A stretch of 52,366 nucleotides of DNA from a candidate division TA06 bacterium ADurb.Bin131. Its GTDB lineage: Bacteria > Ratteibacteria > UBA8468 > B48-G9 > DTJG01. Below are positions 1 through 52,366 of the stretch, piece after piece. The notes beneath the pieces were generated by a model that searched no databases, had not been told where the DNA came from, and saw only the letters and a list, made by a program, of their open reading frames with translations. Each line of letters begins with the position of its first letter. Position 1 is the first letter of the stretch. The DNA is taken from positions 1 through 52,366 of the forward strand of contig MWDQ01000025.1 in the NCBI GenBank assembly GCA_002070645.1. Reading direction: 5' to 3'. The position numbers and the translations under genes were made by a program.

Positions 1-194
1 AATCTCACATAATAACCAATATCATTTTTTGCCATTACTACACTACTTGCAAGCGCTGCCATTTCATTCTTTGCTTTATCCCTTGATGCTTTTGCCCTTG
101 CTTTTCTTAAAGATGGCAGCATCATCCCAGCGAGTATTGTAATAATAACCATTACCACAAGTAGTTCAATAAGTGTAAACCCATTTTTTTTCAT
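1..194 (-). CDS. Type IV prepilin, N-terminal part (cut by window edge)
   Basis: Reading the minus strand from the ATG at 192-194 gives a protein that opens [17 protein letters not shown], a textbook prepilin leader. Cleavage is expected between Gly5 and Phe6, with Glu10 at the conserved +5 position, followed by a hydrophobic helix of about 20 residues and then a charged stretch (RKARAKASRDKAKNEMAAL). 64 codons are visible before the edge. The gene lies 16 bp after the H-X9-DG prepilin and in the same direction, so it belongs to the same pil operon. The short charged segment with few aromatics looks like an ordinary PilA/GspG-type subunit, possibly the major pilin, but the diagnostic C-terminal part is outside the window. 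Confidence 0.85.
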   Translation of the reverse strand, partial: MKKNGFTLIELLVVMVIITILAGMMLPSLRKARAKASRDKAKNEMAALASSVVMAKNDIGYYVR

Positions 195-210
195 AATAAG
201 TCCTTTGTTT

Positions 211-885
211 TTATTCTCCCCAGCTAGATCGTACGTTATCATCGAGGGCATCGGCAATATTTACGCAATCTCCTGTCTCAGTACATGCGACATTTACGCC
301 ATCAGCAGGTCCATTTACTAATTTACCGTGGCCATTGTAAACCGCATAGACAACCTTTGGTTCAAGTACCCACATTGTTGATCCATCGAGATATTGTACA
401 TTCATTCCAAACCTATGGTTTCCATAACCCTCCTCAGGAGGATCAAAGTCAGACCTAACAAATATTCCCTTATCGCTTATTACAGGTACAGGATTAGGGC
501 ATTTATTTCCTACTGTTAATCCAAAGACGAATGAATAGGAATTATTCCAGTTTGAACTACTAATCTTATCAGGTGACCTGATACCTCTTGATATTGTTGA
601 TGGACACCAGAATGTCTGGGGGGTTTTGATAAAATCAGGATAGATGCAGGAATATATCTCAGATGCTCCTGCAGGATATCTTTCAAAGTGATCTTCTGCA
701 AACATTTCAAATGCAACCATTATCTGACGTAGGTTATTAAGACAGGTTGTTCTTCTTGCCCTTTCTCTTGCTCCTGCTATTGCCGGCAAAAGCATTGCTC
801 CGAGCAATGCTATGATTGCTATAACAATGAGTAGTTCAATAAGTGTAAACCCATTTTTTTCAAGATGTAATTTTTTTCTATTCAA
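211..885 (-). CDS. Prepilin with H-X9-DG motif
   Basis: Secreted pilin or pseudopilin subunit of 224 residues. The leader ends KNG and is followed by [17 protein letters not shown], so prepilin peptidase should cut after Gly12. The C-terminal half contains His, nine residues, then Asp-Gly ([12 protein letters not shown], around residues 157-168), the signature of the H-X9-DG prepilin family that is expanded in Planctomycetes, Lentisphaerae, Verrucomicrobia and Omnitrophica. Four Cys (in LNNLR- and WCPS-type contexts and near the C-terminus) suggest disulfides outside the cell. The start is TTG at 883-885: a strong AAGGAGGAGGAGG ribosome site sits just upstream, and no ATG occurs before the leader. 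The start overlaps the 3' end of pilC by 8 bp, which implies translational coupling. Confidence 0.9.
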
Positions 886-2191
886 CGCCTCCTCCTCCTT
901 CGCCCCCTGATAAACTCATGGCTATCTTTATCAAAGGCATAAACAATGAAATAACAATAAATCCTACTACAACACCAAGACATACAATCAGGATTGGTTC
1001 GAGCATAGATGTCATTGCTGCAACAGCAGCATCAACCTCTGCCTCATAGGCATCTGCAACCTTTTCGAGCATTGAATCCATTGCACCTGTTTCTTCACCC
1101 ACAGCAATCATGTTTGTTACCATTGGAGGAAATACCCCTGTTCGCAGCATTATGCCTGATATTCCCTCGCCTTCTCTGACCCTGTTGCGGACCTCGTTTA
1201 TAGCATTGGCTATAACCTCGTTCCCAACAGTATCTCTGACAATCTGAAGCGATTGTAGTATTGGCACTCCACTTGTTATCAGTGTTGCAAATGTTCTTGC
1301 AAAACGGGCAATAATTGTTTTTGATATAACAGGTCCAAATACAAGAATCCGTAGTTTTACCTTATCGATAAGATACCTTGTAACCTTAATCTTATTTGCA
1401 ATTCTGAAAAGAATTATAAGAGCAAAAACAAATGCGACAATCAGATAAGAACGTTCTGCAAGAAGTTTTGACATCTTAATCAGAAGTAATGTTGCACCTG
1501 GAAGGTCTCCAACCTCCATATCCTCAAATATCTTTGTAAATGTAGGGACAATTTTAATCATTATGAATGATAGGATACCAATCATAACAACAATAACCAC
1601 GCTCGGATAAGCCATTGCTGATTTTATCTTGCCTTTAAGTTTTGCTTCTTTTTCCATAAACTCTGCAAGACGGCTTAAAACAGATTCAAGGGCTCCTCCT
1701 GCTTCTCCTGCTTTAACCATTGCGACGTATATTCTCGGGAAACTTGATGGAAATTTTGCAAGTGCCTCGGAAAAAAGGGCTCCCTGCTCTATTTCTGCTG
1801 CTACCTTGTTGAGAATTTTTGCAGCACCGCCTTTTCTCTGTTGTTCAAGGACCTTTAATGCCCTTAATAAAGGAAGACCTGAACCAATAAGCGTTGCGAG
1901 CTGGCGGGTAATAACCGTTAGTTCTTTTGGTTTTATTTTGTTTCCACCAAGAAATGGAATGTTTATACTGATTCCACCGCCTGATGATTTTTTTTGGGAG
2001 GTTGTTTTCTTGGCTGGTTGTTTTGCTGATGTATCCTTGATTTTTTGACCTGATTTTCCAGCAACAATACTGGTTATGTAATAGCCCATATTTTTCAATT
2101 TGCTGATTGCATCCTGTGAATTTGCCGCATCAATAGTGCCACTTACTGCTTTTCCGGATGCATCAAGCCCCGCATATTGAAAATTGGCCAT
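878..2191 (-). CDS. pilC: Type IV pilus inner-membrane platform protein PilC/GspF
   Basis: PilC/GspF family platform protein (437 residues), which anchors the assembly ATPases to the membrane and organises pilin insertion. Residues 1-45 ([20 protein letters not shown]...) form the N-terminal domain typical of this family. A Lys/Ser-rich linker (about 45-75) leads to two repeated GspF cytoplasmic domains, each with the pattern LxxGxPLL...VxxGxxFSEAL...MVxxGExxGxL, at about 90-185 and 290-390. Membrane segments are visible near 197-215, 248-265 and 398-420. The C-terminus is Gly/Glu rich. AAAGGAG precedes the ATG. It is flanked by the second PilB-like ATPase upstream and the prepilins downstream in one operon. 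Confidence 0.95.
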
Positions 2192-2270
2192 TTTTTACTC
2201 CTTTTCTCTTATTACTTACTCTCTCCTTTTCCCTTATTTATATTACCTTTTATTCTGAAATATGTAAATA

Positions 2271-3995
2271 TTATCCGTATCCGTGGACTTCCCTGATAAT
2301 TTCTTCTATGGATGTAATCCCGAGATTAATTTTTTCAATCCCATCCTGAACAAGTGTTTTCATTCCACATTCACCTGTGGCAATTTCTCTTATCTCGCCA
2401 AGAGGCTTTTTTTCGAGAACACATCTCCAGAGGTTTTCATTCGGGATAAGAATTTCAAATATCGCAACCCTTCCCTTATAACCACCTCTACAGAATGGAC
2501 AACCTACTGGTTTATAGAATTTCATTTGTTCAGCCACCTCATCAGAAATACCAAGTTCAATGATTTCCTGTTTTGTGGGTCTATATTCTTCCTTACATCT
2601 TGAACATAAAACCCTTACAAGCCGCTGAGCAATAATACCACCTATTGTTGACGCAAGGAGAAATGGTTCTACCTTCATATCCACAAGTCGCATTATTGTT
2701 GTTGGTGCATCATTTGTATGGAGCGTGCTTAAAACAAGGTGTCCTGTAAGGGATGATTGTATTGCCATCTGCGCTGTGTCAAAATCACGGATTTCTCCAA
2801 CCAGAATAATATCAGGGTCCTGACGAAGAATGCTTCTTATACACGCAGCAAATGTTAATCCTATGCTTTCCTTAACAGGTACCTGAACTGCTCCGTCAAG
2901 CATATATTCAACAGGGTCTTCTGTTGTAATGAGTTTAACCTCAGGGGTATTAAGTTTTCTTAAGAGTGCATAAAGAGTTGTGGTTTTTCCACAGCCGGTT
3001 GGTCCTGTTGCAAGAATAATTCCGTGCGGTCTGTGGATAAGATTTTCGACAATGTCCATTTCTTCCTTCAAAAGACCGAGATTTTCCATATCAAATATTG
3101 TTTTCCCTCTATCAAGAACACGTATTGCTAGGCATTCTCCAAAAACAGTTGGTACAGTATTCACACGTAAATCCACTGGTCTTCCCATAACAGAAAGTTC
3201 AATTCTACCATCCTGGGGTAATCGCCGTTCAGCAATATCCATTGAGGCCATAATCTTAAACCTGCAAAATAACGCAAAGGAAAGCCCTTTTGGAGGATGA
3301 ACCATGTCGTAAAGTACGCCATCAACCCTGTATCTAACCCTGAAGTCCTTTTCAAATGGTTCGAGGTGAACATCTGAGGCATTGTCTCTTACTGTCTGAA
3401 GAAGGATAAGGTCAAAAAGTTTCACAACTGGTGGCAGTGATGCTATTTCTTCTAAGCTTGTGATGGTCGCATATTCTCCATGTCCTGAGGCGAGTGTTTC
3501 GAGTTCTTCCATTTCAGACATATCCTGAGAAATCCACTTGATAAGGTCATCAATGGTTTCCATTTCAGAACCATAATAAACATTTATATTTTCTTTGATA
3601 TCTTCTTCATCTGCGAGGACCATTTTTATTTTATACCCGAGAATAAAGGATATATCATCCTGTATGTTCAAACTTAAGGTATCACCAACCGCAAGTGTCA
3701 GTAAATTTTTATCAAGTTTTATCGGCAAAACATTATATGTTTTTGCGAGGGCAGAGGGAAAGGCACTTATGGCATTTTTATCAATAGGTGTATTTTTTAA
3801 GTCAATCATTTCAATGCCTGATTGAGTACTTAGGATTTTTTTTAGGTCTTTTTCACTGACATATCCTTTTTCAACAAGAATTCTTCCGAGAAATCCGCCT
3901 GACTTTGCCTGTTCCTTCAGGGCTTCATCAAGTTCTTTCTCTGTTATAAGGCCTGCTTCAATCAGCATCTCTCCGAGAAGTTTTCTTTCAGCCAT
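2271..3995 (-). CDS. GspE/PilB-type assembly ATPase
   Basis: Cytoplasmic hexameric ATPase that powers pilin polymerisation (574 residues, normal for full-length PilB/GspE). Residues 1-135 are the MshEN/GspE N-terminal domain (LLGEMLIEAGLIT...LLEKGYVSEKDL pattern). The ATPase core has Walker A GPTGCGKT at 331-338, an Asp box/Walker B DPDIILVGEIRD near 393-404 and the His box GHLVLSTLHTND at 418-429. A zinc-binding tetracysteine (C464, C467, C499, C502) follows. It is the second such ATPase in this operon, starting 3 bp after pilT. Having both suggests either two filaments sharing a platform or a specialised extension motor; which is the main PilB cannot be told from sequence. Confidence 0.95.
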   Translation of the reverse strand: MAERKLLGEMLIEAGLITEKELDEALKEQAKSGGFLGRILVEKGYVSEKDLKKILSTQSGIEMIDLKNTPIDKNAISAFPSALAKTYNVLPIKLDKNLLTLAVGDTLSLNIQDDISFILGYKIKMVLADEEDIKENINVYYGSEMETIDDLIKWISQDMSEMEELETLASGHGEYATITSLEEIASLPPVVKLFDLILLQTVRDNASDVHLEPFEKDFRVRYRVDGVLYDMVHPPKGLSFALFCRFKIMASMDIAERRLPQDGRIELSVMGRPVDLRVNTVPTVFGECLAIRVLDRGKTIFDMENLGLLKEEMDIVENLIHRPHGIILATGPTGCGKTTTLYALLRKLNTPEVKLITTEDPVEYMLDGAVQVPVKESIGLTFAACIRSILRQDPDIILVGEIRDFDTAQMAIQSSLTGHLVLSTLHTNDAPTTIMRLVDMKVEPFLLASTIGGIIAQRLVRVLCSRCKEEYRPTKQEIIELGISDEVAEQMKFYKPVGCPFCRGGYKGRVAIFEILIPNENLWRCVLEKKPLGEIREIATGECGMKTLVQDGIEKINLGITSIEEIIREVHGYG

Positions 3996-3998
3996 TTT

Positions 3999-5141
3999 TT
4001 ATTTTACCTTTTGTTCATCTTCTATATCGAGACTTTCGCCATATTTTTTCGATGCAAGTTTCTCATCAATTAGACCTTCAGCAGCAAGTTGTAGTTTAAC
4101 CTGTTCAGGGTCCTGGCTATAAATCATAACAGTTTCAAATGATATCTTTCCTTCTCTGAATAATCTCATCAGGTATGCATCAAGCGTAATCATTCCCATC
4201 TTCATACCTGTCTGAATATCTGAAAGAATTCTGTATGTTTTTCGTTCACGAATAAGGTTTTGTATAGAAGGGGTTACAATCATAATCTCAAATGCAGCAA
4301 TCCTTCCTGGTTTATCAACCCTATTAAGAAGAAGTTGTGATATGATAGCAAGTATTGATACAGAAAGCATAACCCTAATTTGTTCTTGTTGCGCGACAGG
4401 GAATACATTTACCATTCTATCAATGGTTCGGGTTGAACCTGTTGTATGGAGTGTGCCAAACACAACGTGTCCTGTTTCAGCAGCAGTAATTGCGGCTTCA
4501 ATTGTTTCAAGGTCTCTTAATTCCCCAACAAGGAATACATCAGGGTCCTGTCTTAGACCTCTTCTGAGCGCCTCTGCAAACGAAGGAACGTCAACACCTA
4601 ATTCTCTTTGTGTAACAATTGAACGTTTGTGAAAATGATAATATTCAATAGGGTCTTCAATTGTAATAATATGTCGGTCCATATTTGCATTCATATAATC
4701 AATCATAGACGCGAGTGTTGTTGTTTTTCCTGAACCAGTGGGTCCTGTAACAAGCAATAGACCGCGCGGTCTTGTTAAAAGATATTTCATTGTTCTTTCT
4801 TCAAGACCCAACTGCTCAAAGGTTAAAAATTTATATGGTATTAATCTTAATGCCATTGCAATATGACCGCGTTCCTTAAAAACAGAAACACGAAATCTGG
4901 CTATGTCCTTAAATGCAAAACCAAAATCAGTTCCACCGACCCTTTGAAGTTCTTCCTGGTGTTCTCTTGATGTTATTGCCTTCATATAATTAACAGTGTC
5001 TTCAGGTGTAAGGGGTTCTGAATCCATCTTTACCAATCCTTCGTGCTGTCTCATCATTGGTGGTAGCCCAACATTTATGTGCAGGTCTGCAGCATTTTCT
5101 CTAACAATCATTTCAAGCAGTTCTTCAATTGGTTTTGCCAT
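3999..5141 (-). CDS. pilT: Pilus retraction ATPase PilT
   Basis: PilT family ATPase (380 residues) that depolymerises type IV pili, giving twitching motility, surface sensing or DNA uptake. The N-terminal PAS-like part (MAKPIEELLEMIVRENAADLH) is short, as in PilT and unlike PilB. Walker A GPTGSGKT is at 133-140, the Asp box IEDPIEYY near 161, Walker B DPDVFLVGELRD near 199-210 and the His box GHVVFGTLHTTGS near 224. The C-terminal IQNLIRERK resembles the AIRNLIRE motif needed for retraction. There is no tetracysteine zinc site, another PilT trait. 3 bp separate it from each neighbour. Its presence says the filament encoded here is a retractable type IV pilus, not only a type II secretion pseudopilus. 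Confidence 0.95.
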   Translation of the reverse strand: MAKPIEELLEMIVRENAADLHINVGLPPMMRQHEGLVKMDSEPLTPEDTVNYMKAITSREHQEELQRVGGTDFGFAFKDIARFRVSVFKERGHIAMALRLIPYKFLTFEQLGLEERTMKYLLTRPRGLLLVTGPTGSGKTTTLASMIDYMNANMDRHIITIEDPIEYYHFHKRSIVTQRELGVDVPSFAEALRRGLRQDPDVFLVGELRDLETIEAAITAAETGHVVFGTLHTTGSTRTIDRMVNVFPVAQQEQIRVMLSVSILAIISQLLLNRVDKPGRIAAFEIMIVTPSIQNLIRERKTYRILSDIQTGMKMGMITLDAYLMRLFREGKISFETVMIYSQDPEQVKLQLAAEGLIDEKLASKKYGESLDIEDEQKVK

Positions 5142-5144
5142 ATA

Positions 5145-6857
5145 TCATTCCTCTTTTCCAGCAACTTCAATAACCTCTTGAAGTGTTGTCATTCCAATTT
5201 TTACCTTTCTAAATCCATCTTCTCTCATTGTTGACATTCCCATTCTACGCGCTTCTTTTTTTAGTTCTTCAGCTGTTACCCTTCTCATTGCGAGGTCTCG
5301 CAGGGTATCCGTCATAACAAAAATCTCAAATACAGCGATTCTACCAGTAAAACCAGTAAAATTACATTCAGGGCATCCCCTTGGTTCATATATTGGAACC
5401 TTTTCATCTTCCTTAATATTCAGAAGTTGTTTTGCTTGATCATCTGGTTCCACAGGTTGTTTACAGTATTTACATAGAACCCTTACAAGTCGTTGCGCCA
5501 TAACCCCCTGGACAGATGATGCTACAAGGAAAGGCGGAACGCCAAGATCAATAAGACGGTTTATTGCGCTGGGCGCGTCATTTGTATGAAGAGTACTAAA
5601 AACAAGATGTCCTGTAAGAGCTGCACGCAATGCAATATCCGCTGTTTCGAAATCACGGATTTCTCCTACAAGTATTACATCCGGTGATTGACGCAGGAAT
5701 GCTCGAAGAACAGAGGCAAAAGTAAGTCCTATTTCAGGCCTTACCGGTGTCTGGTTTATTCCAGGTATTTGATATTCAACAGGTTCTTCAACTGTCATCA
5801 GTTTTTTGTCAATTGTATTCAGTTTTTTTAGTGAAGCATAAAGGGTTGTTGTTTTTCCTGAACCAGTTGGACCTGTTACAAGAAGAAGCCCCCCAGAATA
5901 TCTAAGAAGGTTTTCCCATACCTTTCTGTCTTCTTCCATAAATCCCAGTTGCTCAAGGTCTTTGAGCGCTGTTGTTTTGTCGAGGATTCTTAGAACAAGA
6001 CTTTCCCCATAAATGCCGGGAAGTGTTGAAACACGAAAGTCAATTGGCTTACCTCCTATATCAAGCATTATCCTTCCATCTTGAGGGAGTCGTTTTTCAG
6101 CAAGGTCCATTTTTGACATAAGTTTCACACGGGCAATTACCGCTCTTTCAATTCTCTTTGGAGGACTGACAACCTCATAAAGAACGCCATCAATTCTGAA
6201 CCTTACCCTGAATCTTTTTTCAAGTGGTTCAAAATGTATATCACTTGCCCTTCTTCGTAATGCTTCAACAAATACCAGGTTAACAATCTTTACAACCGGC
6301 GCCTGAAGTGCAAGGGCCTCTTCATCCTCATCTGTCAGAATTTCTTCATCTTCAAGTGATTCTATGGTATCAGCGCTTCCGACCTCCTGTAACATCGCGG
6401 AAAGGTCCTCCATATCCTGTTGTTCAAAATATTTTGCTATTAACTGGTCTATTTCGCCTGGAAATGTAACAATTATTTCAATGTCATTGGGGATATTAAG
6501 AACCTTTTTGAAATAATCACTGGCTATAATGTTTATGGGATCGTCTGTAACGAGAACAAGTTTTTGGTCTTCTCTAATTTCCCATGGTATAATTCTGTGT
6601 TTTTTTGCAAAAGATGGAGATATAAGGTTTATTACATCAGGAGGAATTTCTCTCAGCGGCAGGTTTTGTTGAACAATTCCGAGTTGAAAAAACAATGTTG
6701 CGGGTATATCTCCAAATGGTAATAATCCCATATTCTGGAATATTTCCTTTAGAGGTCTATCCGTGGTTTCTTGTTCCTGTAGCGCTTTCTCGATTGCCTG
6801 TTTATCCCAGAGACCAATATTTTGAATTATTGTTGTAATTTCTCTTTTAGTAGGCAT
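5145..6857 (-). CDS. pilB: Type IV pilus extension ATPase PilB
   Basis: First gene of the pilus operon: PilB/GspE ATPase of 570 residues. It has an N-terminal MshEN-like domain (1-140), an acidic linker at about 149-185 (rich in Glu and Asp), the C-terminal ATPase with Walker A GPTGSGKT at 329-336, Walker B SPDVILVGEIRD, His box GHLVFSTLHTND, and the tetracysteine pair CKYC / CPEC for zinc. I call it pilB because it leads the operon next to pilT; the other full-length ATPase (2271-3995) is a paralogue. The start ATG lies only 8 nt after a good -10 box, and there is no Shine-Dalgarno sequence, so the transcript may be leaderless. Confidence 0.95.
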   Translation of the reverse strand: MPTKREITTIIQNIGLWDKQAIEKALQEQETTDRPLKEIFQNMGLLPFGDIPATLFFQLGIVQQNLPLREIPPDVINLISPSFAKKHRIIPWEIREDQKLVLVTDDPINIIASDYFKKVLNIPNDIEIIVTFPGEIDQLIAKYFEQQDMEDLSAMLQEVGSADTIESLEDEEILTDEDEEALALQAPVVKIVNLVFVEALRRRASDIHFEPLEKRFRVRFRIDGVLYEVVSPPKRIERAVIARVKLMSKMDLAEKRLPQDGRIMLDIGGKPIDFRVSTLPGIYGESLVLRILDKTTALKDLEQLGFMEEDRKVWENLLRYSGGLLLVTGPTGSGKTTTLYASLKKLNTIDKKLMTVEEPVEYQIPGINQTPVRPEIGLTFASVLRAFLRQSPDVILVGEIRDFETADIALRAALTGHLVFSTLHTNDAPSAINRLIDLGVPPFLVASSVQGVMAQRLVRVLCKYCKQPVEPDDQAKQLLNIKEDEKVPIYEPRGCPECNFTGFTGRIAVFEIFVMTDTLRDLAMRRVTAEELKKEARRMGMSTMREDGFRKVKIGMTTLQEVIEVAGKEE

Positions 6858-6865
6858 ACAAAATC

Positions 6866-6894
6866 AGCATACATTAAAATTAAAAAAATGTCAA
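6866..6894 (-). promoter_or_regulatory. Sigma70-type promoter of the pil operon
   Basis: On the minus strand: TTGACA (6889-6894), a 17-bp spacer, then TATGCT (6866-6871). The -35 is a perfect match and the -10 matches 4 of 6. The expected transcription start, about 6-7 nt further on, falls within 2-3 nt of the pilB ATG at 6857, so the mRNA would be leaderless or nearly so. It lies in the 61-bp gap between argS and pilB, which suggests the pil genes can be transcribed independently of rbfA-argS. Confidence 0.6.
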
Positions 6895-6918
6895 CTGCTC
6901 TTACGATTTTAAGACACA

Positions 6919-8541
6919 TTACATACTTTCGGGTTTTGATATACCGAGAAGTTCCAGTCCATTATGCATCACAATATAAAAACAATGCACAAGAGCAAGT
7001 CGTGCAGATGAGATTTCGCGATCTTCATCAATAACTCTGAATTTCTGGTAGTACGAATGAAAGGCGCCTGCAAGTTCAAGAAGATAGTGGGCGATTTTTG
7101 AAACCTCAAGCGTTCTCGCTGATTGTTCCACTGTTAAAGGAAAATTTTTTAATTTTCTGAGTATCTCAAGTTCTTGTTCTTCTTTAAGTAAAGAAAAATT
7201 TGCATTGATAATTTCTTCTTCTGAAACCCCCTTTTCTTTTCCAAACATCATAATATGTATTGCGCGGACAAATGCATATTGAATATAATAAACAGGATTT
7301 TCTTCTGTTCTTTTCTTCGCAAGATCAAGGTCAAAATCAAGGTGACTATCGGCTTTTCTGAAAAGGAAGAAAAATTTTGTTGCATCAGGACCAACTTCGT
7401 CCATTAATTGTCTGAGCGTAATAAATTGACCTTTTCTCGTGGACATTGAAATTTTTTCTTTTCCTCTGAAAAGTGTGGTAAGTTGTACGATAATTACATG
7501 AAGTTTCTCAGGAGAAAATCCGCACGCTGCAACAGCTGCTTTGATTCTCGGGACATAACCAGCATGATCAGGTCCCCACAGGTTTATCAAAATATCATAA
7601 CCTCTTTGTATTTTATCTGCGTGGTAAGCGATGTCAGGCGCGAGATATGTGTATGAACGATCCTGTTTTACCAGTACCCTGTCCTTATCATCTCCGAATG
7701 CTGTTGATTTGAACCATAGTGCTCCCTCTGCCTGATAAACGTATCCATTCTCCCTTAGTTTTTCAATGATTTTTTCAACCTTTCCACTGAGACGTAACTG
7801 TTTTTCTGAAAACCAACTGTCAAAATGAACAGAAAAGTTTTTCAGGTCTTTTTTTATTGTTTTAAGTATTTCTTCCCTCGCGAAGTCCTCAAAGAAACTA
7901 TTGGGTTTATTCTCGCAACCTTTTGGTAGTTTTGCAGCAATATCTTTCATATAATCTCCATGATATCCATCCTCAGGTATTTCTGCAGGTATTCCATTTA
8001 TCTGAAGATAGTGTGCTTTTAATGAAATTCCCAGAAGTTCCATCTGTCTTCCACAATCATTAAGGTAGTACTCTTTGTTAACCTGATATCCAGAAAAGGA
8101 GAGTATTCTGCTGATGGCTTCACCGAATGCTGCCTGTCTTCCATGAGCAATTGTTAGAGGTCCTGTCGGATTGGCACTTACAAACTCAACGAGGATTCTT
8201 TTTTTCTCTCCATAACTTGATTTTCCATACTCGTGTTTTTTTGAAAGAATCTCGGGTATTGTTGAGTATATGATATTTTCCTTCAGGAAAAAATTTATGA
8301 ATGAGTTTTTTTCTTCTATTTTCTCAAAATTTTCTTGTATCCAATTATCCTGCTGTAAAAGGTAAATTATTTTCTCTGTGTTGGTTTTTGTTTGCGTTGG
8401 ATCTTTTATCTTAAATAGAAGATTTGTTGAAAAATCTCCGAATTCTTTTTTCATTGACGGAAATACATTGAACCTGTCAAACTCATAACCGGCATATCTT
8501 AAAATTTTCTCAAGATGTTCTTTTAATTCATGGTTTTTCAT
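6919..8541 (-). CDS. argS: Arginyl-tRNA synthetase
   Basis: Charges tRNA-Arg with arginine (540 residues, class I). The N-terminal Add1 domain (about 1-110) is followed by VSANPTGPLTIAHGRQ, the HIGH region at about 130-136, in which the first His is Thr (TIAH in place of HIGH-like HVGH); this substitution occurs in many ArgS. The KMSK loop is MSTRKG at 366-371. The C-terminal DALR anticodon-binding domain contains NPVYYIQYAFVRAIHIM and ends HNGLELLGISKPESM. The start overlaps the rbfA stop by 4 bp. Function is secure; the only notable point is its pairing with rbfA. Confidence 0.97.
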   Translation of the reverse strand: MKNHELKEHLEKILRYAGYEFDRFNVFPSMKKEFGDFSTNLLFKIKDPTQTKTNTEKIIYLLQQDNWIQENFEKIEEKNSFINFFLKENIIYSTIPEILSKKHEYGKSSYGEKKRILVEFVSANPTGPLTIAHGRQAAFGEAISRILSFSGYQVNKEYYLNDCGRQMELLGISLKAHYLQINGIPAEIPEDGYHGDYMKDIAAKLPKGCENKPNSFFEDFAREEILKTIKKDLKNFSVHFDSWFSEKQLRLSGKVEKIIEKLRENGYVYQAEGALWFKSTAFGDDKDRVLVKQDRSYTYLAPDIAYHADKIQRGYDILINLWGPDHAGYVPRIKAAVAACGFSPEKLHVIIVQLTTLFRGKEKISMSTRKGQFITLRQLMDEVGPDATKFFFLFRKADSHLDFDLDLAKKRTEENPVYYIQYAFVRAIHIMMFGKEKGVSEEEIINANFSLLKEEQELEILRKLKNFPLTVEQSARTLEVSKIAHYLLELAGAFHSYYQKFRVIDEDREISSARLALVHCFYIVMHNGLELLGISKPESM

Positions 8542-8891
8542 TGTTCCTTACTCCCTTCAATTTCCCTTAAGATTTCTTCAACTCTCGTTGCAGGGTTTAT
8601 ATCTTCTATAAATTCAATCTCAGGTGTAAATCGGGTTTCTATTTTTCTACTTAAGGTATGTCTTATAAATCCAGCAGCACTGGTAAGTCCTTTCAAAGAT
8701 TCTTTTTTTTGCTTTTCATCTCCGAGGATGCTTACGTAAACTGTTGCGCGTCTTCTGTCAGAACTTATTTTTATATTTGTGATGGTAATAAAGCCAATTC
8801 TCGGGTCTGATAGTTCCTTCTGGATAATCTGAGTAATCTGGTATTTCAGAATATTTGCAAACTTCAAATTTTTTCTATCTCTGTCAGCCAT
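8538..8891 (-). CDS. rbfA: Ribosome-binding factor A
   Basis: 30S maturation factor (117 residues) with a type II KH fold. Recognisable blocks are RIGFITITNIKISSDRRRATVYVSIL and the C-terminal LSRKIETRFTPEIEFI-D region typical of RbfA. It is usually found directly after infB in nusA-infB-rbfA-truB operons; here it heads a separate two-gene operon with argS (4-bp overlap) and diverges from ftsK. AGGAGATCC precedes the ATG. The infB gene is elsewhere in this window (14666-16594) without rbfA behind it. Confidence 0.93.
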   Translation of the reverse strand: MADRDRKNLKFANILKYQITQIIQKELSDPRIGFITITNIKISSDRRRATVYVSILGDEKQKKESLKGLTSAAGFIRHTLSRKIETRFTPEIEFIEDINPATRVEEILREIEGSKEQ

Positions 8892-8908
8892 TGGATCTCC
8901 TGGTTAAC

Positions 8909-8936
8909 ACTATAACAAATCTGTAATTATGCTTAA
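8909..8936 (-). promoter_or_regulatory. Possible promoter of rbfA-argS
   Basis: On the minus strand: TTAAGC (8931-8936), 16-bp spacer, TATAGT (8909-8914). The -10 is good (5 of 6) and the -35 is poor. It sits 17 nt before the rbfA start codon in the divergent rbfA/ftsK intergenic region. Confidence 0.35.
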
Positions 8937-9088
8937 GTAATTCCTGGCAGGATCAAAAGTAAATACTCGAATATTTATTGCAAAATGCAGGACTTCCTTA
9001 AACCATTAAATCATTTTTAATCACGCTGTTGTTTTTATTATTTTTGTCATTTTGTTATTTTCGTTATCCAACGATAGCCATTTATATT

Positions 9089-9117
9089 TATACAATACAT
9101 CTATTTTATGTTAAAAT
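9089..9117 (+). promoter_or_regulatory. Possible promoter of ftsK (near-leaderless)
   Basis: TATACA (9089-9094), 17-bp spacer, TAAAAT (9112-9117); 4/6 and 5/6 matches. The ftsK ATG at 9125 begins 7 nt after the -10 box and has no Shine-Dalgarno sequence, the same arrangement as at pilB. The rest of the 233-bp divergent region 8892-9124 shows no other feature to me. Confidence 0.4.
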
Positions 9118-9124
9118 TAACAAG

Positions 9125-11323
9125 ATGGAAAGAAATTTTACACGCTTTATTGGTATAGGGCTTCTCGGAATAGCAATATACTTCTTTTTGTGCTTGATTT
9201 CCTATAATCCTGCAGACCCATGTTTTGGATTCTGTCAGTTTAGGTATCCTGTAAATAATATTCCAGTAAATTTTGGTGGGAAATTTGGTGCAAATATATC
9301 TTCTCTGATGTTTTTCCTGTTTGGGTGGATTTCATATGTTTGTCTCGCAGCCATATTTTTTTATGCATGGACAAGAACATGGAAGAATCAGAAGTTTTCC
9401 ACATTCGAGGTTATTGGTTGTATTATTTTTGTTTTCGTCCTTGCGGGTTTTGTAGAATCTGTGCGGAATTCTATTTATTCTTCCTCCTCAAATATTTTCC
9501 CTGCTGGTGGAATCCTGGGATTTTTAATAAATAGTGGCGTTAGTTCATATTTTGGAACAAAGGGAGGTTTTTTTCTTCTTGCAATAACGAGTGCTGGATT
9601 GTTTGTTTCGTCATCAAGGATTTTTTATTCACCATTTGAGGATATTGTTGAGGTAATCTCAAATGCCTTTAGGCCAGAGCCTGTTTTTACTCCAAAGCCC
9701 CGGTCGACAAAACGGATAAAAAAGGAGACATCTTTTATTTCTAATCAGCAGAATGAGAAGGATGATGTCCAATCTGAAGTTCATACCATCCCGAGAACCA
9801 CTGTTCCCGAACCAAAAGAAGAGATTATAACAGACACTGTAAAGATTCAACCACAGGCAAAGGTGTCTTCTCGTAAACAATCATCAATTGTTAATGGAAA
9901 GAAGTATCAGTTTCCCTCAGTGTCTTTGTTAAAAGCAGCCAAACAGCCTGAAAAAGAAACAGAAAAAGATTTAAGGGTTTATGCCCAGGTTATAGAGGAA
10001 ACACTAAATGATTTTGGAATAGAAGGAGAGGTTGTTAACTTTACCCAGGGTCCAAGGGTGACCCTTTATGAAATTCAACCCGCGCCAGGCATACCTCTTC
10101 CAAAGATTACCAAACTTGCAGATAACATTGCAATGAGTTTGAAGGCAAGTCCTATAAGAATGGTTGCTCCAATCCCAGGTAAGTCAACCATCGGAATTGA
10201 GGTGCCAAATAGAGAAATTTCAATAGTTTGTCTGCGGGAAATTCTTGAAAGCAAAGAATTTCAGAGTTCTCCATCAAAATTAACCATGGCAATAGGTAAA
10301 AATATCCTTGGTAAGCCAGTTATATCAGATCTTAAAATAATGCCGCATCTTTTGATTGCTGGTGCAACAGGATCAGGCAAGACAGTTTGTCTTAATTCAC
10401 TTATTACCGGTATACTCTTTAAGGCATCTCCTGAAGAAGTAAAGTTTTTGATGATTGACCCGAAAATGGTTGAACTTGTTATCTATAATGATATACCACA
10501 TTTGATACTTCCTGTTATAACCGATATAAAAAAGGCGGTCAATTCATTGAAATGGCTTATAAAGGAAATGGACCGCAGATATCATCTTTTTGCAGAAGCA
10601 AAGGCAAGAAACATAGATATCTATAATATAGAAGCAGAGGAAAAACTTCCTTATATTGTTGTTGTGGTTGATGAGCTTGCTGATCTTATGTTAATAGCAA
10701 GAAATGAGATAGAAAACAGTATTATAAGATTAACAGCACTTTCGAGGGCTGCTGGCATACATCTGATTCTTGCGACCCAGAGACCTTCTGTAAATGTTAT
10801 CACAGGTATTATAAAGGCAAATCTTCCGTGCAGGATTGCGTTTCAGGTTTCATCCAAGTTTGATTCTCAGACAATTCTTGATTCAAAAGGCGCGGAAAAA
10901 TTACTCGGAAGAGGAGATCTTCTTTTTATTCCACCGGGCAGGTCTCATCCCATAAGGGCTCAAGGTGGATTTGTTAGCGATGAAGAACTTGAAAATTTAA
11001 CAGCTTTTATTAAGAATCAGGCAAGTCCAGAATACAAAATGGAGATTCTTGAAAGTACATCAGAAGATCAGGATACATCTTCTATGGGAGGTTCTTTTTC
11101 AGGTTCAGAAGATGATGAATTATATACGAGGGCAGTGAGGATTGTACTTGAGACAAGAATTGCGTCAATCTCTATGCTTCAGAGGCGTCTTGAGATAGGG
11201 TTTAACAGGGCAGCAAGATTAGTAGAAAGAATGGAATCAGAAGGAATAGTGGGACCTTATAGAGAAGGTAAGCCCAGGATTATTCTCAAGGGTGGAATTG
11301 ACCAGAAAGATAATAATGGATAA
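9125..11323 (+). CDS. ftsK: DNA translocase FtsK/SpoIIIE
   Basis: Septum-located motor that pumps chromosomal DNA during division (732 residues from ATG 9125). The N-terminus MERNFTRFIGIGLLGIAIYF starts a membrane domain with about four helices within residues 1-165. A polar Lys/Glu/Gln linker follows. The motor has Walker A GATGSGKT at about 410-417, the VVVVDELADLM Walker B, and LILATQRPSVNVITGIIKANLP. The C-terminal gamma domain (about 662-725, MLQRRLEIGFNRAARLVERME) should read the polar KOPS sequence. An in-frame TTG at 9029 could extend it by 32 residues, but that stretch is hydrophobic and unlike the family and contains the likely promoter, so I prefer 9125. Confidence 0.95.
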   Translation: MERNFTRFIGIGLLGIAIYFFLCLISYNPADPCFGFCQFRYPVNNIPVNFGGKFGANISSLMFFLFGWISYVCLAAIFFYAWTRTWKNQKFSTFEVIGCIIFVFVLAGFVESVRNSIYSSSSNIFPAGGILGFLINSGVSSYFGTKGGFFLLAITSAGLFVSSSRIFYSPFEDIVEVISNAFRPEPVFTPKPRSTKRIKKETSFISNQQNEKDDVQSEVHTIPRTTVPEPKEEIITDTVKIQPQAKVSSRKQSSIVNGKKYQFPSVSLLKAAKQPEKETEKDLRVYAQVIEETLNDFGIEGEVVNFTQGPRVTLYEIQPAPGIPLPKITKLADNIAMSLKASPIRMVAPIPGKSTIGIEVPNREISIVCLREILESKEFQSSPSKLTMAIGKNILGKPVISDLKIMPHLLIAGATGSGKTVCLNSLITGILFKASPEEVKFLMIDPKMVELVIYNDIPHLILPVITDIKKAVNSLKWLIKEMDRRYHLFAEAKARNIDIYNIEAEEKLPYIVVVVDELADLMLIARNEIENSIIRLTALSRAAGIHLILATQRPSVNVITGIIKANLPCRIAFQVSSKFDSQTILDSKGAEKLLGRGDLLFIPPGRSHPIRAQGGFVSDEELENLTAFIKNQASPEYKMEILESTSEDQDTSSMGGSFSGSEDDELYTRAVRIVLETRIASISMLQRRLEIGFNRAARLVERMESEGIVGPYREGKPRIILKGGIDQKDNNG

Positions 11324-11984
11324 ACCAATCCATGAAGTTTTGAAGGAAACCAGATTGAAAAAAGGGATTGACCTCGAGAAGATCTCTGAGGACACATTTA
11401 TTCCTGTAAGGTTTTTAAGGGATATGGAAGAGGGTAATTGGAATGACTTTCCATCATTTGTCCACAGAATGGGGTTTCTAAAAAAGTATCTTGAATATCT
11501 TAATATACCACGGGAAATTATAGATAATTGTCCTGAGTTTAAACCAGTTGAAAAAAAGATAGACGAGGAAAAACAAAGTGTTTCTACTGATAAAATAAAA
11601 CTTCCCAGATATCTTTTTAAAGGTTTTATTGTAATTCTTATTTTACTGCTGGCGATATTTTTCTGGACAAGTAAACAAAAGTCGAATGTAAAAATTGGAG
11701 AACAACAGGATAATATTCCGGCTGCTTCAAAAAATTTCTCACACGATATAGTATTAAAGGCAACAGAAGACGTGTGGATAAGAGTTTTTTCTGATGGTAC
11801 CAAAAAGGTTGAAAAAACACTCAAAAAAAATGACACTATTAAAATATCAGGACATAAGATAAACATAAGAGTGGGCAATGCAGGTGCACTTTTTATCGAA
11901 AAAGATGGTGAAACAAAAGGTCCTTTTGGCAAAAAGGGACAGGTTGTTGAGATTAAAATAGAGGATGGTTTGTTCCTGCCATGA
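11316..11984 (+). CDS. RodZ-like HTH membrane protein
   Basis: Likely cell-shape protein that links MreB to the membrane, or a related HTH regulator. The 222-residue product has an N-terminal Xre-type helix-turn-helix (IHEVLKETRLKKGIDLEKIS...FLRDMEEGNW, about 5-70), a Lys/Glu linker, one transmembrane helix (FKGFIVILILLLAIFFW, about 87-105) and an extracytoplasmic C-terminal domain of the DUF4115 type (VLKATEDVWIRVFSDG...). This architecture is that of RodZ. The start is ATG 11316, which overlaps the ftsK stop by 8 bp (ATGGATAA); an upstream in-frame ORF extension lies inside ftsK and is unlikely. Pairing with ftsK fits a division/shape role. No mreB is in the window. Confidence 0.8.
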   Translation: MDKPIHEVLKETRLKKGIDLEKISEDTFIPVRFLRDMEEGNWNDFPSFVHRMGFLKKYLEYLNIPREIIDNCPEFKPVEKKIDEEKQSVSTDKIKLPRYLFKGFIVILILLLAIFFWTSKQKSNVKIGEQQDNIPAASKNFSHDIVLKATEDVWIRVFSDGTKKVEKTLKKNDTIKISGHKINIRVGNAGALFIEKDGETKGPFGKKGQVVEIKIEDGLFLP

Positions 11985-13279
11985 TAAAAATCTACGTGAT
12001 AACACTCGGGTGTCCAAAAAATCTTGTTGATTCTGAAAAAATTATAGGTATTGTGGGTAGTTCTGGATACGCAGTTACAACAGATATGAGAGAGGCCGAT
12101 TATGTTATTGTCAATACCTGTTCCTTTATAAAGCCAGCATTTCTCGAAGCAAAAAGTGTGATTTCAAAATTGAAAAAATTAAAGAAAAAATTTTCTTTTA
12201 AGATAATAGTTGCAGGATGTTTACCAGCACGCAGCTCTGAAGATCTTTTTAAGGACATAGATATAGACGGAGTTATTGGACCTTACGACATTTTGCGAAT
12301 GCCAGAACTTATAAACAAGATTGAACAGGGTAAAAGAGTTAATATTGTCGAGAGAAAACATATAAGGCATTATTGCAAGGTTCCGAGGGTTATATCAACC
12401 TGGCCTTATGCATACCTTAAGATTACTGAGGGATGTAGCAATATGTGTTCTTACTGTACAATTCCATCTATAAGGGGATCCCTTGTTAGTTTTTCTGAGA
12501 AGGAGATATTATACGAGGCAGAGTTCCTTTTTCAATCAGGGATTAAAGAGATTATTATTGTTGGGCACGATATTACCTCTTACGGCAGAGATACAGGTCA
12601 ATACGCTATTGTTCAACTACTTAAAAAAATTGCAGACATAGGATTTCCCTGGATAAGATTGCTATATCTTCATCCTACGGGAATAACTGATGAACTCCTT
12701 GAACTTATAGATACTAATTCTTGTTTTTGTAAATATCTTGATATTCCTATTCAGCATATAAATCCTTATATTTTAAGAGAAATGAACCGGCCAGTGATGG
12801 ATTATAGAAAATTTTTTGAACATATAAGAAACTCCATTAAAGGTGTATGTCTTCGTACTACCTTAATGGTTGGTTTTCCAGGAGAAACAGATAGGATTTT
12901 TGAGGAACTCCTTGGATTTGTTAAAGAGATAAGGTTTGAAAGATTAGGTGCATTTATTTTTAGCCCTGAAAAAAATACAAAAGCGTCTTTAATGCCTTGC
13001 CAGGTTCCATATAAAACGAAAAATTTAAGATTGAAACATTTGATAAATGTTCAGAAAGAGATAAACAAACAAATTTCATCATCTTTTGTCCATAGTATTG
13101 TTGATGTCATTGTAGATGAAAAGAAAAACAATTATTTTGAAGGAAGAACAAGAATGGATGCACCAGATATTGATTGTAAGGTAAAATTTAAAGGCAGTGT
13201 AAATCCAGGAGATATTGTTAAGATAAGGGTCAATAAAAGTTCTCCATATGTCCTTTATGGTAAGATACTCTCTTCATAA
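11981..13279 (+). CDS. rimO: Ribosomal protein S12 methylthiotransferase RimO
   Basis: Radical-SAM methylthiotransferase that modifies the conserved Asp of ribosomal protein S12 (432 residues). The N-terminal UPF0004 domain has Cys11, Cys47 and Cys80 for the second Fe-S cluster (LGCPKNLVDSE, NTCSFI, AGCLPAR). The radical-SAM motif is C152-x3-C156-x2-C159 (EGCSNMCSYCTIPSIRG). The C-terminus (about 365-432) is the TRAM domain. LGCPKNLVDSE points to RimO and not MiaB. The start ATG overlaps the previous stop codon (ATGA). Confidence 0.95.
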   Translation: MIKIYVITLGCPKNLVDSEKIIGIVGSSGYAVTTDMREADYVIVNTCSFIKPAFLEAKSVISKLKKLKKKFSFKIIVAGCLPARSSEDLFKDIDIDGVIGPYDILRMPELINKIEQGKRVNIVERKHIRHYCKVPRVISTWPYAYLKITEGCSNMCSYCTIPSIRGSLVSFSEKEILYEAEFLFQSGIKEIIIVGHDITSYGRDTGQYAIVQLLKKIADIGFPWIRLLYLHPTGITDELLELIDTNSCFCKYLDIPIQHINPYILREMNRPVMDYRKFFEHIRNSIKGVCLRTTLMVGFPGETDRIFEELLGFVKEIRFERLGAFIFSPEKNTKASLMPCQVPYKTKNLRLKHLINVQKEINKQISSSFVHSIVDVIVDEKKNNYFEGRTRMDAPDIDCKVKFKGSVNPGDIVKIRVNKSSPYVLYGKILSS

Positions 13280-13297
13280 TTGAAAATCCTTGATAAT

Positions 13298-13326
13298 TTG
13301 ACACTTTGAACCATTCCACTTATAAT
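13298..13326 (+). promoter_or_regulatory. Perfect-consensus sigma70 promoter before nusA
   Basis: TTGACA (13298-13303), exactly 17 bp, then TATAAT (13321-13326): all 12 bases match the consensus. The predicted start near 13333 leaves a leader of about 165 nt before the nusA ATG. It lies only 19 bp after the rimO stop and points at nusA-infB. Confidence 0.8.
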
Positions 13327-13332
13327 TTATTT

Positions 13333-13499
13333 GACTATCAGTAAACACTTAGCCACCATATTGTCTTAAGAATAGCAAGTGGTTTTAGCATTAGAAGGTA
13401 GCAAGCATAGAGCCAGAGTATATTTTTAGTAATTTAATTTGCTGCTTAAGATGAATCGGGCGAGGTGGATGCTATATTATATTTTAAAGGTGAATATTT
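13333..13499 (+). promoter_or_regulatory. Long 5' leader of nusA
   Basis: About 165 nt of untranslated sequence between the consensus promoter and nusA. It contains one imperfect hairpin: CACTTAGC at 13346-13353 can pair with GCAAGTG at 13375-13381 with one bulged A. No ORF, tRNA or recognisable riboswitch is visible. AAAGGTG just before the ATG serves as ribosome site. Leaders before nusA are often places of autoregulation; that role here is only inference. Confidence 0.4.
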
Positions 13500-14669
13500 A
13501 TGAAAAAAGAATTACTTGCTTTACTTGATTATTGGGAAAAAAACAAGGGTGTGTCAAAAGAATTTCTCATATCTTCCCTTGAGCAAGGGTTGTCGGCGGT
13601 ATATAGAAAGAGAGCATTTCTTAAGGAAGATATAGAGGTTAAGATAGATCCTGAGACAGGGGATATTTATTTTATCGATGAAAAGGGAAACCATATTGAG
13701 TCACCTTCATTTCCCTGGGAGAGAATCGCTGCACAAACAGCAAAGCAGATTTTGATTCAAAAGATTCGGGAAGCAGAAAAGGCGGCAATATACAGTGAGT
13801 TTAAAAAACTTGAAGATCATATTGTTAACGGACGTGTTGAACGATTTGAAGCAGGGAATATTGTTGTTTCTCTCGGAAGAGCAGAGGCTCTTTTACCTCA
13901 AAAACATCTTTTACCGCATGATAGATACCATATTGGAGATTCTGTAAAAGGGTTGATTCTCGAAGTTCGCAGACCGAATAAAGGGGTATATCCTGTTATT
14001 ATGTCCAGAACAGCAACTGATTTTGTCAAAAGATTACTTATTGATGAGATACCTGAAATAAGGGATGGTCTTGTTGAAATAAAGGCAATCGCAAGGTTTC
14101 CTGGTGATTTAACAAAGGTTGCGGTATTTTCTAAGGATACGAGAATAGACCCTGTTGGAACATGTATAGGAGATAGGGCAGGCAGGATAAAAAATATAAT
14201 GAAGGAAATCGGCGGAGAGAAAATAGAGATTGTAAGATGGGATCCTGATCCTGAAAAATTTACAGCAAATGCGCTTCTTCCAGCAAAGTGCGAAAAGGTT
14301 GTTTTTGATAGTGGGAAAAATGAAGCAACAGTTCTTGTTACAAAAGACCAGTTGTTTGTTGCTATAGGGAAAAAAGGCCAGAATGTACGGCTTGCATGTA
14401 AACTGACCGGCTGGAATATAATTGTCAACAGGGCAGAGGGAGAAGGCCCTGCAACAGTACTTCTCGGTATTGATGAAGATCTTGCCAATCAACTGAAAAA
14501 ATCAGGATACGAGACAATAAAATCTATCAGTGTTGCAAAAAGTGCAGAGATTTCTTCTTCCGTAGGTATTTCTGAAGATGAAGCAAAAGAATTAATTCAA
14601 AGGGCTATTCAACATATTAAGGATACACAGCCAGATAGTACTGAAAATAATCTGGAGAACAATAAATGA
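13500..14669 (+). CDS. nusA: Transcription termination/antitermination factor NusA
   Basis: RNA-polymerase-binding elongation factor (389 residues, shorter than the 495 of E. coli because it lacks the second C-terminal acidic repeat). Visible parts: N-terminal polymerase-binding domain (1-100), S1 domain (about 105-170, NGRVERFEAGNIVVSLGRAEA), KH1 (VKVAVFSKDTRIDPVGTCIGDRAGRI) and KH2 (FVAIGKKGQNVRLACKLTGW), and a helix-hairpin-helix domain (about 320-375). The stop overlaps the infB start (ATGA). No rimP precedes it, unlike the standard operon. Confidence 0.96.
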   Translation: MKKELLALLDYWEKNKGVSKEFLISSLEQGLSAVYRKRAFLKEDIEVKIDPETGDIYFIDEKGNHIESPSFPWERIAAQTAKQILIQKIREAEKAAIYSEFKKLEDHIVNGRVERFEAGNIVVSLGRAEALLPQKHLLPHDRYHIGDSVKGLILEVRRPNKGVYPVIMSRTATDFVKRLLIDEIPEIRDGLVEIKAIARFPGDLTKVAVFSKDTRIDPVGTCIGDRAGRIKNIMKEIGGEKIEIVRWDPDPEKFTANALLPAKCEKVVFDSGKNEATVLVTKDQLFVAIGKKGQNVRLACKLTGWNIIVNRAEGEGPATVLLGIDEDLANQLKKSGYETIKSISVAKSAEISSSVGISEDEAKELIQRAIQHIKDTQPDSTENNLENNK

Positions 14670-16594
14670 GAGTGTACCAGTATGCTAAACAAATAAAAAT
14701 GTCTCCAAAGCAAGTTTTAGACATTTGTGAAAAGGCAGGGATTAAAGGCAAGACATTTGTAAGTGGGTTAAATGACGAAGAAATCTCTATTATTAAGGAA
14801 TATATAAAAAAGAGCAAATTTTCTGGTAGACCCATAATTTCAGATGGAACAGATACAGTTGGAGATCTTGCTTCAAAACTGAGTATTCCTGCAGGAGATA
14901 TTCTAAAACAACTTTCAGATCTTGGAATTACTGCAAGACTTAATGATAAGATAGGGGTCGACAATATTAAGAAGATCTGTGAAGTTTTGGGTGTTCCTGT
15001 TGAAATTAAAAAAACAAAAGAAAGCTATTTTGCTGGAACTGCGGCAGAAACAGAAGAAGAACTTGTTCCCCGTGCACCCATTGTTACTGTTATGGGGCAT
15101 GTTGACCATGGCAAGACCACAATTCTTGATTTTATTCGTAAGTCAAATATCGCGGCGCGCGAATTCGGACAGGTTACTCAAAAAATAGGTGCTTACAGGG
15201 TTAATATAAAAGAGGGTTCCATAGTTTTTATTGATACCCCTGGCCATGAAGTTTTTACAGCGATGAGGGCCCGAGGCGCAACAGTTACGGATATCGTTGT
15301 TCTTGTTGTTGCAGCAGATGAGGGTGTTAAGCAACAAACAATAGAGGCAATAAATCATTGTAAAGCAGCCGGGGTGCCTATTATAGTTGCAATAAATAAG
15401 ATTGATAAACCAAATGCAAATCCCGATGTAGTAAAAAAACAATTAAGTAATTATGGACTTGTTCCAGAAGAATGGGGAGGGCAAACAGTTTTTCTCAATG
15501 TATCGGGTGTTACAGGGCAGAATATTAATGAATTGCTTGAGATTATACTTTTAATGGGAGAAATGATGGAACTCAGGGCAAACCCTCAAAGACCAGGAGA
15601 GGGTGTTGTACTTGAGGCATATCTTCATAAACAGAGGGGTCCTGTAATGCATCTTCTTGTTCAGAATGGAACTGTAAGTGTTGGAGATTTTTTTGTATGC
15701 GGTAATGCATGGGGAAAGGTAAGGGCAATGTTTGATGAAACCGGGAATCGTATTGATAAAGCAGGGCCTTCAACTCCTGTTGAACTTCTCGGTGCGAGTA
15801 CAGCAGTTTCTCCAGGAGATAAATTTATGGTTGTTGGTTCTGAAACAGATGCAAGGAAACGTGTTGAAGAGAAAGTTCAACAGCAGAAAACAGTACAGGA
15901 TAAACTACAAAAGCAGATTACCCTCGAGGATCTTCAAAAGCAGATTGCCCAGGGTGCTCTTAAAGAATTGAGAATTATTCTTAAAACTGATTCAGTAGGC
16001 TCGCAGGAAGCGATAAAGGCATATATTGAAAAGATTAATGCAAAAGCACGTAATTCAGAAAAACCAGGAGCAACCATTAATTTTATACATTTTGGACTTG
16101 GTGCAGTGAATGAGTCTGATGTTCTTCTTGCTGTTTGTTCTAATGCGCTTATAGTTGGTTATAGTGTTGGCATTGATTCGAAGGCGGAAAAACTTGCAAA
16201 GCAACAAGGGGTTGAAATAAAGATATACCGCCTTGTTTACGATCTCCTCGAGGATTTGAAAAATACGCTCGAGGGAATGATAAAACCCCCAGAGGTCGAG
16301 GTAATGATTGGGCAGGCGCTTGTTAAACAGGTTTTTAAAATGGGGAAGAACCAGTCAGTGGCTGGTTGTATTGTTGTTGAAGGAAAAGTAACAAGAGACG
16401 CAAAGGTCAAGATAGTGAGAGATGGAAGGTTTATATTTGAAGGTTTTTTAACGAGTTTAAAAAGATTCAAGAATTCTGTTCGCGAGGTTGCTGTGAATAC
16501 AGAATGCGGAATAGGAATATCTGATTTTGATGATTTTCAACCAGGGGATATAATCCAGGTATATCAAAAGGTTCCAGAGGGAACAAAGGTGTAA
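14666..16594 (+). CDS. infB: Translation initiation factor IF-2
   Basis: GTPase that brings fMet-tRNA to the 30S subunit (642 residues; compact, without the long low-complexity N-terminal region). Two short IF2_N modules are visible ([21 protein letters not shown] at 1-50 and [20 protein letters not shown] at about 70-110). G1 is GHVDHGKT near 143-150, G3 [17 protein letters not shown]4 NKID. Domains II-IV follow, including the C-terminal fMet-tRNA-binding domain near the end ([24 protein letters not shown]). It overlaps nusA by 4 bp. A Gln/Lys-rich helix (about 395-430) joins domain II to III. Confidence 0.97.
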
Positions 16595-16596
16595 TT

Positions 16597-16938
16597 ATGG
16601 ATTGTGTTTTCTGCAGAATTTCACAAGACAAAACACCCGCTAAGAAAATATATCAGGATAATGATATTATTGCGTTTCACGATATCAATCCGCAGGCACC
16701 TGTTCATGTTCTTATTATTTCCCGTAGGCATCTAACAAATCTGCTTGATGTTAACAGTCAGGATGAATCGCTTATCGGTAGAATGCTCGTGGTTGCAACT
16801 CAGGTTGCAAAAAAATTGAATGTTTCAGAAACTGGTTTTAGAATTGTTATAAATACAAATAAAGATGCAGGACAGAGTATTGACCATCTCCATATTCACC
16901 TCCTCGGCGGGCGAAAAATGCAATGGCCACCTGGTTAA
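16597..16938 (+). CDS. HIT-family nucleotide hydrolase/transferase
   Basis: Small HINT-type histidine-triad protein (113 residues) that cleaves nucleoside 5'-phosphoramidates such as adenylyl-lysine; the biological substrate is not known from sequence. It opens with CVFCRI, the zinc-type Cys pair of HINT proteins, and ends with the active-site triad HLHIHLLGGRKMQWPPG. It starts 2 bp after infB, so it is probably co-transcribed as the last gene of nusA-infB-hit. Confidence 0.93.
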   Translation: MDCVFCRISQDKTPAKKIYQDNDIIAFHDINPQAPVHVLIISRRHLTNLLDVNSQDESLIGRMLVVATQVAKKLNVSETGFRIVINTNKDAGQSIDHLHIHLLGGRKMQWPPG

Positions 16939-16982
16939 TGCCTGTTATTATAGGAGGTAGTTCATTTGAATTGAGGATAAGG

Positions 16983-17035
16983 TCCTCTTTACAAGAAATA
17001 TCTCTTACTCATATGTTCCTTCTTTTGTAAAGGGA
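16983..17035 (+). other. Imperfect hairpin after the nusA-infB-HIT operon
   Basis: TCCTCTTTACAAGAA (from 16983) can pair with TTCTTTTGTAAAGGGA (to 17035), giving an 11-14 bp stem with small bulges and a loop of about 25 nt. No U-run follows, so it is not a standard intrinsic terminator; it may stabilise the transcript end or be a remnant of a repeat. The 201-bp gap 16939-17139 otherwise shows nothing but weak promoter-like AT-rich sequence before kdsA. Confidence 0.35.
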
Positions 17036-17124
17036 CTGAAGGGAATGCAATAATGAAATAGACAGGATAAAAAATAATCCTGTAATTACAGTTTAACTTT
17101 TACATTTGTAATAGATATTTATAA

Positions 17125-18944
<1,820 letters not shown>

Positions 18945-18955
<11 letters not shown>

Positions 18956-19463
18956 TATTAAAAAGATTAAACTTGTTGCAACAGATGCCGATGGAGTTCT
19001 GACTGACGGAAAGATATTCTATGGTGAAAACGGCAGGCAGTGTAAAAATTTTTCTGTTAAAGATGGAATGGCTTTTAAGATGTTAAAGGCTGCAGGATTA
19101 AAGAGTATAATTATTTCAGGGAAGAAGACAGGAATTCTCGAAAAAAGAGTTTCTGATATTGATGTTGATTTTGTTTTTGAAAATACCGAAGATAAGATGA
19201 AGGTTTTGAAACATCTTTGCAAAAGATATAAGATTAATATGGAAGAGGTTTGTTATATGGGAGATGATATTCTTGATATTCCTGTACTTGAAAGTGTTGG
19301 TTTTTCAGTTGCACCGCGTGATGCATGTGAGGATGTTAAAAATATTGTGAAGTACGTTGTCAGCAAGAATTCAGGAAAAGATGCTTTCAGGGAGTGTGTT
19401 GAGATTATAATAAAAAGTCAGGGAAAATGGAAAAAAATATTGGAAGATTGTTTACAGTTTTAG
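18945..19463 (+). CDS. kdsC: KDO-8-phosphate phosphatase
   Basis: HAD-type phosphatase that releases Kdo from Kdo-8-phosphate (172 residues, typical for KdsC, no cap domain). The nucleophile motif is DADGVLTDG with Asp14 and Asp16; later motifs are SGKKTGILEKR and the metal-binding MGDDILDIPVLE. The start ATG 18945 lies inside the last codons of kdsD (11-bp overlap); a TTG start further up (18903) would add a non-conserved hydrophobic piece and is rejected. It completes the three-step Kdo route. Confidence 0.94.
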
Positions 19464-19996
19464 TTCTGGTTTGTTTTTTATCGTCTGGATGTAGTAGAAA
19501 AAAAACAACAATGGAATCAACAGGTACCGGTCAGACAATTAAAGATTTTTCAATAGAATTTTTCGGAGATTCGTTTAAGGCGAATCTCAAAGGAGAAGCA
19601 GCAGAAAAAAAATCATCAGATTCGAATGCATCTGTTGCAAAACCATCCTTAGAGATTAATAGCAAAAATTTCGTTGTTCAGATAAATACAGGTCCAAAGG
19701 GGTCAGGCGAGGTTTTTCTTGATTCTTCTACACAAAACATCGAAAAGATTGTTATAAAAAATAACATTACCGTAGTTCAAAAGAATCCAGAAACATCGCA
19801 GGTTAACTTTACTGCTAAATGCGACCAACTTACCTATATTGAAAAAGATGAAACAGTTATTATGGAAGGGTCGCCAGAACTTGTTCAGGGCTTAAACAAG
19901 TACAAGGCAGATAAGATTGTTTATAATCTTAATGAAAATAGGTTAAAATTTGAGGGAAATGTTCAGATTTTTTTCAAAAAAGGCAGTGTTAATTAG
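19427..19996 (+). CDS. LptA/LptC-like lipoprotein (LPS transport)
   Basis: Probable periplasmic LPS-transport bridge protein. The N-terminus MEKNIGRLFTVLVLVCFLSSGC has the form of a lipoprotein signal with Cys22 in a lipobox. After a Ser/Lys-rich linker, the C-terminal 80 residues carry the OstA/LptA pattern: FTAKCDQLTYIEKDETVIMEG...KADKIVYNLNENRLKFEGNVQI, which forms the beta-jellyroll that passes LPS. It overlaps kdsC by 37 bp and sits where lptC-lptA occur in Proteobacteria. At 189 residues it could stand for LptC and LptA together; no lptB gene is nearby. Confidence 0.72.
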   Translation: MEKNIGRLFTVLVLVCFLSSGCSRKKTTMESTGTGQTIKDFSIEFFGDSFKANLKGEAAEKKSSDSNASVAKPSLEINSKNFVVQINTGPKGSGEVFLDSSTQNIEKIVIKNNITVVQKNPETSQVNFTAKCDQLTYIEKDETVIMEGSPELVQGLNKYKADKIVYNLNENRLKFEGNVQIFFKKGSVN

Positions 19997-20984
19997 TTTG
20001 GTTTTTTTATTCTGTCAGGCAGGTTTTTGTTCAGATGTGGTTCGTGTATGCATCTGGAGTGATAGGGGTAAACCATCTCTTGAATCATTCAGAGGAAAAT
20101 ATAGGGGACAATTGTCTCTGATTAAATGGAACCATAACTACCTTGTGGTAAACACCATGGATATAGAAGAATATCTTTATGGTGTTATTGGGAAAGAGAT
20201 GGAAAAATCCTGGCCATTTGAGGCATTGAAGGCGCAGGCGGTTTGTTCGAGAACCTTGATTTATTATTACAAAACTATTGCAGCGAAAAAAAATCTTCCT
20301 TATGATGTAAGTGACACAATATACCATCAGGTTTACGGTGGGGTTTATTCTGAAAATGAATCCATTGTAAGGGCTGTTGAAGAAACAAAAGATGAGGTTC
20401 TCGCTGGACAGAACAGTGAAAATGAATATAATATTGTTCCATCCTTTTTCCATGCCTGTTGTGGTGGACATACAAGTTTTGCGTCAGATGTATGGGGAGG
20501 AAACTATCCACTTCTTAAGGGAGTTGAAGATCCTTTTTGTTCAGAAACTCCATTTTATTACTGGAGCAAAAGTTTTACACAGAGAGATCTGAAAGATATC
20601 GTTGGTATAGACGTTTTATCTATAAGAATTCTCGGGTATGATGACAGTGGACGTGCAACAAAGATTGAATTTTCAGGAAAGTCGAGTAGTAGAATTATGA
20701 AAGCAGATGATTTTAGAATGAGGACAATAAATGGTTCAACATCTTTTAAATCCGAGAAAAGTTTACCAAGTGTCCTTTTTACAGTTAGAAAACAAGGAAC
20801 TAATTTTTTGTTTGAAGGAAAAGGATATGGGCATGGAGTTGGGCTTTGTCAGTGGGGAGCAAAGAAGATGGCTGAACAGGGAGAAACATATAGAGAAATT
20901 CTTAAATATTATTTCCCGGATTTAACTCTTGTTCGCATTGAAACACAGGATAAGGTTTTTTCTTCTGCAGGTAATCTCCCTTAA
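19959..20984 (+). CDS. SpoIID/LytB-domain exported cell-wall protein
   Basis: Probably a peptidoglycan-degrading lytic transglycosylase of the SpoIID family, or an amidase enhancer (341 residues). A signal peptide (MFRFFSKKAVLISLVFLFCQAGFC) is followed by the SpoIID core: YLYGVIGKEMEKSWPFEALKAQAVCSRT, FFHACCGGHTSFASDVWGG with the Cys pair, and the C-terminal GYGHGVGLCQWGAKKMAEQG. In endospore formers SpoIID removes stemless glycan strands; here the context is LPS synthesis. The start ATG 19959 overlaps the lipoprotein gene by 38 bp; a TTG at 19950 is an alternative. Confidence 0.9.
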   Translation: MFRFFSKKAVLISLVFLFCQAGFCSDVVRVCIWSDRGKPSLESFRGKYRGQLSLIKWNHNYLVVNTMDIEEYLYGVIGKEMEKSWPFEALKAQAVCSRTLIYYYKTIAAKKNLPYDVSDTIYHQVYGGVYSENESIVRAVEETKDEVLAGQNSENEYNIVPSFFHACCGGHTSFASDVWGGNYPLLKGVEDPFCSETPFYYWSKSFTQRDLKDIVGIDVLSIRILGYDDSGRATKIEFSGKSSSRIMKADDFRMRTINGSTSFKSEKSLPSVLFTVRKQGTNFLFEGKGYGHGVGLCQWGAKKMAEQGETYREILKYYFPDLTLVRIETQDKVFSSAGNLP

Positions 20985-20999
20985 CAAAAGGAGGTAAAA

Positions 21000-21356
21000 A
21001 TGGCATTTAATTTGCGGCTTGTTCATGTTCAGGTTGATGATAGATTTGAAGAAATTGCAGAGAAAAAATTTTCAAAACTAAACAGGTTTTTTAAAGGAGA
21101 ACCAGATATAACCCTTATTATAAAAAAAGAAAAATTCGAGTTTATTATGGAAGCAAAAATACAATACCGCAGGTCAAAAATATTTATGAAGGTAAATTCG
21201 AATAATCTTAATGCAGGATTGGAAGAACTTGTTGATAAACTTAAGATTTATTTGAGTAAGGAACATCAAAAAAGACGAAGCAAAAAAAATAAAACACGAA
21301 AAAAATTTTTCAGTCCTATTTCAATGAGTGAACCTATAGAGGAGGAATTAATATGA
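21000..21356 (+). CDS. hpf: Ribosome hibernation promoting factor (short form)
   Basis: Binds the 30S decoding site in stationary phase to idle ribosomes (118 residues). The fold pattern MAFNLRLVHVQVDDRFEEIAEKKFSKLNRFF ... DITLIIKKEK ... KVNSNNLNAGLEELVDKLKIYLSKE is that of the HPF/RaiA S30AE domain, without the C-terminal dimerisation domain of long HPF. The C-terminal tail is Lys/Arg rich. AAAGGAGG lies 6 nt before the ATG. The next gene is ptsN (4-bp overlap), a widely conserved pairing. Confidence 0.92.
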   Translation: MAFNLRLVHVQVDDRFEEIAEKKFSKLNRFFKGEPDITLIIKKEKFEFIMEAKIQYRRSKIFMKVNSNNLNAGLEELVDKLKIYLSKEHQKRRSKKNKTRKKFFSPISMSEPIEEELI

Positions 21357-21826
21357 AAATAAGTGAGTTTATTAGCGAGAAAGAAATTATTATCGGGATG
21401 AAGGCAACAGAAAAACAGGCAGCGCTTGATGAACTTTTACAGGTGCTTGAAAAAAATAATCTTATTCAGGATAGAAAACAGGTTCTTGATATACTTCTCG
21501 AGAGGGAAAAACTTGGTTCAACGGGAATAGGCCAGGGGATAGCAGTTCCCCATGCAAAAACAGATCAGGTTAAGAATCTTGTATGTGCGCTCGGGACATC
21601 AGAGAAAGGCATAAATTTTGATTCCCTTGATGGGGAGCCGGTTTATATTATATTTCTTGTTCTTGCACCATCTGGAGCGACTGGAATTCATTTGAAGGCG
21701 CTGGCAAAAATAGCACGTCTTTTAAAAGATAAGGTTTTCCGCAATTATCTGAGGATGAGTAAAACACCCGAAGAAGCATACCAGATAATAAAGGAAGATG
21801 AGGACAGGCTTAATAATATTGGATAG
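21353..21826 (+). CDS. ptsN: PTS IIA component, nitrogen type (PtsN)
   Basis: EIIA of the fructose/mannitol-nitrogen family (157 residues). The phosphorylated His is H67 in STGIGQGIAVPHAKTD. There are no sugar-transport domains, so it most likely acts as a regulator that relays PEP status, as in the nitrogen PTS. It overlaps hpf by 4 bp (ATGA) and is followed 5 bp later by a ptsI-like gene. HPr is not in the window and would have to be encoded elsewhere. Confidence 0.93.
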   Translation: MKISEFISEKEIIIGMKATEKQAALDELLQVLEKNNLIQDRKQVLDILLEREKLGSTGIGQGIAVPHAKTDQVKNLVCALGTSEKGINFDSLDGEPVYIIFLVLAPSGATGIHLKALAKIARLLKDKVFRNYLRMSKTPEEAYQIIKEDEDRLNNIG

Positions 21827-21831
21827 TCATT

Positions 21832-23547
21832 ATGAAACGTTTCACAGGAATACCTGTATCATCGGGCGTGGCCATTGCAAGGGCTGCTGTGTTGAGAAAT
21901 ATATTTTTACTTCCGCCAGAAAAAAAAATACCTGAAGATAAAATATTTCTTGAGGTCCAACGCTTTGAAAATGCCTTAAAAAATGCAGAAAAAGATATTC
22001 TTGAAACCCAGAAAGAGGTTTCGTCTACTATCGGCGAGAAGTACGCAGAGATTTTTGCTGTGCATCTAATGTTTTTAAAAGACAAACATTTGAAGGAACA
22101 AACAATTCGTAATATTAAAACCGAGCAGATAGATGCGGCGAATGCATTTCACAAGACAATAGAGAGTTTGTTGACGCTTTTTGGAAGGTCAGATAAAGAT
22201 CTTACAAAAGATAGAAGACGGGATCTTCTTGATGTTGCGGAAAGGGTTTTTTCGTATTTAAGAGAGGGAGAGGAAAAAAAATTCTTTGATAAGCCAGTCA
22301 TCATTGTTGCCCATGATTTATCTCCATCTCAAACAGTTTCTTTTGACAGAAAATATGTTTTAGGATTTGCAACAGAAATCGGGAGCGAAACCTCTCATAC
22401 TGCAATTATGGCAAAGGCGCTTGAAATTCCTGCTGTTGTTGGTCTTGAAAATGTTCTTGAAAAAATAGAGGAAGGTCAGATGGCTATTCTTGATGGGACA
22501 AATGGATATTTGATTGTAGAGCCAACATCAGAGGTTATTGAAGAATATAAAAAGAAAAGAGACAATTTCATAAAGCAGCGTAAAAATTTTTATCTTACCA
22601 GAAGACTTGTTTCAAAAACACCTGATGGGATGAAAATAAATCTGATGGCAAATATATCACTGCCTGAAGAAGCAGTAACCGCTATTAAATACGGTGCAGA
22701 AGGGATAGGGTTATTCAGAACAGAGTTTTTATTTTTAAACAGAAAAGATCTTCCATCAGAGAATGAACAGTACGAATCCTATAAAAAGGTTGCAGAGATA
22801 ATGGGAGACCGGGAGGTTGTTATAAGAACCCTTGATATAGGGGGAGACAAGTTTGTTTCTACATTTCAGTCCTCAATGGAATTAAATCCATTTTTAGGGT
22901 GGAGGGCAATAAGATTCTGTCTTAGCCGTACGGATATTTTTAAAACACAATTAAAGGCAATTATGAGGGCCGGGGTTCATGGTAATTTTAAGATTTTAAT
23001 TCCAATGATTTCAACAATCGAAGAAATTAAAAGAACCCGAGAAATTATTGAAGAAGTAACAGATGAATTAAAAAAGGGAAAAAAACAATTCAGACAACTA
23101 CCGTTTGGAATTATGATAGAAATTCCTTCTGCTGCGCTTCAAGCAGAGACATTTGCAAATCTTGCTGATTTTTTTAGCATTGGAACAAATGATTTGATTC
23201 AATATACTCTTGCAGCCGATAGGGTTAATGAAAAGGTTTCTTATCTTTATCAGCCATGTAATCCTGCGATACTTAAACTATGCAATATGACAGTTGAGGC
23301 AGCACTAAAGAAAGGAATTGGCGTGAGCGTATGTGGTGAAACAGCCTCAATACCTGAAACAGTTATATTTTTTGTAGGACTTGGCATAAAAGAACTCAGT
23401 ATGGCACCATCTGTGATTCCACAGGTTAAACAACTTATACGAAAAATTCCATATTCACGGGCAAAGGAAATTGCCAAAGAGGCTTTTTGTTTTTCGTCTC
23501 ATAATGAAGTTTTTGAACTCCTTAAAAAAAACATAGAAGAATACTAA
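21832..23547 (+). CDS. ptsI: PEP-protein phosphotransferase (enzyme I)
   Basis: First kinase of the PTS: takes phosphate from PEP and passes it to HPr (571 residues). The swivelling domain has the phospho-His H189 in TEIGSETSHTAIMAKALEIP, the same number as in E. coli EI. The C-terminal PEP-binding barrel has GAEGIGLFRTEFLF, RTLDIGGDK, MIEIPSA and GTNDLIQYTLAADR, with Cys in SVCGETAS. No GAF domain is present, so it is the PtsI type and not the PtsP type, although its neighbour is the nitrogen-type EIIA. Confidence 0.95.
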   Translation: MKRFTGIPVSSGVAIARAAVLRNIFLLPPEKKIPEDKIFLEVQRFENALKNAEKDILETQKEVSSTIGEKYAEIFAVHLMFLKDKHLKEQTIRNIKTEQIDAANAFHKTIESLLTLFGRSDKDLTKDRRRDLLDVAERVFSYLREGEEKKFFDKPVIIVAHDLSPSQTVSFDRKYVLGFATEIGSETSHTAIMAKALEIPAVVGLENVLEKIEEGQMAILDGTNGYLIVEPTSEVIEEYKKKRDNFIKQRKNFYLTRRLVSKTPDGMKINLMANISLPEEAVTAIKYGAEGIGLFRTEFLFLNRKDLPSENEQYESYKKVAEIMGDREVVIRTLDIGGDKFVSTFQSSMELNPFLGWRAIRFCLSRTDIFKTQLKAIMRAGVHGNFKILIPMISTIEEIKRTREIIEEVTDELKKGKKQFRQLPFGIMIEIPSAALQAETFANLADFFSIGTNDLIQYTLAADRVNEKVSYLYQPCNPAILKLCNMTVEAALKKGIGVSVCGETASIPETVIFFVGLGIKELSMAPSVIPQVKQLIRKIPYSRAKEIAKEAFCFSSHNEVFELLKKNIEEY

Positions 23548-23548
23548 A

Positions 23549-24592
23549 ATGATACTCAATGACAGAAAATCCATAGAAAAAATTGATAAAAGCAATATGC
23601 TTGGTCTTATTGAAAATTTTGATCGCCAGTGTAAAGAAGCAGGATGTATTAAAATTCCTTCAATCAAGAAAAAACAGTACGATTTTATAATTCTTTCTGG
23701 TATGGGTGGTTCCGCAATAGCAGGAGACATACTAAAAATTCTTGTTGAGATGGATTCTTCTGTGCCATTTATTGTGCATAGAGATTATGGTCTCCCGGGA
23801 TTTATCGGAAAAAATTCATTGGTGCTTGCAGTAAGTTATTCAGGAAATACAGAAGAAACAATAAGTGCCTATAAACAGGCTGTTTCTCGAGGCGCCACAG
23901 TATGCGCTATTTCAAGTGGTGGAGAGATTGAAAAACTTGCTTCTACCTGTGGGATGCCACATATAAAAATACCATCAGGTCAACCTCCACGCTGTAGTTT
24001 GGGTTATCTTTTCTTTCCACTTGAAAAACTGCTTTATACCATTGGGGTCATAAAACAGTGTAGTTCAGAAAAGATTTCAAACATGGCTTTGTCCTGTAGG
24101 GAAAATTATGGGATTGATAAAATACAGGATAATAAAGCCAAGGAGATCGCTTCTTTAGTTCACAATAAGAATGTTGTGGTTTATTCTGGTAATACACTTT
24201 CACCTTCTGCTTTAAGATGGAAAACACAACTTTCTGAAAATAGCAAACATATTGCATCTGTAAACTATTTTCCTGAGATGAACCACAATGAAATCATGGC
24301 ATGGAATTATCCTGATTTTGTTGTTAAAAATAGTGTTATATTTTTCTTTTATGATAAAGGTGATAACAAACGTGTAAAATTAAGAATGGACTTGACCTCA
24401 AAAATTCTTGGGGTAAAATCTTTAAATATTCAGAAACTGAATAGTTACGGAAAAAGTACCATTGAGAGAATTTTTTCTCTAATAATTCTTGGTGATTGGG
24501 TAAGTTTTTATCTTGCCATTTTGAATGGTGTAGATCCCACTGAAATAAAAGAAATATCATATCTCAAAAAAGAACTTTCGTTGGTAGAGTAA
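23549..24592 (+). CDS. Bifunctional phosphoglucose/phosphomannose isomerase
   Basis: Interconverts glucose-6-P, fructose-6-P and mannose-6-P (347 residues). It belongs to the SIS-domain PGI/PMI family first described in archaea and not to the large classical PGI: FIILSGMGGSAIAGDILK, AVSYSGNTEETISAYKQA, GYLFFPLEKL and the MNHNEIMAW motif holding the catalytic Glu/His. It lies 1 bp after ptsI, so PEP use and sugar-phosphate isomerisation are in one transcript. Mannose-6-P could feed outer-membrane glycan synthesis. Confidence 0.9.
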   Translation: MILNDRKSIEKIDKSNMLGLIENFDRQCKEAGCIKIPSIKKKQYDFIILSGMGGSAIAGDILKILVEMDSSVPFIVHRDYGLPGFIGKNSLVLAVSYSGNTEETISAYKQAVSRGATVCAISSGGEIEKLASTCGMPHIKIPSGQPPRCSLGYLFFPLEKLLYTIGVIKQCSSEKISNMALSCRENYGIDKIQDNKAKEIASLVHNKNVVVYSGNTLSPSALRWKTQLSENSKHIASVNYFPEMNHNEIMAWNYPDFVVKNSVIFFFYDKGDNKRVKLRMDLTSKILGVKSLNIQKLNSYGKSTIERIFSLIILGDWVSFYLAILNGVDPTEIKEISYLKKELSLVE

Positions 24593-24619
24593 TTCATATT
24601 TGAATCTAATGGAGGGTAT

Positions 24620-25753
24620 ATGAAAGAATTTTGTTTTACTTCTGAATCAGTAACAGAAGGACATCCTGATAAGATTTGTGACCAGGTGTCAGATGCTATT
24701 CTTGATGATGTAATGAGGCAGGATAAAAAAGGGCGGGTTGCCTGTGAAACCCTTGCCACCAGAGGGCTTTTGTTTATTGCAGGTGAAATTACAACTGAAG
24801 GATATGTTGAGATACCATCAATTGTTAGAAATCTTCTTAAGGAGATTGGTTATACTGATATGGCTTATGGCTTTAACTATGACGCAAGTGCAATAATTAC
24901 TGCTATTCAGGAACAATCGCCTGATATTGCCCAGGGTGTTGACACAGGTGGCGCAGGAGATCAGGGAATGATGTTTGGCTACGCTACAAATGAAACTCCT
25001 CAATTAATGCCACTGCCTATTATGCTTGCGCATTCTCTTGTCAGACGACTTGCAGAGGTTAGAAAAACAAAGGTTCTCAGTTATTTAAGACCAGATGGGA
25101 AATCTCAGGTCACAGTCAGGTATCAGAATAATAGGCCTGTTGAGGTTGTTGCAGTTGTTCTTTCTTCACAGCATGATGATATTTCCCAGAAAAAAATAGA
25201 GGATGATCTCAGACAGGCAGTAGTAGAGTATGTTATACCCAAGGAGTTGCTTGCTCCTGATTATAAACTTTTTATCAACCCAACAGGAAGATTTGTCATA
25301 GGGGGGCCTCAGGCAGATACAGGGGTTACTGGAAGAAAAATTATTGTTGATACATATGGCGGATTTGGAAAACATGGAGGTGGATGTTTTTCTGGAAAAG
25401 ATCCAACAAAGGTTGATAGAACTGCTTCTTATTTTGCAAGGTATCTTGCAAAAAACATAGTTGCATCTGGGGTTGCAAGTACATGCGAGATTCAACTCGC
25501 ATATGTAATAGGGCAGAAACAACCAGTTTCCATTATGGTGAATATGTTTGGTAGTGAAAAACTTCCAGAAGAAAAGATTGTTGATATAATCAGAAAAAAT
25601 CTTGATTTGTCTCCAGCAGGGATGATAGAGAAACTTGATCTTTTACGACCTATCTATAGAAAAACAGCGTGCTATGGACATTTTGGAAGAGAAGAATCAG
25701 AGTTTACGTGGGAAAAAACAGATCTTGTCGAACTTTTTTCTGGGGCTCTTTAA
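24620..25753 (+). CDS. metK: S-adenosylmethionine synthetase
   Basis: Makes SAM from methionine and ATP (377 residues). Motifs: [24 protein letters not shown] at the start, [16 protein letters not shown] with the ATP-site signature, and [23 protein letters not shown] near 250-275. GGAGGGTAT lies before the ATG. The gap to the previous gene is 27 bp, with no SAM riboswitch. ahcY follows directly, linking SAM formation to removal of its by-product. Confidence 0.97.
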
Positions 25754-25762
25754 GGAGGAATT

Positions 25763-27013
25763 CTGAAAACAAAAATTGACTGTGATATTAAAGATATTGG
25801 TTTAAGTTATGAAGGAGAAAGAAGAATTGAATGGGCTCTTCGTGAAATGCCTGTTATTAGAACAATTAGAGTTCAGGAGTCAAAAAATCTTTTTAAGAAT
25901 CTTGTGATAGGAGCATGTCTTCATATAACAACAGAAACAGCCAATCTTGTTATTACGCTTGAGAAGTGTGGTGCAAGGGTTTTTTTAACTGCTTCAAATC
26001 CATTGAGTACTCAGGATGATGTTGCTGCTTGTCTTGTGAAGAAACATGGAATATCTGTTTTTGGAATAAAGGGAGAAGACAGTGCAACCTATGCACGGCA
26101 CATAAGGCAGGTCGCAGAAAAAAAACCTCATCTTGTGATTGATGATGGTGCAGATTTAATAGTATTTTTGCACAACAATCCAGAACTTGCAGGAAATGTT
26201 ATTGGTGCTACTGAAGAAACTACAACCGGTATCACAAGGATTAAGAATATTGAAAAAGAAGGAAAACTTCTTTTTCCTGTCATCGGCGTTAATCAGGCAC
26301 AGACAAAATATATGTTTGATAATCGCTATGGCACAGGACAATCTACAATAGATGGTATCCTGCGGGCGACAAACATACTTGTTGCAGGTAAAACTATTGT
26401 TGTGTGCGGATATGGATGGTGTGGCAGGGGGATTGCGAAAAACCTCAAAGGTCTTGGAGCAAACGTTATAATTACAGAGGTTTCTCCATTGAGGGCACTT
26501 GAAGCGTTGATGGATGGATTTCAGGTGATGCAGGTTGAAATGGCTGCATCCTTTGGGGATATATTTATAACTGCAACCGGAAATGCAAAGGTTATTGATG
26601 GAAATGTTTTCAAAAAAATGAAGGATGGTGCCATTCTTGCTAATGCAGGCCATTTTAATGTTGAGATTGACGTTGAAGAACTCAGGAAACAGTCAAAAAA
26701 AACGAGACAGGTCAGGGATTTTGTTACAGAATACATGATGGAAAATGGAAAAAAAATCTATCTTCTTGCAGAAGGCCGTCTTGTAAACCTCGGATGCGCG
26801 GAAGGTCATCCATCTGCAGTAATGGATATGAGTTTTGCAGGCCAGTTTTTGAGTATAAAATATCTTGTTGAAAATAAAATGTCTGTTGGTTATACCCCTG
26901 TACCATCTGAAATTGATAATAAGATTGCATCCCTTAAACTTGAAAGTATCGGCATTAAAATAGACAGGTTATCTTCATATCAAAAAAAATACTTAACTTC
27001 CTGGAATCTTTAG
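25763..27013 (+). CDS. ahcY: S-adenosylhomocysteine hydrolase (probable CTG start)
   Basis: Splits S-adenosylhomocysteine into adenosine and homocysteine, relieving product inhibition of methyltransferases (416 residues). The first ATG in frame is at 25847, but conserved family sequence (DIGLSYEGERRIEWALREMPVIR pattern, quoted here in parts: DIKDIGLSYEG, RIEWALREMPV) precedes it. Between the metK stop (25751-25753, same frame) and 25847 there is no ATG, GTG or TTG in frame. CTG at 25763 stands 4-5 nt after AAGGAGG, so it is the likely start. NAD-binding GYGWCGRGIAKNLKG and catalytic blocks HITTETANL and YGTGQSTIDGI are present. ATT at 25760 is a less likely alternative. Confidence 0.92.
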   Translation: MKTKIDCDIKDIGLSYEGERRIEWALREMPVIRTIRVQESKNLFKNLVIGACLHITTETANLVITLEKCGARVFLTASNPLSTQDDVAACLVKKHGISVFGIKGEDSATYARHIRQVAEKKPHLVIDDGADLIVFLHNNPELAGNVIGATEETTTGITRIKNIEKEGKLLFPVIGVNQAQTKYMFDNRYGTGQSTIDGILRATNILVAGKTIVVCGYGWCGRGIAKNLKGLGANVIITEVSPLRALEALMDGFQVMQVEMAASFGDIFITATGNAKVIDGNVFKKMKDGAILANAGHFNVEIDVEELRKQSKKTRQVRDFVTEYMMENGKKIYLLAEGRLVNLGCAEGHPSAVMDMSFAGQFLSIKYLVENKMSVGYTPVPSEIDNKIASLKLESIGIKIDRLSSYQKKYLTSWNL

Positions 27014-27015
27014 TA

Positions 27016-27609
27016 ATGGTTCGCATTGGTTTAACAGGTATTTTTGGATCAGGAAAATCCACAGTTTGTAAATTTTTTAGAGAAAAGGGAATCCCAGTTA
27101 TTTCCTGTGACTTTATAGTAAGCCATCTTTTGAGAACAAAGAGAATAAGGAAGAAGATTGAAGAGGAATTTGGTAAAGATTACTTTTTTGAAGATGGGAA
27201 GTTAAACAAAAGGAAACTCGCAGAACTGATTTTTTCTTCTGCAGATGCGAGAAAACGTCTCAATAGCATTATTCATCCAGAGGTTTTTAAGAAGTTAGAA
27301 GAAAAACTTGACACATACAAAAGAAATAGTAAAATTGCAGTGGTAGTTGAAATACCACTTCTTTTTGAAACCCGAAGCGAGAATCTTTTTGATGTTATAG
27401 TCACTGTTTCCGCACCATATAAGGTGATAAAAAAACGGCTTGAAAAAAAATACTCCCATCAAGAAATTGAAAAACGTATAAAAAGTCAGATGCCCCTCAA
27501 GAAAAAGGAAATGCTATCTGACTTTATCATAGAAAATTCAGGTTCACTTAAGGATACAAAAAAACAGATAAATAAGATTATCGAAGACATTACCAGGAGG
27601 TATTTATAA
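27016..27609 (+). CDS. coaE: Dephospho-CoA kinase
   Basis: Last step of coenzyme A synthesis: phosphorylates the ribose 3'-OH of dephospho-CoA (197 residues). The P-loop is GIFGSGKS at 8-15, followed by [29 protein letters not shown] and the lid helix [20 protein letters not shown]. The stop codon shares one base with the rho start (TAATG), so translation is coupled. Confidence 0.94.
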
Positions 27610-28889
27610 TGACTGAAGAAATTAAAGAATTAAATGTTGCAATATTGAAGAAATCTGCGATATCACGGCTTCAACGGCTTGCCAGGGATATGGGAATTAA
27701 TGGAGTTAGCGGTTTAACAAAGGAAGAATTGATCTACAGAATAATGCAGGCGCAGGCAGAAAAAAATGGAATGTTATTTGGTGAAGGTATTCTTGAAATT
27801 CTTCCAGACGGGTTTGGTTTTCTTCGTTCATCAAACCATAACTATTTGCCAGGGCCTGATGATATCTATGTTTCACCTTCTCAGATTAAAAAGTTCGGAC
27901 TTAAAACAGGAGATACTGTTTCAGGTCAGATAAGGCCCCCAAAAGAAAATGAAAAATATTTTGCACTTCTTAAGGTTGAGATGGTAAATGGCGAAGAGCC
28001 AGAAAAGATTCAGGATAGAATCCCTTTTGAAGAACTAACCCCGATTCATCCCAATAAAAGGTTTATTCTTGAAACTGTTAGTGAAGAGATTACAACCCGG
28101 GTTATTGATCTTGTATGTCCCATAGGTAAAGGACAAAGGGGATTGATTGTTTCTCCGCCGAGGGCAGGAAAAACAGTTATTTTACAGAAGATAGCCAATG
28201 CGATTGCAACAAACAATCCAGAGGTTCATCTGATTGTGCTTCTTGTTGGAGAAAGGCCTGAAGAGGTAACAGAAATGAAAAGATCTGTAAAAGGAGAGGT
28301 TGTCAGTGCAACATTTGATGAACCGCCTGATAGACACGTCCAGGTGGCAGATATAGCACTTGAAAGGGCGAAACGGCTTGTTGAACATAAAAAGGATGTT
28401 GTAATACTTCTCGATAGTATTACCCGTCTTGCCCGGGCACATAATGTGCTTGTTCCTCATAGTGGAAAGATTATGACTGGTGGTCTTGAATCAAATGCCC
28501 TTGATAAACCAAAAAGATTTTTTGGATCCGCGAGAAATGTGGAAGAAGGTGGAAGTTTAACAATACTCGGAACTGCATTGATAGATACCGGCAGTAAGAT
28601 GGATGACGTGATTTTTGAGGAATTCAAGGGGACAGGTAATATGGAAATAAATCTTGATAGAAAACTTGCTGACAGGAGGACATTTCCTGCGATTGATATC
28701 AATCGATCAGGTACCAGAAGGGAAGAACTTCTTGTTGATCCTGATGAACTTCAACTGATATGGTTGTTGAGGAAAATACTTGCTCCTCTTAATCCTGTGG
28801 AAGCAATGGAACTTTTGATATCGAGGTTAAGGACAACTCGTTCAAACATAGAACTTTTGTTAAACCTGAAACAGGCAAAGGATAAATAA
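27609..28889 (+). CDS. rho: Transcription termination factor Rho
   Basis: Hexameric RNA helicase that ends transcription (426 residues). The N-terminal Rho_N part (about 1-55) precedes the cold-shock RNA-binding domain ([23 protein letters not shown]). The motor has Walker A SPPRAGKT (near 182-189), Walker [17 protein letters not shown] and the secondary RNA-binding Q/R loops ([20 protein letters not shown]). No long insertion is present. Few intrinsic terminators were seen in this window, which fits strong use of Rho. Confidence 0.97.
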
Positions 28890-28901
28890 AGGAGGGTTTT
28901 T

Positions 28902-30065
28902 ATGGGTATGTGGATTGGAAGAGGAAGAAAAGCAAGGGTATGTTATGGTTTTGATGATATTTCTCTTGTGCCAGGAGGTATTACATTAAACCCTGCTGAT
29001 GTTGATATTTCAGTTGACATTGCAGGTAAACGGCTTGAGGTTCCAATTCTTGCAGCCGCAATGGACGGAGTTGTAGATACTCATTTTGCAATTGCATTTG
29101 GAAAAGCAGGGGGACTTGCAGTACTTAATCTTATGGGAATATATACAAGGTACAAAGATCCTTACGCGGTTATAGAAAAAATTATCTCCTGTCCTTCAGA
29201 TAAAGCCACAGCATTAATCCAGAAAATTTATCAGGAACCCGTCAAGGAACAACTTATTGTTGAAAGAATACAGGAGATTAAAAAGGCAGGGGTTTTATGC
29301 GCTGTTAGTTCAATCCCTCAGGACGCAGAAAGATTTGGTCCTATTGTTCAGGATGCTGGTGCTGATATCTTTGTTGTTCAGTCAACAGTAACAACAGCAA
29401 AACATCTTTCAAGTACCTATAAACCCCTTGATCTTAAAAAACTCTGTCTGTCATTAAAGATTCCTGTTATAGCCGGAAATTGTGTAACATACCAGGTTGC
29501 ACTTGATCTAATGGAAACAGGTATTTCTGGACTTCTTGTAGGTATAGGACCTGGTGCTGCTTGCACAACACGTGAAGTACTTGGAATAGGGGTTCCTCAG
29601 GTTGCAGCAACGAGTGATTGTGCTGCTGCGAGAGACTTTTTTTATAAGCGCACTGGTAGGTATGTTCCAATAATAACAGATGGTGGAATGATTACAAGCG
29701 GTGATATTTGTAAGGCATTTGCATGCGGTGCTGACCTGGTGATGGTTGGTTCTGCGTTTGTAAGAGCGGAAGAGGCACCCGCAAAGGGTTATCATTGGGG
29801 TATGGCAACATCTGACGAAAATCTGCCTAGGGGCACACGAATCCGACTTGGAACATCAGGACCAGTGAAGCAGATACTTTTTGGACCTTCAACGACTGAT
29901 GATGGATCTCAAAACCTGATGGGCGCATTGCGTCTTTCAATGGCAAGCCTTGGTGTGAGGGATATAAAAGAAATGCAACTTGTTGAGATTGCAATTGCGC
30001 CATCCATTAAAACAGAAGGGAAAATCTATCAGGTTGCTAAAAAACAGGCGATCAACGGAAAATGA
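28902..30065 (+). CDS. GuaB3-type IMP dehydrogenase family protein
   Basis: TIM-barrel protein of the IMPDH/GMPR family (387 residues) without CBS domains. The loop GIGPGAACTTREVLGIGVPQ with Cys221 is the GuaB3 version of the catalytic loop; AAMDGVVDTHFAIAFGKAGG and DGGMITSGDICKAFACGAD are family blocks. GuaB3 proteins are known from Actinobacteria and cyanobacteria, usually beside a canonical GuaB. Likely activity: IMP to XMP for GMP synthesis. It has a good GGAGG site 7 nt before the ATG and its stop overlaps dnaE (ATGA). Confidence 0.87.
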   Translation: MGMWIGRGRKARVCYGFDDISLVPGGITLNPADVDISVDIAGKRLEVPILAAAMDGVVDTHFAIAFGKAGGLAVLNLMGIYTRYKDPYAVIEKIISCPSDKATALIQKIYQEPVKEQLIVERIQEIKKAGVLCAVSSIPQDAERFGPIVQDAGADIFVVQSTVTTAKHLSSTYKPLDLKKLCLSLKIPVIAGNCVTYQVALDLMETGISGLLVGIGPGAACTTREVLGIGVPQVAATSDCAAARDFFYKRTGRYVPIITDGGMITSGDICKAFACGADLVMVGSAFVRAEEAPAKGYHWGMATSDENLPRGTRIRLGTSGPVKQILFGPSTTDDGSQNLMGALRLSMASLGVRDIKEMQLVEIAIAPSIKTEGKIYQVAKKQAINGK

Positions 30066-33000
30066 AGGATTTTGTTCACCTGCATCTTCACACAGAGTAT
30101 AGTTTACTTGATGGGATGTGCCGCATAGATGAAGTAACAAAACAGGCACACTACCTTGAAATGCCTGGTCTTGCGATTACTGATCATGGCGGTCTTTTTG
30201 GAATAATACATTTTTATGAAAGTGCTCTGAATAATGGAATAAAACCGATTATTGGTTCTGAGATGTATATAACACCCACCAACAGGTTTGAAAAAAAGAC
30301 AACCGGAAAAAATCAGGCATCCTATCATTTGACTGTGCTTGCAGCAAACAACAAGGGATATGAAAATCTGCTTGAACTTTCTACCCGTTCCTATCTTGAA
30401 GGGTTCTATCATAAGCCGAGAATCGATAGGCAACTACTTGCAAAACATTCAGAAGGTCTGATTATATTAAGTGGTTGTATGCAGGGAGAAATAAGCCAGT
30501 GGCTGCTTTCTAACAATGTAGATGAGGCAATAAACAGCTTAAGATGGTATCTTGATGTTTTTGGTAAAGAGAATTTTTACCTCGAGATGATGGAGATTGG
30601 TATCCCGGAACAAACAAAAATAAACAAAGAAATCCTGGATATAGCAAAGAAAAATGGTGTAAAGTTTGTCGCCACAAATGATTGCCATTATCTAAAAAAG
30701 GACGACTGTTTTGCGCATGAAATTCTTCTGTGTATACAAACAGGCACGAACATTGAGGATGAAAATAGATTAAGATTTTCAAGTTCAGAGTTTTATTTTA
30801 AAACGCCTGAACAGATGAAGATGCTTTTTGCAGAAGTCCCTGGTGCATTGCTTAATACTATTGAAATTTATGAAAAATGTAATGTATCTATTGATTTTTC
30901 CAGTCAACACATACCGCGTTTTCCACTTCCGGATGGAATGTCTGATGCTCAGTGTCTTGAAAACCTTGTTTTAGAAGGATTGAAAAAAAAATTTAATATG
31001 GATTATAACAATGTAGAAAATGATATTACTAAAAGGGTAAGGTACGAACTGGATGTTATAAAGAAGATGAACTTTGCGGGGTACTTTCTTATCATACAGG
31101 ATATTGTAAATGAGGCAAGAAAAAGAAATATAAAGGTAGGTCCTGGCCGTGGCTCGGGCCCTGGTAGTCTGGTAGCGTACCTTCTTGGTATAACTGAGAT
31201 AAATCCACTGAAATATGATTTATTGTTCGAGAGATTCTTAAATCCCGAAAGAATTTCTATGCCTGATATTGATATTGACTTTGAGGATACAAAAAGAGAT
31301 CAGGTTATTGAATATATCAGACATAAATATGGAGAAGAAAACGTGGCCCAGATAGCAACATTCGGTACAATGGGAGCAAGGGCGGTTATAAGAGATGTCG
31401 GGAGAGCGTTAAAAATGAGTTTTGCCGAGGTTGATAGAATTGCAAAACTGATTTCTTCTGAACCAGGGGCATCATTAAAAGAAGAACTAATAAAGAATGA
31501 AGAGATTAACCGATTGATAAAAAGCGATGAAAGGATAAAAAAACTTTTCGAGATTTCTGTTTCTCTCGAAGGTTTAGCAAGGCATGCTTCAACCCACGCA
31601 GCAGGCGTTGTTGTTACAGATAGACCAATCTACAAATATGTTCCATTATTTCGTGGAACAAGGGGTGAAACTACAAGCCAGTTTGAGATGACCAGTATAG
31701 AAAAAATCGGGCTTCTGAAAATAGATATTCTCGGGCTAAAGAACCTATCTCTTATTGATGAAACCATAAATCTTGTAAGACTTAATAAAGGAATAGATAT
31801 AAAGGAAATACCTGAAAATGATTCTTTGACCTATGAGATGTTGTGCCGTGGTGATTCGATTGGACTATTTCAGCTTGAAAGTGATGGAATGCGAGAATTG
31901 TTAAAGCGTACCAAGCCGAAATCTTTTGAAGATATCATAGCGATTCTTGCTCTTTACAGACCAGGACCAATGCAAAGTGGAATGGTCGAGCAGTATATCC
32001 AGTGTAAAAAAGATCCCACAAAAATAAAATATGAACATCCACTTCTTGAACCAATACTTAAACCCACCTATGGTGTTATTTTATATCAGGAACAAGTAAT
32101 GAAGATAGCCAATGTCATTGGTAATTTCTCAATGGGGGAGGCAGATATTCTTCGTAAGGCAATGGGTAAGAAAAACCCTGAACTTCTTGAAAAGCAAAGG
32201 GAAAAATTCTTAAGTGGCGCAAAAAAGAATAGGATTCGCCCAGAACTTGCTGAGAAGATTTTTAATAACATGGCAAAGTTTGCTGGTTATGGTTTTAATA
32301 AATCTCATAGCACCAGTTATGCAATACTTGCTTACCAGACGGCTTATTTGAAAGCAAATTATCCTCTTGAATATATGACAGCGCTTCTTAATAGTGAAAT
32401 AGGCAATGAAGAAAAAATAAGACAATACATAGAGGAAGCGGAACAGATGAATATATGGGTATTACCACCAGACATACAGGAAAGTATTGAAAAATTTTCA
32501 ATTGTCGGAAATGACATATTATTTGGGTTATCCGCGATAAAGAATGTTGGCCAGGGAGCAATACAATCAATTCTTGAAGCAAGAAAAGAGGGAAGATTTA
32601 AGTCACTATTTGATTTTTGTCAGAGGGTTGATCTTAGATTGATTAATAGAAAGGTTGTTGAAAGTTTGATTAAAGCAGGTGCATTCGATTCATTTGAGAT
32701 GCCTCGTTCACATCTGTATGCACTTATGGATGAAGCCATTGAACAGGGTTCGAGAATACAGAAAATTAATGCAGACGGACAACTTTCAATATTCTCGAGA
32801 ACTGAAAATTTTGAGTCGCCTGCAATACACGAGGCAATCTCTCAACTTCCAGAATGGTCTGAATCAAAACTACTTGCATTTGAAAAAGAAATGCTCGGTG
32901 TTTACCGAACAGGGCATCCTCTCGAAAATTGCCGGGAAACACTTTCTCATTTTGTCGATGCCTGGAGCAATGAAACTGGTAAACTTGTTGAAGGCCGGGA

Positions 33001-33487
33001 GTATTGGTTTGGAGGTTTAATGCAGAATCTTAAGATAATGACCAGTCGAAAAGGAGAAAAAATGGCTGTTGGAGAACTTGAGGATTTATATGGAAAGATT
33101 GAGGTTGTATTCTATCCACAGGTATATGAAAATATCTCGAGTATACTCAAAATAAGCAATATTGTTTTTATAAAAGGGAAGATAGAACACAGATCAGAAA
33201 AAAGTAAGATTATTGCAAAAGATGTGGCTACCCTTAATACAATATCAGAAAAGCATACAAAAAATCTTGTTATAAAAATCAGCACAAAAACACCAAAGGA
33301 TATTCTTTCTCAGATAAAGGATATCTTCAACAGCCATAGAGGAAGCTCTCAAATCTTTATTGTTATTGGTGATGAAGATAGTGGCTTTGTTAAGGTAAAA
33401 TTAACCAGATTTCAGGTTGCTATTGTTCCAGAGTTGCTCGAGGCACTTAGAGATATTTTACCTGAAGGAAATATTTCCTTAAACTAA
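30062..33487 (+). CDS. dnaE: DNA polymerase III alpha subunit
   Basis: Replicative polymerase (1141 residues). The PHP domain opens the protein (DFVHLHLHTEYSLLDGMCRIDE). Palm motifs follow: GPGRGSGPGSLVAYLLGI and the catalytic PDIDIDFED near 401-409. The fingers, beta-binding and helix-hairpin-helix regions (YGFNKSHSTSYAILAYQTAYLK; IKNVGQGAIQSILEARKEG) precede the OB fold (WFGGLMQNLKIMTSRKGEKMA) near 980-1060. It is of the DnaE1 type and not PolC: no internal exonuclease is inserted. It overlaps the GuaB3 gene by 4 bp. Confidence 0.97.
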   Translation: MKDFVHLHLHTEYSLLDGMCRIDEVTKQAHYLEMPGLAITDHGGLFGIIHFYESALNNGIKPIIGSEMYITPTNRFEKKTTGKNQASYHLTVLAANNKGYENLLELSTRSYLEGFYHKPRIDRQLLAKHSEGLIILSGCMQGEISQWLLSNNVDEAINSLRWYLDVFGKENFYLEMMEIGIPEQTKINKEILDIAKKNGVKFVATNDCHYLKKDDCFAHEILLCIQTGTNIEDENRLRFSSSEFYFKTPEQMKMLFAEVPGALLNTIEIYEKCNVSIDFSSQHIPRFPLPDGMSDAQCLENLVLEGLKKKFNMDYNNVENDITKRVRYELDVIKKMNFAGYFLIIQDIVNEARKRNIKVGPGRGSGPGSLVAYLLGITEINPLKYDLLFERFLNPERISMPDIDIDFEDTKRDQVIEYIRHKYGEENVAQIATFGTMGARAVIRDVGRALKMSFAEVDRIAKLISSEPGASLKEELIKNEEINRLIKSDERIKKLFEISVSLEGLARHASTHAAGVVVTDRPIYKYVPLFRGTRGETTSQFEMTSIEKIGLLKIDILGLKNLSLIDETINLVRLNKGIDIKEIPENDSLTYEMLCRGDSIGLFQLESDGMRELLKRTKPKSFEDIIAILALYRPGPMQSGMVEQYIQCKKDPTKIKYEHPLLEPILKPTYGVILYQEQVMKIANVIGNFSMGEADILRKAMGKKNPELLEKQREKFLSGAKKNRIRPELAEKIFNNMAKFAGYGFNKSHSTSYAILAYQTAYLKANYPLEYMTALLNSEIGNEEKIRQYIEEAEQMNIWVLPPDIQESIEKFSIVGNDILFGLSAIKNVGQGAIQSILEARKEGRFKSLFDFCQRVDLRLINRKVVESLIKAGAFDSFEMPRSHLYALMDEAIEQGSRIQKINADGQLSIFSRTENFESPAIHEAISQLPEWSESKLLAFEKEMLGVYRTGHPLENCRETLSHFVDAWSNETGKLVEGREYWFGGLMQNLKIMTSRKGEKMAVGELEDLYGKIEVVFYPQVYENISSILKISNIVFIKGKIEHRSEKSKIIAKDVATLNTISEKHTKNLVIKISTKTPKDILSQIKDIFNSHRGSSQIFIVIGDEDSGFVKVKLTRFQVAIVPELLEALRDILPEGNISLN

Positions 33488-33489
33488 AA

Positions 33490-34545
33490 GTGAAACAAAT
33501 TATTAAAACCCTTTCCTGGGAAAAAGATAAACTGAAGATTATTGATCAGACACTCCTGCCTGAAAAAGAAGAATACATTGAACTGTGCACAATTGAGGAT
33601 GTTTTTGATGCAATAAAAACATTAAAGATAAGAGGTGCTCCAGCATTAGGTATTGCAGCATCGTACGGTATTCTTCTTTCAGTGAAAAAAGCAAAAATAA
33701 AAGATAAAGAAATGTTTTTCAATATCTTAGAGAAATCCTCGCATTATATAAGTGGTTGTCGTCCTACTGCATATAATCTTTTTTATGGTGTTAAAAGATT
33801 AAATAATATAGCACTAAGAAACAGGCATCTTTCACCAGAAAAAATTATTAAAAAGATGGAGCAGGAATGTAGAAAAATATTTAATGAGGATATCAAAAGT
33901 TCTATCTCTATAGCCAGAAATGGCAATACAATTATTAAAAGTGGGATGAGGATTCTTACTCACTGCAATGCAGGTGGACTTGCAACCTCGGGTATAGGGA
34001 CAGCATTGGCTCCTATTTATCTTGCAGCAGAGAAACATAAGAATATTGAGGTTTTTGTTGATGAGACAAGGCCCATACTTCAGGGAGCAAGATTAACAAT
34101 GTGGGAGTTGAAAAAAGCAGGCATAAATTGTACCTTGATATGTGATAATATGGCTGGATTTCTTATGCAGCAGAAAAGAATTGATATGGTAATAACTGGT
34201 GCTGACAGGATTGCAAAAAATGGTGATACTGCAAACAAAATAGGAACATATTCCATAGCAGTTCTTGCAAGATTCCACAGGATTCCTTTTTATATTGCTG
34301 CACCACTTTCAAGTTTTGATTTTTCTATACAAAGTGGAAATGAAATTCCTGTTGAACAACGGAATAAAGAAGAAATAACCCATATTAAGGGCATAAGGGT
34401 TGCTCCTGAAGATGTGAATGTATATAATCCTGCTTTTGATATTACCCCTGGAAGGTTAATCTCAGGGTTTATTACTGAAAAGGGAATTTTTTCATATAGG
34501 GATATAGCGTCCTTGACAGAGTATAGGGGTAGGGGTAATCTATAA
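33490..34545 (+). CDS. mtnA: Methylthioribose-1-phosphate isomerase
   Basis: Methionine-salvage enzyme that turns methylthioribose-1-P into methylthioribulose-1-P (351 residues). Motifs: IRGAPALGIAASYGILL, LTHCNAGGLATSGIGTAL with the catalytic Cys, VDETRPILQGARLTMWEL and ITGADRIAKNGDTANKIGTY with the catalytic Asp. The start is GTG at 33490, 2 bp after the dnaE stop. Other salvage genes (mtnB, mtnC, mtnK, mtnN) are not in the window. Related eIF2B-like ribose-1,5-bisphosphate isomerases are an alternative, but the motif set fits MtnA. Confidence 0.92.
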   Translation: MKQIIKTLSWEKDKLKIIDQTLLPEKEEYIELCTIEDVFDAIKTLKIRGAPALGIAASYGILLSVKKAKIKDKEMFFNILEKSSHYISGCRPTAYNLFYGVKRLNNIALRNRHLSPEKIIKKMEQECRKIFNEDIKSSISIARNGNTIIKSGMRILTHCNAGGLATSGIGTALAPIYLAAEKHKNIEVFVDETRPILQGARLTMWELKKAGINCTLICDNMAGFLMQQKRIDMVITGADRIAKNGDTANKIGTYSIAVLARFHRIPFYIAAPLSSFDFSIQSGNEIPVEQRNKEEITHIKGIRVAPEDVNVYNPAFDITPGRLISGFITEKGIFSYRDIASLTEYRGRGNL

Positions 34546-34558
34546 CTGAAGAATTCGG

Positions 34559-34592
34559 TTAACAGCATATTTTGTGAAAGGTAATAATTACC
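34559..34592 (+). promoter_or_regulatory. Possible promoter and palindromic operator before the second pseudopilus cluster
   Basis: TTAACA (34559-34564), 17 bp, TAATAA (34582-34587) lies in the 57-bp gap after mtnA. The -10 is embedded in a palindrome, GGTAAT-A-ATTACC (34580-34592), that ends 10 bp before the ATG. A regulator bound there would block the promoter; this is inference from position only. Confidence 0.35.
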
Positions 34593-34602
34593 ATAACAAA
34601 CT

Positions 34603-35655
34603 ATGAATGTAAAAAAAGGTCTTTTTTCAGATGATTTTGTTTTCTTTAACCAGCAACTTGTTAATCTACTAAAAACAAACCTTCCTATTGTTCCTGGATT
34701 GCGACATCTTGCAAAAGACATAAAAAAGAAAAATCTTTCTTCAGTTATTAATAGTATTGCAACAGACATTGAATCAGGTAAAACAATAACTGAGTCATTC
34801 TCGCGTTATCCTGATTTATTTCCATCTGTTTATATTGCAATGATAAAGGCAGGAGAATCTTCAGGTAGGTTGCCAGAGATTCTTCAGGACCTTGCAATAT
34901 ATTCAGAGAAAATGAATAAACTGCAGAAAAAAATTAAAGAGGTTATGATTTATCCTGCAATTCTTCTGGTGGCGGGCATTATTTTAGGTTGTTTCATTGT
35001 TGTGAATTTTGTTCCCTCCTTTTTAGAATTTCGTGATTTTCTACCATCAGGAAGAATACCAAAATTTTTTACTTTTCTTGTATTTTTATATAATCACTGG
35101 ATTAAAGTCCTTGTTGCTATTATTCTGGTTGTCGGTGTTTTTTTCATTGCCAAGCATTTTATAAAACGTAAGATGAGTATTTCTCTGGAAAAATTTTCTT
35201 TTCGTCTTCCACTGTACGGAAAAATTCTGCGGTATGCATCCTTATCAAGATTTGCAAGAAATCTTGCGATGTTGCTTTCTTCCCATATTTCTCTTCCTGA
35301 TGCCTTATGTATGAGTGGGCCATCTTCTGGAAGTGTTCAGATTAATTCTGCTTCTGATGAGATGCAACGCTGGGTTTCTGGGGGCAAGAGATGGACGGAT
35401 ATTCTTTTTAATTACCCGATTTTTCCTCATATCTTTGCCTGGACAATTAGCGTCAGTGAGAAAAAGGGTGATCTCGAGGAAGGACTTTTCTATCTGGCAG
35501 ATTTTTATGATCACGAGTTTGATAGACAGATAGACATTTTTATCCATTTTATAGAACCAATCATAATTTTGTGCATAGGTCTACTTGTTGCTGTAGTTGC
35601 TATACTGGCTGTTAGAGCCGGGATCAGCGGTATTTTGGGCGTTATGTATTCTTGA
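34603..35655 (+). CDS. GspF/PilC-family platform protein, first of a tandem pair
   Basis: Inner-membrane platform protein of a type II secretion or pilus system (350 residues, without the N-terminal domain seen in the other GspF proteins of this window). The first GspF domain (about 10-110) has FNQQLVNLLKTNLPIVPGL, SGKTITESFSRYPDLFP and MIKAGESSGRLPEIL. Membrane helices lie near 115-140, 165-185 and 315-340. The second domain is poorly conserved. It begins a run of seven co-directional genes on the plus strand. The 9-bp gap to the next gspF suggests the two proteins form a hetero-platform. Confidence 0.88.
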   Translation: MNVKKGLFSDDFVFFNQQLVNLLKTNLPIVPGLRHLAKDIKKKNLSSVINSIATDIESGKTITESFSRYPDLFPSVYIAMIKAGESSGRLPEILQDLAIYSEKMNKLQKKIKEVMIYPAILLVAGIILGCFIVVNFVPSFLEFRDFLPSGRIPKFFTFLVFLYNHWIKVLVAIILVVGVFFIAKHFIKRKMSISLEKFSFRLPLYGKILRYASLSRFARNLAMLLSSHISLPDALCMSGPSSGSVQINSASDEMQRWVSGGKRWTDILFNYPIFPHIFAWTISVSEKKGDLEEGLFYLADFYDHEFDRQIDIFIHFIEPIIILCIGLLVAVVAILAVRAGISGILGVMYS

Positions 35656-35664
35656 TTCATTGTT

Positions 35665-36879
35665 ATGTATAAATATCTTGGCAGGCAACAGAATGGACAT
35701 CTGGTCAAAGGCAGGGTCTCATCTAAAAGTATTTTTGATGCCCTTGAGCAAATCAAGAGCAAAGGTATCAGTCCTATTGCGATTGACCGTGAATTACGAT
35801 TTCTTGATTTAACTGTCAGAAGCAGGGCAACCCCATCATCAGATCTTATTTTCTTCGCTCGTCAACTTTCATCATTCCTTAAAAAATCCTTTTCTCTATC
35901 AGAATGTTTGATTTTAATTTCTGCTGATATGGAAAGAGCTCCTCTGCGCGAGGCATTGTTTAATGTGGCTGAAGATATTGAACGCGGAGAATCTTTCAGT
36001 AATGCCCTTTCAAAATATCCTCTTGTATTCCCACAGGTTTTTACTGGAATTATTTCAGCCAGTGAAAAAATTGGCAGTTTATCAACAGCCCTCGATATAT
36101 CAGCGGAATTTTTTGAAATAGAAGAAAAACTGCATAATAAATTTAAGGCCAATATTCTGTATCCTGGAAGTTTTCTTTTTCTCACTATAGTTGTTTTTCT
36201 CTGTATTGTTTCCTTTATGAAGTTTAAGATATTTCCTGTTTTTACCTGGCTGATAAACGATATTAAAGGATTAAATGTCCCCACATCCTTTAACCAGACA
36301 TCATTTAATCCACAGATATTGCAGGTTACTTTATGGGTATCAGCGTTTTTTATAGGAAGTATTTTTATCTGCACAATCATTCACTTTTTAACGAGGAAAA
36401 AACACCTATTCCAAAGGATTTTTTCTTGCCTGCCACCCATTGGTTCTATAAGAAATCAGGCACAGATATTGAGTTTTCTTCGAATTCTCGGGGAAATGAT
36501 AAAAACGAATTTTCCTTTGGATTCTGCTATTGAGAATTCATCCGCTGTGCTTGATAATAAAGGAAAAGCCACTGCTGATAGGGCTATCCAGATTCTCAAG
36601 AACGGAGGAACAGTTTCAGATGCATTTGAATCTATGAAAATATTTTCTGATTCTGAATTATGGTTTATAAAAACAGGTGAAAAGTCAGGAGGAATTGATT
36701 GGTCCATTACAAATCTTATTAGATTTAGAGAAACAGATCTTGAAATGAGGATTGGTATTTTTGCTTCTATTATACAGCCACTTTTTATTTTTGTAGGGGG
36801 GCTTTATGTCTGGATTACCTGTAGGGTGGTTTTTGGCTCATTGATAGATGTTGCCAATAGTATTATTGAAGGAATGTGA
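35665..36879 (+). CDS. GspF/PilC-family platform protein, second of a tandem pair
   Basis: Second platform protein (404 residues). It keeps the short N-terminal domain (MYKYLGRQQNGHLVKGRVSS..., about 1-45) and has two GspF domains (LIFFARQLSSFLKKSFSLSECL ... and LSFLRILGEMIKTNFPLDSAIE). Transmembrane helices are near 170-190, 225-245 and 370-390. It is divergent from its tandem partner, so the pair is not a recent duplication. The gene ends next to the GspE ATPase, its usual partner. Confidence 0.88.
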   Translation: MYKYLGRQQNGHLVKGRVSSKSIFDALEQIKSKGISPIAIDRELRFLDLTVRSRATPSSDLIFFARQLSSFLKKSFSLSECLILISADMERAPLREALFNVAEDIERGESFSNALSKYPLVFPQVFTGIISASEKIGSLSTALDISAEFFEIEEKLHNKFKANILYPGSFLFLTIVVFLCIVSFMKFKIFPVFTWLINDIKGLNVPTSFNQTSFNPQILQVTLWVSAFFIGSIFICTIIHFLTRKKHLFQRIFSCLPPIGSIRNQAQILSFLRILGEMIKTNFPLDSAIENSSAVLDNKGKATADRAIQILKNGGTVSDAFESMKIFSDSELWFIKTGEKSGGIDWSITNLIRFRETDLEMRIGIFASIIQPLFIFVGGLYVWITCRVVFGSLIDVANSIIEGM

Positions 36880-36880
36880 T

Positions 36881-38158
36881 ATGCTGATGAGAAAAAAGAA
36901 GTTATCAGAGAAAACACAGAGGAAGACCGACTATCTCGAACGTGCCTATACGCCTGATGAATTACAAAGAGAGAAGGACATTTTACTTTCAGATAAAACA
37001 AATGGTATTGAATCAGTAGTCGACCTTCTTATTTCTCAGGCAGTTGTAAGGCAGGCAAGTGATATTCATTTTGAGCCTCATATAAATGAAGTTTCTGTTA
37101 AATACAGGATTGATGGAATGATGTATCCTGTTGCTGATCTTCCTGTGTCATTAAAAGAAGGATTGCTTATGAGGATAAAGGTACTTTCTCATCTGATTGT
37201 GTATAGAAGAGATATTCCTCAGGATGGAAGTATTCATATTTCGGGTCAACCTATTGAATTAAGGGTTACAACATTTCCAACAATATATGGAGAAAAGGCG
37301 GTTATAAGAATTCTTGATTCACGTAATATCAGGTTTAAACTTGAACAACTTGGCTTCTCTCAGGATATTAGCAATACCCTCGAGAATCTTATACTAAAAC
37401 CTCAAGGCGTGCTTCTTTTAACAGGTCCTGCAAATAGCGGAAAAACAACAACGCTGTACGCCTGTATTCAGAAAATACTCGAAAAGCGGCCTCTGTGTAA
37501 TATTATTACCCTCGAGGATCCCGTTGAATATACATTTGGAAACATAAGCCAGACACATGTCAATTCAAATGCCAGTTTTACTTATGCAGATGCTCTACGT
37601 TCAATTTTGCGGCAGGATCCAGAAGTAATCCTTGTTGGAGAAATCAGGGATGAAGAAACAGCCAGGATGGTTATGGAGGCGGGTCTTACCGGGCACCTTG
37701 TTTTAACAACAATTCATTCAGGCAGTGCAGTAAGCGTTTTTGTTCGATTGCTCGAGATGAATATAGAACCATTTCTTCTTTCCTCAGCAATTTCAGGTGT
37801 GATTAACCAGAGATTGGTAAGGAAGGTATGTCAGTCCTGTGCAGTTGAGTATTTGCCTTCACACGATATTCTTAGCCGGTTAAAACTCTCAGATAATTCA
37901 TGGGTGTTTAAGAAGGGTAAGGGTTGTAACAATTGTTTATATCAGGGATATTCTGGTAGAACAGTTATCAGTGAGATGGTTCTAATGGATGATCGTCTCA
38001 GACAGTTTATACTGAAAAAACCCTCAATCTCACAACTAAAAAATCTTCTACAGGAATTAAACAATCGTACACTTGTTGATGATGGGCTTGAAAAGGTTAA
38101 ACAAGGAATAACAACACCTGAAGAGATTGACCGTGTTATTTTGGTTTCACAGACATGA
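36881..38158 (+). CDS. Short GspE/PilB ATPase of the second cluster
   Basis: Secretion ATPase of 425 residues from ATG 36881, chosen because GAAGGA stands six bases upstream; an in-frame ATG at 36848 lies inside gspF. The whole MshEN domain of about 130 residues is missing; only a short charged N-terminus remains. Walker A reads GPANSGKT (182-189) and not GPTGSGKT, with the essential Gly-Lys-Thr kept. Asp box LEDPVEY, Walker B DPEVILVGEIRDEET, GHLVLTTIHS and the Cys pairs CQSC / CNNC are present. It overlaps the first pseudopilin by 4 bp. Lack of the N-domain suggests a different contact with the cytoplasmic GspL-like partner, which was not found. Confidence 0.93.
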   Translation: MLMRKKKLSEKTQRKTDYLERAYTPDELQREKDILLSDKTNGIESVVDLLISQAVVRQASDIHFEPHINEVSVKYRIDGMMYPVADLPVSLKEGLLMRIKVLSHLIVYRRDIPQDGSIHISGQPIELRVTTFPTIYGEKAVIRILDSRNIRFKLEQLGFSQDISNTLENLILKPQGVLLLTGPANSGKTTTLYACIQKILEKRPLCNIITLEDPVEYTFGNISQTHVNSNASFTYADALRSILRQDPEVILVGEIRDEETARMVMEAGLTGHLVLTTIHSGSAVSVFVRLLEMNIEPFLLSSAISGVINQRLVRKVCQSCAVEYLPSHDILSRLKLSDNSWVFKKGKGCNNCLYQGYSGRTVISEMVLMDDRLRQFILKKPSISQLKNLLQELNNRTLVDDGLEKVKQGITTPEEIDRVILVSQT

Positions 38159-38544
38159 AAAATAAAACTGGATTAACTCTGATTGAACTGGTTGTAGCAC
38201 TCGGAATAGGGGTAATACTTCTTGATTCAACCTATGAAGTGCTCTTAAAGGGTATTGCAGTATTGAATAACGCATATTCTATGCAGAGGGCAGCCGCTAT
38301 TGTAGAAAGTCAAATGGAAATTATCTGTTCATCTCCTTCTCTGTATGCTGAAAACGGTACCATTGAATTTTCCCCGGAAATAAAAGAAAAACTTAAATAT
38401 CTCCAGGGATGGAATGGAACCATAAATATCTCTGATTATCCTGAAAGAGATGGTTTAAAAATGATTGAGGTTTCACTTACCTGGCAGGAATCAACCAGAA
38501 ATGAACATTTTAATCTTATAACATTAAGAAAAAATGAAAAATAA
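38155..38544 (+). CDS. Pseudopilin, GspI-like
   Basis: Minor pseudopilin (129 residues). Prepilin cleavage site KNKTG|LTLIELVVALGIGVILL, with Glu at +5. After the hydrophobic helix, the sequence YSMQRAAAIVESQMEIICS resembles the GspI pattern of a short helix followed by a beta sheet. It overlaps the ATPase by 4 bp and the next pseudopilin by 11 bp. The first 17 bases after its ATG are the same as in the next gene, showing conserved or duplicated leaders. Confidence 0.78.
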   Translation: MKNKTGLTLIELVVALGIGVILLDSTYEVLLKGIAVLNNAYSMQRAAAIVESQMEIICSSPSLYAENGTIEFSPEIKEKLKYLQGWNGTINISDYPERDGLKMIEVSLTWQESTRNEHFNLITLRKNEK

Positions 38545-39022
38545 AACTGGTTTTACCCTCATAGAAATGCTTGTTTATATTGCAATACTTATTATTACAC
38601 TGAACTTTGTTTTTCAGATTTACTATGGTTCTTTTGGAATTATAAAACGGAGTAATGTATACGCTGAATATCTCGAGGATGTTCAATGTTTTTCAGATAT
38701 ATTTGCCTCTGATGTAAGAAATGCATCTAAGATTCTTCCTGATTTTAAGGATTTCAAGACATCCCGGGATACCCTGGTTTTGATGAACCCAGATTCAGTT
38801 ATGGTTTATAAATTTTATAGAGAAAAGAAAGTTATCATAAAATTGAATATTTGTGATGAAAGTATTACCAGACAGGGACAGTGGTTTTTTTCAAATGTTC
38901 GTTTTGTTTACGATGTTTCTTCTCCTGATGTTATAAGGGTATATGTACTTCCTGATAATGATGGGAAAATTTTTAAGAATAGGGAATTTTTTCTTTGTGT
39001 AAGGAACAGAAATGAATCATAA
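38534..39022 (+). CDS. Pseudopilin, GspJ/GspH-like
   Basis: Pseudopilin (162 residues) with the prepilin leader MKNKTG|FTLIEMLVYIAILIITL. A long C-terminal domain begins with a Tyr/Phe-rich segment (FQIYYGSFGIIKRSNVY) and includes FVYDVSSPDVIRVYVLP, a beta-rich globular part as in GspJ. It overlaps its neighbours by 11 bp on each side. GspH is an alternative; I have not seen a decisive motif. Confidence 0.75.
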   Translation: MKNKTGFTLIEMLVYIAILIITLNFVFQIYYGSFGIIKRSNVYAEYLEDVQCFSDIFASDVRNASKILPDFKDFKTSRDTLVLMNPDSVMVYKFYREKKVIIKLNICDESITRQGQWFFSNVRFVYDVSSPDVIRVYVLPDNDGKIFKNREFFLCVRNRNES

Positions 39023-39416
39023 AAAAAAGGGAGCCGCACTTATATGTGTTGTGGCTTTTCTCGGGTTTCTTTTAGTGCTCAGTTTTTCACTCACAGCCAA
39101 CATAGGGATGGCATGGAGTAAGATAAAAAAAGGAGAATTTTCAAAAATGGCTTTCTGGCTTGCTGAGGCAGGTATGCAAAAAGCACTTCTCGAATTAGAA
39201 GAATATGGGGATATCTATTCCGGGGAAGAGATGCTTCTTGGCGAAGGTAGATGTATGATTTCTATTACGAAAAACGAGGATGATACATTTCTTATTTTTT
39301 CTACTGGGGAGGTTGGTACACCACCAGCAAAAAAAACAATTGAAGCAACCATTTCGCTCGGACAAAACAGGAATTCATCTCATACAATAGAGGTAAAACA
39401 ATGGAAGGAGGAATAA
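39012..39416 (+). CDS. PilX/GspK-like minor pilin
   Basis: Protein of 134 residues that starts MNHKKKGAALICVVAFLGFLL: a KKG cleavage site followed by a helix of the PilX/GspK kind (no Glu at +5, as is usual for these tip subunits). The segment AFWLAEAGMQKALLELEEYGD matches the AEAG(M/I)xxAxxxL signature of PilX_N. In contrast to true GspK (over 300 residues) it is very small and lacks the large alpha domain. It follows the GspJ-like gene with an 11-bp overlap. Confidence 0.75.
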   Translation: MNHKKKGAALICVVAFLGFLLVLSFSLTANIGMAWSKIKKGEFSKMAFWLAEAGMQKALLELEEYGDIYSGEEMLLGEGRCMISITKNEDDTFLIFSTGEVGTPPAKKTIEATISLGQNRNSSHTIEVKQWKEE

Positions 39417-39889
39417 TCCAACAAATACTTGATATTGTTTGCTCATGTCTTCTTATTTTTATATGTGCAGTGATTGTTTTTTTCTATATTTTCTCTATTG
39501 GTATGTTGATGGATGCATGGAGGCATGCAGAGACATCGTGGTTTATTTTGCTTTCTATCGGTATTCTGGTTCCTTTTATGCTGTTTTTCATTGTTGGAAT
39601 TTTTGCTCTTTGTTCTCCATGTTTTATGCCTATCATGAGGGCAGAATTTCATTTCGGTGATTATGTTCCAATCGAACCAGGCCCGGGCTTCTTAGCAATT
39701 GCTTTATTTCTTTTCTTTTTATTTCTTTTCTTTTCTTTTATTATCTTACCCCTTATTTTCGGCTTTGAGTATTATCGTAAGAAATATGCATCAATATACA
39801 ACATCAGGAGAATGAAGAAATTACTGGTTGTGTGGTGTGGCACAGTTGCTCTTCTTCTGGTTTTATTTTTCAAATTTTATTATAAATAA
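39401..39889 (+). CDS. Small hydrophobic protein with about four membrane helices
   Basis: Unrecognised 162-residue integral membrane protein. Predicted helices: about 8-33, 44-70, 95-118 and 137-157; a basic stretch (EYYRKKYASIYNIRRMKK) precedes the last one, which fixes its likely orientation. There is no known motif or enzyme signature. It overlaps the PilX-like gene by 16 bp and is the last gene of the pseudopilus cluster, so it may be a membrane partner of that machine. Its reading frame has clear start and stop; codon use resembles its neighbours. Confidence 0.7.
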   Translation: MEGGIIQQILDIVCSCLLIFICAVIVFFYIFSIGMLMDAWRHAETSWFILLSIGILVPFMLFFIVGIFALCSPCFMPIMRAEFHFGDYVPIEPGPGFLAIALFLFFLFLFFSFIILPLIFGFEYYRKKYASIYNIRRMKKLLVVWCGTVALLLVLFFKFYYK

Positions 39890-39896
39890 ACTAAAC

Positions 39897-39912
39897 GGGG
39901 TCAACTCTTGAC
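39897..39912 (+). repeat. Left inverted-repeat end of the RAYT relic
   Basis: GGGGTCAACTCTTGAC lies 26 bp before the first recognisable codon of the transposase fragment. Its inner 12 bases (TCAACTCTTGAC) are the exact reverse complement of GTCAAGAGTTGA at 40146-40157. A shortened copy, CTCTTGAC, follows directly at 39912-39919, so the sequence is partly repeated in tandem. Confidence 0.6.
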
Positions 39913-39937
39913 TCTTGACAAAATCTAAAACGGTTAT

Positions 39938-40183
39938 AGACCTATATGGGTTGAATACGAAGAAACAGTGTATCATATTTATGCAAGTGGTAACGAAAAA
40001 GGCGCAATATTCAGAAATAATGATGACTGTCTTATTTTCATCCAGACACTTACAGAATCTGTGCGCCAGCACGGGTTGGTTGTTCACGTCTATTATTTTA
40101 TACCAACCGCTGCTATCCTGCTATATGAACGTCTAGGGAAAATTTGTCAAGAGTTGATTCCTTTTGGAGAAAGGTATTGCTAA
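39938..40183 (+). pseudogene. Degenerate RAYT/IS200-like (Y1) transposase fragment
   Basis: Frame from 39938 reads RPIWVEYEETVYHIYASGNE (first 20 residues), then KGAIFRNNDDCLIFIQTLTE, which is the typical N-terminus of REP-associated tyrosine transposases (RP..IEY.GA.YH...RGNE...IF...D...F...L). About 80 residues remain to the stop at 40181-40183. The following MPNHxHLL block, with the His-x-His metal site, has decayed to IPTAAILL, and the catalytic Tyr region is missing. There is no start ATG. The element is therefore inactive and old. Confidence 0.75.
40146..40161 (-). repeat. Right inverted-repeat copy within the RAYT relic
   Basis: GTCAAGAGTTGATTCC; its first 12 bases are the exact reverse complement of 39901-39912. 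It interrupts the transposase frame near its decayed active site, about 235 bp from the left copy. This may be the end of an internally deleted element. Confidence 0.55.
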
Positions 40184-40356
40184 TCACCAGAAGTTTCGTG
40201 AATTGGAAAATAAATACAAATATACTGTTCCCATTAACAAAGAAAATTATAATCTCTATTCTGATTTATAGAGAAAAATAAACCATAAAAAATATCACTT
40301 TCACCCAATAAGATCTGTTTATATTTCCATTTTTAGGTAGTTCCTGATAAGATAAC

Positions 40357-40385
40357 TTGTATTGCTATTTTATGTATGCTATAAT
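40357..40385 (+). promoter_or_regulatory. Promoter of gdhA
   Basis: TTGTAT (40357-40362), 17-bp spacer, TATAAT (40380-40385), with an extended -10 TGC directly before it. Predicted start is near 40392, giving a leader of about 120 nt. Confidence 0.65.
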
Positions 40386-40417
40386 CTTTTATCCGCAATT
40401 TTATCTCATATTTAACC

Positions 40418-40493
40418 GTAGCAATGGTGCTACAACTTCGGAGACAGGGAAGTCATCCAATTTTACCGGCAAAGTTGCCCCAAGGATTTTTTT
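40418..40493 (+). promoter_or_regulatory. Structured leader of gdhA
   Basis: Three stems can form: GTAGCA-ATGG-TGCTAC (40418-40433, perfect 6-bp stem), CAACTT (40433-40438) with AAGTTG (40472-40477), and GGCA-AAGT-TGCC (40468-40479); the last two exclude each other. A run of seven T (40487-40493) follows seven bases later. The mutually exclusive stems ahead of a T-run are the layout of an attenuator or riboswitch. I do not recognise a known ligand-binding class. Confidence 0.45.
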
Positions 40494-40513
40494 AAATTCT
40501 TTAGGAGGCAAAA

Positions 40514-41749
40514 ATGGATAATCCGTGGGAAGTAGCACAGAATCAATTTGACGAAGCAGCAAAACTAAGTGGTCTTGAAGATTGGCTTTGTAGTTTATTG
40601 CGAGAGCCAGAAAGAGTAATGACAGTTTCTATTCCTGTGCGTATGGATAATGGAGATGTGCACATTTTTACAGGATATAGATCCCAGCATAGTTCCCTTA
40701 GAGGTCCTACAAAAGGTGGCATAAGATATCATCATAATGTTAACCTCGATGAGGTAAAGGCACTTTCAATGTGGATGACATGGAAGTGCGCTGTTATGAA
40801 CATACCTTTTGGTGGTGGTAAGGGCGGAATTAAATGCAGTCCAAAGAAAATGTCTTCTGGTGAGATTGAAAGGATGACCAGAAAATATATCTCAGAGATT
40901 GCTTGCATAATAGGACCAACAAAGGATATTCCAGCCCCTGATGTAAATACTGATCCTCAGACAATGGCATGGGTTATGGATACTTATTCAAGAATATCTG
41001 GAGGATATACCCCTGGCGTTGTTACAGGAAAACCTCTTGAAATTGGTGGTTCCGAAGGAAGAAACCAGGCAACAGGAAGGGGTATTTACTTTACAATATT
41101 GAATTATTTCAAGCACAAGAAACAGTCAGTTGATAAAAAAAATGTTATTATCCAGGGTTTTGGAAATGCTGGGAAATACTCTGCAATGTTTCTTGAAAAA
41201 GAGGGTTTTATCATTACTGGAGTAAGCGATTCAACAGGAGCAATTTATAATTCAAAGGGTATTGACGTAGAAAAACTAATAAAAGTGAAAAATAAAACAA
41301 AAAGTGTGATGAATTATAAAGATGCAGAAAAGATTTCTGTCAATGAGATTCTCGAACTTAAAACAGATATACTTATTCCTGCTGCGCTTGAGTCCTCAAT
41401 CAATTCTGTAAATGCGTGTAGAATAAAGGCAAATCTAATATGTGAAGCAGCAAATGGCCCTATTACAAAGGAAGCAGACAGAATTCTCGAGGACAAAAAC
41501 ATAGTGGTTATACCTGATATTCTTGCAAATGCAGGCGGAGTTAGTGTTTCTTATTTTGAATGGGTGCAGAATACTCAATCATTCTACTGGACAGCAGAAG
41601 AGGTTGATGTTCGATTAAGAAACCTGATGGAGAAGGCATTCAATAATATAATTTGTATAGCCGAAGAAAAGAATATATCCCTTAGAATGTCTGCTCTGAT
41701 GATTGCTATCAACAGAGTTTCTGCCGCAGCAAGATTAAGAGGAGTGTAA
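40514..41749 (+). CDS. gdhA: Glutamate dehydrogenase
   Basis: Interconverts glutamate with 2-oxoglutarate and ammonia (411 residues). The catalytic Lys is in IPFGGGKGGIKCSP (about 99-112); the substrate-binding K region RGPTKGGIRYHHNV and PAPDVNTDPQTMAWVMD precede the Rossmann domain with GFGNAGKYSAMFLEKEG. The length and motifs fit hexameric small GDH of the GluDH I type found in many bacteria and archaea; a leucine/phenylalanine dehydrogenase is unlikely. AGGAGG lies 7 nt before the ATG. Confidence 0.95.
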   Translation: MDNPWEVAQNQFDEAAKLSGLEDWLCSLLREPERVMTVSIPVRMDNGDVHIFTGYRSQHSSLRGPTKGGIRYHHNVNLDEVKALSMWMTWKCAVMNIPFGGGKGGIKCSPKKMSSGEIERMTRKYISEIACIIGPTKDIPAPDVNTDPQTMAWVMDTYSRISGGYTPGVVTGKPLEIGGSEGRNQATGRGIYFTILNYFKHKKQSVDKKNVIIQGFGNAGKYSAMFLEKEGFIITGVSDSTGAIYNSKGIDVEKLIKVKNKTKSVMNYKDAEKISVNEILELKTDILIPAALESSINSVNACRIKANLICEAANGPITKEADRILEDKNIVVIPDILANAGGVSVSYFEWVQNTQSFYWTAEEVDVRLRNLMEKAFNNIICIAEEKNISLRMSALMIAINRVSAAARLRGV

Positions 41750-41762
41750 AAACCAGGGTTTG

Positions 41763-41791
41763 TTGAAACCGACTGGATTAGGATTTATAAT
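41763..41791 (+). promoter_or_regulatory. Promoter of eno
   Basis: TTGAAA (41763-41768), 17 bp, TATAAT (41786-41791). It lies within the 83-bp gap after gdhA, and 41 bp before the eno ATG. CTGGAT / ATCCAG arms overlap the spacer and the start region and could form a weak hairpin. Confidence 0.65.
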
Positions 41792-41832
41792 AATAAACAT
41801 CCAGTTTCGCAAAAACCTAACCGGAGGTATAT

Positions 41833-43110
41833 ATGAAAACAGTTATTTCTTCATTAAGTGCAATTGAAATTCTTGATTCACGTGGTAATCCGACTGTAAG
41901 GGTTTTTTGTACTCTTTCAAATGGTGTTGTTGTATCAAGTTCTGTCCCATCAGGCGCTTCTACAGGAGAAAACGAAGCAGTTGAATTAAGGGATGGAGAT
42001 AAAAAAAGATACAATGGAAAGGGAGTGCTAAAAGCAGTTGATAATGTTAATAATATCATCGCGCCAAAGATTATCGGTATGGATCCATTTAGGCAAGCAG
42101 AGATAGATAGGGTTATGATTGAACTTGATGGAACTCCAAACAAAGGCAGATTAGGGGCAAATGCCATACTCGGTGTGTCGATGGCTGTCGCACAGGCAGG
42201 AGCAAAGGTTGCGGGGCTTCCTTTATATCAGTATCTTGGAGGAGTTGGTACAGTACGGCTTCCTGTTCCAATGATGAATATTCTTAATGGCGGGAAACAC
42301 GCTGAAAATAGTGTTGACCTTCAGGAGTTTATGGTAATGCCTATTGGTGCCCAAAGTTTTGCAGAGGCACTAAGATACGGAGCAGAAACATTTCATTCTC
42401 TGAAAAAAATCCTTTCAGAAAAAGGATATTCAACAGGTGTTGGGGATGAAGGTGGATTTGCCCCGAATCTTTCAAGTAATGACGAGGCATGTGAGGTAAT
42501 CATAAAGGCAATCGAACTTGCTGGATACAAACCAGGTATTGACATTGCCCTTGCACTGGATCCAGCCGCAAGTTCTTTCTACGAAGACGGCATATATAAT
42601 CTTTCAAAATCAAAGCAGGGCAGGAAAACAAGCGATGAAATGATAGAGATTTATAAGGGCTGGATAAAGAAATACAACATTGTATCAATAGAAGATGGGC
42701 TTGCAGAGAATGATTGGGAAGGTTTTAAGAAATTAACGCAGACAATAGGAGATAATGTTCAGATTGTTGGGGACGACCTTTATGTAACGAATACAAAGTT
42801 TATTAAACGCGGGATAAAAGAAAAAGCAACAAATGCTGTACTTATAAAACTTAACCAGATTGGAACAGTTACAGAAACAATTGAAGCCATAAATCTGTGC
42901 AGGAAGGCTGGTTGGGGATATGTTATTTCCCATAGAAGTGGCGAAACCGAAGATACATTTATGGCTGATTTTTCTGTTGCAATGACAGGCGGCCAGATTA
43001 AAACAGGTTCTGCCTGTAGAAGCGAGAGAATCGCAAAATACAATCGTCTTCTCGAAATTGAAAAAGAACTTGGAGATGCAGCAGTATTTTCGAATCCTTT
43101 TGAAAAATAA
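41833..43110 (+). CDS. eno: Enolase
   Basis: Glycolytic 2-phosphoglycerate dehydratase (425 residues). Motifs: [62 protein letters not shown] with catalytic Glu, [13 protein letters not shown] (metal site) and [21 protein letters not shown] stands before the ATG. It converges with nrdJ (27-bp gap without a clear terminator). Confidence 0.97.
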
Positions 43111-43137
43111 GACACTAATCTGGGTATCAGGACACTG

Positions 43138-45216
43138 TTAGAAATCGCAGGTGGTACGGGAGCATCCTGCAAATTCTTCTCCTAAACTTAAATAGTCAAT
43201 ATCTTCGGCAAAGTCCTCGCCGAGATAAAGGACCTGTGATGGCTTACTTCCATATCTGAATACAGTGGTTCCTTTACACCTTAGTTTATACGCTGAGGTA
43301 AAGATATTTTTAACCTGTTTGATTGATGCATCTTCGGCCAGGTTAATTGTTTTTGAAACAGCATTATCAGTATACTTTTGAAAAGTTGCCTGCATCAAAA
43401 GATGAAGTTCTGGTTTTATTTCAAGGGCAGTCCTGAAAATTTTTTTCATTTTTTCTGGTATGCCCTTTACATTATTAACAGACCCTTTTTTTATTATCTC
43501 TGCCATAATCTTTGGTTTTAAGAGATTCAGTGAATCTGCTTTCTTTTCCCAGATAGGATTTACCTCAAACATACTTCCGCCAGAAATCCTTCTTATATAA
43601 GCAATAGCAAAAAATGGTTCAATTCCACTTGAACAATTTGCTATGATGCTGATTGTTCCTGTTGGTGCGATAGTGGTTCTTGTACAATTTCGAAGGCAGT
43701 CAATTTTATTTGTATAGATACTCTTTGAAAAATTTGGAAAACTTCCCCTTTCTCTTCCGAGTTTAACAGAATATTCAAAGGCAGTTTTATTGATAAATCC
43801 CATAATTTCTCCAGCAAGTTTGATACTTTCCTTACTTCCATACTCTATTTCAAGTTCAGCAAGCATATCTGCCCATCCCATAACCCCAAGTCCAATCTTT
43901 CTGTTACCGAGTGTTATATTACGTATTTGTTCGAAAGGGTATTTATTGACCTCTATTACATCATCAAGAAATCTTACTGATAATTGAACAATTTCCTTTA
44001 ATTTTTCCCAGTTAATTGTGTTTTTTTCAATTATTTTTGTGAGGTTGATTGAACCCAGGTTGCATGACTCATAATTTAGAAGTGGTTGTTCACCACATGG
44101 ATTTGTAGATTCAATAGAACCGATTTCAGGGGTTGGATTTTTTCTATTAATTTCATCAATAAAAATTAAACCAGGATCTCCTGTTTCCCACGCGCACTGG
44201 CAGATTATATCAAACAATTCGTCTGCAGGAATACTTTTTACAGGTTTGCCTGTTCTCGGGTTTATAAGATCAAATTTTTCCCGGGCGATTGCCTTTTTCA
44301 TAAATCTATCGGTTATTGCAACAGATATATTGAAATTTGTAAGAATATTTTTTCTTTTTGAGGTGACAAATTCAATAATATCAGGATGATCAACCCGAAG
44401 TACTCCCATATTCGCTCCTCTTCTTCTTCCACCCTGTTTTACTACATCTGTTGCACTGTCGTAAATTTCGAGAAAGGAAATTGGTCCAGATGCCCTGCCC
44501 ATTGTACTTCTGACAATATCTCCTTCTGGACGAATACTTGAAAATGAAAAACCTGTCCCCCCACCACTTTGATGAATAAGTGCCATATTTTTCAATGTTT
44601 CAAAAATTCCTTCTATAGAATCAGGCACAGGCAAAACAAAACATGCTGACAATTGTCCAAGTTTTGTGCCTGCATTCATAAGTGTCGGAGAATTCGGCAA
44701 AAATTGCAGGCTTTGCATTAACTCATAAAATTTTTCCTGATACTCTGAAACACTGTTTGACCAATTTTTTTCTGCCTCTGCAATTGTTTTTGCTACTCTG
44801 TTGAACATCTGTTCCGGGTTTTCTACTATTTTTCCTGATTCATCCCGCAGTAGGTATCTTTTTTTAAGGATACCCGAAGCATTGAGAGATAACTTTAATC
44901 TATCCTGCACGCCAAATATTTCTTTGCTTTCTCTTATCTGTTTTCTCTTTTCTCTATAAACAATATATGAACGAGCCACCTCAGGAAGATTGTTTTTCAT
45001 TAGAATTTTTTCAACTATATCCTGTATATGCTCGACAGATGGGCATATATATTTTTCTTTTTTAAGTACATCGATTACCTCAATGGAAAGTTTTTTTGCA
45101 AGAGGAAATCCACCTTTTTTTGTGGCTTTGAGCGCCTTATAGATAGCAGTTGTTATTTTCTTATCAGAAAATTCCTGAAGTTTACCATCTCTTTTTTTTA
45201 CAAACTTAATCTCCAT
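43138..45216 (-). CDS. nrdJ: Adenosylcobalamin-dependent ribonucleotide reductase (class II)
   Basis: Makes deoxyribonucleotides (692 residues). An ATP-cone (4-90, IKFVKKRDGKLQEFSDKKI) is followed by the barrel. Active-site residues: Cys192 (LSACFVLP), NPCGE at 372-376 with Cys374 as radical site, and Cys385 (YESCNLGSINL). The C-terminal tail GCSRTTCDF carries the swinging Cys pair C685/C690. The class II call rests on the NPCGEQPLLNYESCNLGS pattern and the absence of a nrdB-like partner in the window. It needs vitamin B12; no cobalamin genes are visible here. Confidence 0.93.
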   Translation of the reverse strand: MEIKFVKKRDGKLQEFSDKKITTAIYKALKATKKGGFPLAKKLSIEVIDVLKKEKYICPSVEHIQDIVEKILMKNNLPEVARSYIVYREKRKQIRESKEIFGVQDRLKLSLNASGILKKRYLLRDESGKIVENPEQMFNRVAKTIAEAEKNWSNSVSEYQEKFYELMQSLQFLPNSPTLMNAGTKLGQLSACFVLPVPDSIEGIFETLKNMALIHQSGGGTGFSFSSIRPEGDIVRSTMGRASGPISFLEIYDSATDVVKQGGRRRGANMGVLRVDHPDIIEFVTSKRKNILTNFNISVAITDRFMKKAIAREKFDLINPRTGKPVKSIPADELFDIICQCAWETGDPGLIFIDEINRKNPTPEIGSIESTNPCGEQPLLNYESCNLGSINLTKIIEKNTINWEKLKEIVQLSVRFLDDVIEVNKYPFEQIRNITLGNRKIGLGVMGWADMLAELEIEYGSKESIKLAGEIMGFINKTAFEYSVKLGRERGSFPNFSKSIYTNKIDCLRNCTRTTIAPTGTISIIANCSSGIEPFFAIAYIRRISGGSMFEVNPIWEKKADSLNLLKPKIMAEIIKKGSVNNVKGIPEKMKKIFRTALEIKPELHLLMQATFQKYTDNAVSKTINLAEDASIKQVKNIFTSAYKLRCKGTTVFRYGSKPSQVLYLGEDFAEDIDYLSLGEEFAGCSRTTCDF

Positions 45217-45282
45217 AATCCTTCCTTTATCACATTTTACCCTTTTCTGAATAAAAGAAAAATTATGATGGACACCTACTTT

Positions 45283-46356
45283 TCAGATATGGTCAAGAAG
45301 CCACCAGTAAAACTGTGATGGAATATATTTTTTTAAACAATCTGGCACCTCGTTTATAAGAGGGCCAAAAAATACTCTTACCCATTTCTTTTCGTCAAAT
45401 TCAATCAGTTTTTTGTTTTTATCAGGGTTTCCATACAATTGTTTTGTTTCGGATACTTTTAGAAGACAATCACACTGGATATCTCTTCCGAATAAACACG
45501 CAATTGTATCCTCAAAGGAAAGAATCTTTACCATAAAAAAAGGTTCAATTCTGAATCCTCCGGCATGCTTGAATAAGATACTTGATTCCTGAATATTACT
45601 CGGGAAATACAAATCCACAATATTCATATTCCATCTTTTTAATAAAGAATAAACCATAGGAGACCAGAGATTTTTTTCGCCGCCAATCTCAACAATTTTT
45701 CTTTCTATCCTTTCGCCTGTAATAATAGCATATGCAAAACCATTTTTACTTTTTGTGTAATAGACCTGGGTATGAATTTTTTCATTGAATACCTTTTGAA
45801 ACCAGGAATTGCTTCTTTCAATATAACAGGGAAGTTCAATGTGTGCCTGTTTTATTTCTTCTATAATCTGTTCAGAGCCATCGTACCTGAAAATAGGAAC
45901 TATCTCTGTTATACCTGATTTTTCAAAAGATCTCTGGGTAAATGTCAGGACCAGATTTGAACCACATGTTTCATACCCCCAGAAATTATAACGTTGTCTA
46001 TCTCCACCGAGAATCGAAAAAGAATATTTCCTTTTTTTCATTTCATCAATACAGAAATCCATTAAAGTTTTCATATATCCTTTATTCCTGAAATCAGGAT
46101 GTGTTGATACGCTTCCTATGCCACCGATGGTTGTTGTCCTGTCGTTAATGAATAATTTTTGAGGATAAATACCCACAAGCGAGGCAATTCTATTTCCTTC
46201 TCTTATGATAAAGATATTATCATAGTCTATTGTTTCCTTTGAAAGAACCTGTGGATAATTTAGCCAGAAAAAACCCTTTGAATGGTCATATGACTCTTCA
46301 AGGAATTGCATAACCTTATCAAATTCTTTTCTCGACGGATTTTCAATCTTAACCAT
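45283..46356 (-). CDS. GNAT-family acetyltransferase (predicted)
   Basis: N-acetyltransferase-like protein of 357 residues, target unknown. The acetyl-CoA-binding GNAT core lies at about 40-130: GGIGSVSTHPDFRNKGYMKTLMDF contains the R/Q-x-x-G-x-G/A-type loop in altered form (RNKGYM). GGDRQRYNFWGYETCG matches the YxxxGF/Y pattern of the family. A C-terminal half of about 200 residues resembles Eis-like two-domain enzymes but is not diagnostic. It is the last gene of the five-gene accessory operon, 9 bp after the UroD-like gene, and may acylate a product of it. Confidence 0.78.
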   Translation of the reverse strand: MVKIENPSRKEFDKVMQFLEESYDHSKGFFWLNYPQVLSKETIDYDNIFIIREGNRIASLVGIYPQKLFINDRTTTIGGIGSVSTHPDFRNKGYMKTLMDFCIDEMKKRKYSFSILGGDRQRYNFWGYETCGSNLVLTFTQRSFEKSGITEIVPIFRYDGSEQIIEEIKQAHIELPCYIERSNSWFQKVFNEKIHTQVYYTKSKNGFAYAIITGERIERKIVEIGGEKNLWSPMVYSLLKRWNMNIVDLYFPSNIQESSILFKHAGGFRIEPFFMVKILSFEDTIACLFGRDIQCDCLLKVSETKQLYGNPDKNKKLIEFDEKKWVRVFFGPLINEVPDCLKKYIPSQFYWWLLDHI

Positions 46357-46365
46357 TTTTCGCCC

Positions 46366-47424
46366 CTATCTGGTTGTTAGGACTCCATATCTTGCATTTG
46401 TTTCAAGCATGGAGAGATAATTTTCAAGTGGCACGTAGTTTGCTATTGAATTGCTCGACCCAAGTGCATACCCACCCTGTTTGCCATATTTTTCAATTCT
46501 ATCTTTTGAAACCTCAATAATCTGTTTTTTTGTTCCTGTTGCTAAGGTATGGACGCAGATATTTCCAATAAGTGCAATTTTTTTCCCCACGCGATTTCTT
46601 ACCTCTGCTATATCCATTGACTCTGGTTCTACTGGATGAATGGCATTAAATCCTGCATTTATAATAGTATCAAGCATTTCAAAAAGATTTCCGTCAGAAT
46701 GATATAAAAAAAGTTTCCCTGCTTCTTTTATCAATACGGACATTTTTTTATAAAAAGGGAAAATTTTTTCTTTTAACCATACAGGCGGCATTATACTTCC
46801 TGTGTGGTAAGCCACATCATCAGGGATCCATATTCCACCGACACAATCAAACTCAATCATTTTTTCACATGCTTTTACCTGGATTTCACCAATCGTATTG
46901 ATAAGGTGGTCAACAAGAGATGGATTATCCACACTGAGAAATACAAAATTCTCAAAACCCAAAAGCATCCATGTTGCCACAAAAATTTTACCGCAGACCC
47001 CGAAAATCTTCATTCCATCGTGGAGATTTTTCTCTGCGATGAGAAACTCGGAAAAATCTGTTTTCTCAATTTCTGGCCATGGGAATTGCTCAATATCTTT
47101 TTTTGAATGTATAATTCCACTGTGTTCTTCTGCCCATACCCGAGTGTCTTTTCCCTTAAAATGTCTGGAAGATTCTTCTGAAACAAACTCTTTGTTTACT
47201 GTTCCAGCAGGATCAATCATACCTTTGCTTATCCAGATATAGTCATATCCTGCGCGATACCTGAATTCAATCTCATCCTCGATTGTTTTTACTTCTTTTT
47301 TTAGATATGCCTCTTTTATTTCTCTATCTATGACAAGTTCCATATTTGGCACACGATAATTTTTCTTCCACAAAAGAGTATTTCTCAGGTTTTCAAAATC
47401 AGGATCAAATCCCCAATCATTCAT
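46366..47424 (-). CDS. Uroporphyrinogen decarboxylase-like (URO-D superfamily) protein
   Basis: TIM-barrel protein of the URO-D/MtaA superfamily (352 residues). The arrangement EFRYRAGYDYIWISKG, GIWIPDDVAYHTGS, LFLYHSDGNLFEMLDTIINAGFNAIHPVEP and IALIGNICVHTLATGT is typical of uncharacterised superfamily members. It is not the heme enzyme: the N-terminal RQAGRY motif is missing. In MtaA-type methyltransferases the barrel has a His-x-Cys zinc site; here the corresponding spot reads HSDGN, so the Cys is absent. Function unknown; a carbohydrate or hydroxy-acid role is suggested by its neighbours. It lies 12 bp after larA-like. Confidence 0.82.
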   Translation of the reverse strand: MNDWGFDPDFENLRNTLLWKKNYRVPNMELVIDREIKEAYLKKEVKTIEDEIEFRYRAGYDYIWISKGMIDPAGTVNKEFVSEESSRHFKGKDTRVWAEEHSGIIHSKKDIEQFPWPEIEKTDFSEFLIAEKNLHDGMKIFGVCGKIFVATWMLLGFENFVFLSVDNPSLVDHLINTIGEIQVKACEKMIEFDCVGGIWIPDDVAYHTGSIMPPVWLKEKIFPFYKKMSVLIKEAGKLFLYHSDGNLFEMLDTIINAGFNAIHPVEPESMDIAEVRNRVGKKIALIGNICVHTLATGTKKQIIEVSKDRIEKYGKQGGYALGSSNSIANYVPLENYLSMLETNARYGVLTTR

Positions 47425-47436
47425 ATTTCCCCTTTT

Positions 47437-48687
47437 CTATTCAAACAATGTATAAGGACCTTCTGGAATTACAGCAACCTCTACATTTTTCCCATGTTGA
47501 CGATATGCTTCTAAAAGCGCCTGATTAATACTTGAAAATTTTATACATCTGCACAGTTGGGCGTCTTTCTTTGAAAGGCCTGAAACAAGAAAAATCTTGG
47601 CTTTTCTCAAAACATGGACCAATGGTTGTACTCCCCATTGAACATCAAGGAAACACCCTGGCTGCTTAATTTTTTTGATAAACTGCTCAGGTGTATTCAT
47701 TTCTAAAAGAATCTTCTTAAAATCTTTGCTTCCAATGCCTTCTCGGCATTCTGATACACATATTATTATTCCATTGTTTTCAACTATTTCAAGTGCAGTA
47801 ACCATTCCTTTGACTGATTGATAAAAATCTATATCAAGGGGATACCCTCCATTTGTTGTGATGACAACTGGATATTTTTTTTCTGTATAACAGGTACTTG
47901 TTTTTTTACAGAAATCAACCCCTTTGAAGAATGCTTTTTCAATCTCTCCAGAAAAAACCCCTGTGATTTCCTTGTTTTTATTGATAGTAACATTTACAAG
48001 AAAGTCAACACCTGCTTTTTTTGCAAATTCAGTTGCAAAGATATGACAGGGATTATTCTGAAGATTCCCTGGCTTTGTATAGGGGGATTCTAAAAACTTG
48101 AAACCATGAAATATTTTTATTGATTCCATCCCGGCGATTCCAGGGCATACTCCTTTCCTTCCACCTGAAAATCCCGCAAAAAAATGGGGCTCAATCATTC
48201 CTGTGACTATTTTAAGATCTGCCTCAATATATCTTTTATTAACATAAAAATCTGTATTTTCTAAATGGATAAGCATTGAACTATCTGTTGCCTTGTGATC
48301 AAAAACAAAAAAATCTTTAAGAATTTCTTTCCCGACAAGTTCCAATTTTTCCATCTCTGTCGTTGGTCTATGAGTACCATTACCAATAAGGATAAAGATA
48401 CCCTTTTTATTAATACCTGAGTTTATTAATTCCTTAATAATTTCATTTAGAATGATTTTACTCGAGACTGCCCTTGTATGATCTGATATAACAATGCAAA
48501 CACTACGTGGCTTTCTTCTTTTTACAATTTCAGCGAGGCAAGGGCATCCATATGGTTTTTTCAGTGATTGTTTTATTTTTTCTGATGGGTTTTTTAGTGG
48601 TTTTGCAAAATTCGGCTCAAATACAGTGATGTTTTTTTGCTGCTTTATTTCAATAAAGCGCTTTCCATAGGGTAAAAGTATACTCAT
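47437..48687 (-). CDS. LarA-family nickel-pincer enzyme (lactate racemase-like)
   Basis: 416-residue protein of the LarA/DUF2088 family, which racemises or epimerises 2-hydroxy acids by hydride transfer on a nickel-pincer cofactor. All key residues of L. plantarum LarA have counterparts: Arg72 (SDHTRAVS), His106 (GNGTHRP), His168 (IEPHFF), cofactor Lys178 (GGRKGVCPG), Ni ligand His194 (FHGF), and Tyr289-Gln290-Lys293 (FYQSVKG). It should therefore be active and need the cofactor enzymes LarB, LarC and LarE, which are not in the window. The substrate is unknown; the operon suggests a sugar-derived hydroxy acid. It overlaps the amidohydrolase gene by 4 bp. Confidence 0.88.
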   Translation of the reverse strand: MSILLPYGKRFIEIKQQKNITVFEPNFAKPLKNPSEKIKQSLKKPYGCPCLAEIVKRRKPRSVCIVISDHTRAVSSKIILNEIIKELINSGINKKGIFILIGNGTHRPTTEMEKLELVGKEILKDFFVFDHKATDSSMLIHLENTDFYVNKRYIEADLKIVTGMIEPHFFAGFSGGRKGVCPGIAGMESIKIFHGFKFLESPYTKPGNLQNNPCHIFATEFAKKAGVDFLVNVTINKNKEITGVFSGEIEKAFFKGVDFCKKTSTCYTEKKYPVVITTNGGYPLDIDFYQSVKGMVTALEIVENNGIIICVSECREGIGSKDFKKILLEMNTPEQFIKKIKQPGCFLDVQWGVQPLVHVLRKAKIFLVSGLSKKDAQLCRCIKFSSINQALLEAYRQHGKNVEVAVIPEGPYTLFE

Positions 48688-49682
48688 CTGTCGAAAAGAA
48701 ACTCCATACTGTTTGTATTTGAAATTTTGATTCTTTTTTGCTCAGGAAGATGCATCAATGCCTCAACCTCGTCTTTGTATGTGCCTTTAAGCCATAAATC
48801 AACAAAGGAATTTTTACCTGTTCCCTGTTTTCTTTTTGCGATATAAGAATAAGCAGGCGTGTCTGTTCCCCATATGATTGTATTAGGAAACGATTCTACA
48901 AGGGCCTCTAATACCTTTTTATGGTCGTTATAATCAGCGTCAAATCTTTGTTCTGGTGAAGCAGCCACAGGATTATTTTCTTTTGCAAGTTGAACCTGTA
49001 TTTTTAGTGCAGACGTATCAACCCAGACATTTTCAAGTTGGTCTGCTGCCTGAAGATAGTTTTTATCGAATCCAATGCAATGGGCGAGACAGAATTTTAT
49101 ATCAGGGTTTTTATCAATAACCCTGAAAACAAGTTTTGCATGTGAAAAATTCTCAACTGGATGGACAGTGGTGTGTATTAAAAATGGCCAGTTTCTTTCT
49201 TTTGCAATCTCGATAAACTGTTTTCCTTCATCAAGTAATCCGAGAATGCTTGACTGACATACCACAGGTACAATCTTTATGCCATATATCTTATATTTTT
49301 TTTCGAGTTCAAGAATATTTTTTACCTGTTTTTTTACACATCGCACAGGATCAACTGAAATAAAAGGAAGGAACCTGCCCTCGTATTCAGGACAAAATTC
49401 GTAAACCTCTTTTAAGAGAAGTTCATTTTCAATTAAATATGGTGCCGAGGATACTGGATTTTTTGAAATCCTGCATATGCCTTTTTTCAAATATACAGGG
49501 TCAAAGAAAAGGTCAGGAGAATAGGGAAAAACCACATTAACATCTACCCCATACACCTGTTGTCTGAAAGCAATTCCCTCAATGGTTGTTGCGTATGGAT
49601 ATTCCATATTCATATATGCCTTAATGGATATTCCTGCATGAGAATGTATATCAATGATTTTTCCCCTTGAAAAATTTTTCAT
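48684..49682 (-). CDS. Amidohydrolase-2 family metal-dependent hydrolase
   Basis: TIM-barrel hydrolase or decarboxylase of 332 residues from ATG 49682, chosen because AGAGGA lies six bases upstream and the first conserved motif follows soon after; an ATG at 49721 would lie inside the previous gene. The first metal motif is IDIHSHAG (His-x-His), the second is LIHTTVHP (His), the third AHCIGFD (His), and the fourth is WGTDTPA (Asp). This set is that of amidohydrolase-2 enzymes (ACMSD/lactonase kind). A lactonase or decarboxylase role is plausible; the substrate is unknown. It overlaps the larA-like gene by 4 bp. Confidence 0.83.
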   Translation of the reverse strand: MKNFSRGKIIDIHSHAGISIKAYMNMEYPYATTIEGIAFRQQVYGVDVNVVFPYSPDLFFDPVYLKKGICRISKNPVSSAPYLIENELLLKEVYEFCPEYEGRFLPFISVDPVRCVKKQVKNILELEKKYKIYGIKIVPVVCQSSILGLLDEGKQFIEIAKERNWPFLIHTTVHPVENFSHAKLVFRVIDKNPDIKFCLAHCIGFDKNYLQAADQLENVWVDTSALKIQVQLAKENNPVAASPEQRFDADYNDHKKVLEALVESFPNTIIWGTDTPAYSYIAKRKQGTGKNSFVDLWLKGTYKDEVEALMHLPEQKRIKISNTNSMEFLFDR

Positions 49683-49683
49683 C

Positions 49684-50643
49684 TCATTCCTCTGGAAATT
49701 GTATTGGTGTTTTTCTTTCACCTGTTTCTATTTTACAATCCTCTGCAACACTTCCTGAAAGGGTAAGTTCACTATTGAGAATCTGAAGTATACTTGCAGG
49801 GACAAGTGGTGTTACGGGTCCGTGTGCTGCCAGTCTGGAGATAAATCTTTGCCATGAAACATCCCCATAGGAAAAACCATTCCAGAAACTGACAAGTTTT
49901 GAATTCTTTAGATCTCTTGGCCCAATTGTTGCTGCTTTTGGCGGGCATGCTGCAATATCTCCAGAACATCCAGCATCAGCAAACAAACTATTCTGACAGA
50001 GTGTTATTGGATGAAGGTCTACTATTCTCGAACCAAGTTCAAGATATCCATCAATATCATCTATGTAATCAGCACCAATATGTGGTTCAAAAAATGCGAT
50101 ATGTCCACTCCATCCAATTCCACCATAACAAACATCCGCACCTGCGAGATCTTCAATCATTTTGCTGTAATATCTTACATTTTTTGTGGATGGGAAATGT
50201 ATCTGTTTTTCGGGCATCCTTAATTCTGATTTTATACGATTAAAAAAATCATGCCACATCCAGTACTGAAATCCACCCTTCCATTCCTTCGGTGCAGTGT
50301 TTCCCTCTTCATCGGCATACTCGTCCATATTAAATGTATGCACATGTGTACAGGAGATATTTAACTGATTGATTATCTCAGCCACAAGGGCATACTGGGG
50401 GTTGGGTGCAGGAAGAATGATTACATGTCTTTTTCCTTGTTCAAGGGAATTTTTTATTCCTTTGACAATATGAAGCGCCCAGGCAAAGACAAAAGCCGTT
50501 TGATCTTCTATAACACGAATTTTGAAATTTTTATTTGTATGCTTACAGATATCCTTTTTCTTGATGTTTCTTACTCTTTTGATAACCTTTTTATCCTTAA
50601 ATGGCAGGAATTCTGCTGGTTTAAAATCAAATTCTACAGGCAT
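49684..50643 (-). CDS. NagB-like sugar-phosphate protein (glucosamine-6-P isomerase fold)
   Basis: First gene of the accessory operon (319 residues). It has the NagB/6-phosphogluconolactonase fold: THVHTFNMDEYADEEGN carries the equivalent of catalytic Asp72 of E. coli NagB (Asp107 here), and GGIGWSGHIAFFEP matches the NagB motif GGVGNDGHIAFNEP. His143 and Glu148 are kept (His181, Glu186), but Asp141 is Ser179. An N-terminal extension of about 40 residues is Lys-rich. The change of the active-site Asp suggests a non-standard substrate or a lactonase-like reaction. AGGAGG stands before the ATG. Confidence 0.83.
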   Translation of the reverse strand: MPVEFDFKPAEFLPFKDKKVIKRVRNIKKKDICKHTNKNFKIRVIEDQTAFVFAWALHIVKGIKNSLEQGKRHVIILPAPNPQYALVAEIINQLNISCTHVHTFNMDEYADEEGNTAPKEWKGGFQYWMWHDFFNRIKSELRMPEKQIHFPSTKNVRYYSKMIEDLAGADVCYGGIGWSGHIAFFEPHIGADYIDDIDGYLELGSRIVDLHPITLCQNSLFADAGCSGDIAACPPKAATIGPRDLKNSKLVSFWNGFSYGDVSWQRFISRLAAHGPVTPLVPASILQILNSELTLSGSVAEDCKIETGERKTPIQFPEE

Positions 50644-50681
50644 AATATTGCCTCCTGGTTTAAGATGAAACTCTTTTGTCT

Positions 50682-50710
50682 AATAAAACATATTTTATTA
50701 TTTCAGTCAA
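50682..50710 (-). promoter_or_regulatory. Possible promoter of the five-gene accessory operon
   Basis: On the minus strand: TTGACT (50705-50710), 17 bp, TTTATT (50682-50687). The -35 is good (5 of 6), the -10 weaker (4 of 6). It stands 39 bp before the NagB-like start codon. Confidence 0.35.
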
Positions 50711-50980
50711 AGTTGTTGTAGTTTAGAAGATAAAACATACCTTGCAGAAGTTGAGATACATAGGTAACACCTCAATGGTCTTAGAAAAGGTATCAGATAT
50801 TGGTAAAATAAGGGATGACCAGGGAGAAGAAGATGAAGGGGAGATATGCAAAGAAATTTCTACCCGTTCCAGCGGATAGTAAGAGCCCTAGTATATAAGA
50901 TATATGGATATGAAATAATCCAGCATCATCTAACAAAAGAAGGCAAGTATTGATATATTTATGCTGTTATGAAAAGGTAC

Positions 50981-50994
50981 GGGACTGAAGTCCC
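50981..50994. repeat. Short perfect palindrome
   Basis: GGGACTGAAGTCCC: 6-bp arms around GA. No U-run follows, so it is not a terminator. It could be a REP-like unit or a protein-binding site. Confidence 0.45.
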
Positions 50995-51201
50995 TCACTA
51001 CATTTCCCTCATAAAATCCTTTTTGTATATTTTTATTTATTTACAATTTCCTGATTATCTATTGACAAAATCTTTTTAGGTAGGTATAACAAAGGTAGAA
51101 GATAACCAATGAGTTTCGGGTTCAATTATTGACAAAACAGGTGAAATACTGAACAGATTGGATGTTGATGAGAGGTTTAATGTTTAGAACAGGACAAAAC
51201 T

Positions 51202-51216
51202 GTCAAGAATTGACCC
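51202..51216 (-). repeat. Solo copy of the RAYT-relic end motif
   Basis: GTCAAGAATTGACCC. Reverse-complemented it reads GGGTCAATTCTTGAC, which differs from 39898-39912 (GGGTCAACTCTTGAC) by one base. It is not next to any transposase remnant I can recognise. Confidence 0.5.
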
Positions 51217-51251
51217 TGCTCGAGCTGCCAGAAAAATAAATAGGGGGGATT

Positions 51252-52190
51252 ATGAGACATTTTTTTCCAACCATAGTTATAGTGGCAGTACTACTGATAG
51301 GAATAACAGAAAACAGTCAAGGTAAATCGCAAAAAGAGGAAGTTCAACTAACTCAGGCAGAACAAAAGATGGTGTTTTCTCAATATGAAAGGATAAGAAA
51401 GATTTGTGGTATGGAAGGAAAGGACGGTGAAATATCTATACAAAAAGGGATTACGTCCTTTGAGGCGATGGGCGAGTTAATAGAGATATCAGACAAAGAA
51501 ATAACGATAAAAGTATCACCGAAAACAGGTGAAGTAGTTTCCGTATATATTCCTGCAGTTACAAAGGAGTTAGAAAACTGGAGAAAAAATACCCCAGAGA
51601 TAACAAGTCCCACAAAAGAAGCAAACCAGATAAAACAAATAGCGCTGAAATACATAAAACTTATTACAGAGAAACCTTTGCCATCTAACTTTGTACTATC
51701 AAAAATCAGATATAATTATAATGACAAGACCAGAGATAAAGGATCCTGGTATATTATCTGGAGGAGAACACTAAACGGGTATGAATATCAAAATGATGCT
51801 ATAAGCGTATCTATTGTTGATTATTCGGGTAAACTTGAGAGTTTTTTTAGTCAAACAGCATCTGAGGAATGTCCGACAGAGACAAGAATAACAAGGGAAA
51901 ATGCAGAAAGGATTGCAATAGCGAAAGCCAGTTCAGTAGCAGGGCGTATTTACACGTTATATTATGGGAAACCGAAGAATCCCACGATATTCTCAGTAAA
52001 ACTGATGATAGTAAATCCAAATGGATTTTTTGAGGGGAAACTGGGCGACTATTATTCAACTCCTAAGTGTCGACTTGCATATGTTATTCGGGTCAATTTT
52101 GAGGTAGAACCGCCGAAAGAAAATGTCTGGATATATGTTTATGTTGATGCTAATACTGGTGGAGTGCTGGGAGGAGATTGTTTATTGTGA
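51252..52190 (+). CDS. Secreted PepSY/YcdB-like protein
   Basis: Exported protein of 312 residues with an N-terminal signal (MRHFFPTIVIVAVLLIGITENSQG). Two repeat-like halves each carry a pattern TREN/KEAxxIA...A...SG.L..., ending in VYVDANTGGVLGGDCLL, which is typical of PepSY-type domains (Y.D..TG.v). Such domains can inhibit or chaperone proteases or act as secretion signals. The gene starts 60 bp after the nearest relic and is followed 28 bp later by an RCC1-repeat gene, perhaps its partner. Not a known family member by name. Confidence 0.75.
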   Translation: MRHFFPTIVIVAVLLIGITENSQGKSQKEEVQLTQAEQKMVFSQYERIRKICGMEGKDGEISIQKGITSFEAMGELIEISDKEITIKVSPKTGEVVSVYIPAVTKELENWRKNTPEITSPTKEANQIKQIALKYIKLITEKPLPSNFVLSKIRYNYNDKTRDKGSWYIIWRRTLNGYEYQNDAISVSIVDYSGKLESFFSQTASEECPTETRITRENAERIAIAKASSVAGRIYTLYYGKPKNPTIFSVKLMIVNPNGFFEGKLGDYYSTPKCRLAYVIRVNFEVEPPKENVWIYVYVDANTGGVLGGDCLL

Positions 52191-52218
52191 GATCAAATCT
52201 GACTGAGGAGGTGAAAAA

Positions 52219-52366
52219 TGGGAAAAGTTAAAAGATATTTTAATAATTTTAGATTGCTTTTTGTCCTGACACCTGTTTTATTACTTTCATTTTCTCAATC
52301 TTTTGCGCAGAATGCCAGAGTGATAGCGATTGCTGCTGGTAATTGGTATACAGTGGCATTGAAGGA
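52219..52366 (+). CDS. Exported RCC1-repeat protein, N-terminal part (cut by window edge)
   Basis: From ATG 52219 (GAGGAGGTG upstream). The first residues MGKVKRYFNNFRLLFVLTPV and the following LLLSFSQSFAQ form a signal peptide. The end reads RVIAIAAGNWYTVALK, the typical start of an RCC1 beta-propeller repeat (IAAG..HTVALK.DG). The full protein is probably a secreted seven-bladed propeller or longer repeat array; only 49 codons are visible. Confidence 0.75.

Follow-up and report, generated by a model that had tools for sequence, protein, structure and literature searches.

A gene cluster with two GspF/PilC-type platform proteins that is probably a conserved minimal type IV filament module

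The window, which is the whole stretch of 52,366 nucleotides analysed here, contains seven intact and closely packed open reading frames (ORFs) on the plus strand at positions 34603–39889, with internal gaps of 9 bp or overlaps. The first two encode GspF/PilC-type platform proteins: F1 (34603–35655, 350 aa) has two T2SSF domains and no N-domain, and the second, diverged protein F2 (35665–36879, 404 aa) has an N-domain followed by two T2SSF domains. These are followed by the GspE/PilB-type ATPase E (36848–38158, 436 aa), the start codon of which is uncertain (the overlap with F2 is 32 bp), and by three minor pseudopilins of the I type (38155–38544, 129 aa), the J type (38534–39022, 162 aa) and the K/PilX type (39012–39416, 134 aa). 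All of the genes F, F, E, I, J and K/PilX listed in the initial annotation were confirmed by the ORFs, the Pfam matches and, for K, its relatives. The last ORF (39401–39889, 162 aa), which overlaps K by 16 bp and matches no family, had been counted in the cluster as a 4-helix protein. It does encode four hydrophobic segments, but its membership is doubtful, because no homologue was found in the 60 other genomes searched and no counterpart was seen in the five related clusters. The GC content of the cluster (0.33–0.39) equals that of the contig and thus gives no sign of recent transfer, and promoter and terminator scans of the cluster gave matches at or below chance.

E matched T2SSE in Pfam with an E-value of 1e-109 and retains the Walker A, Walker B and CxxC pair motifs. 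The MshEN (N1) domain was not detected in E at E ≤ 1, whereas both PilB-type proteins of the window match it; it was also not detected in the E proteins of five related loci. In a tree from which PilT-like or long rows were excluded by name pattern, and for which 26 background rows were drawn at random, the E proteins of the window and the five related loci fell into a clade of 11 rows with bootstrap and SH-aLRT supports of 100/100. The grouping is also backed by another E tree, built with 89 background rows thinned to 55 by shared 4-mers, and with 25 rows added. Judged by their sequences, the E proteins of the six loci share a common ancestry. The remaining five members of the clade have no tandem F in view: L183 has a single F, L181/L210, L192 and L197 have no F in view, and L211 begins at a contig edge. 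The short E genes L091–L096 from the same phylum, which were also checked, belong to other E groups and have no tandem F.

The conserved gene order that the initial annotation had suggested looking for was found in distant relatives. The order F-F-E-I-J-K recurs in L159 (Hydrogenedentota), L209 (genome G310) and L212 (G173), and in L208 (G240), where a third F lies in front, and it takes the form E-F-F-I-J-K in L164 (Planctomycetota), where K has only begun at the contig end. Hence six loci, including that of the window, combine a tandem F, an E of the 11-row clade and, after these, I, J and K. As a control, 74 other E-F pairs from outside the window's own genome and the family loci were inspected, and none had a second F (at least 500 bp beyond F were visible in 49 of them). 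These results indicate that the gene order is conserved far above chance. The module is present in at least 4 of 386 genomes, the window included, which is a lower bound from a survey that scored four candidates per genome and covered 11 regions completely. Among the genomes of the phylum that were examined, the cluster was found in 1 of 35, and it is therefore dispensable there.

For the platform proteins, Pfam detected two T2SSF stretches in F1 (E-value 7.6e-47), in F2 (1.8e-38) and in all five F2 relatives tested. F1 retains the Tyr-Pro of the first transmembrane segment (TMS1) and the Glu-Pro of TMS3, and F2 has Gln-Pro in TMS3. The pore-lining Glu of TMS3 is absent in 11 of the 12 F1 and F2 proteins of the six loci, whereas it is kept in 65 of 75 other platform proteins; the excerpts of PMC10790770 describe a homotrimeric model of PulF with a Y168/E370 pore. 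No close relative of F2 was found in the 386 genomes (best match, 28% identity), and a scan of genome contigs for F2 relatives matched 57 stretches, none of which was confirmed. In a quick tree, all 12 F1 and F2 proteins fell into one set with a support of 99. In a careful tree of 42 rows, which were thinned and randomly drawn after exclusion of L125 and the duplicate L130, 11 of the 12 formed one clade (96/81) with L164_F2 outside, and the F branches are long. On this sequence evidence, F1 and F2 are old, diverged full-length paralogues. According to the excerpts of PMC10191384, every type IV filament machine has one platform protein among its core parts, and Tad, with TadB and TadC, is the listed exception and the sole listed class with two. 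TadB and TadC are half-size proteins that arose by gene fission and carry a single platform domain each, whereas F1 and F2 have two domains each and look like a duplicated pair. In addition, E scored 30 bits against the TadA-family model, for which the cut-off is 373.

For the minor pseudopilins, I and J matched N_methyl above the cut-off in Pfam and carry Glu at +5, whereas K has no Glu at +5 and, like the last ORF, gave no Pfam match. K was placed through its relatives: it aligns with its counterpart in L208 at 37% identity across 134 aa (E 2e-17 in a small database), and J is 32% identical to the J of the same locus (E 2e-15, small database). L208_K, L209_K and L212_K showed a weak match to the NCBIfam GspK model, far below its cut-off. 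K lacks the large alpha domain and has a conserved Trp near its C-terminus. The K model (pLDDT 72.7) aligned with structures of minor pilins, namely with ComZ at Z 10.4, with Streptococcus sanguinis PilA at Z 10.3 and with a chain of XcpGHIJK at Z 9.5; Foldseek returned no PDB match for K at E ≤ 0.001, and PDB sequence profiles gave nothing below E 0.38. For J, the matches to PDB sequence profiles were restricted to the N-terminus, and the model (pLDDT 48.5) was too poor for use.

The absences stated in the initial annotation were borne out. A genome-wide search for the secretin (PF00263), the A24 peptidase (PF01478) and GspG (PF08334) gave no match on the contig of the window, and GspC, GspL and GspM gave none among the seven ORFs of the cluster. 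When gspD/pilQ, gspG and pilD were sought elsewhere in the genome, three secretins were found, with secretin matches on contigs C138 and C112, GspG on C138, and the one A24 match of the genome on C49, outside the cluster. A complete T2SS, including D, E, F, G, I, J, K and L, is encoded on C138, C112 carries PilM/N/O-like genes besides its secretin, and several other E and F genes are present. The module and the T2SS have GspE, GspF and I/J/K-type tip pseudopilins in common, whereas the cluster lacks GspC, D, G, H, L and M. On the contig of the window itself, a DUF1559-type pilin gene (211–885, minus strand), one candidate for a major pilin acting in trans, adjoins the type IV pilus (T4P) motor genes PilB, PilT, PilB and PilC at 878–6857. 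Since a T2SS, secretins, other E and F genes and a single peptidase are encoded elsewhere in the genome, borrowing of parts is possible. The interpretation in the initial annotation is supported in part: its minimal machine that borrows parts fits the peptidase on C49, the secretins on C138 and C112, and the pilin at 211–885, while the export to the periplasm or outer membrane that it also proposed would be a hypothetical function.

The lack of a major pseudopilin noted earlier applies to this cluster but does not extend to the system. Directly 3' of K, three of the five readable loci (L159, L209 and L212) have a DUF1559 (H-X9-DG type) pilin, with a Pfam match above the cut-off for those of L209 and L212, and three further DUF1559-type pilins are encoded on C138. 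These observations suggest that a DUF1559 pilin is likely to be the missing major pilin. DUF1559/SBP_bac_10 pilins with the H-X9-DG motif are known from Planctomycetes; in the excerpts of PMC10632474, Planctopirus limnophila has 68 DUF1559 paralogues, two of them essential, and its genes Plim_0410–Plim_0401 are reported to comprise four for type II secretion and six restricted to Planctomycetes, and the excerpts of PMC8567305 and PMC10632474 name no assembly machine for such pilins. Because neither the window nor L208 has a DUF1559 pilin beside the module, we infer the shaft pilin from the three other loci.

Of the parts that characterize the type IV filament superfamily, the genome has a GspE/PilB ATPase, a GspF/PilC platform, pilins with a class III signal (I and J by N_methyl, K by homology) and the peptidase on C49; for the major pilin, the candidates are the DUF1559 pilins encoded outside the cluster. 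The cluster is probably a conserved minimal type IV filament module with a two-protein platform, to which the pilin, the peptidase and possibly a secretin would be supplied in trans. A hexamer of E would power a joint platform of F1 and F2 in place of a single GspF, I, J and K may prime the filament as its tip, a DUF1559 (H-X9-DG) pilin from another locus would build the shaft, and the single A24 peptidase would process the prepilins. Because E lacks N1 and the cluster lacks C, L, M and a secretin, the filament would most likely be anchored in the inner membrane and be short or periplasmic, or else pass through a borrowed secretin of C112 or C138. More tentatively, the module could represent a separate machine class, found in Hydrogenedentota, Planctomycetota and others, with a hetero-oligomeric platform mostly devoid of the pore Glu and dedicated to the assembly of DUF1559 pilins. 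No published description of the module type was found in the open-licence PMC papers searched, and the "generic" systems in the excerpts of PMC6668835 could include it. A natural two-protein platform that mostly lacks the Glu would test ideas on platform oligomerisation and on the transfer of force to pilins. The DUF1559 link, if true, would provide the first machine for a large pilin family; these pilins number dozens per genome in Planctomycetes, and the module, if it is a dedicated assembler, might be their machine, a joint reading that we regard as possible.

The common contig, the DUF1559-type pilin at 211–885, the PilM/N/O-like genes and secretin of C112 and the one peptidase would also fit an accessory role, in which the module adds an alternative motor and tip to the T4P of the same contig and uses the C112 secretin when it assembles the same pilin. 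This is unlikely, as congeners retain the PilB-PilC-pilin genes without the module, and in three relatives K is followed by a pilin that belongs to the module itself. F1 and F2 could also act apart, with F2 serving another motor or regulating F1, which would be consistent with the fast evolution of F2 and with the loss of the TMS1 Pro in four of the six F2 proteins; the adjacency of F1 and F2 in all six loci, with two cytoplasmic domains in each protein, makes this rather improbable.

The minimal content, the short E, the F1 without an N-domain and the weak match of J to ComGF (E 5e-4) recall the Com pilus (ComGA–ComGG), which in the excerpts of PMC10191384 is the smallest known type IV filament machine, made of pilins, peptidase, ATPase and platform only. 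Like the module, the Com cluster is without a secretin or MNOP proteins, but it has one platform protein and the major pilin ComGC, whereas the module has two platform proteins and no ComGC-like gene. In addition, E scored 238.7 bits against a ComGA cut-off of 300, F1 and F2 scored 121 and 88 bits against a ComGB cut-off of 240, and MshEN is absent; the E and F trees were built from rows other than named Com or MSH references. The initial annotation had held that a complete T2SS elsewhere with its own E and F would make this a known MSH- or Com-like cluster; such a T2SS is indeed present on C138, but the missing MshEN and the scores below the ComGA and ComGB cut-offs make a cluster of known Com or MSH type very unlikely.

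In five congeners (G003–G007), a convergent operon, which we take from its sequence to be the phoU-pst genes, follows mtnA and the cluster is absent; in G001, the contig stops shortly after mtnA. Glutamate dehydrogenase has a different context in the congeners readable there, and a frame is broken downstream of the cluster. The region is therefore rearranged, and gain here and loss elsewhere fit alike. The rearrangement, the broken frame, the rarity in the phylum and the missing major pilin might suggest that the cluster is what remains of a larger, decaying T2SS or pilus locus. This is highly improbable, since the six ORFs are intact and overlapping, their motifs are retained and their order is common to other loci; the recurrence of the gene set in distantly related bacteria indicates that it is not a leftover but a genuine variant of a machine of known kind.

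Rather than being a unique oddity, the window cluster belongs to a small family of filament modules with two platform proteins, a family that has apparently gone undescribed so far. On the + strand at 34603-39889, seven ORFs, spaced by 9 bp or overlapping, comprise, in this order, the genes for two GspF/PilC platform proteins (F1 and F2), a GspE/PilB-type ATPase (E), the minor pseudopilins I, J, and K, and one more product. In Pfam searches of the window proteins, F1 and F2 each showed two T2SSF stretches, I and J contained N_methyl, and E matched T2SSE with no match to MshEN, the N-terminal (N1) domain of E-type ATPases. The cluster is flanked by an ORF that we take to be mtnA on one side and by a glutamate dehydrogenase gene on the other. 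Past the cluster and ahead of the gene that follows, a short interrupted frame (39920-40160) resembles a REP-type transposase remnant and had no Pfam match.

A scan with window E residues 1-191 yielded 19 named loci, two of which have tandem F genes: L159 (Candidatus Hydrogenedentota; F, F, short E, I, J, K, then a DUF1559-type pilin) and L164 (Planctomycetota; E, F, F, I, J, then the start of K at the contig end). In addition, a profile built from three E proteins and run over 386 genomes gave, besides the window, five outliers above 480 bits (one each in genomes G240 and G310, three in G173), the first matches beneath them scoring 477 bits and lower. Among the 11 regions read for module content, the G240 locus (L208) has the order F0-F1-F2-E-I-J-K, and the G310 locus (L209) has ECF-like genes, F1-F2-E-I-J-K, and a DUF1559 pilin, with I located within the E-J gap; contig C12 of G173 (L212) is arranged as in G310. 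The cluster reported in the initial annotation is real, as judged from its ORFs, its Pfam domains, and the same module at other loci. As a control, 74 distinct E-F neighbour pairs were taken from outside the module family and from genomes other than the window's; none has another F next to the first, and at least 500 bp past F are visible in 49 of them.

At three loci (L159:1757-2907, L212:160-1223, and L209:5539-6819, the last assigned by resemblance only), genes for an ECF sigma factor and for a zinc-finger or anti-sigma protein lie directly upstream of the module, which suggests that a dedicated regulator serves the module. G173 carries three E copies of the module clade (L210, L211, L212), and for two of them no tandem F is visible. 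In L208, the gene at 2384-3115, two genes upstream of the module F genes, encodes a secretin-domain protein of 243 aa, which is shorter than the full secretins of this analysis.

The careful E tree (42 rows) places the six module E proteins together with five others in an 11-row clade (100/100), within which the window E groups with L208 and Hydrogenedentota-type rows (96/81); the quick E trees concur. In the careful F tree, one clade takes 11 of the 12 module F1/F2 proteins (96/81), and the window F2 groups with those of L159, L209, and L212 (89/76); L164_F2 is placed outside on a very long branch. The quick F tree unites all 12 (support 99). The F trees favour an old duplication inside the family over two unrelated platforms, a reading to be taken with care in view of the branch lengths.

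The Glu-Pro of transmembrane segment 3 (TMS3; E370 of the platform protein PulF) is present in 65 of 75 platforms from outside the module; of the ten without it, nine belong to the family of lone short F proteins and one has Gln-Pro. Among the 12 module platforms, it is found in the window F1 only. The window F2 has Gln-Pro, and the rest carry other residues at the Glu position; the Pro is kept in all. The TMS1 Tyr occurs in all 12, and the TMS1 Pro in 6/6 F1 and 2/6 F2 proteins. In the PulF study, E370C alone was tolerated and the Y168C-E370C pair was not (PMC10790770). By analogy, since PulF tolerates the single substitution, a missing TMS3 Glu by itself need not end platform function.

For the pseudopilins, Glu +5 is present in I and J at all six loci and absent from all five complete K proteins, which share a Trp near the C-terminus. 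GspK-type tip pilins generally lack Glu +5. In the predicted K structure, the N-terminal helix is bent and the sheet has five strands; the best structural alignments of this model were to minor pilins. Downstream of K, L209 and L212 have DUF1559 pilins that gave PF07596 and N_methyl matches above cut-off; that of L159 was assigned by homology (46% identity to the L209 pilin).

The initial annotation had listed a secretin, the major pseudopilin, and a peptidase as missing from the cluster. This holds for the cluster itself, and the genome (2,034,527 bases, 153 contigs, ~93% complete) has a candidate for each missing part at other sites: secretins (two on C138, one on C112), GspG (C138, C80, C147), and a single A24 peptidase match (PF01478; C49). 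E genes lie on C125, C25 (the window's contig), C138, and C52, with ones that we take to be PilT-like on C129 and C150; F domains lie on C25, C125, C138, and C63. C138 reads as a separate T2SS with its own E and F (genes of the D, E, F, G, I, J, K, and L-like types, plus another secretin gene), the I to L assignments resting on gene order and N-termini. Further along C138 (L020) are three tandem DUF1559-type pilin genes, two of which were run through Pfam. C80 (L027) has a row of pilin-like genes with no motor genes in view.

The module probably works as follows. E would turn a platform made of F1 and F2, a mixed composition and stoichiometry that we infer; I, J, and K would prime a filament whose shaft may be a DUF1559 pilin, and the C49 peptidase would process the pilins. 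In T2SS, GspL is the partner of the E N1 domain, and an E without N1 agrees with a cluster without GspL.

Within the phylum, the module was present in 1 of 35 genomes searched, that of the window. In the other phylum relatives, the E search gave paralogue-level matches only, the F2 search reached about 27% identity at most, and the family E profile gave no outlier besides the window. A lone short GspF-like protein without the TMS3 Glu and with no ATPase nearby is kept across the phylum (L021:1263-2324 on C63; L119-L129 in relatives); within the genus, its gene adjoins genes presumed to be YggS-like and MFS-like. A relative of this protein (L208:3703-4653) directly precedes F1-F2-E-I-J-K in G240.
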